Source: Paludibacteraceae bacterium (GTDB taxonomy: Bacteria; Bacteroidota; Bacteroidia; Bacteroidales; Paludibacteraceae). Taken from it: a DNA stretch of 64,000 bases. The stretch covers positions 62,001 through 126,000 of the forward strand of contig JAQUTW010000001.1 in NCBI GenBank assembly GCA_028694215.1, in the 5' to 3' direction. Below the pieces are notes generated by a model that was not told the DNA's origin, made no database searches, and saw only the letters and a program-made list of their open reading frames with translations. Of the stretch, positions 1 through 64,000 are shown piece after piece (the first letter of the stretch is position 1; every line of letters begins with the position of its first letter). The translations under genes were made by a program, and so were the position numbers.

Positions 1-2137
1 GACCTGTTTTTCCTTTTACCAAACGTGTCGGTTTGCAACCAAACATCAATGAATCAATTTTTGGAAGAATCGTTTCATTGGTTGTACGCAAAAGCGAATC
101 CAATCTAATAACCGTTGTATCCGACAGTTCTTTGTTGACATAATCAAATGCCAAATGATAATCTCCATCAGTATGATTCGACAAAAGTGTCAGATAATAC
201 TTGCCGGCTGCTACGTTCAATATGGTAGAAAAAGAAAATGCTTCTCCTCTCATATTGCCCAAGGGTAGTGTCAAAACTATAGATGATGGATCAAGTGATG
301 GTGATGTTGATATAATCAGGTAAGGATAAAAACCTGTGTCTTTATACGACATCATCAACAATGTATCTTGCGGTACGGTAACATAATAACCGTAAGCAGG
401 ATAAATATTGCCACCCATTATTGGAACAACCACTTCGGTTGCTTTTGATACTATAAAAGTGGTATCCGTAGCAAACGGTAATGTATATTCCGTGTACATA
501 GCCGGACGAGGCACTTCATTTACTACTAATGAATAATTTGCAGATGATACGCTTATCCAGTCTCTTACCAGCAAATAATAAGTATCCGTGCTGTCCGGAA
601 CAAAAGTCATTTCGGAAGTTACCGTCTTTGTATCGTCGTTATTATAACGATTTTCTTCTGCTATGGCATCATCATATTTGGTAAACGGATCAGCAAACAG
701 ACAAAGAGCAGCTTCATCATAATGCTCAAACGGAACTTGTGTAGTGAATGTAATATTATAATTGACACCTGCTTCCAAATGCACTGCATAGCCCGTACCG
801 TAACCATCCCAGTTAGAAGTTGTAATGAAAGGATCTTTTAATATGGTCACTGTGCCATACGCTGTTTTGCCTACCGTTAACTGCTGCTTGTCGAAAAAGT
901 CATTTGTAAGGCTGTCAATGTTTACATCTTCAAGTTTGGCAGGTAACGCACGGAAAGTATATGTGAAAGGTTGACCTTTTGTTTCATTAAACAAAGTTGC
1001 ATAATACACTCCGGCTTTCAACGTATCGGTATAGTATGGATAACTCTCATTCCATCCATTTACCAACGGTCGTTGTATGGAGCTTGTATCATTCCACAAG
1101 TATATATATTGATCATAATCTTGCGATACAGCCTGCAATCCCAGCACAGTATCATTAGGCAATGTGAAACGGTAAGCCACATAATACGTCTGGAAATAAT
1201 CGGAATAATTGGTAAATACACCGGTAGTATTCAAATATGGCAATGTAACATCTTGATATTCAAATACATCTTTCGGAGTTAATTCACCTTCTGTAATCTT
1301 TAATGAATAGGTTTTCCCCGTTGCTTGTGCCAAGAAGTAGCACGTATCAGGTGCTACGCCGCTATAAGGTAATGATAAAGCTCCTTGATAGTATAATTTG
1401 GCATTCATTTTACCAATAATCGACATATTAGAAGCGAAGATATTAATAGTAGTATCTTTTGCAGGTGTCCATTTGTAAGGAATAGCCTTTATATAATAGT
1501 TCAAACCCTCTGCTTTAACCAAAATAGTGTCTTCTTTGTCCGCCACATTGGCATTTTTAATGGAATAAGGAGCTTTGATTTCTTCAAATACCGGAGGATT
1601 AACATTGTTAATGACACTGCCGGCAAAAATATCCAGTGTATAAGGATATTGACCTATTCCTCCCGGTCGAAAGATATAGGTTCCTGCCTGTAGCGACACC
1701 GTAACAGGTAATTCATTCCCAAAAATAATGCCTTTGCTAAATTCGAAGCCATACTGAGTAAAGCCTAATGTTTCATTATATAATGAAACGGAAATAACGG
1801 TATCGGTAGGTACTGTTAAACGATAAACACGGTTATCATACAATATACCTGTTGAATGAAATGGTAAACGGGTAATCGTTATGGTGTCCACCGCTACATT
1901 GGTAGATTTTTGCCATGCCGTTGCATTTTTTGGTTGACCGATTTGTTGTTGACGCACCGGATTTACCAACGTTTTGCGTTTTTGCTGAGCATCTGCCACA
2001 GTCGTTTTTGGTGTAGGCGACATCAATTTAGATGCCCAAACATCCGATTTCGTGTCCTTGCGTTCGCGTGGTGTAGCAAAAAGCGCACCCACAGCCAAAA
2101 GGGCAACGAATAAACTTAAAAATAATTTTTTCGTCAT
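1..2137 (-). CDS. Large secreted repeat protein, C-terminus outside the window
   Basis: An open frame runs from an ATG at 2137 to the window edge without a stop, giving at least 712 residues. It begins with a signal peptide (MTKKLFLSLFVALLAVGALF, then cleavage near Ala). The rest is built of repeated beta-rich modules of about 100 residues. Each has a phrase such as YRLTVPTDT, YRFTLPNDT or YYVTVPQDT, followed by LKAGVYYATL or VAAGKYYLTL. This pattern resembles bacterial pre-peptidase C-terminal (PPC-like) beta-sandwich domains. I do not recognise a catalytic domain in the visible part. In this phylum such proteins usually end in a T9SS sorting domain, but that end is not visible. It is preceded by its own -7 motif and is probably transcribed alone. 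The function is unknown; an extracellular adhesin or enzyme is possible. Confidence 0.75.
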   Translation of the reverse strand, partial: MTKKLFLSLFVALLAVGALFATPRERKDTKSDVWASKLMSPTPKTTVADAQQKRKTLVNPVRQQQIGQPKNATAWQKSTNVAVDTITITRLPFHSTGILYDNRVYRLTVPTDTVISVSLYNETLGFTQYGFEFSKGIIFGNELPVTVSLQAGTYIFRPGGIGQYPYTLDIFAGSVINNVNPPVFEEIKAPYSIKNANVADKEDTILVKAEGLNYYIKAIPYKWTPAKDTTINIFASNMSIIGKMNAKLYYQGALSLPYSGVAPDTCYFLAQATGKTYSLKITEGELTPKDVFEYQDVTLPYLNTTGVFTNYSDYFQTYYVAYRFTLPNDTVLGLQAVSQDYDQYIYLWNDTSSIQRPLVNGWNESYPYYTDTLKAGVYYATLFNETKGQPFTYTFRALPAKLEDVNIDSLTNDFFDKQQLTVGKTAYGTVTILKDPFITTSNWDGYGTGYAVHLEAGVNYNITFTTQVPFEHYDEAALCLFADPFTKYDDAIAEENRYNNDDTKTVTSEMTFVPDSTDTYYLLVRDWISVSSANYSLVVNEVPRPAMYTEYTLPFATDTTFIVSKATEVVVPIMGGNIYPAYGYYVTVPQDTLLMMSYKDTGFYPYLIISTSPSLDPSSIVLTLPLGNMRGEAFSFSTILNVAAGKYYLTLLSNHTDGDYHLAFDYVNKELSDTTVIRLDSLLRTTNETILPKIDSLMFGCKPTRLVKGKTG

Positions 2138-2174
2138 AATTGATATAATTTGAGTTATTAAAAATTTCGAGAGG

Positions 2175-2182
2175 CAAAATTA
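2175..2182 (-). promoter_or_regulatory. Bacteroidota -7 promoter motif
   Basis: The minus strand reads TAATTTTG, a match to TAnnTTTG, 38 bases upstream of the ATG of the secreted repeat protein. No clear -33 TTTG was seen. Confidence 0.5.
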
Positions 2183-2302
2183 CAATAAATAGTTACACAT
2201 CTTACGTTTTTTTACATAATTTAATTTTATAAATGTAAAAAATAATTATCTGAATCAAACAAGAAACAGGTAACCTCTTAAGTAAAAAACCTCAAAAGCT
2301 AC

Positions 2303-3721
2303 TTATTTTGACTTTTGTAATTTTATAAAAAAACGGGAAAATAATCCGATAAACAGAGTACAAACAATTCCTGCTGCCAAATAACCTGTCCACAAAGGCA
2401 AATTAAAGCCTTCGGGAGCCACAAAAATATAGCACGAACAGACCGCCGTCATAAACAATGCCGGAATTAAACTGATCCAATAACATTTTTTTTCACGTGC
2501 CAGCCATACCGTAATAGCCCACAACGTAAACACTGCCAACGTTTGATTACACCATGCGAAATAACGCCAAATAATGCTGAAATCAACCTGAAGCAGACAA
2601 AAACAGATTAAAAACAATGGTAATCCTATTGCCAGGCGGTTAATAATGCGTTTCTGATTTATGTGCATAAAATCGGCCACTATCAAACGTGCCGAACGCA
2701 AAGCCGTATCGCCGGAAGTAATTGGAGCTGCCACAACCCCCAACACAGCCAATATACCACCTACAATTCCCAACCAGTTTTGTGAAATAGTATTGACCAC
2801 TACAGCCGCACTGTTGTTGTGTTCACTCATAAAATGCGTAAAACCATCTACCGATCCCCAAAATGACGATGCCGCTGCTGCCCAAATCAATGCCACCACT
2901 CCTTCGGCAATCATGGCACCATAAAAACAGCGACGACCATATTTTTCGTTTTGAATACAGCGCGCCATCAATGGCGATTGTGTGGCATGAAAACCTGAAA
3001 TTGCACCACACGCAATACTGACAAACATCATTGGAAACAAGGGATAGCCTTTCGGATGCCGACTGGCTAAGCCATCGGTTACTTCCGGAATCGGTGCTCC
3101 GTTAATAAACATTACCACCATAATACCAAGTGCCATAAACAACAATGCTGCACCAAATAACGGATAAACATGACCTATCACCTTATCAATAGGCAAAAGA
3201 GTTGCCAATATGAAATAGGAAAACACCATAACAATCCACCAAGTAGTGGAAACAGATGGCACCAAGCCGTTTAAAATGTCGGCAGGACCGGAAATAAACA
3301 CCGTAGCCAGTAACACCAACAGTACCAAAGAAAAAACACGCATAAAACGTTTGACATGATTCCCAAGTTCTGCACCCACAAATTCGGGTAAGCTGGCTCC
3401 ATTGTGTCTTAATGACAACATACCCGAAAAATAATCATGTACACCACCGGCAAAAATAGAACCAAACACAATCCAGAGAAACGCAGAAGGACCGTACATC
3501 GCACCCATAATGGCACCAAAAATAGGTCCCAAGCCTGCAATATTCAAAAACTGAATCAGGAAAACACGCCACCAGGGCAGTGGCACATAATCCACACCAT
3601 CAGGATTGGTTAAAGCCGGAGTTTTTCGATTGACATCGACTCCAAACACACGCTCTACCACACGACCATAAACGATATAGCCGACAATGAGCAGAATAAT
3701 TGAAGCAATAAAAGTGTACAT
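2303..3721 (-). CDS. cstA: CstA-family peptide/pyruvate permease
   Basis: This is an integral membrane protein of 472 residues with many hydrophobic segments. The CstA core is visible: FLNIAGLGPIFGAIMGAMYG, a conserved FGSIFAGGVHDYFSGMLSLR stretch, GAISGFHATQSPLMARC and ITSGDTALRSARL. CstA proteins are transporters of peptides or pyruvate induced by carbon starvation in enterobacteria. E. coli CstA is about 700 residues, so this is the short form and lacks the C-terminal extension. The start lies 11 bases after the der stop, so it is probably the last gene of an era-der-cstA transcript. The family assignment is secure; the substrate is inferred only. Confidence 0.9.
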   Translation of the reverse strand: MYTFIASIILLIVGYIVYGRVVERVFGVDVNRKTPALTNPDGVDYVPLPWWRVFLIQFLNIAGLGPIFGAIMGAMYGPSAFLWIVFGSIFAGGVHDYFSGMLSLRHNGASLPEFVGAELGNHVKRFMRVFSLVLLVLLATVFISGPADILNGLVPSVSTTWWIVMVFSYFILATLLPIDKVIGHVYPLFGAALLFMALGIMVVMFINGAPIPEVTDGLASRHPKGYPLFPMMFVSIACGAISGFHATQSPLMARCIQNEKYGRRCFYGAMIAEGVVALIWAAAASSFWGSVDGFTHFMSEHNNSAAVVVNTISQNWLGIVGGILAVLGVVAAPITSGDTALRSARLIVADFMHINQKRIINRLAIGLPLFLICFCLLQVDFSIIWRYFAWCNQTLAVFTLWAITVWLAREKKCYWISLIPALFMTAVCSCYIFVAPEGFNLPLWTGYLAAGIVCTLFIGLFSRFFIKLQKSK

Positions 3722-3732
3722 TTTTTATCTTT

Positions 3733-5043
3733 TTATTTCTGTCGGGGAAATAATAATATGGGCGTACCCGTAAATTCCCAATTGGCACGCAGTTTATTTT
3801 CCAAAAAGCGCATATAGGGAAGTTTGATATACTGTGGCAAATTTGCAAAAAATACAAATGTAGGAACTTGTGTATCAGGTAGTTGTGCAACATATTTTAT
3901 TTTCACGTATTTTCCTTTGTAAGCCGGTGGCGGATAGTTTTCTATCAAAGGCAAAAACAGTTCATTAAGTTTCGCTGTCGGCACTTTGCGTTTTTTGTTC
4001 TCGTACACCTGCATAGCGGTTTCCATTACCTTAAAAATACGTTGTTTGGTCAATGCCGAAGTAAAAATAATAGGGAAGTCGGTAAATGGCGAAAAGCGTT
4101 CGCGTATGGCATTTTCGTAAGTTTTGATGGCTTTTGTCGATTTATCTTCCACCAAATCCCACTTGTTGACACAAACGACCAAACCTTTACGATTTTTTTG
4201 AATAAGCGAGAAAATATTCAAATCCTGCCCCTCTATGCCACGCGTACCGTCAATCATCAAAATACAGACATCGGAACTTTCGATGGCACGTATGGCACGT
4301 ATAACCGAGTAATACTCAATATCTTCGTTCACTTTCGCTTTTTTTCTGATACCGGCGGTATCTACCAAATAAAAATCGCGGCCAAACTTATTGTAACGCG
4401 CATAGATAGAGTCGCGTGTAGTTCCGGCAATATCGGTTACAATATGTCTATCCTCTCCTATAAAAGCATTTATGATAGAGGACTTTCCGGCATTTGGACG
4501 ACCCACAACGGCAAAACGCGGCAAATCTTCCAACTCTTCAGGTGCTTCCGAATCAAAATGTTTGACCAGCTCGTCTAACACTTCGCCGGAGCCCAAACCA
4601 TTGATGGCAGAAAGAATAAACGGCTCGCCCAATCCCAATTTATAAAATTCGGCAGCCTGATACTGTAAATCAAACGTATCAACTTTATTGGCAACCAAAA
4701 TCACAGGTTTTTTGCTTTTTCGCAGAATGTTGGCTACCATTAAATCCAAATCGGTAATGCCGTTCAACACGTCCACCACAAACATAATGACGTCCGCTTC
4801 TTCGATGGCGATAGTTACCTGACGGTTAATTTCTTCTTCAAAAACATCTTCCGAATTGACCACCCAGCCTCCTGTGTCGATAACCGAAAAGTCGTGTCCG
4901 CACCACTCACTCAAACCGTACTGACGGTCTCGCGTGGTTCCGGCTTCTTCGTCCACTATGGCTCGCCGCGACTGTGTGAGGCGATTAAACAACGTTGATT
5001 TACCTACATTCGGACGGCCAACGATAGCTACTAAATTTCCCAT
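3733..5043 (-). CDS. der: GTPase Der (EngA), ribosome assembly
   Basis: Der is a tandem-GTPase factor needed for 50S ribosomal subunit maturation. The protein (436 residues from the ATG at 5043) has the first G domain with GRPNVGKS at 9-16 and DTGG at 56-59. A second G domain has [17 protein letters not shown] and NKWD, and a C-terminal KH-like domain ends the protein. An upstream in-frame start at 5070 would add nine residues (MYKPKKIRK) before the conserved [15 protein letters not shown], so the later ATG is preferred. It lies about 115 bases downstream of era, another ribosome-assembly GTPase, in the same orientation. Confidence 0.95.
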
Positions 5044-5157
5044 TTTTCTTATTTTTTTAGGTTTATACAAGGGCGCCTGTTACTTTCGCAAGCAACTCCG
5101 TATCTCGCACAAGCGAGCGGACAAGCACCGACTAACACTATTTCAAAAACACTGCAA

Positions 5158-6060
5158 TTATTCTGTTTTGTGTTCCAATTGATAACCGAAACCGCGCAAT
5201 TTTTGCTCGCGGTTACGCCAATCTTTTTCCACTTTCACAAACAATTCCAAAAACACTTTCTTCTCAAAAAACGCCTCAATGTCTTTGCGCGCTTCTGTGC
5301 CAACTTTGCGAAGTGCCAACCCGCCTTTACCAATAAGGATTCCTTTTTGCGAATCGCGTTCGCAATAAATTACCGCACTGATACGCAACAAATTACCTTC
5401 TTCCTTAAATTGTTCCACCGCCACTTCTACCGAATACGGAATTTCTTTATCGTAATTCAGCAAAATTTTTTCGCGGATAATTTCCGTTACAAAAAAGCGT
5501 TCCGGTTTATCCGTCAGTGCATCTTTGTCGAAAAATGCCGGCGATTCGGGCAACAAAGCTTTTATATGCTTAAACAGCGGCTCTATATTAAATTTTGCTT
5601 TTGCCGAAATTGGAAAAATTTCAGCTTGCGGCAATTCGCTATGCCAAAAATCGACCAACTGTTCCAATTTGGGCTGGTCTATCAAATCGATTTTATTGAT
5701 TACCAAAATGATTTTGGTGGTATCCTGCATTTTTTGAACTTTCTCCAAAAAAAAGGCATTTTTCTCAGCCGAATCGAGTACATCGGTTACGTACAGCAAT
5801 ACATCGGCATCGGTCAGTGCAGAATTGGAAAAGCCCAACATCGACTCCTGCAACTTGTAATTGGGTTTGAGTACACCCGGCGTATCCGAATAGACAATTT
5901 GGAAATCGTCGCCATTGACAATGCCCAAAATACGATGACGTGTTGTTTGAGCTTTAGAGGTAATAATAGAAATACGCTCGCCTACCAAAGCATTCATCAA
6001 CGTCGATTTGCCAACATTCGGATTGCCGACAATATTTACAAAACCGGCTTTATGTGCCAT
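5158..6060 (-). CDS. era: GTPase Era, 16S rRNA/30S assembly
   Basis: Era binds the 3' end of 16S rRNA and acts late in 30S subunit assembly. The 300-residue product has the G1 loop GNPNVGKS at 12-19, the switch DTPG at 59-62, NKID for guanine specificity and the SAK loop (FPISAKAKFN). A C-terminal KH domain has the GKGGLALRKVGTEAR core. Length and domain order match the family. It heads the era-der-cstA cluster and has a consensus -7 motif about 70 bases upstream of the ATG. Confidence 0.96.
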   Translation of the reverse strand: MAHKAGFVNIVGNPNVGKSTLMNALVGERISIITSKAQTTRHRILGIVNGDDFQIVYSDTPGVLKPNYKLQESMLGFSNSALTDADVLLYVTDVLDSAEKNAFFLEKVQKMQDTTKIILVINKIDLIDQPKLEQLVDFWHSELPQAEIFPISAKAKFNIEPLFKHIKALLPESPAFFDKDALTDKPERFFVTEIIREKILLNYDKEIPYSVEVAVEQFKEEGNLLRISAVIYCERDSQKGILIGKGGLALRKVGTEARKDIEAFFEKKVFLELFVKVEKDWRNREQKLRGFGYQLEHKTE

Positions 6061-6127
6061 AACTTACTGATTAATAAATTAATAAATTAACGCATTGCTA
6101 AACCCAAAATTTATCAAAACGATTTTA

Positions 6128-6135
6128 CAAAGATA
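6128..6135 (-). promoter_or_regulatory. Promoter of era operon
   Basis: The minus strand reads TATCTTTG, a perfect TAnnTTTG. A TTTG lies 22 bases upstream (6158-6161), near the expected -33 position. The era ATG is at 6060. Confidence 0.6.
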
Positions 6136-6191
6136 GTTAAAATAAAGGTACGGTGTACAAACGAATTTTCGCAGGTAAAAATGACAGAAAT

Positions 6192-6226
6192 AAATCAGGG
6201 TTTCGCTAATAGCGAAACCCTGATTT
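6192..6226 (-). terminator. 16-bp perfect hairpin downstream of InlB-repeat gene
   Basis: Bases 6192-6207 and 6211-6226 are perfect reverse complements (AAATCAGGGTTTCGCT and its partner) with a three-base loop. It follows the stop of the minus-strand gene at 6256. The T-tract is weak, so termination is likely but not certain. Confidence 0.5.
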
Positions 6227-6233
6227 CCTGTAC

Positions 6234-6252
6234 AGACGTTTGCAAAACGTCT
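6234..6252. repeat. Short palindrome AGACGTTT-GCA-AAACGTCT
   Basis: An 8-bp inverted repeat lies between the terminator-like hairpin and the stop codon of the InlB-repeat gene. Palindromes of this type are often dispersed intergenic repeats, but no second copy was noticed in this window. Confidence 0.35.
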
Positions 6253-6255
6253 CTA

Positions 6256-6951
6256 CTATTTTACTGCCACTTTCATGGTTTGGTTGCCAACTTTTACGAT
6301 GTACAAACCTTGCGGAACACTTAATTCATAATTCGTAATTCGTAATTCGTAATTAATTAGCTGTCCGACAGAATTATACACATACACATCGGCATTGGCG
6401 TTATTTTCTATGACGATTTTGCCATCACGCACAAACACGCCTTCGATAACGGAAATATCCGATAAGGCATCTACTGTCTTTTTAAATGTAGCTGTATAGG
6501 TAACATTGGTAGTAACAGTAATGGTACGTTTTTTGATTTTATTGCCATCATTCCACTGTACAAATTCGTAACCACTGTTGGGAATGGCTTCTATAGTTGC
6601 CTGCGTAGCGTACGTATAGGTACCTGCACCGGTTACACTGCCCATTATAGAATCATTCACTTTAAGAGTAACCATATAACTGTCAATGGCAAATTCTGCC
6701 ACAAATGTAGAATCCTGCGTTACCATTACCGTACGCGGATTATCGGTATTATCATCATTCCACTTTACAAAATGATAATGCGGATTCGCTGTTGCCTGAA
6801 TTATTGCTTCTGAATTCGGACAGTACATACCACTGCCAATTACAGAACCCATAACAGACTGAGAAACCGATACTGTTACTTGAGGAGCCTCTATTGGCTT
6901 AATAACTTTTTTTACCGGACAGCAATAGTTTGGATTAAACCACTTATCACG
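6256..6951 (-). pseudogene. T9SS cargo fragment with InlB-type repeats, N-terminus lost
   Basis: The frame is open from 6951 (after a TGA at 6952-6954) to the stop at 6256. It encodes two divergent InlB B-repeats, recognisable from MGSVIGSGMY...HFVKWNDDNTDNPRTV and MGSVTGAGTY...EFVQWNDGNK. A type A T9SS sorting domain follows, with VYNSVGQLI and PQGLYIVKVG near the end. There is no signal peptide. The first internal ATG (6852) falls inside the first repeat, so a proper N-terminus is missing. A short ORF in another frame (6912-7028) overlaps the 5' end, which suggests a frameshifted or decayed surface-protein gene. T9SS cargo needs a signal peptide to be exported, so this product alone is probably not functional. 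Confidence 0.65.
6322..6358 (-). repeat. In-frame 7-bp tandem repeat (AATTCGT) inside the sorting domain
   Basis: About three to five copies of the heptamer AATTCGT, some imperfect, lie inside the coding frame of the T9SS fragment. They are translated as INYELRITNYEL, between the GQL and VPQGLYIV parts of the sorting domain. Because 21 bases give seven residues, the repeat stays in frame only in multiples of three units. Confidence 0.7.
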
Positions 6952-7028
6952 TCATGCGAAGTGAATGTTTTTTTCTGTTTCGAAACCAAATCCGCAATTT
7001 GTTTTGAAATTGTCTGAATATTACTCAT
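6912..7028 (-). CDS. Small ORF of 38 residues, possible lost N-terminus of the downstream fragment
   Basis: The ORF starts at an ATG at 7028 and encodes MSNIQTISKQIADLVSKQKK and a further 18 residues, ending at a TAA at 6912-6914. It overlaps the open InlB-repeat frame by 40 bases in a different reading frame. The peptide is basic and probably helical, and I do not recognise a family. It may be a separate small gene, or the original 5' end of the downstream gene separated by a frameshift in 6915-6951. Confidence 0.35.
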   Translation of the reverse strand: MSNIQTISKQIADLVSKQKKTFTSHDVISGLIQTIAVR

Positions 7029-7205
7029 AATCATAAAATTGAATTAATATCCCTACTCACTTTATGGCTTTTCGGTTACTCCGTTAGTTTTTTAATTTTG
7101 TAAATATAAGAGAAACAATTTATTAAAAATCAAATTGCTGCTATCCAATGTGGTTACACTTTTGTATCCAATTTGGATTATTTATCAGAAAAGTGCTAAA
7201 TTCTA

Positions 7206-7418
7206 TTATTTTTTAAAATAATCATCAAAAAAATTATAATCCAAAATTTGCGAGATGTGTTGCAGCAAGATGGTGTCGAGATTGGGTTTTCTGAATATTT
7301 TGTACATATTGTTGCGTGTACACGGAATCTGTCGGGCTAACCATGTTACACTGCGCCCCTGTTCGTACAGTTTTGCACGAATAAGTTTGCCAATATGTAC
7401 TTGAACCGGTACAAGCAT
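7206..7418 (-). CDS. Small HTH (XRE-like) protein
   Basis: The 70-residue protein starts at the ATG at 7418 (MLVPVQVHIGKLIRAKLYEQ). It has the helix-turn-helix core SVTWLARQIPCTRNNMYKIF, followed by LDTILLQHISQILDYNFFDD. Many Bacteroidota encode small proteins of this length and pattern that start with an HIGKLI-like segment. The frame also extends upstream to 7481, but that extension would run through the terminator hairpin of the structured RNA, so the later start is preferred. The ATG follows the T-tract of that terminator directly. There is no room for a separate promoter, so expression probably depends on read-through of the upstream RNA. Confidence 0.65.
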   Translation of the reverse strand: MLVPVQVHIGKLIRAKLYEQGRSVTWLARQIPCTRNNMYKIFRKPNLDTILLQHISQILDYNFFDDYFKK

Positions 7419-7455
7419 AAAAAAAGCGTAGAAACTGTTGTTACTCATTCTACGC
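7419..7455 (-). terminator. Intrinsic terminator of the structured RNA
   Basis: The minus strand reads GCGTAGAA, a 14-base loop and TTCTACGC, then seven T residues (7419-7425). The left arm overlaps the closing stem of the rod-like RNA (7452-7455), so the two pairings compete. The ATG of the HTH gene follows at once. Confidence 0.75.
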
Positions 7456-7690
7456 ATAAAGGTCTTCGCATTACCCATCAAGTATGAACGAGCAACGCAA
7501 GTGCCTACGCTGAATATTTCATGCCTAAAACCGACATGAAACCTTCATTGGCATTTACGTCACACTGTTTCTCTACTTGACTTGTTAAAACCTGCGAAGT
7601 TCTTATGCGTCAAAAAAAACAAAGCGCAATAAACGCTGTTATGTAAGTTGTTCTACTGTCGAAATTTACCGACGTAACTGTTTGAACAAC
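7419..7690 (-). ncRNA. Structured small RNA with rod-like 6S-type fold
   Basis: Between a perfect -7 motif and a terminator lies a region whose two sides pair in a nested series. The pairs are 7603-7610 with 7452-7459 (8 bp), 7593-7599 with 7464-7470 (7 bp), 7574-7581 with 7477-7484 (8 bp, one G-U), 7550-7560 with 7495-7505 (10 of 11 pairs) and 7535-7541 with 7517-7523 (7 bp). The largest internal loop, 13 and 10 bases, lies in the middle. A separate 5' hairpin pairs 7684-7690 with 7647-7653. A long irregular rod with a central bubble is the shape of 6S RNA, which binds RNA polymerase. The Bacteroidales-1 motif, regarded as a 6S homolog, is likewise flanked by a -7 motif and a terminator. The fold is seen directly; the family assignment is inference. 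Confidence 0.55.
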
Positions 7691-7694
7691 CGTG

Positions 7695-7702
7695 CAAAGA
7701 TA
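7695..7702 (-). promoter_or_regulatory. Promoter of the structured RNA
   Basis: The minus strand reads TATCTTTG, a perfect TAnnTTTG. Transcription would start near 7690, exactly at the base of the 5' hairpin. The HTH gene itself is more than 270 bases further on. Confidence 0.6.
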
Positions 7703-7815
7703 CTAAATTTAGTTAGAACAACGATAAATATTGTTATTTCAACAACAGATAAAATTGCATTGACAAAATCTACATTTATTTCCAAAATACCTTACAGGTC
7801 ATCATTGCTTTTTTG

Positions 7816-7823
7816 TACCTTTG
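7816..7823 (+). promoter_or_regulatory. Promoter of MFS transporter gene
   Basis: TACCTTTG is a perfect -7 motif 21 bases before the ATG at 7845. It excludes the upstream TTG at 7821 as the start and leaves a 5' leader of about 15 bases. Confidence 0.65.
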
Positions 7824-7844
7824 CGTCTCAATCTTTTAGCAAAA

Positions 7845-9047
7845 ATGGTACAGGACAAATTGTGGTCGAAAAGTTTTGTTTGTGCATGCTGCGGCAATTT
7901 TTTGCTGTGTTTTGCCTTTTATCTCTTATTGCCATTGTTGCCGCTCTATCTTATAGAAACTTTTCAGACAGGAAAAGCCGAAGTCGGCATCATACTTTCG
8001 TGCTATACGGTGGCCGCCTTGGCCATTCGTCCGTTTTCGGGTTTCATTCTCGATGCTTTCAACCGCAAACGTGTTTACCTGCTGACCTATTTTCTATTTG
8101 TCGTTATATTTTTTGGTTACACCTACTCCAAACTTATAGCTCTGTTTGTGGTATTTCGTATTTTACACGGCTTCATTTTCGGTACGGTAACCACCGCCGG
8201 CAACACTATTGTGGTGGACATTACGCCATCAAGTCGCCGCGGCGAAGGCTTGGGCTACTATGGTGTCGCCAACAATTTGGCAATGGCTACGGGACCGATG
8301 TTGGCACTTTTCATGCACGACGCTTGCAGCTACAATACCATTTTTTACACCGCTATCGCATTTGGCACCTTGGGGCTGGTGTTTGCAAGTTGCATAAAAG
8401 TACCACGCAAAGTGCCAACTGTTGATAAAGAACCTGTTTCATTAGACAGATTCTTTTTGAAAAAAGGATTGCCGGCAGGTTTCAGTCTGATGTTTCTGGC
8501 AGTTCCGTACGGAATGACTACCTCGTATGTGGCTTTGTACGGGCAGGAATTAGGTATTGCTGCCAGTATGGGACTGTTTTTTACCATTATGGCTGTCGGC
8601 CTGATAGCTTCACGGCTTTTTTCGGGAAAAATGGTTGACAAAGGCAAAATTCCGTTGGTAATCAATATCGGCATTGTAATTTCTATTGCTGCATATATCT
8701 TGTTTACACTGTTACATTGGGTTGCCTTATACAATTTGCAGCTATGTACCATCTTGTTTTTCAGTGTTCCTGCCATGTTGGGTGTTGGTTACGGCATGAT
8801 GTTTCCTGCATTTAACACGCTGTTCGTCAATTTGGCTCCAAACAACCGTCGGGCAACTGCAAGTTCTACGTATCTGACCAGTTGGGATATCGGCATCGGT
8901 ATCGGTTTGGTAGTTGGCGGGCGTTTGGCTGACGTAGGCTGTGGCTTGTGGCTGTCATTCGGAGCTGGGTGCATATCCAACTGTATTGCTTATGTTCTGT
9001 TTAGCAGTTATGCCATTCCACATTTTCTTAAAAACAAACTGCGATAA
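7845..9047 (+). CDS. Major facilitator superfamily transporter
   Basis: The product has 400 residues with about 12 hydrophobic segments and starts MVQDKLWSKSF. Typical MFS features are a first segment ending LPLLPLYLIETF and the loop 2-3 region FSGFILDAFNRKRVYLL, a variant of the GxxxDRxGRR motif. There is also a half-repeat RLFSGKMVDKGKIPLVIN in the C-terminal half. It probably exports or imports a small molecule across the inner membrane; the substrate cannot be told. It stands alone, divergent from the structured RNA and HTH gene. Confidence 0.85.
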   Translation: MVQDKLWSKSFVCACCGNFLLCFAFYLLLPLLPLYLIETFQTGKAEVGIILSCYTVAALAIRPFSGFILDAFNRKRVYLLTYFLFVVIFFGYTYSKLIALFVVFRILHGFIFGTVTTAGNTIVVDITPSSRRGEGLGYYGVANNLAMATGPMLALFMHDACSYNTIFYTAIAFGTLGLVFASCIKVPRKVPTVDKEPVSLDRFFLKKGLPAGFSLMFLAVPYGMTTSYVALYGQELGIAASMGLFFTIMAVGLIASRLFSGKMVDKGKIPLVINIGIVISIAAYILFTLLHWVALYNLQLCTILFFSVPAMLGVGYGMMFPAFNTLFVNLAPNNRRATASSTYLTSWDIGIGIGLVVGGRLADVGCGLWLSFGAGCISNCIAYVLFSSYAIPHFLKNKLR

Positions 9048-9070
9048 CAGAAAAACACTCCTCAACTAAT

Positions 9071-9096
9071 TTATTTATTTGAATAAATAATTTTTT
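9071..9096 (+). terminator. Possible A/T-only terminator after MFS gene
   Basis: TTATTTAT and ATAAATAA (9071-9078 and 9083-9090) form an 8-bp stem followed by six T residues. The stem has no G-C pair, so it would be weak. Confidence 0.3.
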
Positions 9097-9127
9097 ATTT
9101 CGCCGTTTAACCTTTTGTTATTTTCTA

Positions 9128-9135
9128 TATCTTTG
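9128..9135 (+). promoter_or_regulatory. Promoter of ATP-grasp/GNAT operon
   Basis: TATCTTTG is a perfect -7 motif 22 bases before the ATG at 9158. Confidence 0.6.
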
Positions 9136-9157
9136 TACACTTCTTTAATAATTTAAT

Positions 9158-10630
9158 ATGAATAGCGTTTTCATTTTATTGAACAACTTAAACGACTGGA
9201 AACCATATTATGAGACTGACAGCATTATGTTTCTTTCCGATTATTTGGAACACCGGTATGAAAGCAGAAAACCACAATTAGTCATCAATCTTGCCAACGA
9301 TTACAGCTACAATTCGGAGGGCTATTATTGTTCGCTTTTGGCTCAGGCTCGCGGACATCGCGTACTTCCGGCTGTAGAAACGCTCAATAAGTTGGAAAGC
9401 GGCACGGGCATCCGAATGAGCGATACTTTGCAAAAGCAATGCTATCAATGGATTTGCCACAATAATATTACCGACAACATTTGGTATCTGAATATCTATT
9501 TTGGTACTTGCAAAGAAAAAGGACTTGAAAAAATAGCCCGTTTCATATTCGACAACTACCCGTGTCCCATGTTGCGCGTAACATTTAACACAAATGTACG
9601 CAATCAGATAGAAAATGTCCAGTCCGTAGCTTTGCCGGACTTAACCGATAAAGAACAAGATGAATTTGCCACTGCGTTGGATAATTTTAACAAAAAGGTG
9701 TGGCGTTCACCACGCAGCAGCCGTTCACCACGCTACAGTTTGGCAATACTATATGACCCTGCCGAAAAATTTCCACCCAGCGACACGGCTGCCATGCACA
9801 AGTTTTTAGACGTCGCCAAACGTATGAACATTCATGCAGAATTGATTACAGAAGAAGATGCGTTGCGCTTAATGGAGTTCGATGGATTATTTATTCGTAC
9901 TACAACTTCGCTCAACCACTATACATTCCATCTGTCACAAAAAGCCGCTCTCAACGATATGGTGGTAATAGACGACCCTGAATCTATCATTCGCTGTACC
10001 AACAAAGTATATCTGTGCGAATTGTTCGAAAAAGGAAAAATTTCGGCTCCACAGTCGCTGTTACTATTTCGTTCCGACAAAATGACATTTGATGAAATCA
10101 GTGCACAAGTAGGTACGCCTTTTATCATTAAAATTCCCGATGGCTCTTTCTCTATCGGCATGTATAAAGTTTCCAATGAAACAGAATTAGACAATGCGCT
10201 GAAAATTTTGTTTGAACGATCGTCCATTCTGCTGGTACAAGCGTTTACACCAACAGAATTCGACTGGCGTATCGGCATTTTGGACGGGGAACCATTATTT
10301 GCCTGCAAATATTATATGGCAAAAGGACATTGGCAAATTTACAACCATGCGGTAACCGGTAAAAATTTGTGCGGACCTTGGGAAACCATTCCTATTTATC
10401 AAGTTCCGCCAAAAGTAGTGGATTTAGCTTTAAAAGCAGCCGGCTTGATAGGTAAAGGCTTGTATGGCGTCGATTTAAAAGTGGTGGACGGCAAACCAAT
10501 GGTTATAGAAATTAATGATAACCCAAGCATTGACCACGAAGTGGAAGATGCCGTTTTGGGAGATGAGTTGTATTACCGTATCTTAAATTATTTCGTTCAC
10601 AAACAAAGTCAAAAACAAGTCGGATTATGA
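9158..10630 (+). CDS. RimK-like ATP-grasp ligase with RLAN N-terminal domain
   Basis: The 490-residue protein has an N-terminal domain of about 190 residues (NNLNDWKPYYETDSIMFLSD, then NLANDYSYNSEGYYCSLLAQ) typical of the RimK-like ATP-grasp N-terminal (RLAN) family. An ATP-grasp fold follows, with PFIIKIPDGSFSIGMYKV, FDWRIGILDGEPLFACKYYM and the metal-binding VIEINDNPSIDHEVED. ATP-grasp enzymes join a carboxylate to an amine through an acylphosphate, and RimK relatives add amino acids to peptides or proteins. The stop overlaps the start of a GNAT gene by four bases (ATGA), so the two are translationally coupled. RLAN ligases paired with acetyltransferases are thought to make or modify small peptides. 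The substrate is unknown. Confidence 0.8.
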   Translation: MNSVFILLNNLNDWKPYYETDSIMFLSDYLEHRYESRKPQLVINLANDYSYNSEGYYCSLLAQARGHRVLPAVETLNKLESGTGIRMSDTLQKQCYQWICHNNITDNIWYLNIYFGTCKEKGLEKIARFIFDNYPCPMLRVTFNTNVRNQIENVQSVALPDLTDKEQDEFATALDNFNKKVWRSPRSSRSPRYSLAILYDPAEKFPPSDTAAMHKFLDVAKRMNIHAELITEEDALRLMEFDGLFIRTTTSLNHYTFHLSQKAALNDMVVIDDPESIIRCTNKVYLCELFEKGKISAPQSLLLFRSDKMTFDEISAQVGTPFIIKIPDGSFSIGMYKVSNETELDNALKILFERSSILLVQAFTPTEFDWRIGILDGEPLFACKYYMAKGHWQIYNHAVTGKNLCGPWETIPIYQVPPKVVDLALKAAGLIGKGLYGVDLKVVDGKPMVIEINDNPSIDHEVEDAVLGDELYYRILNYFVHKQSQKQVGL

Positions 10631-11073
10631 CAGGTGTTAAAAAAGCCACATCGACCGATTTAGATGCTATTGTAGCCATCGAAAATGCCTGTTTCACCGA
10701 CGATCGTTTTTCACGTCGCCAATTAGGCTATTTAATAACCAAAGCCCAAGGTGCTTGTTTTATTATATCCCGAAACAACTCTGTAAAAGCCTACATTTCA
10801 GTTATTTATAAAAACAACACTTCTAATTTGCGCATTTATTCCATCGCTGTTTTGCCCGAAGCAAGAGGTCGCGGATTTGGACAAATGCTGATAGACAAAA
10901 GTAAAACTTTTGCAAGGGAACAACATTGTAGTAAAATAACATTGGAAGTAAAAACTACTAATGCCGGTGCATTGGCATTGTACAAAAAAAACGGATTTCA
11001 AATTAACGGCATTATCCCAAATTATTATCATGACGGCACAGCAGCCTATCACATGATACTGAATTTAAAATAA
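10627..11073 (+). CDS. GNAT N-acetyltransferase, partner of the ATP-grasp ligase
   Basis: The 148-residue protein has the GNAT acetyl-CoA site (IAVLPEARGRGFGQMLIDKS, the R-G-x-G-x-G/A loop) and the C-terminal block TTNAGALALYKKNGF. Its start overlaps the stop of the RLAN-type ligase, which argues for a joint pathway. The layout resembles RimI and could acetylate an N-terminus or the ligase product. Which amine is acetylated cannot be told from the sequence. Confidence 0.85.
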   Translation: MTGVKKATSTDLDAIVAIENACFTDDRFSRRQLGYLITKAQGACFIISRNNSVKAYISVIYKNNTSNLRIYSIAVLPEARGRGFGQMLIDKSKTFAREQHCSKITLEVKTTNAGALALYKKNGFQINGIIPNYYHDGTAAYHMILNLK

Positions 11074-11086
11074 GAACGGGGAAAAA

Positions 11087-11389
11087 TTATTTGATAACAA
11101 AAATCTCTTCGTCGGGGCATTTCATAAAGTATTCTTCACGCGCAAGTTTCTCCAGTTCGTCAATGCTTGACCCGTAAAGTTCTATCTGTTTCTTGTCATT
11201 ATCTATTTTCTTTTTGTAATAATTAATGTCCGACTCCATTTCTGCAATCTGATACTTTGTTTTGGCACGTTCAATCCAATTGTGCTGATCAAAAAACAGA
11301 CAATAAATTACAAATACAATAATGACAATAATGTATTTATTGGTTATGGCATATTTCACGTATGTCCAAAAACTTTTCTTCTCTTCCAT
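11087..11389 (-). CDS. divIC: DivIC/FtsB-type septum formation protein
   Basis: The 100-residue protein has a short cytoplasmic N-terminus, one transmembrane segment (YIIVIIVFVIYCLFF) and a coiled coil (about residues 40-75). The C-terminal block LEKLAREEYFMKCPDEEIFVI is the DivIC/FtsB signature. It takes part in divisome assembly with FtsL- and FtsQ-like proteins. It converges on the GNAT gene with 13 bases between stops and has its own -7 motif. Confidence 0.85.
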   Translation of the reverse strand: MEEKKSFWTYVKYAITNKYIIVIIVFVIYCLFFDQHNWIERAKTKYQIAEMESDINYYKKKIDNDKKQIELYGSSIDELEKLAREEYFMKCPDEEIFVIK

Positions 11390-11413
11390 AAGTTACTTGT
11401 CCTTTAAATTTTG

Positions 11414-11421
11414 CAAAGATA
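11414..11421 (-). promoter_or_regulatory. Promoter of divIC
   Basis: The minus strand reads TATCTTTG, 25 bases upstream of the divIC ATG. Confidence 0.6.
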
Positions 11422-11475
11422 TTCAATTTCTCCAAAAACAAGTCACATCAAAACTGTTTTTTTATAAAATGTTTG

Positions 11476-11483
11476 TATATTTG
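11476..11483 (+). promoter_or_regulatory. Promoter of dnaX
   Basis: TATATTTG matches TAnnTTTG and lies 18 bases before the ATG at 11502, so the transcript leader is very short. Confidence 0.55.
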
Positions 11484-11501
11484 CAGTAAATAATCGACAC
11501 A

Positions 11502-13214
11502 ATGGAATCTTATATTGTTTCTGCCAGAAAATACCGTCCGCAAACTTTTCGATCGGTAGTCGGACAAAGTGTACTGACTACTACACTAAAAAATGCCATC
11601 GCTCAAAATCATTTGGCTCACGCTTACTTGTTTTGCGGTCCACGTGGAGTTGGAAAAACCACCTGCGCCCGTATTTTTGCAAAAACCATCAACTGTATGC
11701 ACCTTACAGCCGACGGCGAAGCCTGCAATGAATGTGAATCGTGCAAAGGTTTCAACGAACAACGTTCATTCAACATACACGAATTGGATGCGGCTTCAAA
11801 TAATTCTGTTGACGATATTCGTGCTTTGGTCGATCAGGTACGCATTCCGCCACAAATAGGCAAATACAGCGTTTACATTATTGATGAGGTTCACATGCTT
11901 TCAACAGCAGCTTTCAACGCTTTCTTAAAAACATTGGAAGAGCCACCGGCACATGCCATCTTTATTCTGGCAACTACAGAGAAACATAAAATTATTCCTA
12001 CCATACTTTCGCGATGCCAAATCTACGACTTCAACCGCATACGCATAGCCGACATGGTGGAACATTTGCAATACATTGCACAACAAGAAGGCATTACCGC
12101 CGAAGAAGAAGCTCTCAATGTAATTGCACAAAAAGCTGACGGAGCCATGCGCGATGCACTTTCCATTTTCGATCAGGTGGTCAGTTTTTGTGGTACCAAC
12201 ATTACTTATAAAGATGTCATCGCCAACCTGAATGTGTTGGATTACGAATATTATTTTCGCTTGGTTACCTGTTTTCTGAAAGGAGAAGTAACTACTTCGT
12301 TACTAATCTTCAACGAAATATTAAACAAAGGCTTTGATGGACAACATTTTATTTCAGGCTTGGCAGCACACTTCAGAAATTTATTGGTCAGTCGCGACCC
12401 CGAAACCATTGTCCTGTTGGAAGTAGCAACTTCCGTAGCCGAACAATATCAACAGCAGGCTCAACAATGCACACCCGAATTTATTTATAAAGCTTTGGAA
12501 TTATCCAACGATTGTGATTTGAATTTCAGACAAAGCAAAAACAAACGTTTATTGGTGGAACTTTTGTTGGTTCGCTTGTGCCAACTGACAAGTAACACAC
12601 CTACGCCGGGAAAAAAAAGTGACATAAAACCTATTGCACTTGAAACGCCGACGACAACACCACAGACAACGGTACAAACGCCGCCAAAAACGGCAAATAA
12701 CGTTTCCATGCCAAAAACAACTTTTCCCGAAACGGTAAAAAGCATAAAAACACAAACTGCCGCACCTGTACACATCTCCATATCGCAACCTAAAAAAAGC
12801 GAACCGACAGCCACGGCAGAAGTCAAGGAACAACCTGTCGCAAAAGAAAAACAACAGGAGCCGTTTACCGAAACCGCTCTGACATCTGCATGGAAAGCTT
12901 ATGCCGACACTATCGCCGACGAAGCACATACCTGTAATACCATGCTCAATTTCCTTCCACACAAAAACGGGACTATTTGCTCTGTGATTCTCATCAATAC
13001 CATGCAGCAGAAAGAATTGCAAACACACATGACAAAACTGACCGATTTTTTAAGAGAAAAATTGCATAATGATGATGTAACCGTTCAAATGAAAGTAGAT
13101 GAATCGCAAGTAAAAAAAATGGCGTTCACTCCGGCTGAGAAATTAAACGCCATGATAGACAAAAATCCTGCAATCAACTCATTGAAACAGCAATTGGATT
13201 TGTCGTTGCTGTAA
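11502..13214 (+). CDS. dnaX: DNA polymerase III subunit gamma/tau
   Basis: DnaX is the ATPase of the clamp loader. The 570-residue protein has the Walker A loop GPRGVGKT at 46-53 and zinc cysteines at about 65, 75, 78 and 81. DEVH follows at 128-131, with the sensor region ATTEKHKIIPTILSRC. After residue about 370 comes a low-complexity Thr/Pro/Lys-rich linker and then a tau-like tail. No slippery A-tract that would clearly give a separate gamma form was established. Its stop codon is immediately adjacent to the stop of the convergent sppA, with no intergenic base. Confidence 0.95.
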   Translation: MESYIVSARKYRPQTFRSVVGQSVLTTTLKNAIAQNHLAHAYLFCGPRGVGKTTCARIFAKTINCMHLTADGEACNECESCKGFNEQRSFNIHELDAASNNSVDDIRALVDQVRIPPQIGKYSVYIIDEVHMLSTAAFNAFLKTLEEPPAHAIFILATTEKHKIIPTILSRCQIYDFNRIRIADMVEHLQYIAQQEGITAEEEALNVIAQKADGAMRDALSIFDQVVSFCGTNITYKDVIANLNVLDYEYYFRLVTCFLKGEVTTSLLIFNEILNKGFDGQHFISGLAAHFRNLLVSRDPETIVLLEVATSVAEQYQQQAQQCTPEFIYKALELSNDCDLNFRQSKNKRLLVELLLVRLCQLTSNTPTPGKKSDIKPIALETPTTTPQTTVQTPPKTANNVSMPKTTFPETVKSIKTQTAAPVHISISQPKKSEPTATAEVKEQPVAKEKQQEPFTETALTSAWKAYADTIADEAHTCNTMLNFLPHKNGTICSVILINTMQQKELQTHMTKLTDFLREKLHNDDVTVQMKVDESQVKKMAFTPAEKLNAMIDKNPAINSLKQQLDLSLL

Positions 13215-14960
13215 TTAATTCAGTTCCAGCAAAAACGGCAAACGCGCCTGCATACCACAACTGTTTTTCACTTGTTCGGCATAATGATAATATGTATAAT
13301 CATTGCCCAAGGTCTCTTTTAGCATATTGACCTTTATAGAAGAAAATTCTTCCATCAACTCGGCCAAAATATCTTTCTTGGCAGGATATTCTTTTATCAT
13401 ATAATCTGTCAGCTCCGCTTTTTCTATGGCTATGGCTATGGCAGTATCCAAACCTCCAATGGCATCGACTAAACCAAGACGCTCGGCTTCTATACCACTC
13501 CAGACACGTCCCTCGCCTATGGCTTTAATAGAATCTATCGACATTTTGCGACCATCGGCACAACGTTTCACAAAAGTTTCATAACCTTCATTGATATATT
13601 GTTGAAGAAGCGCATTTTCCGTTGCTGTAAGCGGACGCGAGAAATCGCCAAAATCACTCAACTTATTAGTTTTTACGCCATCAAAATTGACACCAAGTTT
13701 TTGAGTCAAGCCCTGAACATTCGGGAATAAACCAAAAATACCGATAGAACCTGTAATGGTATTCGGCTGTGCCACAATCACATCGGCGGCACACGACATA
13801 TAATAACCACCCGATGCCGCATAACCACCCATCGACACAATCAACGGTTTTTTAGCTTTTAAAACCGTAGTGGCATGCCACATCTGCTCCGAACCGTAAG
13901 CACTTCCTCCGCGCGAATTTACGCGTAAAACAACGCATTTTACATTGTCATCATCTGCCAATTTCAATAACTCTTTGGTAATTTTCTCCGAATCCATACC
14001 CGATTCATCATTGCCATCAATTTCTCCATTGGCATACAAAACCGCAACCTTGTTTTTAGAATATTTTTCAACAGTTTTCACATGCATCATCTGTTTCAAA
14101 TTAATCAGTTCCACCTCGTCCGAAGCAGTCAGATGTTCCAAAATAGTTTCCATCTCATTACGATAAACCAGCGAATCGACCAAATGTAGAGCAACCGCCT
14201 CCGAAGCATCTTGTAGGAAGGTGCCATTATCGGCAAATTCGTCAAAAACAGCCGGCATCACTTGCCGCGATGGTGCAATCACAAAACGGTAATTAGTCCA
14301 AATAGAATTTGACAAAGCATTTAACTGCAAACGATTGGCATCACTCATGGAAGTATTGATGTAGGGTTCTACCGCCGATTTGTACGTCCCAACTTTCACC
14401 ACCTGCATTTTGATTCCGAGTTTATCCAACAAATCTTTGACAAAAACTGTACGCATGGATAATCCGGTAATCATAAGATGACCATAAGGATTTAGTAACA
14501 CAGAGTCGGCTACCGAAGCCACCATATAATTTCCCTGCGAATAGGTATCGGAATAGCTGACTACAAATTTGCCGGTTTTCTTAAATTGCATCAAGGCATT
14601 TCTGATTTCGAGCAATGCAGCAGGCGAAGCAGAAAATGAAGGATCGCAATCCAAATAAATACCCTCAATATTGGCATTTTCGGATGCCGTACGAATACCT
14701 TTAAGAATTTCGTCCAACCCTATTGTTTTTTGCGAATCATTTAAAGTCCCCATCAAAAAATGAAGGCTGTTTTCTTCGGCACGTTCAGTCAAAACTCCAC
14801 CCAACTTAAGATGAAATACGGAATTTGGCTTAACGGACACTTCCGCTTCCGACGCAGACATTAACGCTCCAACAACAGAAGCGGACAGAAAAAACAATGC
14901 AAAAGCAAATATCATTAATCCGACTACCGTGGCAAATGCCATTTTGAAAAATTCTTTCAT
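13215..14960 (-). CDS. sppA: Signal peptide peptidase SppA, 67K type
   Basis: The 581-residue membrane protease has one N-terminal transmembrane segment (VVGLMIFAFALFFLSASVVG) and two S49 (ClpP-like) domains. The catalytic serine is in the second domain in GGYAASGGYYMSCAADVIVA. The lysine base is expected in the first domain near VVKVGTYKSAVEPY. SppA degrades cleaved signal peptides in the inner membrane. The length matches the long (67 kDa) form of E. coli. It lies 42 bases downstream of the glutaminyl cyclase gene and may share its transcript. Confidence 0.93.
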   Translation of the reverse strand: MKEFFKMAFATVVGLMIFAFALFFLSASVVGALMSASEAEVSVKPNSVFHLKLGGVLTERAEENSLHFLMGTLNDSQKTIGLDEILKGIRTASENANIEGIYLDCDPSFSASPAALLEIRNALMQFKKTGKFVVSYSDTYSQGNYMVASVADSVLLNPYGHLMITGLSMRTVFVKDLLDKLGIKMQVVKVGTYKSAVEPYINTSMSDANRLQLNALSNSIWTNYRFVIAPSRQVMPAVFDEFADNGTFLQDASEAVALHLVDSLVYRNEMETILEHLTASDEVELINLKQMMHVKTVEKYSKNKVAVLYANGEIDGNDESGMDSEKITKELLKLADDDNVKCVVLRVNSRGGSAYGSEQMWHATTVLKAKKPLIVSMGGYAASGGYYMSCAADVIVAQPNTITGSIGIFGLFPNVQGLTQKLGVNFDGVKTNKLSDFGDFSRPLTATENALLQQYINEGYETFVKRCADGRKMSIDSIKAIGEGRVWSGIEAERLGLVDAIGGLDTAIAIAIEKAELTDYMIKEYPAKKDILAELMEEFSSIKVNMLKETLGNDYTYYHYAEQVKNSCGMQARLPFLLELN

Positions 14961-15002
14961 GATTTTTTTATTTAATAATGAATACTCAAAAAAAAAACAG
15001 TT

Positions 15003-16007
15003 TTAATTTTGATATATCAGTTCAAGCAAAGTTTGTCCTATTACTTTAAGTGTGTTTTTATCAATTATGTCCATATCATCATTTTGTGTATGCCAATAAT
15101 CGCCAAAACCGCTTTCCGATGGACAATACTGAATAATGTCAACCATAGGTATGCCTGCCAATTCATTAATATAATAATGATCGTCGATAATATAACCGCC
15201 CAACTCATTAATAAAATAGTTACCATAACCTAATCGTTCGGCACATTGCCAAATTTTATCCACCACCAAAGCTGCATAATGTACAGAATAACGTTCCTTG
15301 TAGAACATCGCATCTTTTGCTCCTACCATATCCAGCAATATGCCATATTCTGCCCTATAATTCTTAACATGCGGGGTTTGTGCCCAATATTGCGAACCCA
15401 AACACCATGTATGCTGCTTTGTTTGACCCTGAAAAAACTGCGGTGTACCGGAATCTTCCATATCAAACAACACAATATCAACACCAATATTCGGTTTTGC
15501 AAAAGAGATTTGTCGTGCCAGCTCCATCAATACTCCACAACCACTTGCGCCGTCATTAGCACCTAAAATAGGTTTGTACCAATTCGCCTCATCTGAGTCA
15601 TTGTCGGAATACGGACGCGAATCCCAATGAGCACAAAGCAAGATGCGTCTTTTCTCGGCTTCGTTAAAGGAAGCAATAATATTTTTTGCTTTGATAATTT
15701 TCCCGTCAAACCGCTCTACCACACCTTGTTGTACCTGCGTTTTTACTCCAAACCGACTAAAGGCTGATACAAAATAATCGGTACAACGAGCATGTGCTTT
15801 CGATTCGGGAACACGAGGACCAAAAGCAACCTGTTGTGCCACAAACAGATAAGCCGAATCCGCATCAAACACCGGCACTACCAATGGAACCTTTTGCTCT
15901 ACCGATTTCTCAGATTTTACGGTTTCTTCGGTTGCCTTTGCCTTGTTAAGCCCACAAGAGCAAAACAAAAACAATGTCAAAAGCGGTAATAACATCTTTT
16001 TCATCAT
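15003..16007 (-). CDS. Glutaminyl-peptide cyclotransferase (M28-fold lipoprotein)
   Basis: The 334-residue protein starts with a lipoprotein signal (MMKKMLLPLLTLFLFCSCGL), so it is anchored in the envelope. Zinc-site features are AHWDSRPYSDND, GANDGASGCGVLMELA, the Glu-Asp pair in VLFDMEDSG and a C-terminal His in GDYWHTQNDD. The block HTWCLGSQYW distinguishes glutaminyl cyclases from M28 peptidases. Bacteroidota cyclases convert N-terminal Gln, exposed after signal-peptide cleavage, to pyroglutamate. The first ATG (16007) overlaps the stop of the upstream carbonic anhydrase gene as ATGA, which supports this start. An aminopeptidase role is the main alternative. Confidence 0.85.
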   Translation of the reverse strand: MMKKMLLPLLTLFLFCSCGLNKAKATEETVKSEKSVEQKVPLVVPVFDADSAYLFVAQQVAFGPRVPESKAHARCTDYFVSAFSRFGVKTQVQQGVVERFDGKIIKAKNIIASFNEAEKRRILLCAHWDSRPYSDNDSDEANWYKPILGANDGASGCGVLMELARQISFAKPNIGVDIVLFDMEDSGTPQFFQGQTKQHTWCLGSQYWAQTPHVKNYRAEYGILLDMVGAKDAMFYKERYSVHYAALVVDKIWQCAERLGYGNYFINELGGYIIDDHYYINELAGIPMVDIIQYCPSESGFGDYWHTQNDDMDIIDKNTLKVIGQTLLELIYQN

Positions 16008-16534
16008 TTTTTTTCGTCTGTTTCCTGATACCAGCCGGCATACATAGCATAGTTATGTGCAATTTTCCGGTTTATCTCTTTCGACTGTTTTTCATCTACT
16101 TTTTTCACACATTTAGCGGGGACACCTGCCCAAATAGTATTTGGTTCTATTACCGTATTGCTCAAAACCAGTGCATTGGCAGCCACAATTACACCCTCAC
16201 CAACAACAGCTCCATCTAAAACCGTTGCACCCATACCTATCAAAGCATAATCGCCTATTTTGGCACCATGAATTGTAACATTATGACCCACAGAAACATA
16301 ATCGCCTATTTCAATAGTTGATTTTTGATAAAGCGTATGCAACACCGCGCCATCTTGTATGTTCACGTGATTGCCAATACGAATGGAATTAACATCACCA
16401 CGCAACACCGCATTAAACCAAATGCTGCAACCTTCACCTATTACCGTATCGCCGATAATGGTAGCATTTTCGGCCAAAAAACAATTTTCGCCAATTTGAG
16501 GAGAGAATCCTCGTACCGATTTTATAAGTGCCAT
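16004..16534 (-). CDS. Gamma-class carbonic anhydrase family protein
   Basis: The 176-residue protein is a left-handed beta-helix of hexapeptide repeats (IIGDTVIGEGCSIWFNAVLR, IGDYVSVGHNVTIHGAKIG). The three metal-binding histidines are present, one in VLHTLY and two in VGHNVTIH. Members trimerise and bind Zn or Fe; some are carbonic anhydrases and others are inactive paralogs such as YrdA. It is translationally coupled to the glutaminyl cyclase gene. A consensus -7 motif lies 23 bases upstream. Confidence 0.9.
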   Translation of the reverse strand: MALIKSVRGFSPQIGENCFLAENATIIGDTVIGEGCSIWFNAVLRGDVNSIRIGNHVNIQDGAVLHTLYQKSTIEIGDYVSVGHNVTIHGAKIGDYALIGMGATVLDGAVVGEGVIVAANALVLSNTVIEPNTIWAGVPAKCVKKVDEKQSKEINRKIAHNYAMYAGWYQETDEKK

Positions 16535-16556
16535 AATAGTTGTATAAATATGAATG

Positions 16557-16564
16557 CAAAATTA
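16557..16564 (-). promoter_or_regulatory. Promoter of carbonic anhydrase/cyclase/sppA genes
   Basis: The minus strand reads TAATTTTG, matching TAnnTTTG, close upstream of the ATG at 16534. Confidence 0.5.
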
Positions 16565-16751
16565 CATGTTTTCATTCAACTATTCTCAAAATTCTGATTT
16601 TTTTGCACTTTTTCATCGTTTCGTTTCAAAAAACAACTCCCCAAAAACTCCTTTTTGACTATAATTTAAGCTTTTAAATTATTTAATTAACAGAATTTGG
16701 CTAAATAAACAAAAAACGATACTCTGCTTAAAATAAGATATTTAATGTTAT

Positions 16752-16802
16752 ATACATACTGTTTTATGTATCAAAAATAAGCACAAAAACACTGTTTTGT
16801 GC
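16752..16802. promoter_or_regulatory. Two inverted repeats upstream of acpP-fabF
   Basis: ATACATA and TATGTAT (16752-16758, 16765-16771) form one dyad. GCACAAAA(A)C and GTTTTGTGC (16781-16790, 16794-16802) form a second, with one bulged A. Both lie 55-105 bases upstream of a near-consensus -7 motif in a gene-free stretch of about 380 bases (16535-16912). They could bind a regulator of fatty-acid synthesis. Nothing else was recognised in the stretch apart from that motif and the promoter at 16557-16564. Confidence 0.35.
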
Positions 16803-16855
16803 ATAATTTGTGCATTTTTATGCCAAATATGTAATGGTATATGAAAAAAAATGGT

Positions 16856-16863
16856 TTCCTTTG
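16856..16863 (+). promoter_or_regulatory. Probable promoter of acpP-fabF
   Basis: TTCCTTTG differs from TAnnTTTG at one position and lies 49 bases before the acpP ATG. Confidence 0.4.
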
Positions 16864-16912
16864 CAATTCAAAATTGAATAATTATTTTTTACTAACTAAA
16901 ACAATTAAAATC

Positions 16913-17152
16913 ATGTCAGAAATTGCAGACAAAGTAAAAGCTATCATTGTAGAGAAATTAGGTGTTGAAGAATCGGAGGTTACTCCGGAAGCAAGTTTTA
17001 CAAGTGATTTAGGTGCCGACTCTTTGGATACGGTTGAATTAATCATGGAATTTGAAAAAGAGTTTGATATCCAGATTTCTGAAGATGTAGCAGAAAAAAT
17101 TCTAACAGTTAAAGATGCTGTGAGCTATATCGAAGAAGCCACCAAAAAATAA
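16913..17152 (+). CDS. acpP: Acyl carrier protein
   Basis: The 79-residue acidic protein starts [20 protein letters not shown]. It carries the phosphopantetheine attachment serine at Ser37 in [12 protein letters not shown]. It holds growing acyl chains during fatty-acid synthesis. The frame opens earlier (16841), but the canonical start is the internal ATG at 16913. fabF follows after six bases, the usual acpP-fabF pair. Confidence 0.97.
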
Positions 17153-17158
17153 TCTTAA

Positions 17159-18421
17159 ATGGAATTAAAAAGAGTAGTAGTAACAGGCTTAGGTGCAATT
17201 ACCCCATTGGGAAATAATGTCACGGAAACGTGGACTAATTTACTAAAAGGAGTAAGCGGTTCTAAACCTGTTACTTCTTTTGACACTACTAACTTTAAGA
17301 CTAAATTTGCATGTGAGGTCAAAGATTTTGATCCCACACTTTATTTGGACAAAAAAGAGGTTCGTAAAATAGACCGATTCTCTCTATTTGCTATTGTGGC
17401 AGCCACAGAAGGCATCGCCGATGCAGGTCTCAATCTTGAAAAAGAAAATCTGGATAAGATTGGAGTTATTTGGGGTAACGGAGTTGGTGGAGTCAATTCG
17501 TTTCAGGAAGAATTATGTGCTTATTATACTCAAGAAGAAGGGAAACGTATTCCACGATTCAATCCTTTCTTTACCACACGTATGATAAGTAACCTTGCAC
17601 CCGGATCCATCTCTATCAAATTTGGTTTGAGAGGACCAAATTTTGCGACAGCTTCTGCTTGTGCTTCATCTACCAATTCTATTATTGACGCTTTCAATTA
17701 TATCAGATTAAATAAAGCAACTGTAATGGTTACAGGAGGTTCCGAAGCATGTATTTGTGCAACAGGAATTGCCGCATTTAATGCCATGTTTGCTTTATCT
17801 ACCCGCAACGATTCGCCGGAAAGTGCGTCAAGACCTTTCAGTAAAAGTCGTGATGGATTTGTAATGGGCGAAGGCGGTGCCTGCCTTATTTTGGAAGAAT
17901 ACGAACATGCCAAAGCAAGAGGCGCACACATCTATGCAGAAATTGTGGGAGGAGGTTTAAGTGCCGATGCCTATCACATTACAGCACCACAACCGGACGG
18001 ATTGGGAGCAGCGACTGTTATGCGTAATGCCCTCGAAGATGCAGAAATGCAACCAAGCGATATTGATTATATCAATTTGCATGGAACATCTACTCCTTTG
18101 GGCGACATTGCTGAAGTGAAAGCCATACAGCATGTTTTTGGCGACAGCGCATACAAAATGAATTTAAGTTCGACAAAATCGATGACAGGTCACTTACTTG
18201 GTGCCGCCGGTGCTTTGGAAGCCATGATTTCGGTTTTATCGGTAAAAAATGACATTGTGCCGCCTACCATTAATTTTACCGAAGGCGACGAAGACCCTGA
18301 AATTGATTATAAACTCAATTTTACATTTGAGAAACCGCAACACCGAACAGTGCGTGCGGCCTTATCGAATAATTTCGGTTTTGGAGGACACAACGCCAGC
18401 GTTATTTTCAAGAAACTATAA
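17159..18421 (+). CDS. fabF: 3-oxoacyl-ACP synthase II
   Basis: FabF condenses malonyl-ACP with acyl-ACP in chain elongation. The 420-residue protein has the catalytic Cys in ATASACASSTNSI, His in INLHGTSTPLGD and His in SMTGHLLGAAGALE. It starts RVVVTGLGAITPLGN and ends NFGFGGHNASVIF, both typical. It is cotranscribed with acpP. Confidence 0.97.
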   Translation: MELKRVVVTGLGAITPLGNNVTETWTNLLKGVSGSKPVTSFDTTNFKTKFACEVKDFDPTLYLDKKEVRKIDRFSLFAIVAATEGIADAGLNLEKENLDKIGVIWGNGVGGVNSFQEELCAYYTQEEGKRIPRFNPFFTTRMISNLAPGSISIKFGLRGPNFATASACASSTNSIIDAFNYIRLNKATVMVTGGSEACICATGIAAFNAMFALSTRNDSPESASRPFSKSRDGFVMGEGGACLILEEYEHAKARGAHIYAEIVGGGLSADAYHITAPQPDGLGAATVMRNALEDAEMQPSDIDYINLHGTSTPLGDIAEVKAIQHVFGDSAYKMNLSSTKSMTGHLLGAAGALEAMISVLSVKNDIVPPTINFTEGDEDPEIDYKLNFTFEKPQHRTVRAALSNNFGFGGHNASVIFKKL

Positions 18422-18445
18422 AACAGACAAACAGATTTTGGATAG

Positions 18446-18479
18446 AAAGCTCTTCATGTTTGTTCAAGAAGGGCTTTTT
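18446..18479 (+). terminator. Terminator of acpP-fabF
   Basis: AAAGCTCTTC (18446-18455) pairs with GAAGGGCTTT (18468-18477), 10 bp with one G-U. Five T residues run through the end of the right arm. It lies 25 bases after the fabF stop. Confidence 0.7.
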
Positions 18480-18509
18480 ATTGTTTATATAGAATAAAAT
18501 TAATCTATT

Positions 18510-19058
18510 ATGGATGAACAAATTAAGCAAATAGCACGTCGTTTGGCAGGGTTGCGTGATTCTTTAGATTTAAGTATTGCAGAAATGGCACAAAGTATTG
18601 CTATTTCACAAACCGAGTATGCTCAATACGAATCGGGAAACTTTGATATTCCAATGAGTGTTTTATGTAAAATAGCCCAAAATTTCGGAGTAGAAACCTC
18701 TACACTTGTAAGCGGCACAGAACCTCATGCTCAAGCCTATTTTTTAACACGCAAAGGAAAGGGTGCTTCCATAGAACGCACAAAAGCATACAAATATCAG
18801 GATTTGGCAAGCGGTTTCAAAAATGCCAAATCGACGCCTTTTGAAGTAACGGTAGAACCTAACGACAATCCTATGCACCTCAATCAACACGAAGGTCAAG
18901 AATTTAACTACGTACTTGAAGGTAAACTGATGTTGCACATTGCAGACAGTGAACTGATTTTGAGTGAAGGCGACAGTATCTATTTTGATGCGCAGAAACC
19001 TCACGGAATGAAAGCGTTAGACAACAAGGAAGTACGATTTTTAGCTATAATAATTTAA
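18510..19058 (+). CDS. XRE-family regulator with C-terminal cupin domain
   Basis: The 182-residue protein has an HTH domain (about residues 6-62; [20 protein letters not shown]) and a cupin_2 domain (about 110-182; [20 protein letters not shown] and [14 protein letters not shown]). In this architecture the cupin senses a small molecule and the HTH binds DNA. It is followed after four bases by an acyl-CoA ligase gene, so it probably regulates the use of the ligase substrate. The effector is unknown. Confidence 0.88.
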
Positions 19059-19062
19059 ACAC

Positions 19063-20715
19063 ATGATAGAAAAATTTCTTCCAAGAAAAGAATTTGAAAG
19101 TCTTGAAGATTTCAAAGCCAATTTTAAGATAAATGTGCCTGAAAATTTCAACTTCGCCTACGATGTAGTGGACGAATGGGCGCGCATCCAGCCAAAAAAA
19201 CGCGCTATCTGCTGGACAAACGACAATGGTGACCATGTGGACATCACTTTCGACGAATTGCGCCACCATAGCGATATTACTGCTTATTATTTTCAGAAAC
19301 TCGGCATTGGCAAAGGCGACAGAGTAATGCTTATTTTGAAACGTCGTTTTGAGTTTTGGTTTTCCATTATTGCTCTGCACAAATTAGGCGCAGTGTGCAT
19401 TCCTGCAACCCATTTACTGACAAAAAAAGATATTGTTTACCGCTGCAATGCCGCAGGTATCAAAATGATTGTAGCTGTAGATGATGATTTTGTTATAAAC
19501 GAAATTAATGCCGCACGCCCCGATTGTCCGACCATAGAACATCTGATTGCTGTCGGTAACCAGTGTCCGGACGGATGGAAAGATTTTCATGCAGGAACAC
19601 GTCATTCAAAAATATTTGTACGTCCCGAAAATGTCAATACAAACAATGATATTTCATTACTTTATTTTACGTCTGGAACGACCGGCAACCCCAAAATGGT
19701 TGCACACGATTTTACTTATCCGCTGGGACACATTGTTACCGCAAAATATTGGCAAAATCTACACGAAGGCAGTTTACATCTGACCGTAGCCGACACAGGC
19801 TGGGGAAAAGCTGTTTGGGGGAAACTGTACGGACAAATGATTGTTGGAGCTACCGTTTTTGTTTACGACCACAATAAGTTTGCGGCAGCAGATTTACTTT
19901 CCATGATTGAGAAATACAAAATCACTTCGTTTTGTGCTCCTCCAACCATATACCGTTTCATGATAAAAGAAGATTTGACAAAATACGATTTATCTTCATT
20001 GGAATATGCCACCATAGCAGGCGAACCATTAAGCCCGACTGTTTTCAATGCTTTTTATAAAGCCACCGGAATAAAACCGATGGAAGGCTTCGGACAAACG
20101 GAAACCACACTGACCATTGGTAATTTTCCTTGGATGGAACCGAAACCCGGATCGATGGGCAAACCCAGCCCTGCTTACGACTTGGACATTGTTACATCTG
20201 ACGGACGTTCTGCCGAGGCAGGCGAACAAGGCGAAATTATCATTCGAACAAATGCAGGAAAACCTGCTGGCTTGTTCAAAGGCTACTTCAGAGATGACGA
20301 ACGCACCAAACAAATTTATTCAGACCATATTTACCACACGGGAGATGTGGCATGGCGCGACGAAGACGGTTATTTTTGGTTTGTCGGACGTACCGACGAT
20401 GTTATCAAAAGTTCCGGCTACCGCATTGGTCCTTTCGAAGTAGAAAGTGCACTGATGGCTCACCCTGCCGTTTTGGAATGTGCCATTACAGGTGTTCCCG
20501 ATGAGATAAGAGGACAAGTGGTAAAGGCCACCATTGTACTAACCAAAGAGTATCGTAATGCCGATAAAGAGGCGCTGATTAAAGAAATACAGAATCACGT
20601 TAAGCACGTCACGGCTCCGTACAAATATCCACGTGTGGTAGAATTTGTAGATGAGTTGCCCAAAACCATCAGTGGAAAAATACGCCGTAGTGCCATACGC
20701 GACAATAAGGTATAA
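19063..20715 (+). CDS. AMP-forming acyl-CoA/acetyl-CoA synthetase
   Basis: This is a member of the adenylate-forming ANL family (550 residues). It has the P-loop [16 protein letters not shown], the A5 motif [13 protein letters not shown], the A7 motif [20 protein letters not shown] and the catalytic-lysine block [14 protein letters not shown]. It activates a carboxylic acid to acyl-AMP and transfers it to CoA. The sequence is closer to medium-chain acyl-CoA synthetases than to the classic 650-residue Acs, which is a judgement from motif spacing. The neighbouring XRE-cupin gene is its likely regulator. Confidence 0.88.
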
Positions 20716-20741
20716 AACTGCAAAATAAAAAAACACAAATA

Positions 20742-21509
20742 ATGCTGTACGAATCTATTGTTTTTGGTCCAATAAAAAGCCGTCGTTTAGGTATCTCATT
20801 AGGAATCAACTTATTACCAACAACAGCTAAAATATGTTCATTTAACTGCATCTACTGTGAATGTGGTTTTAATTTTACGAACGAAGCTGCACATTGTCCT
20901 ACACACACCGAAGTAGAAAACGCGTTGAATAATGTTTTGTGGCAAATGGCAAACGAAGGAAAACATATTGATTCACTGACATTTGCGGGGAATGGTGAAC
21001 CAACCTTACATCCCGATTTCGACAAGATTGTCGATGCCACCATTTGCTTGAGAAACAGATATTATCCAAATGCCAAAATCAGTGTTTTATCTAATTCCAC
21101 CATGCTGCACCGCCCTAAAGTGGTAGCTGCACTAAAAAAAGTAGATAACAACATTTTAAAACTTGATTCGACCATTTCAAAAACCGTAAGAATACTCAAC
21201 CAACCGGTCAACGAAAAATTTGACATTAAGGAAATCATCGAACAGCAAAGACAATTCAACGGGCAACTGATTATTCAGACATTTTTCGTAAAAGGCACTT
21301 ACAATGGGCACTCTATCGACAACTCTACCGAAAAGGAAGTAGAAGCATGGTTAGACGCCATCAACCGTATTCGCCCGAAATCAGTCGAATTGTACTCATT
21401 AGACAGAGTTCCGCCGGTAAGCACTCTGCAAAAAATAGACGGCGAAACACTGAAAAAAATTGCCTCGCGCGTAGAAGATTTAGGTATTTATACTTCCGTT
21501 ATCTTATAA
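20742..21509 (+). CDS. Radical SAM protein
   Basis: The 255-residue protein has the iron-sulfur motif CSFNCIYC (CxxxCxxC) near residue 32 and the SAM-binding stretch TFAGNGEPTLHPDF (GxGEPT type). The N-terminal SRRLGISLGINLLPT is shared with COG0731-type radical SAM proteins. These generate a 5'-deoxyadenosyl radical, but the substrate of this one is not known. It follows the acyl-CoA ligase by 26 bases in the same direction. Confidence 0.85.
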   Translation: MLYESIVFGPIKSRRLGISLGINLLPTTAKICSFNCIYCECGFNFTNEAAHCPTHTEVENALNNVLWQMANEGKHIDSLTFAGNGEPTLHPDFDKIVDATICLRNRYYPNAKISVLSNSTMLHRPKVVAALKKVDNNILKLDSTISKTVRILNQPVNEKFDIKEIIEQQRQFNGQLIIQTFFVKGTYNGHSIDNSTEKEVEAWLDAINRIRPKSVELYSLDRVPPVSTLQKIDGETLKKIASRVEDLGIYTSVIL

Positions 21510-21513
21510 ACTC

Positions 21514-22530
21514 ATGCAAACAAATTCCCTGCTCCAAGAGGTTATAACTACACTGAAAGGTAATAAAATTCTGCTGTGTCCCCTCAATTGGGGATTGGGA
21601 CATGCAACCAGATGTGTACCTATTGTGAACGCATTGATACAAGCAGGCAAAGAAGTTGTAGTGGCAGCAGACGGATTTGCTTTGGAGTTTCTCAAACAGG
21701 AATTTCCACATCTGCAAACTATTAAATTTTCGGGAATGCAAGTAGAATACAGCAACAGCGATTCACAAAACAAGATTCTTGCAAAAAACATCCCCTACTT
21801 CATCAAAAGTATTGCCACCGAACACAAACAATTGCAGAAAATCGTTGCCCAACATCATATCAACACCGTCATCTCCGACAATCGTTTCGGATTGTGGCAC
21901 AAACATATCGAAACAGTTTATATTACGCACCAGTTACTTGTAAAAATGCCTCCCGAACTGAAATTTGCCGAACGATTTGTGTGGCATATTCATCGTCGCA
22001 TTATTTCCAAATACAATCATTGCTGGATTCCCGATGTTTCGGGCAAAGACAATTTATCGGGCGACTTGTCACATCTGTACCCATTGCCAAAGAATGCTGC
22101 ATTTGTAGGATGGTTGTCGCGCTTTCAACAACAACCGCAAGACTCCTCAAAAACTTCTCCTTACGAAGTAGTAGCATTGCTGTCGGGACCGGAACCACAA
22201 CGCAGCATATTGGAACAAAAATTGGTCAACTACCTACAACGCAGCCTGTTCCCGTCGCTTATTGTACGCGGAATACCCTCAAAAATAACCGATAAGATGA
22301 AGATTGCCAATATCGATTTGATCTCGCACATCAACACGCAAGAGCTACAGCAGCTTATCGTAAATGCACCGACCGTTATCTGCCGTTCTGGATATTCTAC
22401 TCTGATGGACTTAATGACATTGGGAAAAAAAGCCGTTCTTATCCCTACTCCGGGACAAACCGAACAAGAATATTTAGCAGAAAATTTGAAAGAGAAGGGT
22501 TTTAAAATTCTACTTCAAAACGAACTGTAA
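21514..22530 (+). CDS. GT-B glycosyltransferase-like protein
   Basis: The 338-residue protein starts with ILLCPLNWGLGHATRCVPIV, the N-terminal loop of MurG-like and related GT-B transferases. A C-terminal nucleotide-sugar region reads VICRSGYSTLMDLMTLGKKA and IPTPGQTEQEYLAE. In Bacteroidota such proteins are annotated as UDP-glycosyltransferases acting on lipids. The start lies four bases after the radical SAM stop, so the two are probably cotranscribed. The acceptor is unknown. Confidence 0.8.
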   Translation: MQTNSLLQEVITTLKGNKILLCPLNWGLGHATRCVPIVNALIQAGKEVVVAADGFALEFLKQEFPHLQTIKFSGMQVEYSNSDSQNKILAKNIPYFIKSIATEHKQLQKIVAQHHINTVISDNRFGLWHKHIETVYITHQLLVKMPPELKFAERFVWHIHRRIISKYNHCWIPDVSGKDNLSGDLSHLYPLPKNAAFVGWLSRFQQQPQDSSKTSPYEVVALLSGPEPQRSILEQKLVNYLQRSLFPSLIVRGIPSKITDKMKIANIDLISHINTQELQQLIVNAPTVICRSGYSTLMDLMTLGKKAVLIPTPGQTEQEYLAENLKEKGFKILLQNEL

Positions 22531-22564
22531 TATTTCCAACCAACAAATTAACAAAATCCACAAG

Positions 22565-22676
22565 CATTCGGCGACACCAATCATTCAAGTCATCGAAAGT
22601 CTTTAGTTGCCTAAAATGCCACACGATAGAATCGCGCGGCAACAAAGGGCTAACCGAATGTTATATTGTTTTTTTT
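22565..22676 (+). other. Structured 3' region with T-tract after glycosyltransferase gene
   Basis: CATTCGG (22565-22571) pairs with CCGAATG (22654-22660) and encloses a GTTGCC/GGCAAC hairpin (22606-22611, 22638-22643). Eight T residues follow at 22669-22676. It could be a large branched terminator or a small RNA; no coding function was seen. The stretch 22531-22780 is otherwise empty apart from the promoter at 22730. Confidence 0.3.
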
Positions 22677-22729
22677 GTAATCACCTACAATTTTTTCAAA
22701 AAAATCAACTGCTTTTCAAAAAAATACGT

Positions 22730-22737
22730 TACCTTTG
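22730..22737 (+). promoter_or_regulatory. Promoter of the Phe/Tyr biosynthesis operon
   Basis: TACCTTTG is a perfect -7 motif. The transcript would start near 22744, giving about 37 bases before the leader peptide and about 175 bases before the first enzyme gene. Confidence 0.7.
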
Positions 22738-22780
22738 CAACGTTTTTGTTGCGATTAGCAATTTTAAAAGACTTGTTGAT

Positions 22781-22855
22781 ATGAAATCTTTGTTTTTTAG
22801 CTATTTTTATTTTTACTTTTACATTAGCTGTAAGAGCAGGATTTTGTATAATTAA
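22781..22855 (+). CDS. Phe/Tyr-rich attenuation leader peptide
   Basis: A 24-codon ORF starts with ATG and encodes MKSLFFSYFYFYFYISCKSR plus ILYN. Five residues are Phe and five are Tyr, nine of them in the run at residues 5-14. It lies between the promoter and the first gene of the Phe/Tyr operon. The last codons (AAG AGC AGG ATT) are themselves the left arm of an antiterminator. This matches leader peptides such as those of pheA and the pheST operon in enterobacteria: ribosome stalling at Phe/Tyr codons reports charged-tRNA levels. The peptide probably has no function beyond being translated. Confidence 0.8.
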   Translation: MKSLFFSYFYFYFYISCKSRILYN

Positions 22856-22908
22856 ATAGAATTAATTTATTTCAAAAATCAATCCTGCTCTAAAGAGTAG
22901 GATTTTTT
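22833..22908 (+). promoter_or_regulatory. Transcription attenuator (antiterminator/terminator switch)
   Basis: Segment A (22833-22843, AGAGCAGGATT) is perfectly complementary to segment B (22881-22891, AATCCTGCTCT). Segment B also pairs with segment C (22895-22904, GAGTAGGATT; 10 bp with one G-U), which runs into six T residues. A ribosome stalled on the Phe/Tyr codons (22793-22822) leaves A free, so A-B forms and the terminator cannot. A ribosome reaching the stop at 22855 covers A, so B-C forms and transcription stops. This is a three-segment version of classic amino-acid attenuation. Confidence 0.8.
22881..22908 (+). terminator. Attenuator terminator hairpin
   Basis: AATCCTGCTC, the loop TAAA and GAGTAGGATT form a 10-bp stem, followed by T residues to 22908 and a second T-tract. 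It lies directly in front of the prephenate dehydratase ATG at 22920. Confidence 0.8.
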
Positions 22909-22919
22909 ATTTTTTATGT

Positions 22920-23759
22920 ATGCAAAAGGTGGCAATTCAGGGATTTGAAGGCTCGTACCACGATAAAACGGCACGTATTTTTTTCGGTAACAACATAGAT
23001 ATTGTACCCTGTGATACTTTCAAAATGCTGGTAGAAAAGGTACGGTCGGACTCTGAAATTTTGGGCACTATTGCCATCGAAAATACCATTGCAGGAAGTT
23101 TGTTGCAAAACTATAATCTTATCAAAGATCAATCGTTGGTCATTGTCGGTGAACATAAATTGCGCATAAAACATTGTTTGGCAGTATATCCGGGACAAAC
23201 ATTATCGGAAATTAAAGAAGTACATTCGCACTATATGGCATTGTTGCAATGCGAAGATTTTCTTGCACAGCACCCTGAAATAAAATTGGTAGAGTCGGAC
23301 GATACCGCTAAAAGTGCTTACGAAATAGCACAAAATAAACAATTGGGAGTTGCTGCTATTTGTAATGCCGATTCTGCACGCAAATTCGGTTTGGAAATCT
23401 TGGCAGACGGCATAGAAACCAACAAACACAATTTTACGCGATTTCTAATGATTGCCAACATTAAAAACACCAAATACCAACTTGCCAAAGAGGAATGCAA
23501 CAAATCATCACTGGTATTTTCGTTGCCGCACGAAGAAGGAAGTTTGTCGAAAGTATTGACGATATTGTCGTTTTATAATATCAATTTAACCAAAATCCAA
23601 TCATTGCCGATTGTCGGACAAGAATGGGAATATCTGTTTTATATTGATGTACTTTTTGATGATTATCATCGTTATTTACAGGCAATAGAAGCCATTCGTC
23701 CACTTACAAGGAATATTAAGATTTTGGGAGAATATAAAGAAGGGACTCAAACCATTTAA
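22920..23759 (+). CDS. pheA: Prephenate dehydratase
   Basis: PheA converts prephenate to phenylpyruvate in the Phe branch. The 279-residue protein has the PDT domain (about 1-180), with AIQGFEGSYHDKTARIFFG, the IENTIAGSLLQNYNLI block and a TRFLMIA motif. A C-terminal ACT domain (about 190-279; SLVFSLPHEEGSLSKVLTIL) should bind Phe for feedback inhibition. There is no fused chorismate mutase; that activity is on the DAHP synthase gene downstream. It is the first gene after the attenuator. Confidence 0.94.
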   Translation: MQKVAIQGFEGSYHDKTARIFFGNNIDIVPCDTFKMLVEKVRSDSEILGTIAIENTIAGSLLQNYNLIKDQSLVIVGEHKLRIKHCLAVYPGQTLSEIKEVHSHYMALLQCEDFLAQHPEIKLVESDDTAKSAYEIAQNKQLGVAAICNADSARKFGLEILADGIETNKHNFTRFLMIANIKNTKYQLAKEECNKSSLVFSLPHEEGSLSKVLTILSFYNINLTKIQSLPIVGQEWEYLFYIDVLFDDYHRYLQAIEAIRPLTRNIKILGEYKEGTQTI

Positions 23760-23771
23760 AAAAATGAAGAG

Positions 23772-24932
23772 ATGAAAGAAGCCGTTATGTGTGCAAATCG
23801 CTTGGCATTGGTTCAAGAATATTACTTCTCGCGCAAATTGAAAGAAGTGGCACAAATGAATGCCGAAGGTAAAGATGTGATTTCACTTGGCATCGGGAGT
23901 CCCGATATGCCACCATCGGAAGCTGCCGTGAAAGCATTATGTAACAGTGCCGTAAAAGCAGATGTACATGGTTACCAGCCTTATACGGGTATTCCGGAAT
24001 TGCGACAGGCTTTTGCCGATTTTTATAAAAAATGGTATGGCGTAACGCTGAATCCTGCCAACGAAATTCAACCGCTTATTGGTTCGAAAGAAGGGATCCT
24101 ACATATTACCCTTGCGTTTGTGAATCCCGGAGAACAGGTTTTGGTGCCAAATCCCGGATATCCAACTTATACATCACTCAGTAGCTTGCTTGGTGCAGAA
24201 GTTATTCATTATGATTTAACAGAAAAAAATGGTTGGTTACCCGATTTTGACGCGTTGGAAAAAATGGATTTGAGTCGTGTAAAACTGATGTGGACAAACT
24301 ATCCGCACATGCCTACAGGTACCAATGCCAGTTTGGATTTGTATCGGAAATTGGTAGCCTTCGGTAAAAAGCACAATATTGTTATTGTCAATGATAATCC
24401 TTACAGCTTTATTTTAAACCGCAAGCCAATCAGCATTTTGCAAATAGACGGAGCAAAAGATTGCTGCATTGAACTTAATTCGATGAGTAAAAGTCATAAT
24501 ATGCCGGGATGGCGTATTGGCTTGGCAGCGTCCAACAGCACTTTTATTCAGTGGATTTTGAAAGTAAAAAGCAATATCGATTCGGGAATGTTTCGTCCTA
24601 TGCAGTTGGCAGCGGTAGAAGCTTTGCATAATACAGACGCTTGGCATGAAGCAATGAATTATGATGTTTATAAACAACGACGTATTTTGGCAGAACAGAT
24701 AATGAATGCACTTGGTTGCACCTATAACAACAATCAGGTCGGAATGTTTCTTTGGGGACGTATCCCCGACGAATATGCAAATGTAGAAGATTTAACAGAG
24801 AAACTTTTACATGAAAAGCATGTATTTATTACTCCCGGTTTTATTTTTGGTACGAATGGTGCACGATATATTCGAATCTCACTTTGCTGTAAGGAAGATA
24901 AATTACAGGAAGCATTAAACAGAATAATATAA
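23772..24932 (+). CDS. Class I aminotransferase, probable aromatic or prephenate transaminase
   Basis: The 386-residue PLP enzyme has the lysine block NSMSKSHNMPGWRIGLA and fold-type I features (LGIGSPDMPPS near the start, NPGYPTY, NDNPYSF). It resembles LL-diaminopimelate and aspartate aminotransferases. Its position between pheA and the DAHP synthase gene suggests it makes Phe and Tyr from their keto acids, or arogenate from prephenate. Confidence 0.88.
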   Translation: MKEAVMCANRLALVQEYYFSRKLKEVAQMNAEGKDVISLGIGSPDMPPSEAAVKALCNSAVKADVHGYQPYTGIPELRQAFADFYKKWYGVTLNPANEIQPLIGSKEGILHITLAFVNPGEQVLVPNPGYPTYTSLSSLLGAEVIHYDLTEKNGWLPDFDALEKMDLSRVKLMWTNYPHMPTGTNASLDLYRKLVAFGKKHNIVIVNDNPYSFILNRKPISILQIDGAKDCCIELNSMSKSHNMPGWRIGLAASNSTFIQWILKVKSNIDSGMFRPMQLAAVEALHNTDAWHEAMNYDVYKQRRILAEQIMNALGCTYNNNQVGMFLWGRIPDEYANVEDLTEKLLHEKHVFITPGFIFGTNGARYIRISLCCKEDKLQEALNRII

Positions 24933-24975
24933 ACATAAAGATTTCTTTATTTAGGAATTTAAAAATATATAGTAT

Positions 24976-26037
24976 ATGGATTTTCAACCACTTAACTTAC
25001 AAGGCACTGATGCAAAACGTCCGATAGTAATCGCAGGTCCATGCAGTGCCGAAACAGAAGAACAAGTACTCGCCACTGCCAAACAGTTGGCAGCCAACGG
25101 AATTAAAATTTTTCGTGCAGGAATTTGGAAACCGCGCACCAAACCGGGAGGTTTTGAAGGTGTCGGCAGCGAAGGTTTGCCATGGCTGCGACATGTAAAA
25201 CAGGAAACAGGAATATACACAGCCACCGAAGTTGCCACGGCAAAACATGTTTATGAAGCTCTGAAATATGGTGTAGATGTATTGTGGATAGGTGCTCGTA
25301 CCACCGCCAATCCGTTTGCAGTGCAGGAAATTGCCGACGCTCTGAAAGGCGTGGATATTCCAATACTGATAAAAAATCCGGTCAATCCGGATTTAGAGTT
25401 GTGGATTGGAGCCATTGAACGTATCTACAATGCAGGTTTACATAAAATTGCAGCCATTCATCGCGGATTCAGTTCATACGACAAAAAAGTGTATCGCAAT
25501 CAACCACAATGGCATATCCCAATAGAATTGCATCGTCGTTATCCAAATTTACCTTTATTTTGCGATCCAAGTCATATAGGCGGAAAGCGCGAACTTATTG
25601 CACCACTATCGCAACAGGCAATGGATATGCAGTTTGACGGTTTGATAATTGAAAGTCATTGCACTCCTGATACAGCATGGAGCGATAAAGACCAACAGGT
25701 TACTCCTGAAATTTTAGACGTTATTTTGCGCAAATTGGTTATTCGCGAAATGAAACAATCGACAGAAGATTTAGTAGATTTGCGTCGTCAAATAGATGGT
25801 TTAGACAATGATTTGCTCGAAATACTTGCCAAACGAATGCGGGTTTCAAAAGAAATAGGTACGTACAAAAAAGAACATGATGTAGCTGTAGTACAAACCG
25901 GGCGTTACAACGAAATTCTTGAAAAACGCATTGCAAACGGCGAAAAACTTGGTATGAGCCACGATTTTATGCGTACTATTTTGGAGGCCATTCATGAAGA
26001 ATCGGTTCGTGTACAGGTAGAACTTATAAATAAATAA
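24976..26037 (+). CDS. DAHP synthase fused to chorismate mutase
   Basis: The 353-residue bifunctional enzyme has a type I-beta DAHP synthase domain (about 1-265). Its marks are VIAGPCSAETEEQV, the FRAGIWKPRTKPG block, FCDPSHIGGKRELI and IESHC. A C-terminal AroQ chorismate mutase domain (about 270-353; DLRRQIDGLDNDLLEILAKR) follows. It catalyses the first step of the shikimate pathway and chorismate to prephenate. The mutase domain supplies the activity missing from the separate pheA and tyrA proteins of this operon and may act as their partner. Confidence 0.94.
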   Translation: MDFQPLNLQGTDAKRPIVIAGPCSAETEEQVLATAKQLAANGIKIFRAGIWKPRTKPGGFEGVGSEGLPWLRHVKQETGIYTATEVATAKHVYEALKYGVDVLWIGARTTANPFAVQEIADALKGVDIPILIKNPVNPDLELWIGAIERIYNAGLHKIAAIHRGFSSYDKKVYRNQPQWHIPIELHRRYPNLPLFCDPSHIGGKRELIAPLSQQAMDMQFDGLIIESHCTPDTAWSDKDQQVTPEILDVILRKLVIREMKQSTEDLVDLRRQIDGLDNDLLEILAKRMRVSKEIGTYKKEHDVAVVQTGRYNEILEKRIANGEKLGMSHDFMRTILEAIHEESVRVQVELINK

Positions 26038-26062
26038 TCAATTAACCGAATAACTGAATTTT

Positions 26063-26836
26063 ATGAAAATTTTGATTCTCGGTGCCGGCAAAATGGGCAC
26101 ATTTCTGACCGATTGTCTATGTATGAAACATGAGGTGGCATTATTTGAAACCGATCCGCATCGCTTACGCTTTGTTTTTAATACACAACGATTTACCAAA
26201 TTGGAAGAGATTCGTACATTTCAACCTGAAATCTGTATTAATGCCGTTACCTTGAAATATACTATTTCGGCCTTTGAAAGCGTATTTCCTTACTTGCCAA
26301 AATCGTGTATTTTGTCTGATATTGCTTCGGTAAAAACAGGCCTGCAGGCATTTTATCAACAAACCGGACATCGTTATGTTTCTACGCACCCGATGTTTGG
26401 TCCCACATTCGCCAATTTGTCAGACCTTAGCACACAAAGTGCCATCATTATTGCTGAAAGTGACCACATGGGTAAAGCTTTTTTTAAAGATTTCTATGGC
26501 TCACTCAAATTACATATTTTTGAATATACGTTTGAAGAACATGATGAAACCATTGCCTATTCTCTATCCATCCCTTTTGTGTCATCATTGGTGTTTGCTG
26601 CCGTAATGAAACATCAGGAAGCACCCGGAACCACATTTAAAAAACATTTGGCAGTGGCACGCGGGCTTTTGTCGGAAGACGATTATTTGCTGTCGGAAAT
26701 TTTGTTCAACCCACATACGGCGGGACAAATAGACGCTATCAAAGAGCAAATGACTTTATTACAGGATATTATAGAGAAAAAAGACACAACACGCATGCAG
26801 CGGTTTTTGACAAAAGTGCGTGAAAATATTGGATAG
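26063..26836 (+). CDS. tyrA: Prephenate dehydrogenase
   Basis: TyrA oxidises prephenate to 4-hydroxyphenylpyruvate, the Tyr branch. The 257-residue protein has the Rossmann loop ILGAGKMGTFLTDCL at its start. The catalytic-region motifs SDIASVKTGLQAF and YVSTHPMFGPTFANLS (the His of the HPMFGP block) follow. It has no ACT domain and is shorter than many TyrA proteins. It is the last gene of the attenuated operon, which explains why the leader senses both Phe and Tyr. Confidence 0.92.
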   Translation: MKILILGAGKMGTFLTDCLCMKHEVALFETDPHRLRFVFNTQRFTKLEEIRTFQPEICINAVTLKYTISAFESVFPYLPKSCILSDIASVKTGLQAFYQQTGHRYVSTHPMFGPTFANLSDLSTQSAIIIAESDHMGKAFFKDFYGSLKLHIFEYTFEEHDETIAYSLSIPFVSSLVFAAVMKHQEAPGTTFKKHLAVARGLLSEDDYLLSEILFNPHTAGQIDAIKEQMTLLQDIIEKKDTTRMQRFLTKVRENIG

Positions 26837-26923
26837 AAAGAACTTTGGATAAGAAGTAAAAGTGAAGAGCCGACACTACTTAAAAAAAATCGCTTTTTCT
26901 GTTTAAGTTTTGACTAATTTGAT

Positions 26924-26931
26924 TACCTTTG
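26924..26931 (+). promoter_or_regulatory. Promoter of tRNA-Pro
   Basis: TACCTTTG is a perfect -7 motif 19 bases before the mature tRNA. The gene-free stretch 26837-27247 holds only this, the tRNA, its terminator and the secG promoter. Confidence 0.6.
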
Positions 26932-26949
26932 CACTCCCCAAAAGAAATT

Positions 26950-27024
26950 CGGGATGTAGCTCAGCCCGGTTAGAGTACGCGTCTGGGGGGCGCGTGGTCG
27001 CTGGTTCGAATCCAGTCATCCCGA
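26950..27024 (+). tRNA. tRNA-Pro (anticodon GGG)
   Basis: A full cloverleaf can be drawn: acceptor CGGGATG/CATCCCG, D stem GCTC/GAGT, anticodon stem CGCGT/GCGCG with loop CTGGGGG (anticodon GGG) and T stem GCTGG/CCAGT around TTCGAAT. The CCA end is not encoded (the sequence continues CAA). Confidence 0.95.
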
Positions 27025-27026
27025 CA

Positions 27027-27064
27027 AACACGTTGGTAACATAATTGTTACCAACGTGTTTTTT
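27027..27064 (+). terminator. Terminator of tRNA-Pro
   Basis: AACACGTTGGTAAC and GTTACCAACGTGTT form a perfect 14-bp stem with the loop ATAATT, running into six T residues. Confidence 0.9.
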
Positions 27065-27160
27065 ATAAACTTAAATAATTTACGTTTTATACGTTCTACC
27101 GACAATATTATTTCACTTTCCTGAAAATCCCAAAAAAGAGCTGAATTTGTTGATTTTAAA

Positions 27161-27192
27161 TTTGACAAATCCAAAAAAAAGTATTTACTTTG
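27161..27192 (+). promoter_or_regulatory. Probable promoter of secG
   Basis: TTTG at 27161-27164 is followed after 20 bases by TTACTTTG (one mismatch to TAnnTTTG), 56 bases before the secG ATG. Confidence 0.5.
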
Positions 27193-27247
27193 CACCCTAA
27201 TTGTAAACACATTCCTTCAAACGGGAAACATATAAAATTTATTGAAT

Positions 27248-27598
27248 ATGTACACACTATTAATCATCTTAATTGTTATTGCTGCGGTTCTTTTAACGCT
27301 CCTTGTATTGGTTCAAAATTCCAAAGGAGGCGGATTAGCTTCAGGGTTTTCTTCGTCAAATCAAATTATGGGCGTTCGTAAAACGACCGATTTTTTGGAA
27401 AAAAGCACATGGACTCTAATCGCAATTATTGTGGTATTGAGTATCGTGGCTTCGGGTGTTTCAAAACGTCACTCTGCTACCAAATCAGTTTCCGCTATTT
27501 CGACAGAAGCCATAGAAAAACAAGCAGAATCTTCAGAACAACCAATGGTTAATTTTGATGAAACGGCACCGGCGGAAGAAAACTTGCCCGTGCAATAA
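27248..27598 (+). CDS. secG: Preprotein translocase subunit SecG
   Basis: The 116-residue protein has two transmembrane segments (LLIILIVIAAVLLTLLVLVQ and WTLIAIIVVLSIVAS). They flank the SecG loop QNSKGGGLASGFSSSNQIMG. An acidic, variable tail follows. It aids protein export through SecYEG. The ATG at 27248 is chosen over an in-frame TTG at 27242. Confidence 0.93.
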   Translation: MYTLLIILIVIAAVLLTLLVLVQNSKGGGLASGFSSSNQIMGVRKTTDFLEKSTWTLIAIIVVLSIVASGVSKRHSATKSVSAISTEAIEKQAESSEQPMVNFDETAPAEENLPVQ

Positions 27599-27621
27599 AG
27601 AGCTAAAACGGAAAACCATAT

Positions 27622-27652
27622 AAAGGGGATTCTTCAAGAATTCCCTTTTTTT
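27622..27652 (+). terminator. Terminator of secG
   Basis: AAAGGGGATTC pairs with GAATTCCCTTT (11 bp, one G-U), followed by a run of seven T residues. Confidence 0.85.
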
Positions 27653-27704
27653 AACGTATCAACGAAACAAAAATAATTATCATAACTACTTAATTTTTAA
27701 CATC

Positions 27705-29180
27705 ATGAAACAAAAACACTTTCTAAAAATCGCCTTGTTTGCTCTATTGTTCTCATTGCCTTTGTCAATAGTGGCAGAATCAGTTACGTATAAAGTTATC
27801 AAAGAAGATGACTTGGGTACAATTGTTAACGGCTTTGGGAAACAACCACAATATTCGCACGTCTATTTTGAAAATGAATTTGGTGACGTTACAGGTAATC
27901 GCTATAACCAGATAACCAAAGATAAAAGTGCTATTTTTGAATTATATGGTTGGGACGGTTGCACAATCAATAATGTTACTTTCAATATGTGTTCAAACAT
28001 GAAATCGGGCGGTGCCGAAGTGGTTGTAGAAGTAGGAGACAAAACCATTTTTAAACAACGTGCCCAATTTAATGATGCAGATTGGTATGGTGAATGGGTT
28101 GGTTTTCAAAATAATATTTATGTTGACATCACTAAAGCCATGGACAGCATTTACCAAGTACCCGCTAATGATATTGTAACGATTAGAATTACCGGTACAG
28201 AAAGTTCGGTTTATATTAACAGCTATACCATAGAATATAATCCGGGTACAAATATTACAGAAAGTCCTATGGGATACGTATATGAAAAAATCGGTAAAAA
28301 TGGAACTATTGCCGAAAATGACAATGTAATTATTTATTATGCAGGAGTGGCAGCCGGTGATTTGATTGGTGGTACAAATCCATATTTGAGTATTTATAAA
28401 GTAAATAATACCTCTAACGTATTTGAGCCGGAATTGATGTATTTTACTATGGCTAAACAAGATACGCATTGGATGTTTATCAATCAGTATGGCGACACAT
28501 TGAGTGCTACCGGCGAAAAAAAGATGGCGTTGAATGAGGGTGTGCAAACTTGGGATATCAATTTTACATTTAATGGAGCAGAAATTGCCAATACAAACAC
28601 AAGTTATGGCGTTATCCGCTATAACACTTCAACAGGCGACCGTTTTACTACTTATACAAGCACTTCTATGAAGTTACCATATCTCTATAAACGTGTCAGA
28701 CAGAACGAACCGATTAAGGCAACTTCTTTGGATATACCGGAAGAAATAACTATTTTTATGACTCAGGATACCGCAGTTTTGCGTCCAAAAATTTTACCTG
28801 CTACAGCCACTGACCAACGCGTTACTTGGAAATCGACCAATACAGAAATTGCTACGGTACGTGATGGCATAATAAAACCCGTTAAGATAGGAACTACGGA
28901 TATTGTTGTAACTACCATAGATGAGACATTGACGGACACCTGCCATCTTATTGTAAAAGATAAAGCAGATGGACTTGAAAATGTTGTTATTGGTGGCGTT
29001 TACACACACAAAGGTAAAATTATTGTAGAACAAGGCGCGCTTGTAGATGTAACGATTTTCAATAGTGTTGGACAACTTGTTGGCAAAAAAGAGCAGGTAA
29101 CCAATGCCACATTCGATGTACAACAAGGCATCTACATTGTAAGAATAGGAAATGCCGCCATGCCGATAATGGTAAGATAA
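27705..29180 (+). CDS. Secreted protein with Ig-like domain and T9SS sorting domain
   Basis: The 491-residue protein has a signal peptide (MKQKHFLKIALFALLFSLPL, then SIVAES). A beta-rich body of unknown family follows (about 25-330). Next is a bacterial Ig-like group 2 module (about 345-425; ATDQRVTWKSTNTEIATVRD). A type A T9SS C-terminal sorting domain ends it (VTIFNSVGQLVGKKEQV and VQQGIYIVRIGNAA). It is probably exported by T9SS and attached to the surface or released. The body resembles no enzyme I recognise. It stands alone between two strong terminators. Confidence 0.82.
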   Translation: MKQKHFLKIALFALLFSLPLSIVAESVTYKVIKEDDLGTIVNGFGKQPQYSHVYFENEFGDVTGNRYNQITKDKSAIFELYGWDGCTINNVTFNMCSNMKSGGAEVVVEVGDKTIFKQRAQFNDADWYGEWVGFQNNIYVDITKAMDSIYQVPANDIVTIRITGTESSVYINSYTIEYNPGTNITESPMGYVYEKIGKNGTIAENDNVIIYYAGVAAGDLIGGTNPYLSIYKVNNTSNVFEPELMYFTMAKQDTHWMFINQYGDTLSATGEKKMALNEGVQTWDINFTFNGAEIANTNTSYGVIRYNTSTGDRFTTYTSTSMKLPYLYKRVRQNEPIKATSLDIPEEITIFMTQDTAVLRPKILPATATDQRVTWKSTNTEIATVRDGIIKPVKIGTTDIVVTTIDETLTDTCHLIVKDKADGLENVVIGGVYTHKGKIIVEQGALVDVTIFNSVGQLVGKKEQVTNATFDVQQGIYIVRIGNAAMPIMVR

Positions 29181-29202
29181 ATAAATCATTCATACAAAAA
29201 CA

Positions 29203-29237
29203 AAGCGAGGTAAACAAATGCGTTTACCTCGCTTTTT
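29203..29237. terminator. Bidirectional terminator between secreted protein gene and htpG
   Basis: AAGCGAGGTAAAC and GTTTACCTCGCTT form a 13-bp stem with T residues on the plus side and A residues on the other. It sits between convergent genes. Confidence 0.85.
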
Positions 29238-29251
29238 GATATGATTTCTAC

Positions 29252-31309
29252 TTATTTCAGTAAATCAACACTGCGTTTTACAAAATCGGCCAAATCTTTG
29301 CCTTTCAACATATTGTTAGCAAGTAAAGCCAAATCTATCATTTGTTTAATTTTGTTTTGTCCGACGGCAAATTTGGTATAAACCTCCTTTTTCTTGTTGC
29401 GCAATTCGCCGACTTGTTTATCAATGTTTTCAATTTCATCTTTCTCGGCTTGCGGTATCTCTTCGTCTTTTTTACCTTTCTGACCGTCTTTTATATCATT
29501 TCTACGTTTTTCCAAATCGGCAATTTCGGTTATGAATGGAGCCACTTTATCAGCACAAGAAGTTTCTTCTGCTTGCAACACATTTTCAACCAAAGGATGC
29601 GCTGTATTTAGCACTACATTGTAGCTATCGGGCATTTCGCCATAGAATCCCATCATTGGATTACCACCGGTGGCTGCCATATCTTTCATACGACGCATAA
29701 ACTCGTTTTGAGTAATAATAATCGGTTGATCTGTGGCACTCAATTGTTCCATCTTTACCAAAAATTCGGTTTTGTCTGCTTTTGGCAATTGTGATTGGAA
29801 AATATCAATCAATGCGTTTTGTTGCTCGTCTGTCAGAGTAACTTTAGCAGCATCGGCTTTAACGATTAGTTTTTCAACCACATCACTATCGACACGCACA
29901 TAACGCGATTTTTCGTTTTTCTGTTCCAATTGGCTAATCCAGTGCGTATCCAGCTGTCCGTCCATCAACAACACATCGTAACCTTTGGCTTTGGCTGACT
30001 CAATATAAGCGTGTTGCTCATCAACATTATTGGCATACAAATAAATCAGATTGCCGTCTTTATCCGTTTGTTCTGTTTTAATTAAATCGTTGTATTCATT
30101 AAATGTAAATAGTTTACCATCAACATTTTTCAGCAATGCAAAATCTTTGGCGCGATCGTAAAATTTGTCGTCGGTAAGCATTCCGTAAACGATAAAAATG
30201 CGTAGTGCGTCCCATTTCTCTTCAAATTGAGCGCGGTCGGTTTTAAAAATTTCCTGCAAACGGTCAGCTACTTTTTTGGTAATATGTGCCGAAATTTTCT
30301 TCACATTTTGATCGCTTTGTAAGTACGAACGACTCACATTCAACGGGATATCCGGCGAGTCAATCACACCGTGCAGCAAAGTCAGGAAGTCTGGAACAAT
30401 GCCTTCGACCGAATCGGTTACAAATACCTGATTGCAATAGAGTTGAATTTTATTGCGTTGTAAATCAATATTGTTTTTGATACGCGGGAAATACAAAATA
30501 CCTGTCAAGTTGAACGGAAAATCGACATTCAAATGAATATGAAACAGTGGATTTTCGCCGTATGGATAAAGTTCGTGATAAAATTTATCATAATCTTCAT
30601 CTTTTAAATCGGCAGGTTTTTTAGTCCATGCAGGTTCTGTATTATTAATAATGTTGTCTTCGGCAGTTTCTACTTCCTTCCCGTCCTTCCACTCTTTCTT
30701 TTTTCCAAAAGCAATGGGAACAGGCAAAAATTTGCAATATTTTGTCAACATTGTATTGATGCGGGCTTCTTCAAGAAATTCTTTATCCTCGTCATCAATA
30801 TGCAAAACAATATCCGTTCCGCGATCTGTTTTATTGCATTCTTCCAATGTATATTCCGGCGATCCGTCGCAACTCCAGTGTTGTGCAGGAGCATCAGTGT
30901 ACGATTTCGTAAAAATTTCCACTTGTTTCGACACCATAAATGCCGAATAAAATCCTAATCCGAAATGACCGATGATTGCGTTGGCATCATTTTTATATTT
31001 GTCCAAAAATTCCGTTGCGCCGGAAAAAGCAATCTGATTGATATATTTGTCAATTTCGTCGGCAGTCATACCTACGCCTCGGTCGCTGATAGTCAGCGTT
31101 TTTTTCTTGGTATCAATACTGACCGAAACTTTCAAATCACCCATTTCACCTTTATAATCGCCGACAGATGCCAGTGTTTTCAGTTTTTGCGTAGCATCAA
31201 CAGCATTCGATACGAGTTCACGCAAAAAAATCTCGTGATCGCTGTACAAAAATTTCTTGATTACGGGGAAGATGTTATCTGTTGTTACCCCAATGTTTCC
31301 TTTTGCCAT
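29252..31309 (-). CDS. htpG: Molecular chaperone HtpG (Hsp90)
   Basis: The 685-residue ATP-dependent chaperone has the GHKL ATP-binding motifs: LRELVSNAVDATQKL, SDRGVGMTADEI and GHFGLGFYSAFMVS. The middle domain has YFPRIKNNIDLQRNKIQLYC and PLNVSRSYLQSDQNVKK, and a C-terminal dimerisation domain follows. A charged insertion (about 560-640, GKKDEEIPQAEKDEIENID) is longer than in E. coli HtpG (624 residues), as is usual in Bacteroidota. Confidence 0.95.
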   Translation of the reverse strand: MAKGNIGVTTDNIFPVIKKFLYSDHEIFLRELVSNAVDATQKLKTLASVGDYKGEMGDLKVSVSIDTKKKTLTISDRGVGMTADEIDKYINQIAFSGATEFLDKYKNDANAIIGHFGLGFYSAFMVSKQVEIFTKSYTDAPAQHWSCDGSPEYTLEECNKTDRGTDIVLHIDDEDKEFLEEARINTMLTKYCKFLPVPIAFGKKKEWKDGKEVETAEDNIINNTEPAWTKKPADLKDEDYDKFYHELYPYGENPLFHIHLNVDFPFNLTGILYFPRIKNNIDLQRNKIQLYCNQVFVTDSVEGIVPDFLTLLHGVIDSPDIPLNVSRSYLQSDQNVKKISAHITKKVADRLQEIFKTDRAQFEEKWDALRIFIVYGMLTDDKFYDRAKDFALLKNVDGKLFTFNEYNDLIKTEQTDKDGNLIYLYANNVDEQHAYIESAKAKGYDVLLMDGQLDTHWISQLEQKNEKSRYVRVDSDVVEKLIVKADAAKVTLTDEQQNALIDIFQSQLPKADKTEFLVKMEQLSATDQPIIITQNEFMRRMKDMAATGGNPMMGFYGEMPDSYNVVLNTAHPLVENVLQAEETSCADKVAPFITEIADLEKRRNDIKDGQKGKKDEEIPQAEKDEIENIDKQVGELRNKKKEVYTKFAVGQNKIKQMIDLALLANNMLKGKDLADFVKRSVDLLK

Positions 31310-31402
31310 TACTTTTATATTTAATTTGTTAGATAAATCAATAATTACCGACCGATTCTATTCAAAAAAAATGCCAAAGGCCTTTATCTGTCATTTTGAC
31401 AC

Positions 31403-31441
31403 AAAAAAACTTCCTTGTTGATGATTCCCAACAAGGAAGTT
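31403..31441 (-). terminator. Terminator of pgk
   Basis: AACTTCCTTGTTG (31408-31420) is a perfect 13-bp complement of 31429-31441. On the minus strand it runs into seven T residues (31403-31409). Confidence 0.88.
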
Positions 31442-31463
31442 GATTATAAAAACAAATAGTTGC

Positions 31464-32720
31464 TTACTTTTTGATAGCGGCTACACCCGGCAATTCTTTG
31501 CCTTCAATGGCTTCGAGTAATGCACCACCACCTGTGGAAATATATGAAACTTGGTCAGCCATACCGAATTTATTAATGCAGGCAACAGAGTCGCCACCAC
31601 CAATTAATGAGTAGGCACCCGCTTTGGTTGCTTTACCGATAGCTTCGGCAATGGCGCGTGAACCGGCGGTGAAATTGTCGAATTCAAATACGCCTGCAGG
31701 ACCATTCCATAGAATGGTTTTTGCATTTTCAATGGCAGCTGCAAAAGCTTTGCGTGTTTCCGGACCGGCATCCAAACCTTCCCAACCTTCGGGAATAGCG
31801 TTAGATGGAACGATTTGAGTTTTTGCATCATTGGAGAAAGAGTCGGCTGCTACACAATCGCTGCCTAAAACCAAATTGACACCTTTTGTTTTTGCTTGAG
31901 CAATAATGTCAAGAGCCAAATCCATTTTGTCGTCTTCGCAAATAGAATTGCCAATATGTCCACCTTGAGCTTTTGCAAAAGTATAAGTCATTCCACCACA
32001 AAGGATCAGATTGTCCACTTTGTCCATAAGGTTTTCAATAATTCCGATTTTTGTAGAAACTTTTGAACCTCCCATAATGGCTGTGAATGGGCGTTTGATA
32101 TTGCTTAAAATATTATCAACGGCTTCAACTTCTTTTTCCATCAAGAAACCAAGCATTTTGTTGTTTGTATCAAAATAATCGGCAATCACAGCAGTAGAAG
32201 CATGTTTACGATGTGCAGTTCCAAAGGCATCGTTTACATAACAATCGGCATAAGATGCCAATGTTTTCGCAAACTCTTTTTGCGAAGCTTTCATTGCTTT
32301 TTTAGCTTCTTCATAAGCAGGATCTTCTTTTTCGATACCTACCGGTTTACCTTCTTCTTCAGGATAAAAACGAAGATTTTCGATCATAAGAGCTTCACCG
32401 GGTTTCAGTGCGGCAGCAGCTTTGGCAGCTTTGGCACAATCGGGAGCAAATTGAACTTTTACGCCTAATTTTTCAGAAACAGCATCTACAATTTGACTCA
32501 AAGAATATTTGGCATTGACTTTTCCTTTCGGTTTGCCCATGTGCGACATAATAATCACACTACCGCCATCGGTCAAAATTTTTTTCAAAGTAGGAAGAGC
32601 ACCACGAATACGGGTGTCATCGGTAATTTTACCGTTTTCGTCCAACGGAACATTAAAATCCACACGAACGATTGCTTTTTTACCGGCAAAGTTGAATTTT
32701 TCAATTGTTTGCATATTCAT
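31464..32720 (-). CDS. pgk: Phosphoglycerate kinase
   Basis: Pgk makes ATP from 1,3-bisphosphoglycerate in glycolysis. The 418-residue protein has the substrate site [20 protein letters not shown], the [14 protein letters not shown] block, the ATP-site [19 protein letters not shown] and the C-terminal [13 protein letters not shown]. An in-frame second ATG lies at 32714. A consensus -7 motif lies about 37 bases upstream, so it is transcribed separately from hisD. Confidence 0.96.
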
Positions 32721-32756
32721 AATAATTTAAAAAATAATAATCTCAATATTTTTGTG

Positions 32757-32764
32757 CAAAAATA
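32757..32764 (-). promoter_or_regulatory. Promoter of pgk
   Basis: The minus strand reads TATTTTTG, matching TAnnTTTG, between hisD and pgk. Confidence 0.5.
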
Positions 32765-32795
32765 CACATTTATTCAATAAAAAAGTTGGTTTGAG

Positions 32796-34109
32796 TTAAA
32801 AATCCTCATCTTTCCTTTCCCATTCGGCATTTAAGCGTAATGTAACTGCATTTTTATGGGCTGTAAGGCCTTCGTGAGCAGCCATAATTTCTATGGCATT
32901 GCCAAGTACGCTCAAGCCATCACGAGAAATTTTTTGAAATGTAATTTTTCTCATGAAACTGTCCATATTGACACCGTTATACATTTTGGCATAACCGTTT
33001 GTTGGAAGTGTGTGATTGGTACCGGAAACATAATCGCCGGCACTTTCCGTAGCATATTTACCAATGAAAACCGAACCGGCATTAATAATACAATCTGCCA
33101 GATCATCTTCGTTTCGGGCAGAAATAATCAAATGTTCAGGCGCATAATCATTGGTAAATTCAACAGCTTCGGCCATATCATGCATTAAAATCAGTCGTCC
33201 ATTATTTACTAATGATGCTTCTGCAATTTCTTTACGTGATAATTGTGGTAATTGTTCTTCTAATTGCGTTTGTACATCTTTCAACAACTGCAGACTGTTT
33301 GTTACCAAAATGGATTGAGAATCTTTGCCGTGTTCAGCCTGCGAGAGCAAATCTGCAGCAACAAATGAAGCGTCGGCACGTTCGTCTGCCAAGACTTCCA
33401 CTTCCGATGGACCGGCCGGCATATCAATGGCAACATCTTTTTGTCCTACAATTTGCTTGGCAGTAGTAACAAACTGATTGCCAGGTCCAAATATTTTGTA
33501 CACTTTCGGTACACTTTCTGTTCCATAAGCCATAGCTGCAATCGCTTGTGCGCCGCCTATTTTAAACACTTTATGAACACCTGCCAATTGTGCAGCATAT
33601 AAAACGGCCGGATTTACTTTACCTTCTTTGTTGGGAGGTGTGCATAGAATAATTTCCCGACAGCCGGCAATATCAGCCGGAACTGCTAACATTAACACTG
33701 TAGAAAACAAAGGAGCGGAACCTCCGGGAATATATAAACCAATTTTGTCGATTGGTATTTGCTTTTGCCAGCAGGTAACTCCGGATGTTATATTTACTTT
33801 CCCCAATTCCTGAATTTGGGCATTATGAAAAATAAATAAATTGCGTTTTGCTTGCGACATGGCTTCTTTTAAACTCTCATCAACCAAGGTTTTTGCTTCC
33901 TGAAACTCTTCTTTTGTAACCAAAAACGACTCTAAAGCAACACTATCAAATTTTTCTCCATAGTTGTGCAAAGCTTTATCTCCATTCAGTTTTACATCAT
34001 TTACAATAGCAGAAACGACATCGTCTAATTTTGATTTATCCAGAATAGAACGTTTTTGTAATTCGTTCCAAGTCTCTTTCGGAGGATATTTTACAACTTT
34101 TATATTCAT
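32796..34109 (-). CDS. hisD: Histidinol dehydrogenase
   Basis: HisD oxidises histidinol to histidine in two steps. The 437-residue protein has PKVYKIFGPGNQFVTTAK, DMPAGPSEVEVLADE, a Zn/substrate site near LLSQAEHGKDSQ and TESAGDYVSGTNHTLPTNG. It follows hisG by 12 bases. The hisC and hisB genes that often follow in Bacteroides are absent here; pgk comes next. Confidence 0.95.
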   Translation of the reverse strand: MNIKVVKYPPKETWNELQKRSILDKSKLDDVVSAIVNDVKLNGDKALHNYGEKFDSVALESFLVTKEEFQEAKTLVDESLKEAMSQAKRNLFIFHNAQIQELGKVNITSGVTCWQKQIPIDKIGLYIPGGSAPLFSTVLMLAVPADIAGCREIILCTPPNKEGKVNPAVLYAAQLAGVHKVFKIGGAQAIAAMAYGTESVPKVYKIFGPGNQFVTTAKQIVGQKDVAIDMPAGPSEVEVLADERADASFVAADLLSQAEHGKDSQSILVTNSLQLLKDVQTQLEEQLPQLSRKEIAEASLVNNGRLILMHDMAEAVEFTNDYAPEHLIISARNEDDLADCIINAGSVFIGKYATESAGDYVSGTNHTLPTNGYAKMYNGVNMDSFMRKITFQKISRDGLSVLGNAIEIMAAHEGLTAHKNAVTLRLNAEWERKDEDF

Positions 34110-34121
34110 AAGATGAATTAA

Positions 34122-34973
34122 TTATAAAATCATTTTCTCTATCGGCAACACCAAAATGCCTTCAGCTCCCAATTGTTTTAATTTACCAATAATATCCCAA
34201 AATCGTTTTTCGTCTAACACAGTATGCAAAGAACTCCATCCATCGCGCACCAATGGCATTATGGTTGGAGCTTTCATTCCGGGCAGAATATCTATAATGG
34301 CTTTAATCTTTTCATTGGGAACATTCATTAAAATATATTTTTTATTGTAGGCTTCTTGTACGGCTTCAATACGAAACAACAATTCATCAAAAATGGTTTG
34401 TTTCAGTGGCGTCAGTTGTTTGTTGGCAATCATCACTGCTTCCGATTCCATAATTACTTCTACCTCTTTCAAATGATGTGCCACCAAAGTGCTTCCGGAG
34501 CTTACAATATCGAAAATGGCGTCCGCAACACCTAATTCGGGAGAAATCTCTACAGAACCTGTAATGATAAATATTTTAGCTTTAATACTATTTTTTTTAA
34601 GAAATGTCGCTAAAATATCAGGATAAGAAGTGGCTATCTTTTTCCCGTTAAACCATTCCAATCCTTTATATTTTGCTTCTTTGGGAATTGCCAAAGAAAG
34701 GCGACAATTGCTAAAACCAAGTCGTTTCACAATATCGGCATTAGCCCGTTTCTCTACATATTCATTTTCGCCGACAATACCAACGTCAGCAATGCCTTCT
34801 GCCACCGATTTGGGAATGTCATCATCTCTTAAAAATAAGATTTCGGCCGGAAAATTGCTTGAACGTGTCAATAATTGGCGTTTCCCGATGGACAATTTTA
34901 CGCCTACTTCTTCCAATAAGTTCATGGTGTCTTCATTCAAGCGACCTTTCGACTGTACTGCTATTCGTAACAT
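34122..34973 (-). CDS. hisG: ATP phosphoribosyltransferase, long form
   Basis: HisG catalyses the first step of histidine synthesis. The 283-residue protein starts LRIAVQSKGRLNEDTMNLLE and has the PRPP-site region VADAIFDIVSSGSTLVAHHL. A C-terminal regulatory domain (about 210-283; GMKAPTIMPLVRDGWSS) marks the long, HisZ-independent form inhibited by His. The first gene of a hisG-hisD pair, it has a 20-base leader after a -7 motif and no His-rich leader peptide. Confidence 0.95.
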   Translation of the reverse strand: MLRIAVQSKGRLNEDTMNLLEEVGVKLSIGKRQLLTRSSNFPAEILFLRDDDIPKSVAEGIADVGIVGENEYVEKRANADIVKRLGFSNCRLSLAIPKEAKYKGLEWFNGKKIATSYPDILATFLKKNSIKAKIFIITGSVEISPELGVADAIFDIVSSGSTLVAHHLKEVEVIMESEAVMIANKQLTPLKQTIFDELLFRIEAVQEAYNKKYILMNVPNEKIKAIIDILPGMKAPTIMPLVRDGWSSLHTVLDEKRFWDIIGKLKQLGAEGILVLPIEKMIL

Positions 34974-34998
34974 ATAATATAAATTAAAAATTGAGCTA

Positions 34999-35006
34999 CA
35001 AAAGTA
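34999..35006 (-). promoter_or_regulatory. Promoter of hisG-hisD
   Basis: The minus strand reads TACTTTTG, matching TAnnTTTG, 26 bases upstream of the hisG ATG. Confidence 0.6.
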
Positions 35007-35025
35007 ATATTAATTTAAACATTAA

Positions 35026-35074
35026 TCATTTATTGAAATGTTAAAAAATAAACTTTTAACATTTCAATAAATGA
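35026..35074. repeat. Perfect 21-bp inverted repeat upstream of hisG
   Basis: The left arm 35026-35046 (TCATTTATTGAAATGTTAAA + A) and the right arm 35054-35074 are perfect reverse complements around the 7-base loop AATAAAC. It lies 20-68 bases upstream of the hisG -7 motif, just after the terminator of the neighbouring lipoprotein gene. With no T-tract on either side it is more likely an operator or a cruciform element than a terminator. Confidence 0.65.
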
Positions 35075-35077
35075 CAT

Positions 35078-35112
35078 AAAAAAAGCCCGTCAGAAGACAG
35101 GCTTATTTTTTT
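35078..35112. terminator. Terminator of small lipoprotein gene
   Basis: On the minus strand, GCCTGTC, the loop TTCT and GACGGGC (7 bp, one G-U) are followed by seven T residues. T residues also follow on the plus side. Confidence 0.8.
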
Positions 35113-35128
35113 GTTGTGGTTTCGTTGA

Positions 35129-35305
35129 TTATTTTGCAACGCTATCAGCAGCAACTTCAACAGCTGTAGTATCAGCAGCAACTTCTTCTACAACAACTTC
35201 TTCTACAGCAGGAGCAGCAGCTTCTTCTGTAGCTTCTTCTTTAGCACCGCAAGAAGCGAAAGCAACTGCAGTAGCAACAGCAAAGAACAATACTAATTTT
35301 TTCAT
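35129..35305 (-). CDS. Tiny acidic Ala/Val/Glu-rich lipoprotein
   Basis: The 58-residue precursor has a lipoprotein signal (MKKLVLFFAVATAVAFASCG, Cys at about 19). The mature part is almost only Glu, Ala, Val and Thr (EEAAAPAVEEVVVEEVAADT). Small lipoproteins like this occur in many Bacteroidales and are often abundant; their role is unknown. It has both -7 and -33 elements and its own terminator, so it is a monocistronic, probably strongly expressed gene. The frame opens earlier, but the ATG at 35305 is followed by the signal peptide. Confidence 0.8.
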   Translation of the reverse strand: MKKLVLFFAVATAVAFASCGAKEEATEEAAAPAVEEVVVEEVAADTTAVEVAADSVAK

Positions 35306-35353
35306 TTGACTAACGTTTAAAAAAATAAATAATATTATATAATAAAATCGCTG

Positions 35354-35383
35354 CAAAGTTACTACTTTTTTTGATATCACAAA
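35354..35383 (-). promoter_or_regulatory. Strong promoter of the tiny lipoprotein gene
   Basis: On the minus strand, TTTG (35380-35383), 18 bases and TAACTTTG (35354-35361) make a complete -33/-7 promoter. Confidence 0.65.
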
Positions 35384-35536
35384 AAAAAATACTTTTTTCG
35401 CTTACTTTTTTTGTGATATTTTTAATACATTGATAATCAGCTATATATAATTCTGTTTTTGATAAAACTCGAATTCAAACTTTGTTTTTGCCAATCATTT
35501 TGACTCAACCAAATTGACTTTTCCTCTTTTTTTACA

Positions 35537-36292
35537 CTAAATTTTTAATTCTGCACGTCTGTTTCGTCCAAAACTTCGATAGTCATCAAACGGAATATCT
35601 ATCTTGGGCTCAATAAGTTTCATTTCTTTCGGTAAAGAAAATGCCAAATATTTTATAGAGATGTTACGTGCCAACCACTGACGTTCGTAATAGGTTTTGA
35701 TTGTGAGCGTAATATTCTGAATATCAGACTTATACAAATCTAATATTTGGTAAAGAATCGGTAAAGAATTAATTTTTAATAATTCCGATGTGTACTGAAA
35801 CAGGAAAGAACTGTCCGTTTTGAGGTGCACGGTACCATTATCGGTTAAAACAGAACGGTATATGTCCAAAAACGTTGTTGCGGTTAAACGTTTGCGTACC
35901 TTTTTCATTTGTGGATCCGGAAATGTAATCCAAATTTCATTGATTTCGTTTTCAGCAAAAAAATGATTCAGCAAATGAATATCTGTTCGTATAAAAGCTA
36001 CATTCGACAGATTTGCATCTTTGGCTTCTGTGGCTCCTGTCCACATACGAGCTCCTTTAATATCAACGCCTATAAAATTTTTATTCGGAGTACATTTGGC
36101 TTGTTCAATGGTGTATTCTCCTTTACCACATCCCAACTCTAAGACAATTGGATTCGTATTGTGAAAGAAATTTTCGCGCCAACATCCTTTCAAAACAAAT
36201 ATGGTGCCTTGGGCAATATCGTTGTAGGAGCATTGAAATACATGTTCAAATTGCTCCATTTCATGAAATTTTTTGAGTTTATTTTTTGCCAC
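35537..36292 (-). CDS. trmB: tRNA (guanine-N7)-methyltransferase
   Basis: TrmB methylates G46 of tRNA. The 251-residue protein has the SAM site VLELGCGKGEYTIEQA, the IGVDIKGARMWTGATEA block and the family motif ITFPDPQMKKVRKRLT. Its start overlaps the gldH stop by 14 bases, so it is the last gene of a holB-ricT-gldH-trmB operon. Confidence 0.93.
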   Translation of the reverse strand: MAKNKLKKFHEMEQFEHVFQCSYNDIAQGTIFVLKGCWRENFFHNTNPIVLELGCGKGEYTIEQAKCTPNKNFIGVDIKGARMWTGATEAKDANLSNVAFIRTDIHLLNHFFAENEINEIWITFPDPQMKKVRKRLTATTFLDIYRSVLTDNGTVHLKTDSSFLFQYTSELLKINSLPILYQILDLYKSDIQNITLTIKTYYERQWLARNISIKYLAFSLPKEMKLIEPKIDIPFDDYRSFGRNRRAELKI

Positions 36293-36767
36293 GATTTTCT
36301 TGTGTTATCAGCAATCCAACTGTATTAATTCCTTCTAAATAATCGTAACGCATGCCTTGCGTAATGTTATATTGATACTGTCCTTGATGCTTAAAAACAA
36401 GACTATCGTTATATACAAATGTATTCGTAAAAATAGATCCGATACCGGAACCTTTCCATCGCCCAACTTCATCTGCCAAAATATATTGTACGGTATCTTT
36501 ATGTAGGCAGCTATCGGGAGAAATTGTTTCGATAAACAACCATAAATTTTGGTTTGGATATGTACCCGAGTGACGAATAATTATTTCTACTTTATTAGCG
36601 TGTAGTGTGTCGGTAACATTGACAAGAAAAGTACAGGTACTGTCTTTGTGCCAGCCTACGTTATCTATTGTTTGGCATTCATTGAACAGTGTGTTTCTAT
36701 TGCAATGACAGAGTAACCCGCATAAAAACAACACAACAACAACGCGAAGTTTAGTTATTATTATCAT
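36279..36767 (-). CDS. gldH: Gliding/T9SS lipoprotein GldH
   Basis: The 162-residue lipoprotein has a signal ending LFLCGLLCHCNR. GldH motifs include VDT-type beta strands (TLHANKVEIIIRHSGTYPNQ), NLWLFIETISPDS and GSGIGSIFTNTFVY. GldH is needed for gliding in Flavobacterium and is found in many T9SS-bearing species. The ATG at 36767 overlaps the end of ricT by 17 bases; an upstream open frame to 36854 lies inside ricT and was not used. Confidence 0.85.
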   Translation of the reverse strand: MIIITKLRVVVVLFLCGLLCHCNRNTLFNECQTIDNVGWHKDSTCTFLVNVTDTLHANKVEIIIRHSGTYPNQNLWLFIETISPDSCLHKDTVQYILADEVGRWKGSGIGSIFTNTFVYNDSLVFKHQGQYQYNITQGMRYDYLEGINTVGLLITQENRGKK

Positions 36768-37911
36768 GATTGTTGGGTTTCGAATTACGTGGTTTTTCGT
36801 TATTTTGATTATATCTGTTACGCTTATCGCGTAAACGTTTTTTTGAAGCATCAAAGCGTGTTAAACTATCTTGACCTACTACATTGTGAAAATCTGTTTG
36901 AGGTGCGGTAGAAACAGGACATTTTTCTTCTAAAGAATCAACTTTTTCGCCTTTTTTGTTCAACGCAATAATTTCCTTTACCCTTTCTACGGACAGAACC
37001 ACCAAATTAGCCGCACAATTTGGTGCAGACGAGTAAGTCATTTGACGTTTCAGTATATCTGTTTTAAAATGATAATATACGGCATCTTTGGCTTCCAGCG
37101 TAATTTCTCGAGACGGGAACCCTTTTTGGGCTTCCATATACATACAAGCTTCAAAATTGACGCAACACTTTATTTTGGCACATTGTCCTGCCAATTTTAA
37201 AGGATTGGTAGAAATATCCTGACACCGTGCCACTGCGGTAGAAACAGAGTTGAAATTGGACATCCATGTGGCACAGCACAATTCACGTCCACATGGTCCA
37301 ATACCTCCGATTCGGCCGGCTTCCTGACGTGCGCCTATCTGTTTCATTTCAATACGCACACGGAAGGCATCAGCTAATATTTTTATAAGTTCACGAAAAT
37401 CAACACGTTCGTCTGCAATATAATAAAAAATAGCCTTATTGCCGTCGCCCTGATATTCTACATCACCTATTTTCATAGACAAATGCAAATCTTCGGCAAT
37501 TTTACGGGCTTTTATCATTGTATCATGCTCTTTGGCTTTGGCTTCTTCGTATTTTGTTAAATCGGCAGCACGTACTTTGCGATATACTCTTTTTACTTCG
37601 TAACGATCCAAATTAATGTTGTTTTTGCGCATTTGTGTAAGCACCAACCTTCCGATCAGTGTAACTTCACCAATATCATGTCCGGGTGTAGCTTCCACAG
37701 CTATCATATCGCCTTTTTCCAAGGCAATTTTGGTGCTGTTTAAATAATATCCTTTTCTGGTATTTTTAAATTGCACCTCTACCAATTCGGTTTCCAAGCG
37801 AGTTTCAGGCAAATCGGCCAACCAATCTATTACCGGCAATTTATGGTGCGTATTTCCTTTAAATCCGCTTAAACCGGGATTACTCTCACCTGTATTCAGA
37901 GTATATTCCAT
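36751..37911 (-). CDS. ricT: PSP1-domain protein RicT
   Basis: The 386-residue protein has a PSP1 domain (about 60-300). Its cysteine clusters are typical of RicT: GIGPCGRELCCATWMSNF and CAKIKCCVNFEACMYME. In Bacillus RicT is part of an Fe-S/FAD complex that regulates RNA processing. The C-terminal tail is rich in Asn, Lys and Arg (RNRYNQNNEKPRNSKPNNHD) and probably disordered. It starts four bases after the holB stop. Confidence 0.88.
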   Translation of the reverse strand: MEYTLNTGESNPGLSGFKGNTHHKLPVIDWLADLPETRLETELVEVQFKNTRKGYYLNSTKIALEKGDMIAVEATPGHDIGEVTLIGRLVLTQMRKNNINLDRYEVKRVYRKVRAADLTKYEEAKAKEHDTMIKARKIAEDLHLSMKIGDVEYQGDGNKAIFYYIADERVDFRELIKILADAFRVRIEMKQIGARQEAGRIGGIGPCGRELCCATWMSNFNSVSTAVARCQDISTNPLKLAGQCAKIKCCVNFEACMYMEAQKGFPSREITLEAKDAVYYHFKTDILKRQMTYSSAPNCAANLVVLSVERVKEIIALNKKGEKVDSLEEKCPVSTAPQTDFHNVVGQDSLTRFDASKKRLRDKRNRYNQNNEKPRNSKPNNHDNNN

Positions 37912-37915
37912 TATT

Positions 37916-39046
37916 TTATATGTTTTTTATTTTTAAAAGTCGATTTAAAACCAATATGGTATCAAACAAAACGATTTTTGCATTAGCATTTTGTTCAATT
38001 TGTGCTGCCGCCAATTGAAATTCTTCTACAATCGGAACGATGTTTGCTTCGTTGATAATTTTAGAAAAATTTTGAGCAAAAGCCGCTTGTTCATCATTCA
38101 TAAAATTAAGTTGTGGCTGTCCCAATCGTAATATAAAATTCTCACGTAATTGGCGTTGCGCCTCTTGCAAGAAATTTTTCTGACCTTCACGTCCGAGGGT
38201 AACCAACCTATCCACCAGCAATTTTATATCTTTAAATTCCAACGTCCACGCCAAACGCATCATGGTGATAAATGCCTGAAAATATTCTTGTTGCGTTTCG
38301 TGTGATTCAATTTGACTCATCACAGCAGTCCAGCTGCCATGTGCATTTTTTACAAAGAAATCTGCTTCTGCGCTTGTAATATCTTTGTATTCGGATAAAT
38401 GTTGCAGCAGACAAGCGTTATCAATTGACGGAATATTTATGCGTTGTACACGCGATTGAATGGTGCCGATAATTTCTTCCGGAGAATCGGATACCAATAG
38501 AAAAATTGTTTTTTCCGGCGGTTCTTCAATGATTTTCAGCACCCGATTTGCACAGCTTTCGTGCATTTTTTCGGGTTCCCAAATTATCATTATCTTATAT
38601 TCCGATTCATAAGGTTTAAAATTCAATTTGCGAATAATTTCATCGCCTTCATTGGTGTAAATTTGTCCTTGTTTCCCTTCTGAAATACTCTCAATCCATT
38701 CTTCCTGTGTCAGATAAGGATGTGCTAAAACTTGTTCTCGAAATTCAGGTAAAAAGTCGTTACAGACCGTCAATTTTTTACTTTCATTTTTAACAATAGG
38801 GAAAGCAAAATGCAAATCGGGATGGATCAATTTTGCAAATTTGATACACGATGGACATTTGCCACAGGCATCATTGTCGTGTTTGTCCGTGCAGCAAATA
38901 TATTGAGCATAAGCTAATGCCAGAGGTAGTTTCCCAACTCCGGGAAGGCCACAAAACAACTGCGCATGCGAAATTCTCCCTTCGCGAGTTGTCTGTATTA
39001 AGTGGCTTTTTATTTTTTCTTGTCCGATGATTTCGGAAAATAACAT
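37916..39046 (-). CDS. holB: DNA polymerase III subunit delta-prime
   Basis: The 376-residue AAA+ clamp-loader subunit has a degenerate P-loop (GLPGVGKLPLALAYAQ) and a four-cysteine zinc region (CCTDKHDNDACGKCPSC). RVLKIIEEPPEKTIFLLVSD and an SRVQ arginine-finger region follow. The lysine-leucine in place of GKT/S suggests it does not hydrolyse ATP, as expected for delta-prime. It heads the holB-ricT-gldH-trmB operon with a -7 motif at 39081. Confidence 0.88.
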   Translation of the reverse strand: MLFSEIIGQEKIKSHLIQTTREGRISHAQLFCGLPGVGKLPLALAYAQYICCTDKHDNDACGKCPSCIKFAKLIHPDLHFAFPIVKNESKKLTVCNDFLPEFREQVLAHPYLTQEEWIESISEGKQGQIYTNEGDEIIRKLNFKPYESEYKIMIIWEPEKMHESCANRVLKIIEEPPEKTIFLLVSDSPEEIIGTIQSRVQRINIPSIDNACLLQHLSEYKDITSAEADFFVKNAHGSWTAVMSQIESHETQQEYFQAFITMMRLAWTLEFKDIKLLVDRLVTLGREGQKNFLQEAQRQLRENFILRLGQPQLNFMNDEQAAFAQNFSKIINEANIVPIVEEFQLAAAQIEQNANAKIVLFDTILVLNRLLKIKNI

Positions 39047-39080
39047 AACTTACAATTAAGTGTTCTTTATTTGAAAAGTA

Positions 39081-39088
39081 CAAAGATA
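39081..39088 (-). promoter_or_regulatory. Promoter of holB operon
   Basis: The minus strand reads TATCTTTG, a perfect -7 motif, 35 bases upstream of the holB ATG. Confidence 0.65.
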
Positions 39089-39156
39089 CGCATTTTATCT
39101 GAAAAATCGTTTTTGTAGGTTTAGAAAAAAACCAACATCAGCTATTGTGCGTTACT

Positions 39157-39188
39157 TTTGTATATTCCAACAAAAATATGTAATTTTG
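39157..39188 (+). promoter_or_regulatory. Promoter of sigma-54 activator gene
   Basis: TTTG (39157-39160), 20 bases and TAATTTTG (39181-39188) make a complete promoter, 43 bases before the ATG. A second -7 match, TACTTTTG, lies at 39153-39160. Confidence 0.6.
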
Positions 39189-39230
39189 TCAGTTTTCTGC
39201 AATATTTACAGTCTTATTAAAACGCTCATT

Positions 39231-40481
39231 ATGCAATTATCTGAAATTCAATCAATAAAACAACGATTTGGGATTATTGGTAATGCTCCGACGCTCAATC
39301 GTGCCATTGATATTGCCGTACAAGTTTCAGGGACAGATCTTTCGGTATTGATAACCGGCGAAAGTGGTGTTGGTAAAGAGAATTTCCCACAAATTATTCA
39401 TCAATACAGTCCGCGTAAACATAATGCTTATATTGCTGTTAATTGTGGAGCCATTCCCGAAGGTACAATTGATTCTGAACTTTTCGGACATGAAAAAGGT
39501 GCTTTTACAAGTGCCACCTCCGACAGAAAAGGCTATTTTGAAGTGGCAGATGGCGGCACAATTTTTTTGGACGAAGTAGGAGAATTACCATTGTCCACAC
39601 AAGTACGACTTTTGAGGGTGCTTGAAGCCGGAGAATTTATGCGGGTCGGCTCATCAAAAGTACAAAAAACCAATGTCAGAGTAGTGGCTGCCACTAACCT
39701 TAATATGCAAGATGCAATATCTGAAGGGCGTTTTAGAGAAGATTTATATTATCGTTTGAATGCGGTTCCTATCCATATTCCGCCATTGCGCGAACGTAAA
39801 GATGACATTCCTTTGTTGTTCAGGAAGTTTGCGTCCGATTTTGCCGAAAAATATACCATGCCGCCTGTAAAATTGAATGAAGAAGCACAACAATTGCTGA
39901 AAAACTATTATTGGAAAGGTAATGTTCGCCAATTGAAAAATCTGACGGAACAAATTTCGGTTATCGAACAAAACCGTGATATAACAGCAGACACATTAAA
40001 TCGATATTTAACCACACCGGAAATTGATAATTTGCCGGCAGTTTTGTCGCCAACCCATACCGACTCAAAGACTTTCAACAGCGAACGCGAAATTTTATAT
40101 CAGGTTTTATTTGATATGAAAAAAGACATGAACGATTTGAAAAAACTGGTACACGACATTATTGCCAAAGAAGATTTGACTTATCCTTCAGATTTTAAAA
40201 CTAATACAGGAAATACATTGGTTACTCCCCAAACAGACAATGAGGTAATTAATATTACACCAAATGTTGTGGCGAGACCAAAAAAAATCAATCAGTCAGA
40301 TGATTCCATTGAAGATACGGAAGAATATGTAGAAGAGTCTTTCTCACTTATTGATGCAGAAAAAGAGATGATAAAAAAGGCATTGGAACGCCACAACGGC
40401 AAACGTAAATATGCCGCTCAGGATTTGAAAATATCGGAACGTACTTTGTATCGAAAAATAAAAGAATACAATCTGGAATAA
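39231..40481 (+). CDS. Sigma-54-type AAA+ activator without sensor domain
   Basis: The 416-residue protein (start MQLSEIQSIKQRF) has an AAA+ domain from about residue 15: Walker A GESGVGKE, ELFGHEKGAFTSA and the DGGTIFLDEVGELPLSTQ block. PPLRERKDDIPLL follows. A long linker (about 270-360) and a C-terminal Fis-type HTH (ALERHNGKRKYAAQDLKISE) end it. The loop that contacts sigma-54 is normally GAFTGA and here reads GAFTSA. There is no receiver, GAF or PAS domain, so activity is probably set by expression or a partner. lptE follows after two bases. Confidence 0.88.
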   Translation: MQLSEIQSIKQRFGIIGNAPTLNRAIDIAVQVSGTDLSVLITGESGVGKENFPQIIHQYSPRKHNAYIAVNCGAIPEGTIDSELFGHEKGAFTSATSDRKGYFEVADGGTIFLDEVGELPLSTQVRLLRVLEAGEFMRVGSSKVQKTNVRVVAATNLNMQDAISEGRFREDLYYRLNAVPIHIPPLRERKDDIPLLFRKFASDFAEKYTMPPVKLNEEAQQLLKNYYWKGNVRQLKNLTEQISVIEQNRDITADTLNRYLTTPEIDNLPAVLSPTHTDSKTFNSEREILYQVLFDMKKDMNDLKKLVHDIIAKEDLTYPSDFKTNTGNTLVTPQTDNEVINITPNVVARPKKINQSDDSIEDTEEYVEESFSLIDAEKEMIKKALERHNGKRKYAAQDLKISERTLYRKIKEYNLE

Positions 40482-40483
40482 TT

Positions 40484-40999
40484 ATGAAAAATTTGAGAAC
40501 ACCACTTATATTGTTTGTATTCAGCTATTTATTAGCCATTTCATGCTCTGTTTCCTATAAATTTAACGACGCATCTATTGACTATTCAAAGGTTAAAAGT
40601 ATTGCCATTACCGATTTTCAAAATCGTGCAACGCTCGTATATCCGCCTTTAGCCGAATATTTTAGCGAACACATTCGAGATGTATTTTCCAAACAAACAC
40701 GCTTAACTCAAGTGCGACGTGATGGTGATTTGAGTTTGGAAGGTGAAATTGTAGAATATAGTTTGCAACCATTATCTATTGGAGCCGATGCTTTGGCTGC
40801 CGAAACGCGGCTTACCATAACCGTAAGAGTACGTTTTGCAAATGATGTAAAGCCAAGCGAAGATTTTGAACGCTCATTCAGTGCCAACCGTACTTTCCCA
40901 AGTACCTCAACTTTGACTGATGTACAAGATCAGTTGATGCAGGAAATTACGGAAGAGTTGGTGGATAACATATACAATGCCACTGTTGCCAATTGGTAA
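40484..40999 (+). CDS. lptE: LptE-family LPS-assembly lipoprotein
   Basis: The 171-residue lipoprotein has a signal ending LLAISCSVSYKFNDASI. The LptE family pattern KVKSIAITDFQNRATLVYPP and GDLSLEGEIVEYSLQP is present. LptE plugs the LptD barrel that inserts lipopolysaccharide into the outer membrane. In Bacteroides it commonly follows this same sigma-54-type activator and precedes secG; here secG lies about 13 kb away next to tRNA-Pro. Confidence 0.85.
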   Translation: MKNLRTPLILFVFSYLLAISCSVSYKFNDASIDYSKVKSIAITDFQNRATLVYPPLAEYFSEHIRDVFSKQTRLTQVRRDGDLSLEGEIVEYSLQPLSIGADALAAETRLTITVRVRFANDVKPSEDFERSFSANRTFPSTSTLTDVQDQLMQEITEELVDNIYNATVANW

Positions 41000-41053
41000 A
41001 CCTTAAAAACAACTGAAAAACACACAAACAAAAGCATTCTTTTTATAATTTTT

Positions 41054-42502
41054 ATGTCGAAAAAAAAGAATAACAATATTATTGACGAAGTTACTTCGGG
41101 TGAATACAAATATGGTTTTACCACTAATATTAAAACCGATGTTATTCCTGCAGGATTAGACGAAACAGTCATTCGGCTTATTTCATCGAAAAAAAATGAG
41201 CCGGAGTGGTTGCTTGATTTTCGCCTGAAGGCTTATCGGCATTGGCTGACATTGAAAATGCCAACGTGGGCACATCTTACAATCCCTGAAATTGATTATC
41301 AAAGCATAACTTATTATGCAGCACCGCGCAAAAATGCGCCGCAAAGTCTTGATGAGGTTGATCCTGAATTGCTCAAAACATTCGATAAATTGGGCATCCC
41401 GCTCGAAGAGCAGAAATCACTTTCGGGCATGGCTGTTGATGCCGTGATGGACAGCGTGAGTGTAAAAACAACGTTTCGCGAAAGTTTGGCCGAAAAGGGA
41501 ATTATTTTCTGCTCTATCAGTGAGGCGGTAAAAGCATATCCCGATTTGGTGCGACAATATCTTGGCTCGGTAGTGCCTTATACCGACAACTTTTTTGCAG
41601 CTTTGAATTGTGCGGTATTCTCCGACGGTTCGTTTGTTTATATCCCCAAAGGCGTGCGTTGCCCGATGGAACTTTCCACCTATTTTCGTATCAATGCCAG
41701 CAATACCGGACAATTTGAGCGCACGCTCATTGTGGCGGACGACGACAGCTATGTTTCCTATTTGGAAGGTTGCACGGCGCCCATGCGCGACGAAAATCAA
41801 TTGCACGCTGCCATTGTCGAAATAGTGGTGATGAACAATGCCGAAGTGAAATACAGTACCGTACAAAATTGGTATCCGGGCGATAAAAACGGCAAAGGCG
41901 GTATCTACAACTTTGTAACAAAACGTGCCATGTGTAAAGGCGACAATTCCAAAATTTCGTGGACGCAGGTTGAAACAGGTTCTGCCATCACTTGGAAATA
42001 CCCAAGTTGCATTCTCAAAGGCGACAATTCTGTCGGCGAATTTTATTCGGTGGCGGTAACCAACAATTACCAACAAGCCGACACGGGTACAAAAATGATT
42101 CATCTTGGGCGCAATACCAAAAGTCGCATAGTGTCGAAAGGAATTTCGGCAGGTAAAAGCCAAAACTCGTACCGCGGTTTAGTCAAAGTGGTGCCCAATG
42201 CCACCGGCGCACGCAATTTCTCGCAGTGCGACAGCTTACTGTTGAGCGATACATGTGGTGCGCACACGTTTCCGTATATGGATATCAAAAACGATATGGC
42301 CATTGTGGAACACGAAGCTACCACGAGCAAAATTAGCGAAGACCAACTCTTCTATTGTAATCAGCGCGGCATTGGCACAGAAGATGCTATTGGCTTGATT
42401 GTAAACGGTTACGCCAAAGAAGTTTTGAATAAATTGCCAATGGAATTTGCTGTAGAGGCGCAAAAATTACTGTCCATTTCGTTGGAAGGCAGCGTAGGAT
42501 AA
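41054..42502 (+). CDS. sufB: Fe-S assembly scaffold SufB
   Basis: The 482-residue core of the SufBCD scaffold has an N-terminal segment ([20 protein letters not shown]) and a beta-helix. Conserved blocks are [51 protein letters not shown], the [20 protein letters not shown] region and the SLEGSVG end. It opens the suf operon, 54 bases after lptE. Confidence 0.96.
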
Positions 42503-42513
42503 AAAATTAATTT

Positions 42514-43167
42514 ATGTCTTTTTTTGATATACAAAATACGGCGTTTACGTTGTTGGGTTATCCACTCAGCTGGTTGGAGTTGTTGGGCGTACTTACAGGC
42601 TTGGCAGCTGTGTTGCTGGCATCGATGGGCAAGGTGACAAATTTTTATATTGGATTGGTAAATAATGTGCTTTATTTTGCTATTTTTTATCAACATCAAT
42701 TATATTCAATGATGTTGTTGCAGGCTGTTTATTTCTCGCTATGTTGCTACGGTATTTATAGTTGGAGCAAGCCCAACGAACGACAGGAAAAGCTAAAAAT
42801 CAGCAATTTGAATATTCATCAGCGAATTATAATCGGTATAATGCTGATTGTAGCAGGTATTGTGTGGGCAAAATTTGTGGTCTATTTTTCCAATCTATAT
42901 CCTGAACATATTAAAACACCTGCCTATCCGAGTATTGATGCACTTTTAACGATAGCCAGCATTGCCGGACAAATATTGCTTACACGCAAAAAATTGGAAA
43001 GTTGGGCATTGTGGATGATTATAGATTTTAGCAGTACAATTTTGTATGCAGTAATGGGTATGTACTTTACGGCAGCTTTGTATGGCGTTTATTTTTTCAT
43101 TGGTACACACGCTTTCTTTGCATGGCGTAAGGAATTTTTAGAAACGAAACCGAATAATTACAAATAA
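42514..43167 (+). CDS. pnuC: PnuC-type vitamin-precursor transporter
   Basis: The 217-residue protein has about seven transmembrane segments. The PnuC signature is visible: WLELLGVLTGLAAVLLASMG, NFYIGLVNNVLYF, the LLQAVYFSLCCYGIYSW block and WALWMIIDFSSTILYAVMGM. PnuC proteins import nicotinamide riboside, and relatives import thiamine or riboflavin. The gene sits inside the suf operon, 11 bases after sufB and one base before sufC, so it must be cotranscribed with them. Which vitamin it carries is not clear. Confidence 0.88.
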   Translation: MSFFDIQNTAFTLLGYPLSWLELLGVLTGLAAVLLASMGKVTNFYIGLVNNVLYFAIFYQHQLYSMMLLQAVYFSLCCYGIYSWSKPNERQEKLKISNLNIHQRIIIGIMLIVAGIVWAKFVVYFSNLYPEHIKTPAYPSIDALLTIASIAGQILLTRKKLESWALWMIIDFSSTILYAVMGMYFTAALYGVYFFIGTHAFFAWRKEFLETKPNNYK

Positions 43168-43168
43168 T

Positions 43169-43918
43169 ATGTTAGAAATCAATAATTTGCATGCCTCTAT
43201 TAATGGTAAGGAGATTCTCAAAGGCTTGAATTTAGTTGTTCGCCCGGGCGAAGTACATGCCCTTATGGGACCGAATGGTGCCGGAAAATCCACACTTTCG
43301 TCAGTTCTTACCGGATATCCTGCATTTACCGTTACCGAAGGTTCTATTACATTTTACGGCAAAAATTTATTGGCATTATCGCCAGAAGATCGTTCACGTG
43401 AAGGTATATTTATGAGTTTTCAGTATCCGGTGGAAATTCCGGGTGTGAGTATGGTCAATTTTATGCGTACAGCAGTCAATGAACACCGTAAATATAATGG
43501 TTTAGAACCTATTTCGGCTTCGGAATTTTTGAAAATGATGCGTGCCAAAAAAGAGTTGTTGGAACTGGATAATAAATTGGCAAACAGATCGGTAAATGAG
43601 GGCTTTTCGGGTGGCGAGAAAAAGCGGAACGAAATATTCCAAATGGCTATGCTCGAACCTAAATTATCCATTCTTGACGAAACGGATTCCGGTCTCGACA
43701 TTGATGCGTTACGTATTGTGGCAAATGGTGTCAATGCGTTAAAAAGCAAAGATAATGCCTCGATTGTGATCACACACTACCAACGACTGCTTGATTACAT
43801 TGTACCCGATTTTGTGCATGTGCTTTATAATGGTCGTATTGTGAAAACAGGCGATAAAAATCTTGCACTTGAGTTGGAAGAACGCGGCTATGATTGGATT
43901 AAGAAAGAATTTGAATAA
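43169..43918 (+). CDS. sufC: Fe-S assembly ATPase SufC
   Basis: The 249-residue ABC-type ATPase has Walker A GPNGAGKST, the Q-loop FMSFQYPVEIPGV, the signature NEGFSGGEKKRNEIFQ, Walker B LSILDETDSGLDIDALR and the switch His in VITHYQR. It drives conformational change in SufBCD. It is followed at once by sufD. Confidence 0.96.
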   Translation: MLEINNLHASINGKEILKGLNLVVRPGEVHALMGPNGAGKSTLSSVLTGYPAFTVTEGSITFYGKNLLALSPEDRSREGIFMSFQYPVEIPGVSMVNFMRTAVNEHRKYNGLEPISASEFLKMMRAKKELLELDNKLANRSVNEGFSGGEKKRNEIFQMAMLEPKLSILDETDSGLDIDALRIVANGVNALKSKDNASIVITHYQRLLDYIVPDFVHVLYNGRIVKTGDKNLALELEERGYDWIKKEFE

Positions 43919-43919
43919 A

Positions 43920-45257
43920 ATGAGTTTGGAACAACAATATATTGATTTGTATCGGCAGACATCGGAAGCCTTGAAAGTACATTCAGCGACACTTCTCAAT
44001 GCACGGCGCAACGCAGCTTTTGAAAAATTTACACAACTTGGTTTTCCTACCACACAGCAAGAAAATTATTTATATAGTCGGGTACAAGAGAGTTTGGATT
44101 TAAATTATGGCTTGAATATCAATCGTATAAAGATTTCGATAAACGAAAAAGAACTCTTTTCGTGTAATGTACCAGGGATTCATGCCGATTTATTTTTTAT
44201 GATTAATGATCAATTCCATGTGTCACAACAAACAAAATCGTCGCCAAATGGTGTGATTATATGCTCTTTAAGCGAAGCTTGTCAAAAGTATCCGGCATTG
44301 GTTGAACACTATTTGAACCGGCAAATTACTGATAAAAATGATGGTTTTGTTGCGTTCAACGAAGCTTTTTCGCAAGATGGTTTTTTCCTTTATGTACCCA
44401 AAAATACCGTATGTAAAAATCCTGTTCAACTTATCAATATACTTCGTTCCAATGTTGATACAATGAGTTTGGGGCATAACCTTATTATTTTGGAAGAAGG
44501 TGCGCAAATAAAATTACTTGTATGCGATCATGCTGCCAATGATGTTCATTTCTTTAATCATACACTTACTGAAATTTTTGTCGGTGAAAATGCACATTTT
44601 GATTATTATGGACTCGAAAGTACACATTTAAAAACAACGGCTTTGAAACAAATATTTGTTTCACAAAAATCTGATTCACAAATTGTTATGAATACAATTG
44701 GGCTAAATAACGGTTGTACACGCAATCATATTGAGGTTGATATGAATGGATCGGGTGCCGAAACTTGGCTTGGCGGAATGTTGGTAAGCGATAAAACACA
44801 ACAAAGTGAGAATTTTACGGTTATTCGACATAACGCGCCTCACTGTAAAAGTAATGAATTGTATAAATATATACTTGATGGAGAGGCTGATGGAGCTTTT
44901 TCGGGACGTATCATTGTAAAAGAAGGTGCACAAAAGACAGAAGCTTATCAAACCAATCGGAATATCTGTTTAAGCAAACAAGCACAGATGCATGCCAAAC
45001 CACAACTTGAAATTTATGCCGATGACGTGAAATGTGGACATGGTGCAACCACCGGACAATTGGACGAGTCGGCTCTTTTTTATATGCAAACGCGTGGAAT
45101 AGGTAAAACAGAAGCTCGTATGTTGTTACTGTTGGCTTTTACGGCAGATGTTTTACAGTTTGTCGAAGTTGAAGCATTGCGTGAGCGGTTGCGTACTATG
45201 GTAGAGCGACGTTTACGTGGCGAAAATGCTAAATGTCAAGGATGTGGAGGATGTTAA
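43920..45257 (+). CDS. sufD: Fe-S assembly protein SufD
   Basis: The 445-residue beta-helix partner of SufB and SufC has a conserved C-terminal half (SNELYKYILDGEADGAFSGR, KPQLEIYADDVKCGHGATTG and LFYMQTRGIGKTEARMLLLL). The ATG at 43920 is one base beyond the sufC stop. The protein ends in KCQGCGGC, three cysteines within six residues, which could bind metal or be an assembly handle; I did not confirm how common this tail is. Confidence 0.94.
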   Translation: MSLEQQYIDLYRQTSEALKVHSATLLNARRNAAFEKFTQLGFPTTQQENYLYSRVQESLDLNYGLNINRIKISINEKELFSCNVPGIHADLFFMINDQFHVSQQTKSSPNGVIICSLSEACQKYPALVEHYLNRQITDKNDGFVAFNEAFSQDGFFLYVPKNTVCKNPVQLINILRSNVDTMSLGHNLIILEEGAQIKLLVCDHAANDVHFFNHTLTEIFVGENAHFDYYGLESTHLKTTALKQIFVSQKSDSQIVMNTIGLNNGCTRNHIEVDMNGSGAETWLGGMLVSDKTQQSENFTVIRHNAPHCKSNELYKYILDGEADGAFSGRIIVKEGAQKTEAYQTNRNICLSKQAQMHAKPQLEIYADDVKCGHGATTGQLDESALFYMQTRGIGKTEARMLLLLAFTADVLQFVEVEALRERLRTMVERRLRGENAKCQGCGGC

Positions 45258-45269
45258 TTATAGACGACA

Positions 45270-46490
45270 ATGATAGATATGGATATTAGTAAAATTCGTG
45301 CTGATTTCCCGATTTTATCGGAGAAAATATATGGTAAGCCGCTTATTTATTTTGATAATGCAGCGACTACACAAAAACCGCGTTGTGTGCTCGATAAGAT
45401 CACAGAACTTTATACAACGCAAAATGCCAATATACATCGTGGCGTACATTATTTAAGCCAACGGGCAACTGCAGCACACGAAGAAGCACGTCAAACAGTA
45501 GCAGAGTTTATTCATGCAGCAGCAGCCAAAGAAATCATTTTTACACGTGGTACAACAGAATCGATAAATTTGGTAGCGACTTGCTTCTCTGAATTATGTA
45601 AAGCCGGTGATGAAATTGTAATTACACAAATGGAACATCATTCCAATATTGTACCATGGCAAATAGCTGCCGAACGTAAAGGATTACATTTGCGTATTGC
45701 TCCTATCGATGAAAAGGGTGATTTATGCATCAAAGAATTAGAAAGATTGTTGAACAGCAATACAAAATTATTGGCAATAGCTCATGTGTCGAATGTATTG
45801 GGAACAATAAATCCAATAAAACAGATTATAGCAATGGCACATGCCAAAAATATACCGGTGCTGATAGATGGTGCACAAGCAGTTGCTCATTTGGCAGTTG
45901 ATGTGCAAGATTTAGATGCTGATTTTTATACTTTCTCCGGTCATAAAATTTATGGTCCCACAGGCATCGGCATACTTTACGGCAAAGCTTCTTGGCTGAA
46001 TAAGCTACCGCCCTATCAAGGTGGAGGTGAAATGATTCAAAATGTGACGTTTGAAAAAACCACATTCAATGAATTACCTTATAAATTTGAAGCCGGTACT
46101 CCTGATTTTATTGGATCTGTGGCATTGGCTACGGCTTTGAATTATATAAAAGATATTGGAATTGAGCATATTAAAGAATATGAAAATTATTTATTGCAAT
46201 ATGCCACTGAACGTTTATTAGAAATTCCGCAGATGCGCCTGATTGGTACATCAGAACATAAAAGTGGTGTCATTTCGTTTTTGGTTGGGAATATTCATCC
46301 ATACGACTTAGGATTATTGTTGGATAAAACAGGTGTGGCGGTGCGTACGGGTCACCATTGCGCACAACCGCTTATCGATTTGTTAGGAATTCCCGGAACT
46401 GTACGTGCGTCATTTGCTTTGTATAATACAAAAGCGGAAATAGATGATTTTATCGAACATTTACAACTGTGTATTAATATATTGATGTAA
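45270..46490 (+). CDS. sufS: Cysteine desulfurase SufS
   Basis: SufS takes sulfur from cysteine for the SufBCD scaffold. The 406-residue PLP enzyme has IYFDNAATTQKP, NIHRGVHYLSQRAT, the PLP-lysine block DFYTFSGHKIYGPTGIGILY and the active-site Cys in VRTGHHCAQPLIDLLG. An alternative ATG three codons in (45279) is possible. No sufE or sufU lies next to it, so the sulfur acceptor must be encoded elsewhere. Confidence 0.95.
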   Translation: MIDMDISKIRADFPILSEKIYGKPLIYFDNAATTQKPRCVLDKITELYTTQNANIHRGVHYLSQRATAAHEEARQTVAEFIHAAAAKEIIFTRGTTESINLVATCFSELCKAGDEIVITQMEHHSNIVPWQIAAERKGLHLRIAPIDEKGDLCIKELERLLNSNTKLLAIAHVSNVLGTINPIKQIIAMAHAKNIPVLIDGAQAVAHLAVDVQDLDADFYTFSGHKIYGPTGIGILYGKASWLNKLPPYQGGGEMIQNVTFEKTTFNELPYKFEAGTPDFIGSVALATALNYIKDIGIEHIKEYENYLLQYATERLLEIPQMRLIGTSEHKSGVISFLVGNIHPYDLGLLLDKTGVAVRTGHHCAQPLIDLLGIPGTVRASFALYNTKAEIDDFIEHLQLCINILM

Positions 46491-46507
46491 TTTGACTTAA
46501 CATTTTT

Positions 46508-47347
46508 ATGGAAAAGGACACCGCAAAATATGTAAAGGTAGAACGTCTTTTAGGGGAGCAATTAGTTCAAAAAATGCCGCGTTGCATAATAAATTATATA
46601 AAAAAAATTATCCACGAAACAGAAATCAATGAATCAATAGATTTCTCGCAAGGTGCTATGGGTGCCGATTTTTTTAAACCGGGACTTGAGTACTTAGATA
46701 TTGCGTACGAGGCACATGGCGTTGAAAATTTACCTCCAAATGATGGTAAACGTTATATTTTTACCTGCAATCATCCTCTCGGAGGACCGGAAGCCTTAAT
46801 TATAGGAGAGGTTATTCGGCAATATTTTGGTAATAATATTCGTTTCATTGTGAATAAATTATTGACAGAGTTAAAACCACTATCACCGGTTTTTATTCCT
46901 GTTGATTTATTAAGTAATAGGCAAACACGTGATTTAAGTATAAACATAGATAATTTATTTCAGTCTGATAGTCAAATTTGCCTTTTCCCTGCAGGTACTT
47001 GTGCTAAAAAAATAAAAGGTAAAATAACAGAAATGCCTTGGAAAAAAATGTTTGTCACACGAGCTAAAGTATCTCAACGTGATGTGATTCCGGTGCATTG
47101 CACGGGACATAATTCTAACTGGTATTATTTTTTATCCAATGTCAGTCGTTTTTTTGGTATGAAAATGAACCTTGGCATGTTTTATTTGGTTGATGAACTT
47201 TTTAAAAACAAACATAAAACCTTTACAGTAACATTTGGTAAACCTATTGCATGGCAAACATTTGATATAGCCAAAACTGATGTGCAATGGGCCAATGAAG
47301 TGCGTGAAAAAGTACTTACATTAGACAAAATGAATGTAACTGTTTAA
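46508..47347 (+). CDS. glsA: Glycine-lipid O-acyltransferase (GlsA-like, PlsC fold)
   Basis: The 279-residue PlsC-type acyltransferase has the catalytic block CNHPLGGPEALIIGEV and the phosphate/acyl motif LFPAGTCAKKIKGKITEMPW. In Bacteroides thetaiotaomicron the neighbouring glsB and glsA genes make acylated glycine lipids: GlsB N-acylates glycine and GlsA adds a second chain to the 3-hydroxyl. Here two GlsB-like genes follow directly, which supports this assignment over a plain glycerol-phosphate acyltransferase. Confidence 0.78.
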   Translation: MEKDTAKYVKVERLLGEQLVQKMPRCIINYIKKIIHETEINESIDFSQGAMGADFFKPGLEYLDIAYEAHGVENLPPNDGKRYIFTCNHPLGGPEALIIGEVIRQYFGNNIRFIVNKLLTELKPLSPVFIPVDLLSNRQTRDLSINIDNLFQSDSQICLFPAGTCAKKIKGKITEMPWKKMFVTRAKVSQRDVIPVHCTGHNSNWYYFLSNVSRFFGMKMNLGMFYLVDELFKNKHKTFTVTFGKPIAWQTFDIAKTDVQWANEVREKVLTLDKMNVTV

Positions 47348-47368
47348 TACAAATACAAAGAATATTAC

Positions 47369-48316
47369 ATGGAATCTATTATCAAACCAATTGATAAATC
47401 GTTAATAAAAGCAGAACTAACAAAAGAATGTTTTTTACGAAAAACAAACAAGGCAGCTAACAAAATATATGTATTGAATGCATTTAATGCTCCAAATGTC
47501 ATGCGTGAAATCGGACGATTACGCGAAATAGCCTTTCGGGCTGCAGGTGGTGGAACCGGCATGGAGGCAGACATTGACAAGTTTGATACTATGGAAGAAC
47601 CGTGTCAGCAATTAATTGTATGGAATCCGGAAGCAGAAGAAATTGTTGGAGGTTACCGATTTGTTTTAGGCGAGAATGTAAAACTTGATGATGATTTACA
47701 ACCAATGTTGGCTACTGCTCACTTATTTAATTTTTCTAAAGAGTTTATAGACAATTATTTACCGTATACTATCGAACTTGGTCGATCATTTGTACGCTTG
47801 GAATATCAATCGACACAGGCAGGAGCTAAAAGTCTTTTTACACTTGATAATTTATGGGACGGATTAGGTGCTTTGGTTGTAAAATATCCGCAATTAAGGT
47901 ATTATTTTGGCAAAGTTACAATGTATCCGTCATTTGGCAGTATAGGTCGCGATTTAATTCTTTTTTTCTTGCAGAAGCATTTTTCCGATCCCGAAAAGTT
48001 GGTAACACCTATCAATGAACTTCAGTTGGAAAGTGATATGCAGAAACTGAAAACAACATTTAATAAAAGTAATATGAAAGATAATTATAAAATATTGAAT
48101 CGGGAAATACGCAATTTAGGACAGAATATTCCACCGCTTGTCAATGCTTATATGAATTTGGCGAATACAATGAAAGTTTTTGGAACAGCCGTTAACGATG
48201 AATTTGGCGATGTAGAAGAAACAGGTATTCTTATTACTGTTGCCGATATTTATAAAGAAAAACGTGATAGACATATAGAAACCTATATTTCCGAATTACA
48301 GAAAAAGTACGCTTGA
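47369..48316 (+). CDS. glsB: GlsB-like N-acyltransferase, copy 1
   Basis: The 315-residue GNAT-fold acyltransferase of the OlsB/GlsB type has MREIGRLREIAFRAAGGGTG, the LIVWNPEAEEIVGGYRFVLG block, YTIELGRSFVRLEYQ and the FTLDNLWDGLGALV block. The family transfers a 3-hydroxy-acyl chain to an amino acid, giving mono-acylated glycine in Bacteroides. A close paralog follows 37 bases downstream. It is cotranscribed with the GlsA-like gene and probably the suf genes. Confidence 0.78.
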   Translation: MESIIKPIDKSLIKAELTKECFLRKTNKAANKIYVLNAFNAPNVMREIGRLREIAFRAAGGGTGMEADIDKFDTMEEPCQQLIVWNPEAEEIVGGYRFVLGENVKLDDDLQPMLATAHLFNFSKEFIDNYLPYTIELGRSFVRLEYQSTQAGAKSLFTLDNLWDGLGALVVKYPQLRYYFGKVTMYPSFGSIGRDLILFFLQKHFSDPEKLVTPINELQLESDMQKLKTTFNKSNMKDNYKILNREIRNLGQNIPPLVNAYMNLANTMKVFGTAVNDEFGDVEETGILITVADIYKEKRDRHIETYISELQKKYA

Positions 48317-48353
48317 AATCTATATTATTAACCCAAACTAAACGGCAAAAGAT

Positions 48354-49310
48354 ATGGAAAAAATAATAGCTCCGGTAGATAGACCATTGTTGCGCAATGA
48401 ATTGACAGCTGAAAAGTTTTTTCGTAACACGAATAAAGCTAACAATGAAATCTATATTGTTAATGCGCATAATTCACCAAATATTATGCGTGAAATAGGG
48501 CGTTTGAGGGAACTTTCTTTTCGCCAGGGTGGTGGTGGCAGTGGTCACGAAATTGATGTCGATGAGTTTGATTTTATGGAGAAGCCTTACGAACAGTTGA
48601 TTGTTTGGGATACTGATGCAGAAGAAATCATTGGCGGATACCGTTTTATTCAAGGTAAAAATGTTGTTATCAAACCTGATGGTCAGCCTAAAATGGCGAT
48701 GGAACATTTGTTTAATTTCTCGCCGGAATTTATACAAACAGATTTGTCTGCTACAATGGAATTGGCACGGGCTTTCGTACAACCGAAATACCAATCGGTA
48801 CAAATGGGGCTGAAAAGTCTTTTTGCACTTGACAACTTATGGGACGGTATTGGTGCATTGATTGCCACTTCAAGCGATATTAAATATCTTATCGGGAAAG
48901 TTACGATTTATTCTACCATGAAAGAAGAAGCCCGTAATGCCATTATTTTCTTTCTTGATAAATTTTTTGGCAGCCGTACGGGAAAAATTACAGCCAAAAA
49001 TATTGTTGAGATATCGGAAAAAGAACAGAAAACATTGACACAATTTTTTTCGGAAAAGGATTATAAAGATAATTACCGATTACTTCATAATTACGTTCGT
49101 CGATTTGGCGAAGCCATTCCTCCGCTTATTCACGGATATATTGAATTATCATCGAGTATGCAAACTTTTCGTACAGGTTTGGATTGTGACTTCGGAAATA
49201 TTTACGATACCGGTATGATGATTACCGTAGATGATATTTATACTGCAAAACGACAACGTTATGTAGAAACTTTTTTGGACTCTCATTCAGGCGAAACGCC
49301 AAAACTATAA
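48354..49310 (+). CDS. glsB: GlsB-like N-acyltransferase, copy 2
   Basis: The 318-residue paralog of the preceding gene aligns along its whole length. The same blocks occur with changes: MREIGRLRELSFRQGGGGSG, LIVWDTDAEEIIGGYRFIQG, ATMELARAFVQPKYQ and FALDNLWDGIGALI. By eye about half the positions are identical. It lacks none of the conserved blocks, so both copies are probably active, possibly on different amino acids or acyl chains. Confidence 0.76.
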   Translation: MEKIIAPVDRPLLRNELTAEKFFRNTNKANNEIYIVNAHNSPNIMREIGRLRELSFRQGGGGSGHEIDVDEFDFMEKPYEQLIVWDTDAEEIIGGYRFIQGKNVVIKPDGQPKMAMEHLFNFSPEFIQTDLSATMELARAFVQPKYQSVQMGLKSLFALDNLWDGIGALIATSSDIKYLIGKVTIYSTMKEEARNAIIFFLDKFFGSRTGKITAKNIVEISEKEQKTLTQFFSEKDYKDNYRLLHNYVRRFGEAIPPLIHGYIELSSSMQTFRTGLDCDFGNIYDTGMMITVDDIYTAKRQRYVETFLDSHSGETPKL

Positions 49311-49314
49311 TTGT

Positions 49315-49707
49315 ATGGTTCTAATAACCTTTTGTGTGGTTGGAGGCGTAGCTTTAGCCGTATTAATAGGATTCATAATAAAAACAAAACCTCAAAACCA
49401 GGATCCTCCAAAGAAAATTCCTGCCGATTGCTGTGGAGAACATTCCGTATGTATGCGTGATAACTTATTGTCAACTACCGATGAAATCGTCTATTTTGAT
49501 GATGAAGAGTTAGATATGTTAGCCTATAGAGACCCTGTCGATTTTTCAGAAAAAGAGATAGAAGTCTTGGGAAACGTATTTTATACCTTGCGCGAGCAAG
49601 ATGTGGCAGGGTGGTTGCGCAGCCTGCAACTACGACATATTACATTACCCGATGAAATGCGTGAAGAAGCTCTTTTGATTGTTTCGGAACGTCGAAATCG
49701 TGTTTAA
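49315..49707 (+). CDS. Membrane-anchored protein of unknown function
   Basis: The 130-residue protein has one N-terminal transmembrane segment (VLITFCVVGGVALAVLIGFI). A cysteine-bearing linker (PADCCGEHSVCMRD) and an acidic, helical domain (about 55-130; YFDDEELDMLAYRDPVDFSE) follow. I do not recognise the family. It starts four bases after the second GlsB-like gene, so it is probably part of that unit and may act with these membrane lipid enzymes. The CC and C residues could bind metal. It is convergent with ispH, with nine bases between. Confidence 0.7.
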   Translation: MVLITFCVVGGVALAVLIGFIIKTKPQNQDPPKKIPADCCGEHSVCMRDNLLSTTDEIVYFDDEELDMLAYRDPVDFSEKEIEVLGNVFYTLREQDVAGWLRSLQLRHITLPDEMREEALLIVSERRNRV

Positions 49708-49716
49708 AATTAGCTG

Positions 49717-50577
49717 TTATTGTTGCACATAACTTTTCAGCGTTTCTGCTACTTGTTCCATAAGCCATTTTGGGGTAGATGTTGCACCGCAAATTCCGAT
49801 GGTTTCAATATTTTTCAGCAAGGAAAAATCTATTTCGTCCAAATCCGAAATAAAATGACTGTTTGGATTGACTTTTTTACATTCTTCGAAAAGAACTTTG
49901 CCATTTGAACTTTTTTTGCCGCTTACAAAGAAAATCAATTCAAATTTCACCGCAAAATTCAGAATGTTAGGAATACGGCTGGCAACTTGGCGACAAATGG
50001 TATCAAAATAATAAAAATTTGTTTGTGGAGGTTTTACTTCTTTTAGTCGTGCAACTAAACGATTAAATTCTTTAACGGATTTTGTGGTTTGGGAAAACAA
50101 CAGAATGTCTTTCGAGAAATCAATTTTATCAAAATTATGTTCTCCCTCAATTACAATGGCATGACCGTTTGTTTGCCCTACCAGACCGTTTACTTCGGCA
50201 TGACCGATTGTTCCGTATATTACAATTTGTGCACCGGCATTCTCCTGATAGGCTTTTTTGATTTTCTTTTGAAGCATTAAAACCACAGGACAGGTGGCAT
50301 CGATAACCGTAAGATTCTGTTGCTTGGCAATTTCATATGTTGATGGTGGCTCGCCATGTGCTCGAAATAAAATCTTTTCATTAGCAATAGTATTTAACCG
50401 TTCATGGTCGATTGTTTTCAGACCACGTGCTGCCAAACGGTGAACCTCTTGCCCATTATGAACAATATCACCTAAACAAAATAATTGTGGAGAAGTAGCC
50501 AACTCTTGTTCCGCTTTTTTTATGGCATTTACCACACCAAAACAAAATCCGGATCCTTTGTCAATTTCTATTTTCAT
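49717..50577 (-). CDS. ispH: 4-hydroxy-3-methylbut-2-enyl diphosphate reductase
   Basis: IspH makes IPP and DMAPP in the last MEP-pathway step. The 286-residue protein has three conserved cysteines for the 4Fe-4S cluster (GFCFGVVNAI, VIDATCPVVLML, IGICGATSTPKWL). RAHGEPP and IIYG-type IGHAEVNGL motifs are also present. It is the last gene of a five-gene minus-strand operon, 19 bases after the outer-membrane protein gene. Confidence 0.93.
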   Translation of the reverse strand: MKIEIDKGSGFCFGVVNAIKKAEQELATSPQLFCLGDIVHNGQEVHRLAARGLKTIDHERLNTIANEKILFRAHGEPPSTYEIAKQQNLTVIDATCPVVLMLQKKIKKAYQENAGAQIVIYGTIGHAEVNGLVGQTNGHAIVIEGEHNFDKIDFSKDILLFSQTTKSVKEFNRLVARLKEVKPPQTNFYYFDTICRQVASRIPNILNFAVKFELIFFVSGKKSSNGKVLFEECKKVNPNSHFISDLDEIDFSLLKNIETIGICGATSTPKWLMEQVAETLKSYVQQ

Positions 50578-50596
50578 ATTTCAAATTTATAATCAT

Positions 50597-52993
50597 TTAA
50601 AAATCCAAATCAAACAACAAACGTACGCCCCAATTAATGGCATCCGGTTCTTCACGGCGTGTTACTCTCCAAATAGATTCCACCGAAAAAACTTTAAAAA
50701 TATTGTTTATGCCAAAACCAAGTTCTATATAAGGAACATCAAGTGACAAGGCTGTTTGTGGTAAATCTAATATATGTGAATGTCCATCGCGTAATCCGCC
50801 CCATGCAATTTTAAAAATTAATTCTTCGCGCCAATTTAATTTTTTAATGCCGGGAATATAGTTAAAGATCCAACCGTTGGTACAATATCTAAAATGTCCG
50901 GAAACAAAAGCATCGGCAATAAATTCCATAGAATTTATTAAACTGAAATCATTTTCCGGGAACCATAATCCACGAGAGCCACGCATCACATTAAGCAAAT
51001 TAAATGGCACATCACCAAATACGTAACCACCTTCGATGGTATATTTTAATTTCCCAAACATCAGGGGCACGGATTGTTTTACCGATAGATTGAGTTTTCC
51101 ATATTGTTTGGAATAATCTCCAGTTAAAAAATAACCGTATTCACCGATAAAATTTACAATCGGATAACTATTTTGTAAATAATAACGCCGGAAAAATCCG
51201 TCTAAACTTTTTTCTTTAAATGAAAAGCGTAAGCCGATTTTTCCAGATAAAGTACGTACAAACGGTACCGTTTGCTGTTGCTGAACAAATGGCATTAAAT
51301 CATTACTCAAAATTTCGTCACCACTTACTGTCGCTGTTAGACGGAATCCTTTTTGCTCATAACGATAGGACAGTCCCGCGGTGTGGTGTTCTGCCAAATT
51401 TGAATATAACATGGCGCGAGAAAGTGTGGTAAAAATATTTTCGGAGCTTCCTATCATATTGTCGTTTACCAATAATGCACTTTCGTAGCCATAACGTAGA
51501 ACATCGTTATCGTAAGTTAGGCTAATGGTGTGATGATTGTTGTTGAAACGAGTTCGAAATTCGCCACCATATTTCCAGCGATTGTCGCCAAATCCATAAC
51601 CTACATAGCCTCCGATGGTAAAATGTTTCATTAAACTTTCTCCCGTGCGTAACGAAATGGTTGGACGAAAACCTTCCAATTTATTATAGCGCAACATGTT
51701 AACTATCGGTCCAATATCCAATTTCCAAGCATGAACATAACCAAACATCATAAAATCAACCAAACCATAGGCTACTTTTTGCAATCGGGTTTTGTTTAAA
51801 CTGTCTATGGCAGAAGAAAAAGTATTTTTGGTAATAGAATCATCCGTTTCATCGACAATTTGTGTGATTGTCGAATCCATGGATTGTGTTTGTGAAAAAG
51901 TTTCCTGTTGAGATAAAATGACTGAAATACGAGAGGTATTTTTCTGTGGAATCATATCAAAATGGAAACATAAATTGGCTTTTTTATCGGCATAAAAATA
52001 ATCGTCTTGTGTAATTTTTTGGAACGTTTGCTCAATTTGTAAGCCGTTTAAAAAATTGATATTGGCAGTATAAGGCATTGAAGCTTTGATTTTTACCAAT
52101 GCCGAAGATGCAGAATCTATCCACATTTCGCCTTTAAAAACGAGCTCTTTGTCATTTTTAGGGTAAAAACGAATATGATATATTTTGGCTTCTGCTTTTT
52201 GAATACTGTCAATCAGATAATATTGATAATACAAATTTCCCTGGTTGGCAATCGGACTCATAAAATTTCGCTGTAAAACAGGAATGACATTGTGGTAGAA
52301 ATTGATTTCCGGAATTTGGTTATCAAGAAAAATTCTTAATTGTTCATTTGAAAGGATATTAAGTGTTTTCGCTTGCTCGTCAAGCACATTTATTTGAATA
52401 GAATCAGGCGAAAAGCAATCTATTTTTTCTGATTTCATCGAAAAATGAACAGGCAATTGATACGAAGAATCGGAATTATTTAAAGTTCCGGCGGTTAGCT
52501 CGCGAAATAATTTGCGCTGCAAGTGTTTTGATCGAATATTGTTAAGATAAAATTTGCGTTCATCATTTCGAATTGTGCTATAATGTTGTTTTTTATCAGG
52601 GTTATTATTGTCTTTGTTTTTGCGTACTTTTTCCAAAATTGGTAATGCTTCATTTGCCCCGGGAACTACTACCAGTTCGTCCAATACATTGCTCTCCTCT
52701 TTCAACAAAACTTGTATAACTTCATCTTTCTTTTGTAGCGAAATCTCACGTTTCTTATAACCTAATACCGACACACATAACTTCTTGTGATAGTCGGAAT
52801 TACGAAAGAAAAAATACCCTTCCGAATTAGTAGTCGTACCTATAGATGTACCTTTAAACCATACATTTGCAGCTTCTATGGGTGTACCGTCTTCTGCGCT
52901 TAAAACCTGCCCAAAAACAATAAAATCCTGAGCACACAGCCAAGGTGAACTAATAATTGTCAGAAGCAGATATATTGCTATTTTTTTTGTCAC
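50597..52993 (-). CDS. DUF5686-type outer-membrane protein with carboxypeptidase-like domain
   Basis: The 798-residue protein has a signal peptide (IAIYLLLTIISSPWLCAQDF). A CarboxypepD_reg-like beta-sandwich follows (about 22-110; ANVWFKGTSIGTTTNSEGYF). Then come a long periplasmic part and a C-terminal beta-barrel ending in Phe (NWGVRLLFDLDF), as outer-membrane barrels do. Members resemble TonB-dependent receptors but lack the plug. The function is unknown. Its stop and the metallophosphoesterase start are arranged tightly in one operon. Confidence 0.8.
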   Translation of the reverse strand: MTKKIAIYLLLTIISSPWLCAQDFIVFGQVLSAEDGTPIEAANVWFKGTSIGTTTNSEGYFFFRNSDYHKKLCVSVLGYKKREISLQKKDEVIQVLLKEESNVLDELVVVPGANEALPILEKVRKNKDNNNPDKKQHYSTIRNDERKFYLNNIRSKHLQRKLFRELTAGTLNNSDSSYQLPVHFSMKSEKIDCFSPDSIQINVLDEQAKTLNILSNEQLRIFLDNQIPEINFYHNVIPVLQRNFMSPIANQGNLYYQYYLIDSIQKAEAKIYHIRFYPKNDKELVFKGEMWIDSASSALVKIKASMPYTANINFLNGLQIEQTFQKITQDDYFYADKKANLCFHFDMIPQKNTSRISVILSQQETFSQTQSMDSTITQIVDETDDSITKNTFSSAIDSLNKTRLQKVAYGLVDFMMFGYVHAWKLDIGPIVNMLRYNKLEGFRPTISLRTGESLMKHFTIGGYVGYGFGDNRWKYGGEFRTRFNNNHHTISLTYDNDVLRYGYESALLVNDNMIGSSENIFTTLSRAMLYSNLAEHHTAGLSYRYEQKGFRLTATVSGDEILSNDLMPFVQQQQTVPFVRTLSGKIGLRFSFKEKSLDGFFRRYYLQNSYPIVNFIGEYGYFLTGDYSKQYGKLNLSVKQSVPLMFGKLKYTIEGGYVFGDVPFNLLNVMRGSRGLWFPENDFSLINSMEFIADAFVSGHFRYCTNGWIFNYIPGIKKLNWREELIFKIAWGGLRDGHSHILDLPQTALSLDVPYIELGFGINNIFKVFSVESIWRVTRREEPDAINWGVRLLFDLDF

Positions 52994-52994
52994 A

Positions 52995-53498
52995 CTAATT
53001 TACATGTTTTGGAAATTCCACAACTTCAAGATTCTGGATATTTGTACCATCAATTTCCAAACGAATAATGGTGCGTACCATGTGTTGCCCTGATATTCCT
53101 GCGGCTCCCGGGTTTACACATAACATATTAAAATCTTTGTCATATTGTACTTTAAGAATATGTGAATGTCCGCAAACAAATAATTGAGGCTTATATTTTA
53201 AAATTTCTTGTCGTGCTTCAAAAGCATACCGTTTTGGATAGCCGCCAATGTGGGTAAGCAAAACAGAGACCTGTTCACATTGAAAGAAATTAAATTGACG
53301 AAGTTCTATATAGCGCAATGCTCCTCCGTCCATGTTTCCGTAAACGGCACGCAAAGGCTTAAAATCTTTCAACTGATTATACACTTCTTCGGAACCGATA
53401 TCACCGGCATGCCAAATTTCATCGCAGTTTTTCAAAGCATTCATCACCGATTCATCCAAAAAACCATGAGTATCCGATAAAATACCAATCTTTGTCAT
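52995..53498 (-). CDS. YfcE/MJ0936-type metallophosphoesterase
   Basis: The 167-residue phosphodiesterase has the metal-site blocks GILSDTHG, IWHAGDIGS, AVYGNMDGG, LLTHIGGYPK and FVCGHSHI with the later NPGAAG. These are the usual Asp/His/Asn ligands for two metal ions. Relatives hydrolyse cyclic nucleotides or p-nitrophenyl phosphodiesters; the true substrate is not known. It starts four bases after the LpxL-like gene. Confidence 0.9.
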   Translation of the reverse strand: MTKIGILSDTHGFLDESVMNALKNCDEIWHAGDIGSEEVYNQLKDFKPLRAVYGNMDGGALRYIELRQFNFFQCEQVSVLLTHIGGYPKRYAFEARQEILKYKPQLFVCGHSHILKVQYDKDFNMLCVNPGAAGISGQHMVRTIIRLEIDGTNIQNLEVVEFPKHVN

Positions 53499-53502
53499 AT
53501 TC

Positions 53503-54486
53503 TTATTTTTTGTGATGTTTTGCTTTTTCTATGGCGCGCTGTTGCAAATAAGCGGCTAAATTTTCGGGGGTGGTTTTCCAGCGTCGGTGCATCCATACCC
53601 ATTGTGTAGGATATTGTCGGATAATATTTTCCAGCACTAATGTCTGTTGTTGTGTATTGTCATACAAATCTTGTTCTGTATTGCCTGTATTTATTGTTTC
53701 CAAAGGCGGTTGAATAATAAATTTATAGTTGCCGTCGTTTTTGCGTGTCATGGCCATTGGTACCACAATTGCACCTGTTTCTATTGCCAATCGTGATACA
53801 CCCATTGGTGTATAAGCCTTTTTGCCGTAGAAATCGACAAAAACACCTTTTACTTTGGTATCCTGATCTATCATTACTATTAAGCAATCGCCTTTTGTTA
53901 AGGCTTCTACCAATTTTTGGTAAGAACCATCACGCGAAATATTTTTCATACCACGACGGCTGCGAAAACGTACCATCATTCGTTGAATGAGGAAACCTTT
54001 AATTGCCTTACTTGCTGCAGAAGTTTCGTACCCCATCATAGGAGGTGTGACGGCAGCCAATTCCCACAAACTTAAATGCGGAACCAAACAAATTACGCCT
54101 TTCTTTTGTTCATAAGCCGTTTTGAGATAATTTTCGCCTTCAACTTCTACCAATTCAAAGAAGTGTTTTTTGTCCGTAATATGAGCCGTAGCATAAAAAT
54201 CGATAACCGTTTTGGCTGTATTCACAAATACGTCTTGTGCCATTTGTTCAATTTCATTGGATGATAAAACGTTGCCATAAGCAATGGTAAGGCTGTTTAG
54301 TGTGCGCTTTTTTGATGTTTTGTTAAACTTATAAGTAAATGTTCCGATACGGGTGGCAAATGCGCCACGTTTGGATTTCGGGTAAAACCGAACAAACAAA
54401 ATCATTAACCGCAAAAATGGATATGCCAGAAACAGTAATGTTTCTCTACGGGCAGTTTTTATTTTTTGATTTTTAATGAGTGACAT
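53503..54486 (-). CDS. LpxL/HtrB-type lipid A or lysophospholipid acyltransferase
   Basis: The 327-residue inner-membrane acyltransferase has the catalytic HX4E motif in VPHLSLWELAAVTPP. A later substrate block reads CLIVMIDQDTKVKGVFVDFY. It probably adds a secondary acyl chain to lipid A. It follows the TetR gene by 12 bases, so the regulator may control this envelope operon. Confidence 0.87.
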   Translation of the reverse strand: MSLIKNQKIKTARRETLLFLAYPFLRLMILFVRFYPKSKRGAFATRIGTFTYKFNKTSKKRTLNSLTIAYGNVLSSNEIEQMAQDVFVNTAKTVIDFYATAHITDKKHFFELVEVEGENYLKTAYEQKKGVICLVPHLSLWELAAVTPPMMGYETSAASKAIKGFLIQRMMVRFRSRRGMKNISRDGSYQKLVEALTKGDCLIVMIDQDTKVKGVFVDFYGKKAYTPMGVSRLAIETGAIVVPMAMTRKNDGNYKFIIQPPLETINTGNTEQDLYDNTQQQTLVLENIIRQYPTQWVWMHRRWKTTPENLAAYLQQRAIEKAKHHKK

Positions 54487-54498
54487 TTGATTTAGATT

Positions 54499-55104
54499 TT
54501 AAAAGTTTCCATTATCCGACTTTTTCTTGATTCCGTTTAAAACAACGGACATAATTTGTGTGCGATGACCTTTGATGTAGTTACCAATATTATTGTTGAT
54601 GTAGGGCGCTTCAAGACCTTTCAGTGAATAGAGGAACATCATCGCTACCCACTGAGTGTTGTTTAGGCGAAAATCACCGGAAGCAACTCCTTCGTCAAAA
54701 ATCTGTTTTATCATGCGTATTTCGCGTACATCTATGGGACGACGTGCTTTTTCCACTTCATAAATGTTTCTGAAAAAATCGGAACGCAAAGACCCATTGC
54801 GTGAAATAGCTTCTTTAATAGCTTCGAAGCGGACAAAAATGTAATCTTCCAATTTTCGTTCCGGCGATGCAGACGAAGCTAAAACTTTCTTTAAACGATC
54901 AATCAATAAATCTAATTCGTTCTCTATTACAGCCAAATAGACTTCATCTTTGTTGCGAAAATAGGTATAAACAGTACGCCTGCCCTTACCTGCGGCAACG
55001 GCAATTTCGTTCATTGTAACATTACCTTTTCCACGTTCGGCAAATAATTGTCGGGCGACATCTACTAAGATATCCCGCGTTTTGGAGTGCTTTTCTTTTC
55101 TCAT
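54499..55104 (-). CDS. TetR-family transcriptional regulator
   Basis: The 201-residue protein has an N-terminal TetR HTH (about residues 8-55; GNVTMNEIAVAAGKGRRTVY then TYFRNKDEVYLAV) and a helical ligand-binding domain. It heads an operon with an LpxL-type acyltransferase, a phosphoesterase, an outer-membrane protein and ispH. A perfect 20-bp palindrome lies upstream and is the likely operator. The ligand is unknown; fatty-acid or envelope signals would fit the gene neighbours. Confidence 0.9.
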   Translation of the reverse strand: MRKEKHSKTRDILVDVARQLFAERGKGNVTMNEIAVAAGKGRRTVYTYFRNKDEVYLAVIENELDLLIDRLKKVLASSASPERKLEDYIFVRFEAIKEAISRNGSLRSDFFRNIYEVEKARRPIDVREIRMIKQIFDEGVASGDFRLNNTQWVAMMFLYSLKGLEAPYINNNIGNYIKGHRTQIMSVVLNGIKKKSDNGNF

Positions 55105-55119
55105 ATTTCAGATTTTGTG

Positions 55120-55127
55120 CAAAAATA
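55120..55127 (-). promoter_or_regulatory. Promoter of tetR operon
   Basis: The minus strand reads TATTTTTG, matching TAnnTTTG, 16 bases upstream of the tetR ATG. Confidence 0.5.
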
Positions 55128-55170
55128 TAAAATTTCTTGTTATTAACACCCCAAAAACAAAGATTATTTT

Positions 55171-55190
55171 CACACTTTAATTAAAGTGTG
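55171..55190. promoter_or_regulatory. Perfect 20-bp palindrome, candidate TetR operator
   Basis: CACACTTTAATTAAAGTGTG is its own reverse complement. It lies between the divergent tetR and pyrG genes, 43 bases upstream of the tetR -7 motif and 51 bases upstream of the pyrG -7 motif. Its length and symmetry fit a TetR dimer site. Confidence 0.6.
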
Positions 55191-55241
55191 CATATTTATT
55201 GTTTGACATTTTAAAAAATTCATAATGAGTCATTTTTTTTG

Positions 55242-55249
55242 TACCTTTG
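55242..55249 (+). promoter_or_regulatory. Promoter of pyrG-yidC
   Basis: TACCTTTG is a perfect -7 motif, 26 bases before the pyrG ATG. Confidence 0.65.
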
Positions 55250-55275
55250 CAACTTATTTATAAAATTCATTCTAT

Positions 55276-56877
55276 ATGTCGGACACCAAGTATATTTTTG
55301 TAACCGGCGGAGTAGCTTCTTCGCTTGGGAAAGGTATTATATCCGCATCTTTGGGCAAACTGCTGCAAGCTCGCGGTTATCGGGTAACCAACCAAAAATT
55401 AGACCCTTACATCAATATTGATCCGGGAACATTAAATCCTTATGAACATGGGGAGTGTTATGTTACTGTTGATGGACATGAAGCCGATTTGGATTTGGGA
55501 CATTATGAACGTTTTCTAAATGTTCAAACACATAAATCGAACAATATAACCAGCGGACGTATTTATCAAAATGTTATTCAACGTGAAAGGCATGGCGATT
55601 TTTTGGGAAAAACCGTTCAGGTAATCCCGCACATCACCGATGAAATTATTCGCAATATCAAGCAATTGGGAACTAACAATCAGTTCGATTTTGTAATTAC
55701 AGAAATAGGCGGAACTGTTGGCGATATAGAATCACTTCCATACATAGAAAGTGTACGACAAATGCTTTGGAATATGCGCAAAAACTGCTGCTGTATTCAC
55801 TTAACGTATGTTCCTTATTTGGCAGCTACCGGCGAACTTAAAACAAAACCAACACAACACTCTGTAAAAGAATTGCAGCAAGAAGGTGTTCAACCCGATA
55901 TTTTGGTGCTTCGAACAGAACACCCCGTTACCAAAGAAGTACGTAAAAAAGTGGCACTTTTTTGCAATGTAGATTTAGATGCAGTTATAGAATCGGCGGA
56001 TGTCAAAACAATCTATGAAGTTCCGATAAGAATGCAAAAAGAAGGTTTAGACAAAGTGGTACTCCGAAAATTGGGGGTTCCTGATGATAAACCTACCGAC
56101 ATGAAAGATTGGAATGCTTTTCTTGATAAGCTCAATAATGCCAAAGAAGAAGTTAAAATAGGTTTGGTAGGTAAATATGTCAAACTGCCCGATGCCTATA
56201 AATCCATTACCGAATCATTAATACACGCTTCAGCATATAATAATCGCAAACTTAATCTTAAACTTATTTTATCCGAAGATATAACAGAAGAAAACAGTGC
56301 AAAAATATTAGACGGGTTAGATGGCATTTTAATTGCACCCGGTTTTGGAGAACGTGGAACAGAGGGCAAAATTTCGGCTGTGAAATTTGCTCGTGAAAAC
56401 AATATTCCTTGTTTGGGCATCTGTTTAGGTATGCAATGTATGGCTATTGAGTTTGCTCGCAATGTGTTAGGATTGAAAGGCGCACACAGCACAGAATTAG
56501 ATCCCTCTACACCATATAAAGTTATTGATATTATGGAAAGCCAAAAAACTGTACTGCAAAAAGGTGGCAGTATGCGTCTTGGAGCTTTCAATTGCGAAAT
56601 AAAAGACGGAACGCTTATAAAATCGATTTACGGAAAAGACATTATCAGTGAACGTCATCGTCATCGTTTTGAATTTAACAACGAATACAAAGCAGAGTTT
56701 GAAGCCAATGGCATGATTTGCTCCGGCATCAATCCTGAAACAAATTTAGTAGAAATCATAGAACTACCTCAAAACAAATGGTTTATAGGTGTTCAATTCC
56801 ATCCGGAATATAGTAGCACCGTTTTAAATCCACATCCTTTATTTATTAATTTTGTAAAAGCGGCTATTGAGAAGTAG
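55276..56877 (+). CDS. pyrG: CTP synthase
   Basis: CTP synthase aminates UTP to CTP. The 533-residue protein has the synthase domain with GGVASSLGKGIISASLGKLL and INIDPGTLNPYEHGEC. A glutamine amidotransferase domain has LGICLGMQCMAIEFARN (catalytic Cys) and the His/Glu block VQFHPEYSST. Length and order match the family. yidC follows after 16 bases. Confidence 0.97.
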   Translation: MSDTKYIFVTGGVASSLGKGIISASLGKLLQARGYRVTNQKLDPYINIDPGTLNPYEHGECYVTVDGHEADLDLGHYERFLNVQTHKSNNITSGRIYQNVIQRERHGDFLGKTVQVIPHITDEIIRNIKQLGTNNQFDFVITEIGGTVGDIESLPYIESVRQMLWNMRKNCCCIHLTYVPYLAATGELKTKPTQHSVKELQQEGVQPDILVLRTEHPVTKEVRKKVALFCNVDLDAVIESADVKTIYEVPIRMQKEGLDKVVLRKLGVPDDKPTDMKDWNAFLDKLNNAKEEVKIGLVGKYVKLPDAYKSITESLIHASAYNNRKLNLKLILSEDITEENSAKILDGLDGILIAPGFGERGTEGKISAVKFARENNIPCLGICLGMQCMAIEFARNVLGLKGAHSTELDPSTPYKVIDIMESQKTVLQKGGSMRLGAFNCEIKDGTLIKSIYGKDIISERHRHRFEFNNEYKAEFEANGMICSGINPETNLVEIIELPQNKWFIGVQFHPEYSSTVLNPHPLFINFVKAAIEK

Positions 56878-56893
56878 CCAGATTTTTTAATTT

Positions 56894-58765
56894 ATGGACA
56901 AAAACACGATTATTGGGTTTGTTCTTATTGCAGCCATTTTAATTGGCTTTAGCTGGTTGAACAAACCTTCGGAAGAAGAACTCGCGAAACGTAAACATTA
57001 CAATGATTCTATTACGCTTGTAAATCAAGCCAACGAAGCTGCTGCTTTGTTGCAACAAGAGATGCAGCAAAACGATACAGCTACAAAAGAAACTGTTGTT
57101 CCAACACTATCTCTTAAAACTTCCATGGGCACAGAAGAGTTTGTAACCATTGAAAACGATTTATTAAAATTAGTTTTTTCCACTAAAGGCGGCTTTGTAT
57201 ATTCGGCGGAACTTAAACAATTTAGAACGCACGATTCTTTGCCACTGATTTTATTTAACGGACCAGATGAAAATCTGATAAATTTTGCATTTCTTACGGT
57301 CAACAATCGCATATTAAACAGTAGTGAACTCTACTTCAAACCGTTTGTTACACGTACAGACAGCAATTCGACAGTAACCATGCGCTTGGCTGTCGATTCG
57401 GTAAGTTATATTGATTTCGTATATGATTTACCAAAGGATAATTACATGGTGGATTTCAAAATTGTGCCCCACAATATGACCGAGGTTTTGGATGCACGCA
57501 TGCAAAGTGTAGAACTCACATGGACCGAAAAAATTCGCCAACAAGAAAAAAGTCGTAAGTTTGAAAATCGCTATGCAACCCTTAATTTCAAATATACAGG
57601 TGATGATATGGAGGCGCTTAGTGAATCAAAAAATGACAGAAAACAAGGAGCCGGACGAATTAATTGGATTGCATTCAAAGACCAATTTTTCAGCAGTATT
57701 TTAATCGCTGACAAATCGTTTCGTTCAGGAACATTTGAAAGCAATATGGCCAAAGATAATTCTAAATATCTAAAATTTTATTCGACACGTACAGCTGTCG
57801 ATTTGGATCCAAGTGGTCAACAGCCGACAAATTTAAAATTATATTATGGTCCAAATCAATATAAAATTTTGGATTCCTATAATAAAAACATGCCGGAAGG
57901 TGTTGACAAGTGGGAGTTGGAAGAACTTATTCCTTTGGGATGGAGTTTATTTCGATGGATTAGCAAATGGCTAATTATTCCATTATTTAATTTCTTTGGC
58001 AGCTTTATTTCCAATTATGGTATTATTATTCTTTTGCTTACCATTGTGGTAAAACTCATTTTATTGCCTTTTACCTTCAAATCGTATATGTCATCGGCAA
58101 AAATGCGTGTGCTTAAACCGCAAATTGATGAAATTAATGCAAAAATACCACCCGAAAAAGCGATGGAACGTCAACAGGCAACCATGAACTTGTATCAAAA
58201 AGTAGGGGTCAGCCCTATGAGCGGGTGTTTACCATTACTTTTACAAATGCCTATCTTATTTGCCATGTTCAGCTTTTTTCCTGCCAGTATCGAATTACGG
58301 CAGCAAAGCTTCTTATGGGCGCAAGACCTTTCGAGTTATGACCCGATAATCAGTTGGGACGCTTATATTCCGATTATTACGCCTTATTTTGGTAACCACA
58401 TCAGTTTATTTTGTTTGCTGATGACCATTACCAATATTATTTATACCAAAATAAACATGGCATCGCAAGGTGGTGGAGGCGAGCAAATGAAAATGATGAA
58501 ATGGATGATGTATTTGATGCCATTGATGTTCCTTTTCATGTTCAATGATTATGCTTCAGGATTAAGTTATTATTACTTTATTTCATTGCTTATTACTATC
58601 GGACAAACTTATCTGTTCCGTTTGTCTGTTAATGAAGAAAAATTGCTGAAACAGTTGGAAGCCAACAAGAAAAAGCCTAAAAAGAAAAGCGGTTTCATGG
58701 CTCGTTTGGAAGAAGCACAACGTTTGCAGCAACAACAAATGAAACAACAGAACAAGAAAAAATAA
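56894..58765 (+). CDS. yidC: Membrane protein insertase YidC
   Basis: The 623-residue protein has an N-terminal membrane segment (IIGFVLIAAILIGFSW) and a large periplasmic domain (about 60-360). A C-terminal insertase core of five transmembrane segments follows, with the LYQKVGVSPMSGCLPLLLQM block and GGGGEQMKMMKWMMYLMPL. A basic, Gln-rich tail follows. This is the long, Gram-negative type. It inserts inner-membrane proteins. Confidence 0.96.
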   Translation: MDKNTIIGFVLIAAILIGFSWLNKPSEEELAKRKHYNDSITLVNQANEAAALLQQEMQQNDTATKETVVPTLSLKTSMGTEEFVTIENDLLKLVFSTKGGFVYSAELKQFRTHDSLPLILFNGPDENLINFAFLTVNNRILNSSELYFKPFVTRTDSNSTVTMRLAVDSVSYIDFVYDLPKDNYMVDFKIVPHNMTEVLDARMQSVELTWTEKIRQQEKSRKFENRYATLNFKYTGDDMEALSESKNDRKQGAGRINWIAFKDQFFSSILIADKSFRSGTFESNMAKDNSKYLKFYSTRTAVDLDPSGQQPTNLKLYYGPNQYKILDSYNKNMPEGVDKWELEELIPLGWSLFRWISKWLIIPLFNFFGSFISNYGIIILLLTIVVKLILLPFTFKSYMSSAKMRVLKPQIDEINAKIPPEKAMERQQATMNLYQKVGVSPMSGCLPLLLQMPILFAMFSFFPASIELRQQSFLWAQDLSSYDPIISWDAYIPIITPYFGNHISLFCLLMTITNIIYTKINMASQGGGGEQMKMMKWMMYLMPLMFLFMFNDYASGLSYYYFISLLITIGQTYLFRLSVNEEKLLKQLEANKKKPKKKSGFMARLEEAQRLQQQQMKQQNKKK

Positions 58766-58782
58766 ATCTGTATCTGATTATA

Positions 58783-58822
58783 AAATCCCGCCCTTTTTAT
58801 AGAGAGAAAGAGTGGGATTTTT
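58783..58822 (+). terminator. Terminator of pyrG-yidC
   Basis: AAATCCCGC pairs with GTGGGATTT (9 bp, one G-U) around a CTTT-AAAG sub-stem, with T residues at the end. Confidence 0.65.
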
Positions 58823-58831
58823 AGTGTCATT

Positions 58832-58863
58832 TTTGGGTGTATAAAAAGAAATACTTATATTTG
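58832..58863 (+). promoter_or_regulatory. Promoter of endonuclease gene
   Basis: TTTG (58832-58835), 20 bases and TATATTTG (58856-58863) form a complete -33/-7 promoter, 40 bases before the ATG. Confidence 0.65.
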
Positions 58864-58903
58864 CAATCCTATATAATATTTTTTGAAATAAAATTATTGT
58901 TTT

Positions 58904-60919
58904 ATGAAACGAATTACTCTTTTAGTTTTATCTACATTCTTTTGTGTTTGCTCATTTGCTGCAATTACCCATGGTAGCAAAGAAGGAGTTGGTGGTCAAG
59001 AAGAAGCAAGCGTACCGGCTCTTGTTCGATTTAAAGCGTATGCTACTATTTGGACTGCACCTGTTATAGACTATCGTTATTGGGATATCGCACAAAATAA
59101 ATGGGTTGAATTTGCTTCAGTAGGAGCAATGAGAAAAGTGTCGGTAATTGACAATAGTCCTTATGTCATTTGGGAATACGATATTGATCAAGACGCCTAT
59201 ACACTGGCAGAGCGTGCCAATGCCGAATTACAGATACGTATAGGACAAGGTAACCGAGTGTTATCTACACAATATGTAACAGCTCCTACTTACAATGATT
59301 CGGTACTTTATACGGCATCAAACATTCCTGCTCAAACGGTTACGGAGAATAACACCAACTACACAATGGGCTATTTGTATAAAATGACTTGGAATGATCC
59401 CGATTTCCATAAATATTATGCATCATTGGAAGGAAAATCCGGTTATGAATTGCGCCGTGCCGTGACTGATATTATTGGTGATCCGAGTGTTATTAGTTAT
59501 GGCGCTTTACGTTCAGCCTATAAACTGACAGATGTGAGGTCAGATGGTTCGATGTGGGATATGTATTCCAATTGTGGCGGAACGTATTATGATCCGGCAG
59601 GAGAATCAGGAGGTGTAGAAGAATGTTCGGCTGGTTATAACAGAGAGCATTCGTTGCCTAAATCGTGGTGGAAACATGTAGATACGGCACCTCTGAAAAT
59701 GTACAGCGATATTGTACATGTAATACCTACAAATAGTACGATAAACAGTGCACGTGGTGCCTATCCGTATAGCGAAATAGCCAATCCGACAACAACTTAT
59801 GGAAACGGAAGTAAAGCGGGAAACAGTTCATACCCGGGTTATACCAATTCGGCTTTTGATCCTGCAGATGCATACAAAGGCGATTTGGCGCGCATCTATT
59901 TTTATATGACAATTTGCTATCCGAAAGCAAATTATACTCAATCTACATTTACGACAAGTGCCGGCAGCATTATTTTTACATTTGATACTATCAATGATTT
60001 TACGGCAATGGGACGCAGTTTGTTGATGAAGTGGCACCGCAATGATGTCGTTTCCGACAAGGAACACATTCGTAATGATGGTGTACAATCATTTCAAGGC
60101 AACCGCAATCCGTTTGTCGATATTCCGCAATTAGCTGAATATTTCTGGGGCAAAAAACAAGGTAAACCGTTCTATTTTGATCCATCGAAAGAGCCTGTAG
60201 AACCGGAGCAACCTTGCGCTGATATTGATTACAGTGAAGCTTTTACAAACACATTTGGAAAATTCAATATTTTGAATATGGTTGGTACGAAAACATGGAT
60301 AAATGACGCCACCTATGGTGCCAAAATAAATGGTAATGGCACAAATGTTGAGTCTTGGTTAATTTCCCCAATGTTCAATTTTTCAAAAAAGAAAAATGCC
60401 GTCATTACATTTGAGCAAGCTATTAATTACTGTTCAAATGCAGATGCATTAAAAACCAACCATACGCTTTGGATTTCAAAAGATTATGATTACAATCCGG
60501 CAGAAGCCACGTGGGAGCCATTGACCTTTTCTGCCATGCCAACAGGTACTAGTTGGACTTTTAAGGCTAATACAATAAATATCCCGCAATCTTATCTGAC
60601 AGACAGCATTCATATAGCTTTTAAATATCTGTCCACTACAACTCTTGCATCTGTTTGGGAAATTAGAAAATTTGTGCTAAAAGCTGAATGCTCTGAAAGT
60701 GCAGTAGAAGAACATTATGATAATGTAACTTGTATTTTTACGGATAATAACGGTATTGTAATTCAAAAATTACAACCTGCTACCATAGCTGTTTACGATT
60801 TGTTGGGACGTTGCTGTTTCCACTCGTCAAAAAATTATGAGAGTACCGTTCATATTCCTGTTGATGCAGGCATCTATTGTGTACGGATTGACAATACGAC
60901 TTACAAAGTAATTAAATAA
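58904..60919 (+). CDS. Secreted endonuclease I with anchor and T9SS sorting domains
   Basis: The 671-residue protein has a signal peptide (MKRITLLVLSTFFCVCSFAA). An N-terminal beta domain of unknown type (about 25-145) follows. The endonuclease I domain (about 165-410) has the catalytic block YNREHSLPKSWW and DIVHVIPTNSTINSARG. Then comes a choice-of-anchor J-like domain (about 425-590; YSEAFTNTFGKFNILNMVG) and a type A T9SS sorting domain (IAVYDLLGRCCFHSS, VDAGIYCVRID). It probably degrades extracellular DNA or RNA for nutrients or during biofilm turnover. Confidence 0.88.
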   Translation: MKRITLLVLSTFFCVCSFAAITHGSKEGVGGQEEASVPALVRFKAYATIWTAPVIDYRYWDIAQNKWVEFASVGAMRKVSVIDNSPYVIWEYDIDQDAYTLAERANAELQIRIGQGNRVLSTQYVTAPTYNDSVLYTASNIPAQTVTENNTNYTMGYLYKMTWNDPDFHKYYASLEGKSGYELRRAVTDIIGDPSVISYGALRSAYKLTDVRSDGSMWDMYSNCGGTYYDPAGESGGVEECSAGYNREHSLPKSWWKHVDTAPLKMYSDIVHVIPTNSTINSARGAYPYSEIANPTTTYGNGSKAGNSSYPGYTNSAFDPADAYKGDLARIYFYMTICYPKANYTQSTFTTSAGSIIFTFDTINDFTAMGRSLLMKWHRNDVVSDKEHIRNDGVQSFQGNRNPFVDIPQLAEYFWGKKQGKPFYFDPSKEPVEPEQPCADIDYSEAFTNTFGKFNILNMVGTKTWINDATYGAKINGNGTNVESWLISPMFNFSKKKNAVITFEQAINYCSNADALKTNHTLWISKDYDYNPAEATWEPLTFSAMPTGTSWTFKANTINIPQSYLTDSIHIAFKYLSTTTLASVWEIRKFVLKAECSESAVEEHYDNVTCIFTDNNGIVIQKLQPATIAVYDLLGRCCFHSSKNYESTVHIPVDAGIYCVRIDNTTYKVIK

Positions 60920-60939
60920 TAATCAGCAAATAAATTGAT

Positions 60940-60980
60940 ACAAAACGCAGCAAAATCCATTGGATTTTGCTGCGTTTTGT
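60940..60980. terminator. Bidirectional terminator with 19-bp perfect stem
   Basis: ACAAAACGCAGCAAAATCC (60940-60958) is perfectly complementary to 60962-60980 with a three-base loop. It sits between the convergent endonuclease and birA genes. Confidence 0.85.
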
Positions 60981-60991
60981 AAATGAATATG

Positions 60992-61723
60992 TTAATTCAC
61001 AAATTCTATTTCTTTAAAGAAAAACTCCTTGTTTTGCCCACTTTGAGTTTGTAAAATCAATATTCCCGATGGTTTTACACCCAAAAGTTTAGCTTCCACA
61101 ACTTTTGATGTTGCTTTGATAAGGAACGGATAAAACCCGTCGTTGCGGTAGAGCGCATCAAAATAACGTTGTTGGAGAGTATGATTAATTTTGCAATAGG
61201 AAGCGAGCATTGCGTCAATAATTTTTCCCAAAACCATTGTTCTGTCAAATTCATGTCCTGCAATTTGGCACATGGAAACAGGATTGGGTGCATCGCTAAA
61301 AAAATGTGTTTGATTTACATTGATACCTATTCCAACTATTGCCTGTTCCATTTTTCCTGCTATTACGGTCGTTTCAATTAAAATACCGCACAATTTTTTA
61401 TTGTTCCAATAAATATCATTTGGCCATTTTATTTTGACAGTTTCACCCAAAATATCGGATAGAGCCGTTTTTATGCCCAATGCTATTGCTTCTGAAAGGA
61501 GAAACTGACAGGCGATATCTAAAGTTGTAGGATAAAATAGTGTACTGAATAACAGGTTTTTACAACGCTCCGATTCCCATTTGTTGGCAGCTTGCCCACG
61601 TCCTGTTGTCTGAAAATCGCTTACAATGGTGTAACCTTCAGGCAAAACAGAGTTTTTGAGTTTTTCCCGTAACGCATCGTTGGTTGAGGTTGTTTCGGAA
61701 ATATGTGAAATCAGATTGTTCAT
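60992..61723 (-). CDS. birA: Biotin-[acetyl-CoA-carboxylase] ligase
   Basis: BirA makes biotinyl-AMP and attaches biotin to carrier lysines. The 243-residue protein has TTSTNDALR, the DFQTTGRGQAANKWES loop, KIKWPNDIYWNNKKLCGILI and GIGINVNQ. It has no N-terminal HTH, so it is a mono-functional ligase and not a repressor. The ATG at 61723 overlaps the dacB stop as ATGA, which supports it over the upstream start at 61753. Confidence 0.93.
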   Translation of the reverse strand: MNNLISHISETTSTNDALREKLKNSVLPEGYTIVSDFQTTGRGQAANKWESERCKNLLFSTLFYPTTLDIACQFLLSEAIALGIKTALSDILGETVKIKWPNDIYWNNKKLCGILIETTVIAGKMEQAIVGIGINVNQTHFFSDAPNPVSMCQIAGHEFDRTMVLGKIIDAMLASYCKINHTLQQRYFDALYRNDGFYPFLIKATSKVVEAKLLGVKPSGILILQTQSGQNKEFFFKEIEFVN

Positions 61724-63123
61724 TCGGTTGTTGTTACACTGTCGAGCAGCCATTGTTGAATAGCTTTGATAACAACCGATCGTGGTTGCGAAAAATTATT
61801 GACTGCTACGGTAAAAATATAATGATGTTTTCCGTCATTGATATAACCGGAATAACATTGAATATGCGACATACTGCCACTTTTTAGTTGCACACAACCT
61901 TGTAATCTTGTGTTTTTCAATATGTTACGAACTGTTCCATCTTTTCCTGCTTGTGGTAATGATGCCAAAAAATCTTCACTGTAACGACTCTTTGTATTCA
62001 TATACAGCAAAATTTCGTTTAAAAATTTTACAGTAAAAGTATTTTCGCGTGATAATCCGGAACCGTCTTGTTGCATAAACGAACTGACATCAATGCCTTT
62101 TTGTTCCCAAAATGATTTGATAATTCGTTTTGCACTGTCGTTGGTACCAACTCCGGTTTTGACAAACGCTATGTGTTTAAAAATATGTTCGGCATAGTGA
62201 TTGTTGCTTTGGAAATTGACTATTTTAATCATCTCTTTTAAAGCAGGAGAAGTGTGTATGTACAACTGTTTTCGTGATGTGGTGGAAACCGTAAAAATGG
62301 CAGTTTCATGACCCGAAACAGTAATGTTGTTTTCTTCTAATGCTTGTTTAAACTGTTGTGCCAAAAGTTGTGGAGGATTTGGAATGTCGCCACGTACTAC
62401 AAATGTTTTTCGGTAGGCGGGAATTGCTCCACGTAATATGCGTGTGTTACACAATGGTGCGCCGTAGATGTAGGCACTGTCGTAGTCAATTTTAGAAGCA
62501 CGTAACTGATTGTTTATTATCAGATTTGGATTTTCGGGTTTTATTTTGAACAGCACAGGTGTCGTTCCGACAGCATCTGTCTGAAAACTAAGGTACAACG
62601 TATTGTCGTTTATGGAAATGCCATATATTCCCGATGCGTAATAATTAGCCACATCAAGCCATGTCCAGCGAGGATTAAATCCTTCATCATCATAAGCAGA
62701 TGCGTCTGCCACAATATTTCCGGTTACTTTGGCTATGCCTGCACGCCGAACAGCTTCCGTCCACGTTTGCATAAAATTGCGGTCGCCAATAAAATCCGAA
62801 CCTAATGTAGGATCTCCAGTGCCACGAATATACAAATTGCCATTCAAAATGCTGTCTTGTATTGTGCCATCGTATTCTATGTAAGTTCTAAACCGGTAAT
62901 CGGCACCCAAAATTTCGAGTGCGGAAGCTGTGGTTATCAATTTGGTAATGGAAGCAGGCGTAATCGCGACCTCCGATTGATAATGTGTAATTCTCTCTCC
63001 TGTAATGGCATCATTAATGGCAAAACTTACCATTGCACCATTCAACTTTTGCTGCAATGTAGCTTGTCCCTTGCTTGGCAAAAAGAATATGAGGGAAAAA
63101 CAAAAAATTAATATGTAACGCAT
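61720..63123 (-). CDS. dacB: D-Ala-D-Ala carboxypeptidase/endopeptidase, PBP4 type
   Basis: This S13-family enzyme trims and cleaves peptidoglycan cross-links. From the ATG at 63123 (467 residues) there is a signal peptide (MRYILIFCFSLIFFLPSKGQ) and the SxxK motif SITK at 58-61. A long insert domain, DGSGLSREN and the KSG motif in VQLKSGSMSHIQCYSG follow. A start at 63132 would overlap the upstream gene and add three residues. It lies two bases after the PAP2-like gene stop. Confidence 0.9.
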   Translation of the reverse strand: MRYILIFCFSLIFFLPSKGQATLQQKLNGAMVSFAINDAITGERITHYQSEVAITPASITKLITTASALEILGADYRFRTYIEYDGTIQDSILNGNLYIRGTGDPTLGSDFIGDRNFMQTWTEAVRRAGIAKVTGNIVADASAYDDEGFNPRWTWLDVANYYASGIYGISINDNTLYLSFQTDAVGTTPVLFKIKPENPNLIINNQLRASKIDYDSAYIYGAPLCNTRILRGAIPAYRKTFVVRGDIPNPPQLLAQQFKQALEENNITVSGHETAIFTVSTTSRKQLYIHTSPALKEMIKIVNFQSNNHYAEHIFKHIAFVKTGVGTNDSAKRIIKSFWEQKGIDVSSFMQQDGSGLSRENTFTVKFLNEILLYMNTKSRYSEDFLASLPQAGKDGTVRNILKNTRLQGCVQLKSGSMSHIQCYSGYINDGKHHYIFTVAVNNFSQPRSVVIKAIQQWLLDSVTTTE

Positions 63124-63125
63124 GT

Positions 63126-63731
63126 TTACCATAGTAAAGCCGGAAAAAACGTACAACAAAATCCCAAGCAGAACCCTGCAAATGTTTGGGCTAAAGTATG
63201 TGCTTTAAGGTAGATGCGGCACGAAGCCACAATGCCTGAAAGTAGAATGACGCACACAAACAATCCGACAGGATTGGCATTAACCAAGAAAGCACCTGCA
63301 AAAACTGCTCCGCAAAAACCGCCCATGCCACTCATGTGAGCACTTATTTTCCACGAAAAATTAATCATAATCATGCAAATAAGGCTGATAGAAACACCTA
63401 ACATTACACGAACAATCCAAAGATTTAGATTGACCATCCATAAAAATACGGCACACAGCAGATAACAGAAGAAACAGATGATATAAGGTATTGTTCGTTC
63501 CGCTTTGTCGTCGATAAAATAATCCTTTACCTTTTTGGTTTTTATAAGACACAAAATAACCAAAGCAGGAACGATTGCCGTGAACAGTGCAACTCCGAAA
63601 AGAATAAAAAGTTTTTGACCAATGGTGTAATAATATTGATAAATCGGTAGATTTAACAATAAAATGATGCCATATAATGGAAGAAACAGCGGTTGAAAAA
63701 CAATGGATATTATTTGAGCAAAATTGCGCAT
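63126..63731 (-). CDS. PAP2-like membrane protein
   Basis: The 201-residue protein has about six transmembrane segments. Weak PAP2 phosphatase motifs are visible: DDKAERTIPY for KxxxxxxRP, NFSWKISAHMSGMGG for the PSGH loop and CRIYLKAHTLAQTFAG for the RxxxxxHxxxD block. It may dephosphorylate a lipid carrier such as undecaprenyl diphosphate, which would fit its operon with dacB. Several residues differ from classic PAP2 enzymes, so activity is not certain. Confidence 0.7.
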   Translation of the reverse strand: MRNFAQIISIVFQPLFLPLYGIILLLNLPIYQYYYTIGQKLFILFGVALFTAIVPALVILCLIKTKKVKDYFIDDKAERTIPYIICFFCYLLCAVFLWMVNLNLWIVRVMLGVSISLICMIMINFSWKISAHMSGMGGFCGAVFAGAFLVNANPVGLFVCVILLSGIVASCRIYLKAHTLAQTFAGFCLGFCCTFFPALLW

Positions 63732-63867
63732 TTATGTTCGGATTTTTTACAAAGATGTTTATATTCGCTATAAAACAAGGAAACGAATACGTTTATTTTC
63801 AATTAATTAGCGGTATAAATATGAATTAATTGCCATAAACAAAGTTACCTGAATTTTTGAAACTTAC

Positions 63868-63888
63868 AAAAAACTCCCCTATAAGGGG
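63868..63888 (-). terminator. Terminator after the last partial gene
   Basis: On the minus strand, CCCCT, TAT and AGGGG are followed by AG and six T residues. It lies 40 bases after the stop of the partial minus-strand frame. Confidence 0.55.
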
Positions 63889-63927
63889 CAAACCGTGCAC
63901 TGTGTTACGTTAAATATCTGGTTACCG

Positions 63928-64000
63928 TTATTCATTTTTAGTATTTTTCTTTTGATATAATAAGAGGTCATTGTCAATATCAACAAATATTGTTGTGGTT
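63928..64000 (-). CDS. Possible C-terminus of a minus-strand gene, cut by window edge
   Basis: One minus-strand frame is open from the window edge to a TAA at 63928-63930, ending VDIDNDLLLYQKKNTKNE. A terminator-like hairpin follows 40 bases later, which supports a real gene end. The fragment is too short to assign. The rest of 63732-63927 is AT-rich, with only a near-consensus -7 (CATCTTTG, minus, 63750-63757) for the PAP2-like gene. Confidence 0.35.
   Translation of the reverse strand, partial: TTTIFVDIDNDLLLYQKKNTKNE

Follow-up and report, generated by a model that had tools for sequence, protein, structure and literature searches.

A multi-copy structured RNA ahead of diverse Bacteroidales genes is probably an attenuator-type mRNA leader

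The structured RNA that we studied is probably the 5' leader of the mRNA for a small helix-turn-helix (HTH) protein, and one member of a widespread, undescribed family of attenuator-type leaders in the Bacteroidales. It lies on the minus strand of the window (the whole stretch of 64,000 nucleotides that was analyzed) and runs from 7702 to 7419, directly ahead of the ATG of the HTH gene (7418-7416). In our reading, it is a transcription attenuator or a riboswitch-like leader of a class that has not been described before. The original prediction was a 6S-type RNA or a relative, shaped as a rod and carrying its own promoter and terminator. Its description of the structure has held up, while the 6S identity is not supported. 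It did not include the strand, the end of the U-tract exactly at the HTH start codon, or another fold that has the same energy and excludes the first.

The minus strand of 7419-7702 has a minimum free energy of -87.9 kcal/mol, as compared to -65.0 +/- 4.5 kcal/mol for 200 dinucleotide shuffles (z = -5.08, with 0/200 as low); for the plus strand, z = -3.30. From 5' to 3', the element comprises a -7 box, a 5' hairpin, a small GCGT hairpin, the rod (7609-7453), a terminator hairpin, a run of seven U, and the ATG (7418). The Bacteroidetes -7 promoter box (TATCTTTG, 7702-7695) was assigned from its sequence and from the clustering of TAnnTTTG in homologs: this motif is found within 220 nt in 80 of 90 homologs, with a cluster at 60-119 nt before the first hairpin of the leader (35 hits in the 60-79 bin). 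The 5' hairpin that had been placed at the predicted transcript start is indeed there, just past the box (7647-7690, with arms at 7684-7690 and 7647-7653). It is followed by the P0 5' strand (ACATAACAGCGT, 7633-7644), which complements the end of the terminator along with the U-tract and the start codon, and by a small AGCGTTTATTGCGCT hairpin and a U-rich run (7623-7637), which our scan scored as terminator-like and whose GCGTTTAC..CGC is kept in homologs. We also note that 7612-7637, at strand Z (described below), resembles a terminator too: this second hairpin within the leader has a long U run, which is longer in the window copy than in most of its relatives.

The rod has the nested helices that were originally proposed. 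H1 pairs CGCATAA (7603-7609) with TTATGCG (7453-7459). H2 pairs 7593-7599, in the segment GAA-CTTCGCA (7593-7602), with TGCGAAG (7464-7470), and H3 pairs TCAAGTA (7574-7580) with 7478-7484. Above these are an upper arm and an apical hairpin (7520-7538) that is variable in the alignment. The terminator hairpin (GCGTAGAA...TTCTACGC, 7426-7455) has a perfect 8-bp stem (7448-7455 with 7426-7433; we call the right arm strand c), and its U-tract (7419-7425) is followed at once by the start codon. The closing stem of the rod does compete with the terminator, as had been suggested: the right arm of H1 and the left arm of the terminator share three nucleotides (7453-7455).

The evidence that the rod is real, and that it is conserved by compensatory change, is overwhelming. 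Across 30 diverse copies, 86.4% of the cells in the rod are paired, versus 73.0% after shuffling and 34-46% in slid controls. Covariation in these copies scores 0.461, versus 0.214 for shuffled alignments (0/500 as high). A search of homologs for compensatory changes had been proposed along with the 6S assignment, and such changes are plentiful: in 35 more divergent copies, 34 of 34 rod pairs are altered on both sides, with a score of 0.778 versus 0.214 (0/500), in an alignment that was fitted to the structure, which favors the rod score. At most positions of H1, all four Watson-Crick pairs are seen. H2 varies with compensation (the GAA-CTTCGCA segment is 100% paired), and both arms of H3 covary. 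The local terminator stem also shows compensatory changes (81.2% of cells paired in the 30 copies); it is the second-least paired helix in alignment A1 (81%) and the least paired in A6 (70%). In some copies, such as L127 and L135, this stem is missing, and only a helix between c and another strand, b, reaches the U-tract. We considered a protein-coding right arm, since copy L030 reads through as an ORF, and rejected it because the spacing of the conserved blocks varies by single bases.

The rod is not the only conserved fold. When we ran RNAalifold on the 30-copy alignment, it returned a different structure, in which strand b (CAGCGTAGG, 7504-7512; its other partner is the apical left arm) pairs with c, and strand X (GCGTTGCTCGTTC, 7486-7498), the most conserved segment of the element, pairs with strand W (AGAATGAGTAAC, 7440-7451), which overlaps the left arm and the loop of the terminator. 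Since it draws on the same bases, this fold cannot coexist with the upper rod or the local terminator. Its cells are 96.8% paired, versus 41-52% in slid controls; for strand b the figure is 96.1%, and 5 of 7 pairs have changes on both sides. A further strand, Y (7558-7573, the counterpart of GTCAAGAACAAAGCAAC), can pair with X, as in the rod, or with strand Z (GCGCTTTGTTTTTTTTGAC, 7609-7627), its putative partner in the read-through state. If each copy's own duplexes are compared to mispaired ones across 49 copies, then z is -10.0 for Z:Y, -4.9 for Y:X, -10.4 for X:W, and -5.3 for b:c (-9.6 in a set of 95 copies), and unrelated combinations of strands in the 49 copies stay within |z| 2; these values, like our other statistics for the family, ignore phylogeny. 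The more divergent "type-2" copies have a CTTATT-like core instead of GTTGCTCGTTC, and its pairing partners have changed together with it. One more pairing, between the 5' leader strand CCCACGCCGA and the right arm of the rod, was convincing by eye and was dropped because it was not significant (z = -1.4). In the window itself, the best rod fold (A) and the best fold with X:W (B) have the same energy, -85.4 kcal/mol each, and the computed ensemble favors the rod (0.96 vs. 0.02).

The conserved Z:Y, Y:X, and X:W pairings imply the 1:2, 2:3, 3:4 logic of an attenuator. In the leaders of the trp, his, and leu operons, too, successive strands pair as 1:2, 2:3, or 3:4 and so decide whether a terminator forms ahead of the gene. 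Unlike those leaders, this element has an additional knotted domain (H1-H3), and its client genes are not biosynthetic. We saw no conserved leader peptide in the element, and the length of the core varies by single bases among copies.

The position of the copies in their genomes is what one would expect of leaders. At the 120 loci that we listed, the next ORF runs in the same direction as the element in 102 of 108 cases (p = 1e-23); upstream genes have no preferred orientation (59 to 50). Start codons are mostly 0-90 nt past the U-tract. For the 40 copies that we fetched from six genomes, which include all of the strong hits, 39 have a same-strand ORF 3-177 nt downstream. In the HTH-type copies, 3-8 nt mostly separate the model hit from the ATG, which comes immediately after the U-tract; on plasmids of Phocaeicola dorei and Bacteroides finegoldii, the annotated genes begin about 70-86 nt after the hit. 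The downstream genes are diverse, with surface and secreted proteins among their products. They encode BspA-type leucine-rich repeat proteins and outer-membrane beta-barrels, LytTR regulators and NusG/UpxY-type proteins, a HaeIII-type restriction enzyme along with DNA methylases, and small HTH proteins, and we found no common pathway among them. By a crude test, 51 of 104 have a signal-peptide-like or membrane N-terminus, versus 177 of 522 neighbors. Because the next gene is codirectional and usually follows soon after the terminator, and because these genes are so varied, we think of the element as a leader that acts in cis. In the window, the element combines a codirectional 5' position with its own promoter box, a terminator (judged from sequence) ahead of the start codon, and conserved pairings that exclude each other.

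Some individual loci deserve mention. A copy in another genome (L006, G029:C38) lies directly upstream of a dndC-like PAPS-reductase gene, and three others (L177, L185, and L190) are ahead of DNA methylase or restriction genes, so defense genes are among the clients. At L104, L131, L026, and other loci, the first gene encodes a large unannotated protein; some of these proteins recur across genomes, and they may belong to an uncharacterized system.

The small HTH gene (7206-7418, 70 amino acids, beginning MLVPVQVHIGKLIRAKL) had been taken as a neighbor of the RNA. It does adjoin the element, as the gene downstream of the leader rather than as a mere neighbor. Small HTH genes are recurrent clients of the leader and are one kind among many: of 33 loci encoding this type of protein in the window's own genome and seven relatives, 19 have a match to our covariance model, nearly always immediately ahead of the HTH gene. 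By eye, we see diverged members of the family at further HTH loci (L253, L262, L266, and L269). A 69-residue fragment of the protein had no match in Pfam or the PDB, so the label "HTH" (or XRE-like) indicates a resemblance only.

How might the leader work? Transcription from the -7 box would produce the 5' hairpin, the rod, and then the terminator, right up to the start codon. With Y paired to X in the rod, W would be free, W and c would form the terminator hairpin, and transcription would stop ahead of the ATG. If instead Z pairs with Y and X with W, then the left arm of the terminator would be sequestered and polymerase would read into the gene. Once polymerase has read through, c would be captured by b of the rod; in most copies, it could instead be captured by a complementary loop just upstream of the start codon. 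The choice between folds would be set by a signal, which might be a small molecule, a protein, or the rate of transcription or translation. In short, the pairings themselves are shown by comparison, and we infer termination at the hairpin, an OFF role for the rod, and a signal that decides. The direction of the switch is the weakest step, because some copies do not have a good local terminator stem; in copies like L127 and L135, the b:c hairpin might be the terminator, with on and off reversed.

Two pairings reach past the terminator. First, most copies have a loop, located after the U-tract and before the start codon, whose sequence complements the right arm of the terminator (z = -10.5 in 95 copies; weaker in a second set, z = -2.9). 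The HTH-type copies, including the one in the window, do not have a clear downstream hairpin. Second, P0 is complementary to the U-tract region (z = -5.7 over 95 homologs), and in the window this duplex has an energy of -7.3 kcal/mol. Both of these pairings are possible only in the read-through RNA, which argues for control in cis. Together with the knotted core and the chain of competing strands, a post-terminator loop that locks read-through and one signal common to all copies would make this an abundant new class of riboswitch or attenuator. We hold this fuller version tentatively and would rate it at a little under an even chance.

A narrower idea, which we find possible and rather doubtful, is that the element is a true riboswitch, in which the knotted H1-H3 domain, along with a GAAA/UUUC mini-hairpin, would bind a small molecule and the chain of strands would be the expression platform. 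The large conserved domain could form a pseudoknot, it has invariant unpaired letters, and it comes with its own terminator; also, second-messenger riboswitches are likewise found in many copies ahead of unrelated genes. Like the riboswitches that control terminators, the element combines a conserved domain and an alternative terminator in a 5' leader with its own promoter. Unlike them, it belongs to no Rfam class, and its clients are diverse and often have surface, regulatory, or defense-type functions. Because these genes share no pathway, they do not suggest any candidate for the ligand, which counts against the idea.

It seems unlikely that the control is translational instead, with the hairpin that abuts the ATG blocking the ribosome and the alternative folds opening or closing the initiation region. 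The geometry would suit this: in HTH-type copies there is no gap between the U-tract and the ATG, a 5' CAU pairs with the AUG region in P0, and the loop that is complementary to the terminator arm is just before the start codon in most copies. On the other hand, nearly all copies keep a GC-rich stem with four to seven U directly after it, which is typical of a terminator. We prefer transcription attenuation.

The family is large. When we searched with the element itself, blastn found dispersed relatives in several genomes, and a pattern made from the most conserved block found at least 120 loci in a species-level genome collection, nearly all of them from Bacteroidales. For counts across genomes, we used a covariance model (R1). 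It has four good copies in the window's own genome and matches in 41 of 61 genomes of the same family, where a single genome may have as many as 21 copies; it also matches 56 of 247 genomes from the order, and 4 of 297 in a phylum-wide sample, one of the four being the window's own genome. The reach of the family beyond the Bacteroidales consists of three moderate R1 matches (L216-L218), two of them within the same class and the third in another part of the phylum, and these copies have the same architecture ahead of a gene. Copies in bins that are labelled as Pseudoflavonifractor, Firmicutes, and Lachnospiraceae (L036, L042, and L067) are Bacteroidales-like and are probably on mis-binned contigs. 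Matches at the DNA level occur on three plasmids from Bacteroides or Phocaeicola, and R1 confirms two of these (L237 and L238) as well as a predicted viral contig from IMG/VR (L227). The plasmid copies adjoin genes for hypothetical proteins. The family is common in the Bacteroidales and absent from Rfam; in a literature search that left most subscription journals uncovered, we found no earlier description of it, though one may exist under another name.

These copies are also why we do not believe in a free-standing RNA. A 6S RNA should be present in one or two copies per genome and should stand alone, and here there are four clear copies in the genome itself and up to 21 in relatives, with a codirectional ORF behind 102 of 108 copies, usually soon after the terminator. 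That the homologs are multi-copy and just upstream of codirectional genes implies an mRNA leader rather than an RNA that binds polymerase. The scan with Rfam covariance models that had been proposed as a check found neither 6S (RF00013) nor Bacteroidales-1 (RF01693) on either strand, and we rejected both identities on this basis: at E up to 10, cmscan of 7180-7760 with Rfam 15 gave no credible family of any kind, and no match within the element reached the gathering threshold. A weak match to Leu_leader at 7613-7751 (13 bits, E = 7.5) we dismissed as chance. When the homologous loci were scanned along with the window, again no Rfam 15 family was found at the position of the element. The sole Bacteroidales-1 match in the genome is on another contig (L001, G000:C32:3444-3623). 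Since this RNA, which is the proposed counterpart of 6S, scores 87.8 bits, the 6S role appears to be filled already. The element does resemble 6S and Bacteroidales-1 in its size, in its long rod with internal loops, and in having its own promoter and terminator. It differs from them in matching neither model, in being multi-copy and fused to the 5' ends of mRNAs, and in its alternative folds.

Could the element still be some other trans-acting small RNA, whether 6S-like or seed-based, whose real product ends at the terminator, with the gene behind it profiting from read-through? The promoter-like box and the terminator would yield a product of about 270 nt, and there are multi-copy families of small RNAs in Bacteroides, such as FopS (PMC11697453). 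We consider this quite improbable, given the tight codirectional linkage to start codons, the pairing partners beyond the terminator, the absence of any Rfam match to 6S, and the presence of Bacteroidales-1 elsewhere in the genome. Like our element, the FopS paralogs of the Bacteroidaceae are multi-copy RNAs with a terminator, but they are described as a single-stranded 5' seed stretch plus a terminator, and as acting in trans on susC-like mRNAs (PMC11697453); going by that description, they are unlike an element whose entire length is folded, with compensatory changes in its helices. Similarly, Flavo-1 is a widespread structured motif of unknown function in the Bacteroidota, and its hits are both sense and antisense to transcribed regions, without preference (PMC9723704), unlike this strongly codirectional family.

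We reject as very improbable a MITE-like mobile DNA that has imperfect terminal inverted repeats and carries a promoter, even though the P0 strands resemble such a repeat and the many dispersed copies include some on plasmids and phage-like contigs, because two copies from one genome are scarcely closer in sequence than two from different genomes (median identity of 0.59 vs. 0.55), the helices differ in sequence yet keep their pairing (G-U pairs included), and the promoter and 5' hairpin are outside the inverted repeat.

If the fuller version of our reading is correct, then one signal would coordinate genes as different as those for surface proteins, small HTH and LytTR regulators, capsule antiterminators, and restriction-modification. 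To our knowledge, few cis-regulatory RNAs are known from gut Bacteroidales beyond the classes that were first seen elsewhere. With their surface, regulatory, and defense-type clients, the leaders would be a global layer of regulation that annotation has missed, in most of the sampled genomes of one family and in many of the order. This raises a question that can be tested: is there a common signal that switches these leaders?

Finally, further along the minus strand of the window, 6256-7027 encodes an InlB-repeat protein with a T9SS-like C-terminus. This gene appears to be split: close to a run of A at about 6907-6915, the frame of the repeat part differs from that of a short ORF upstream.
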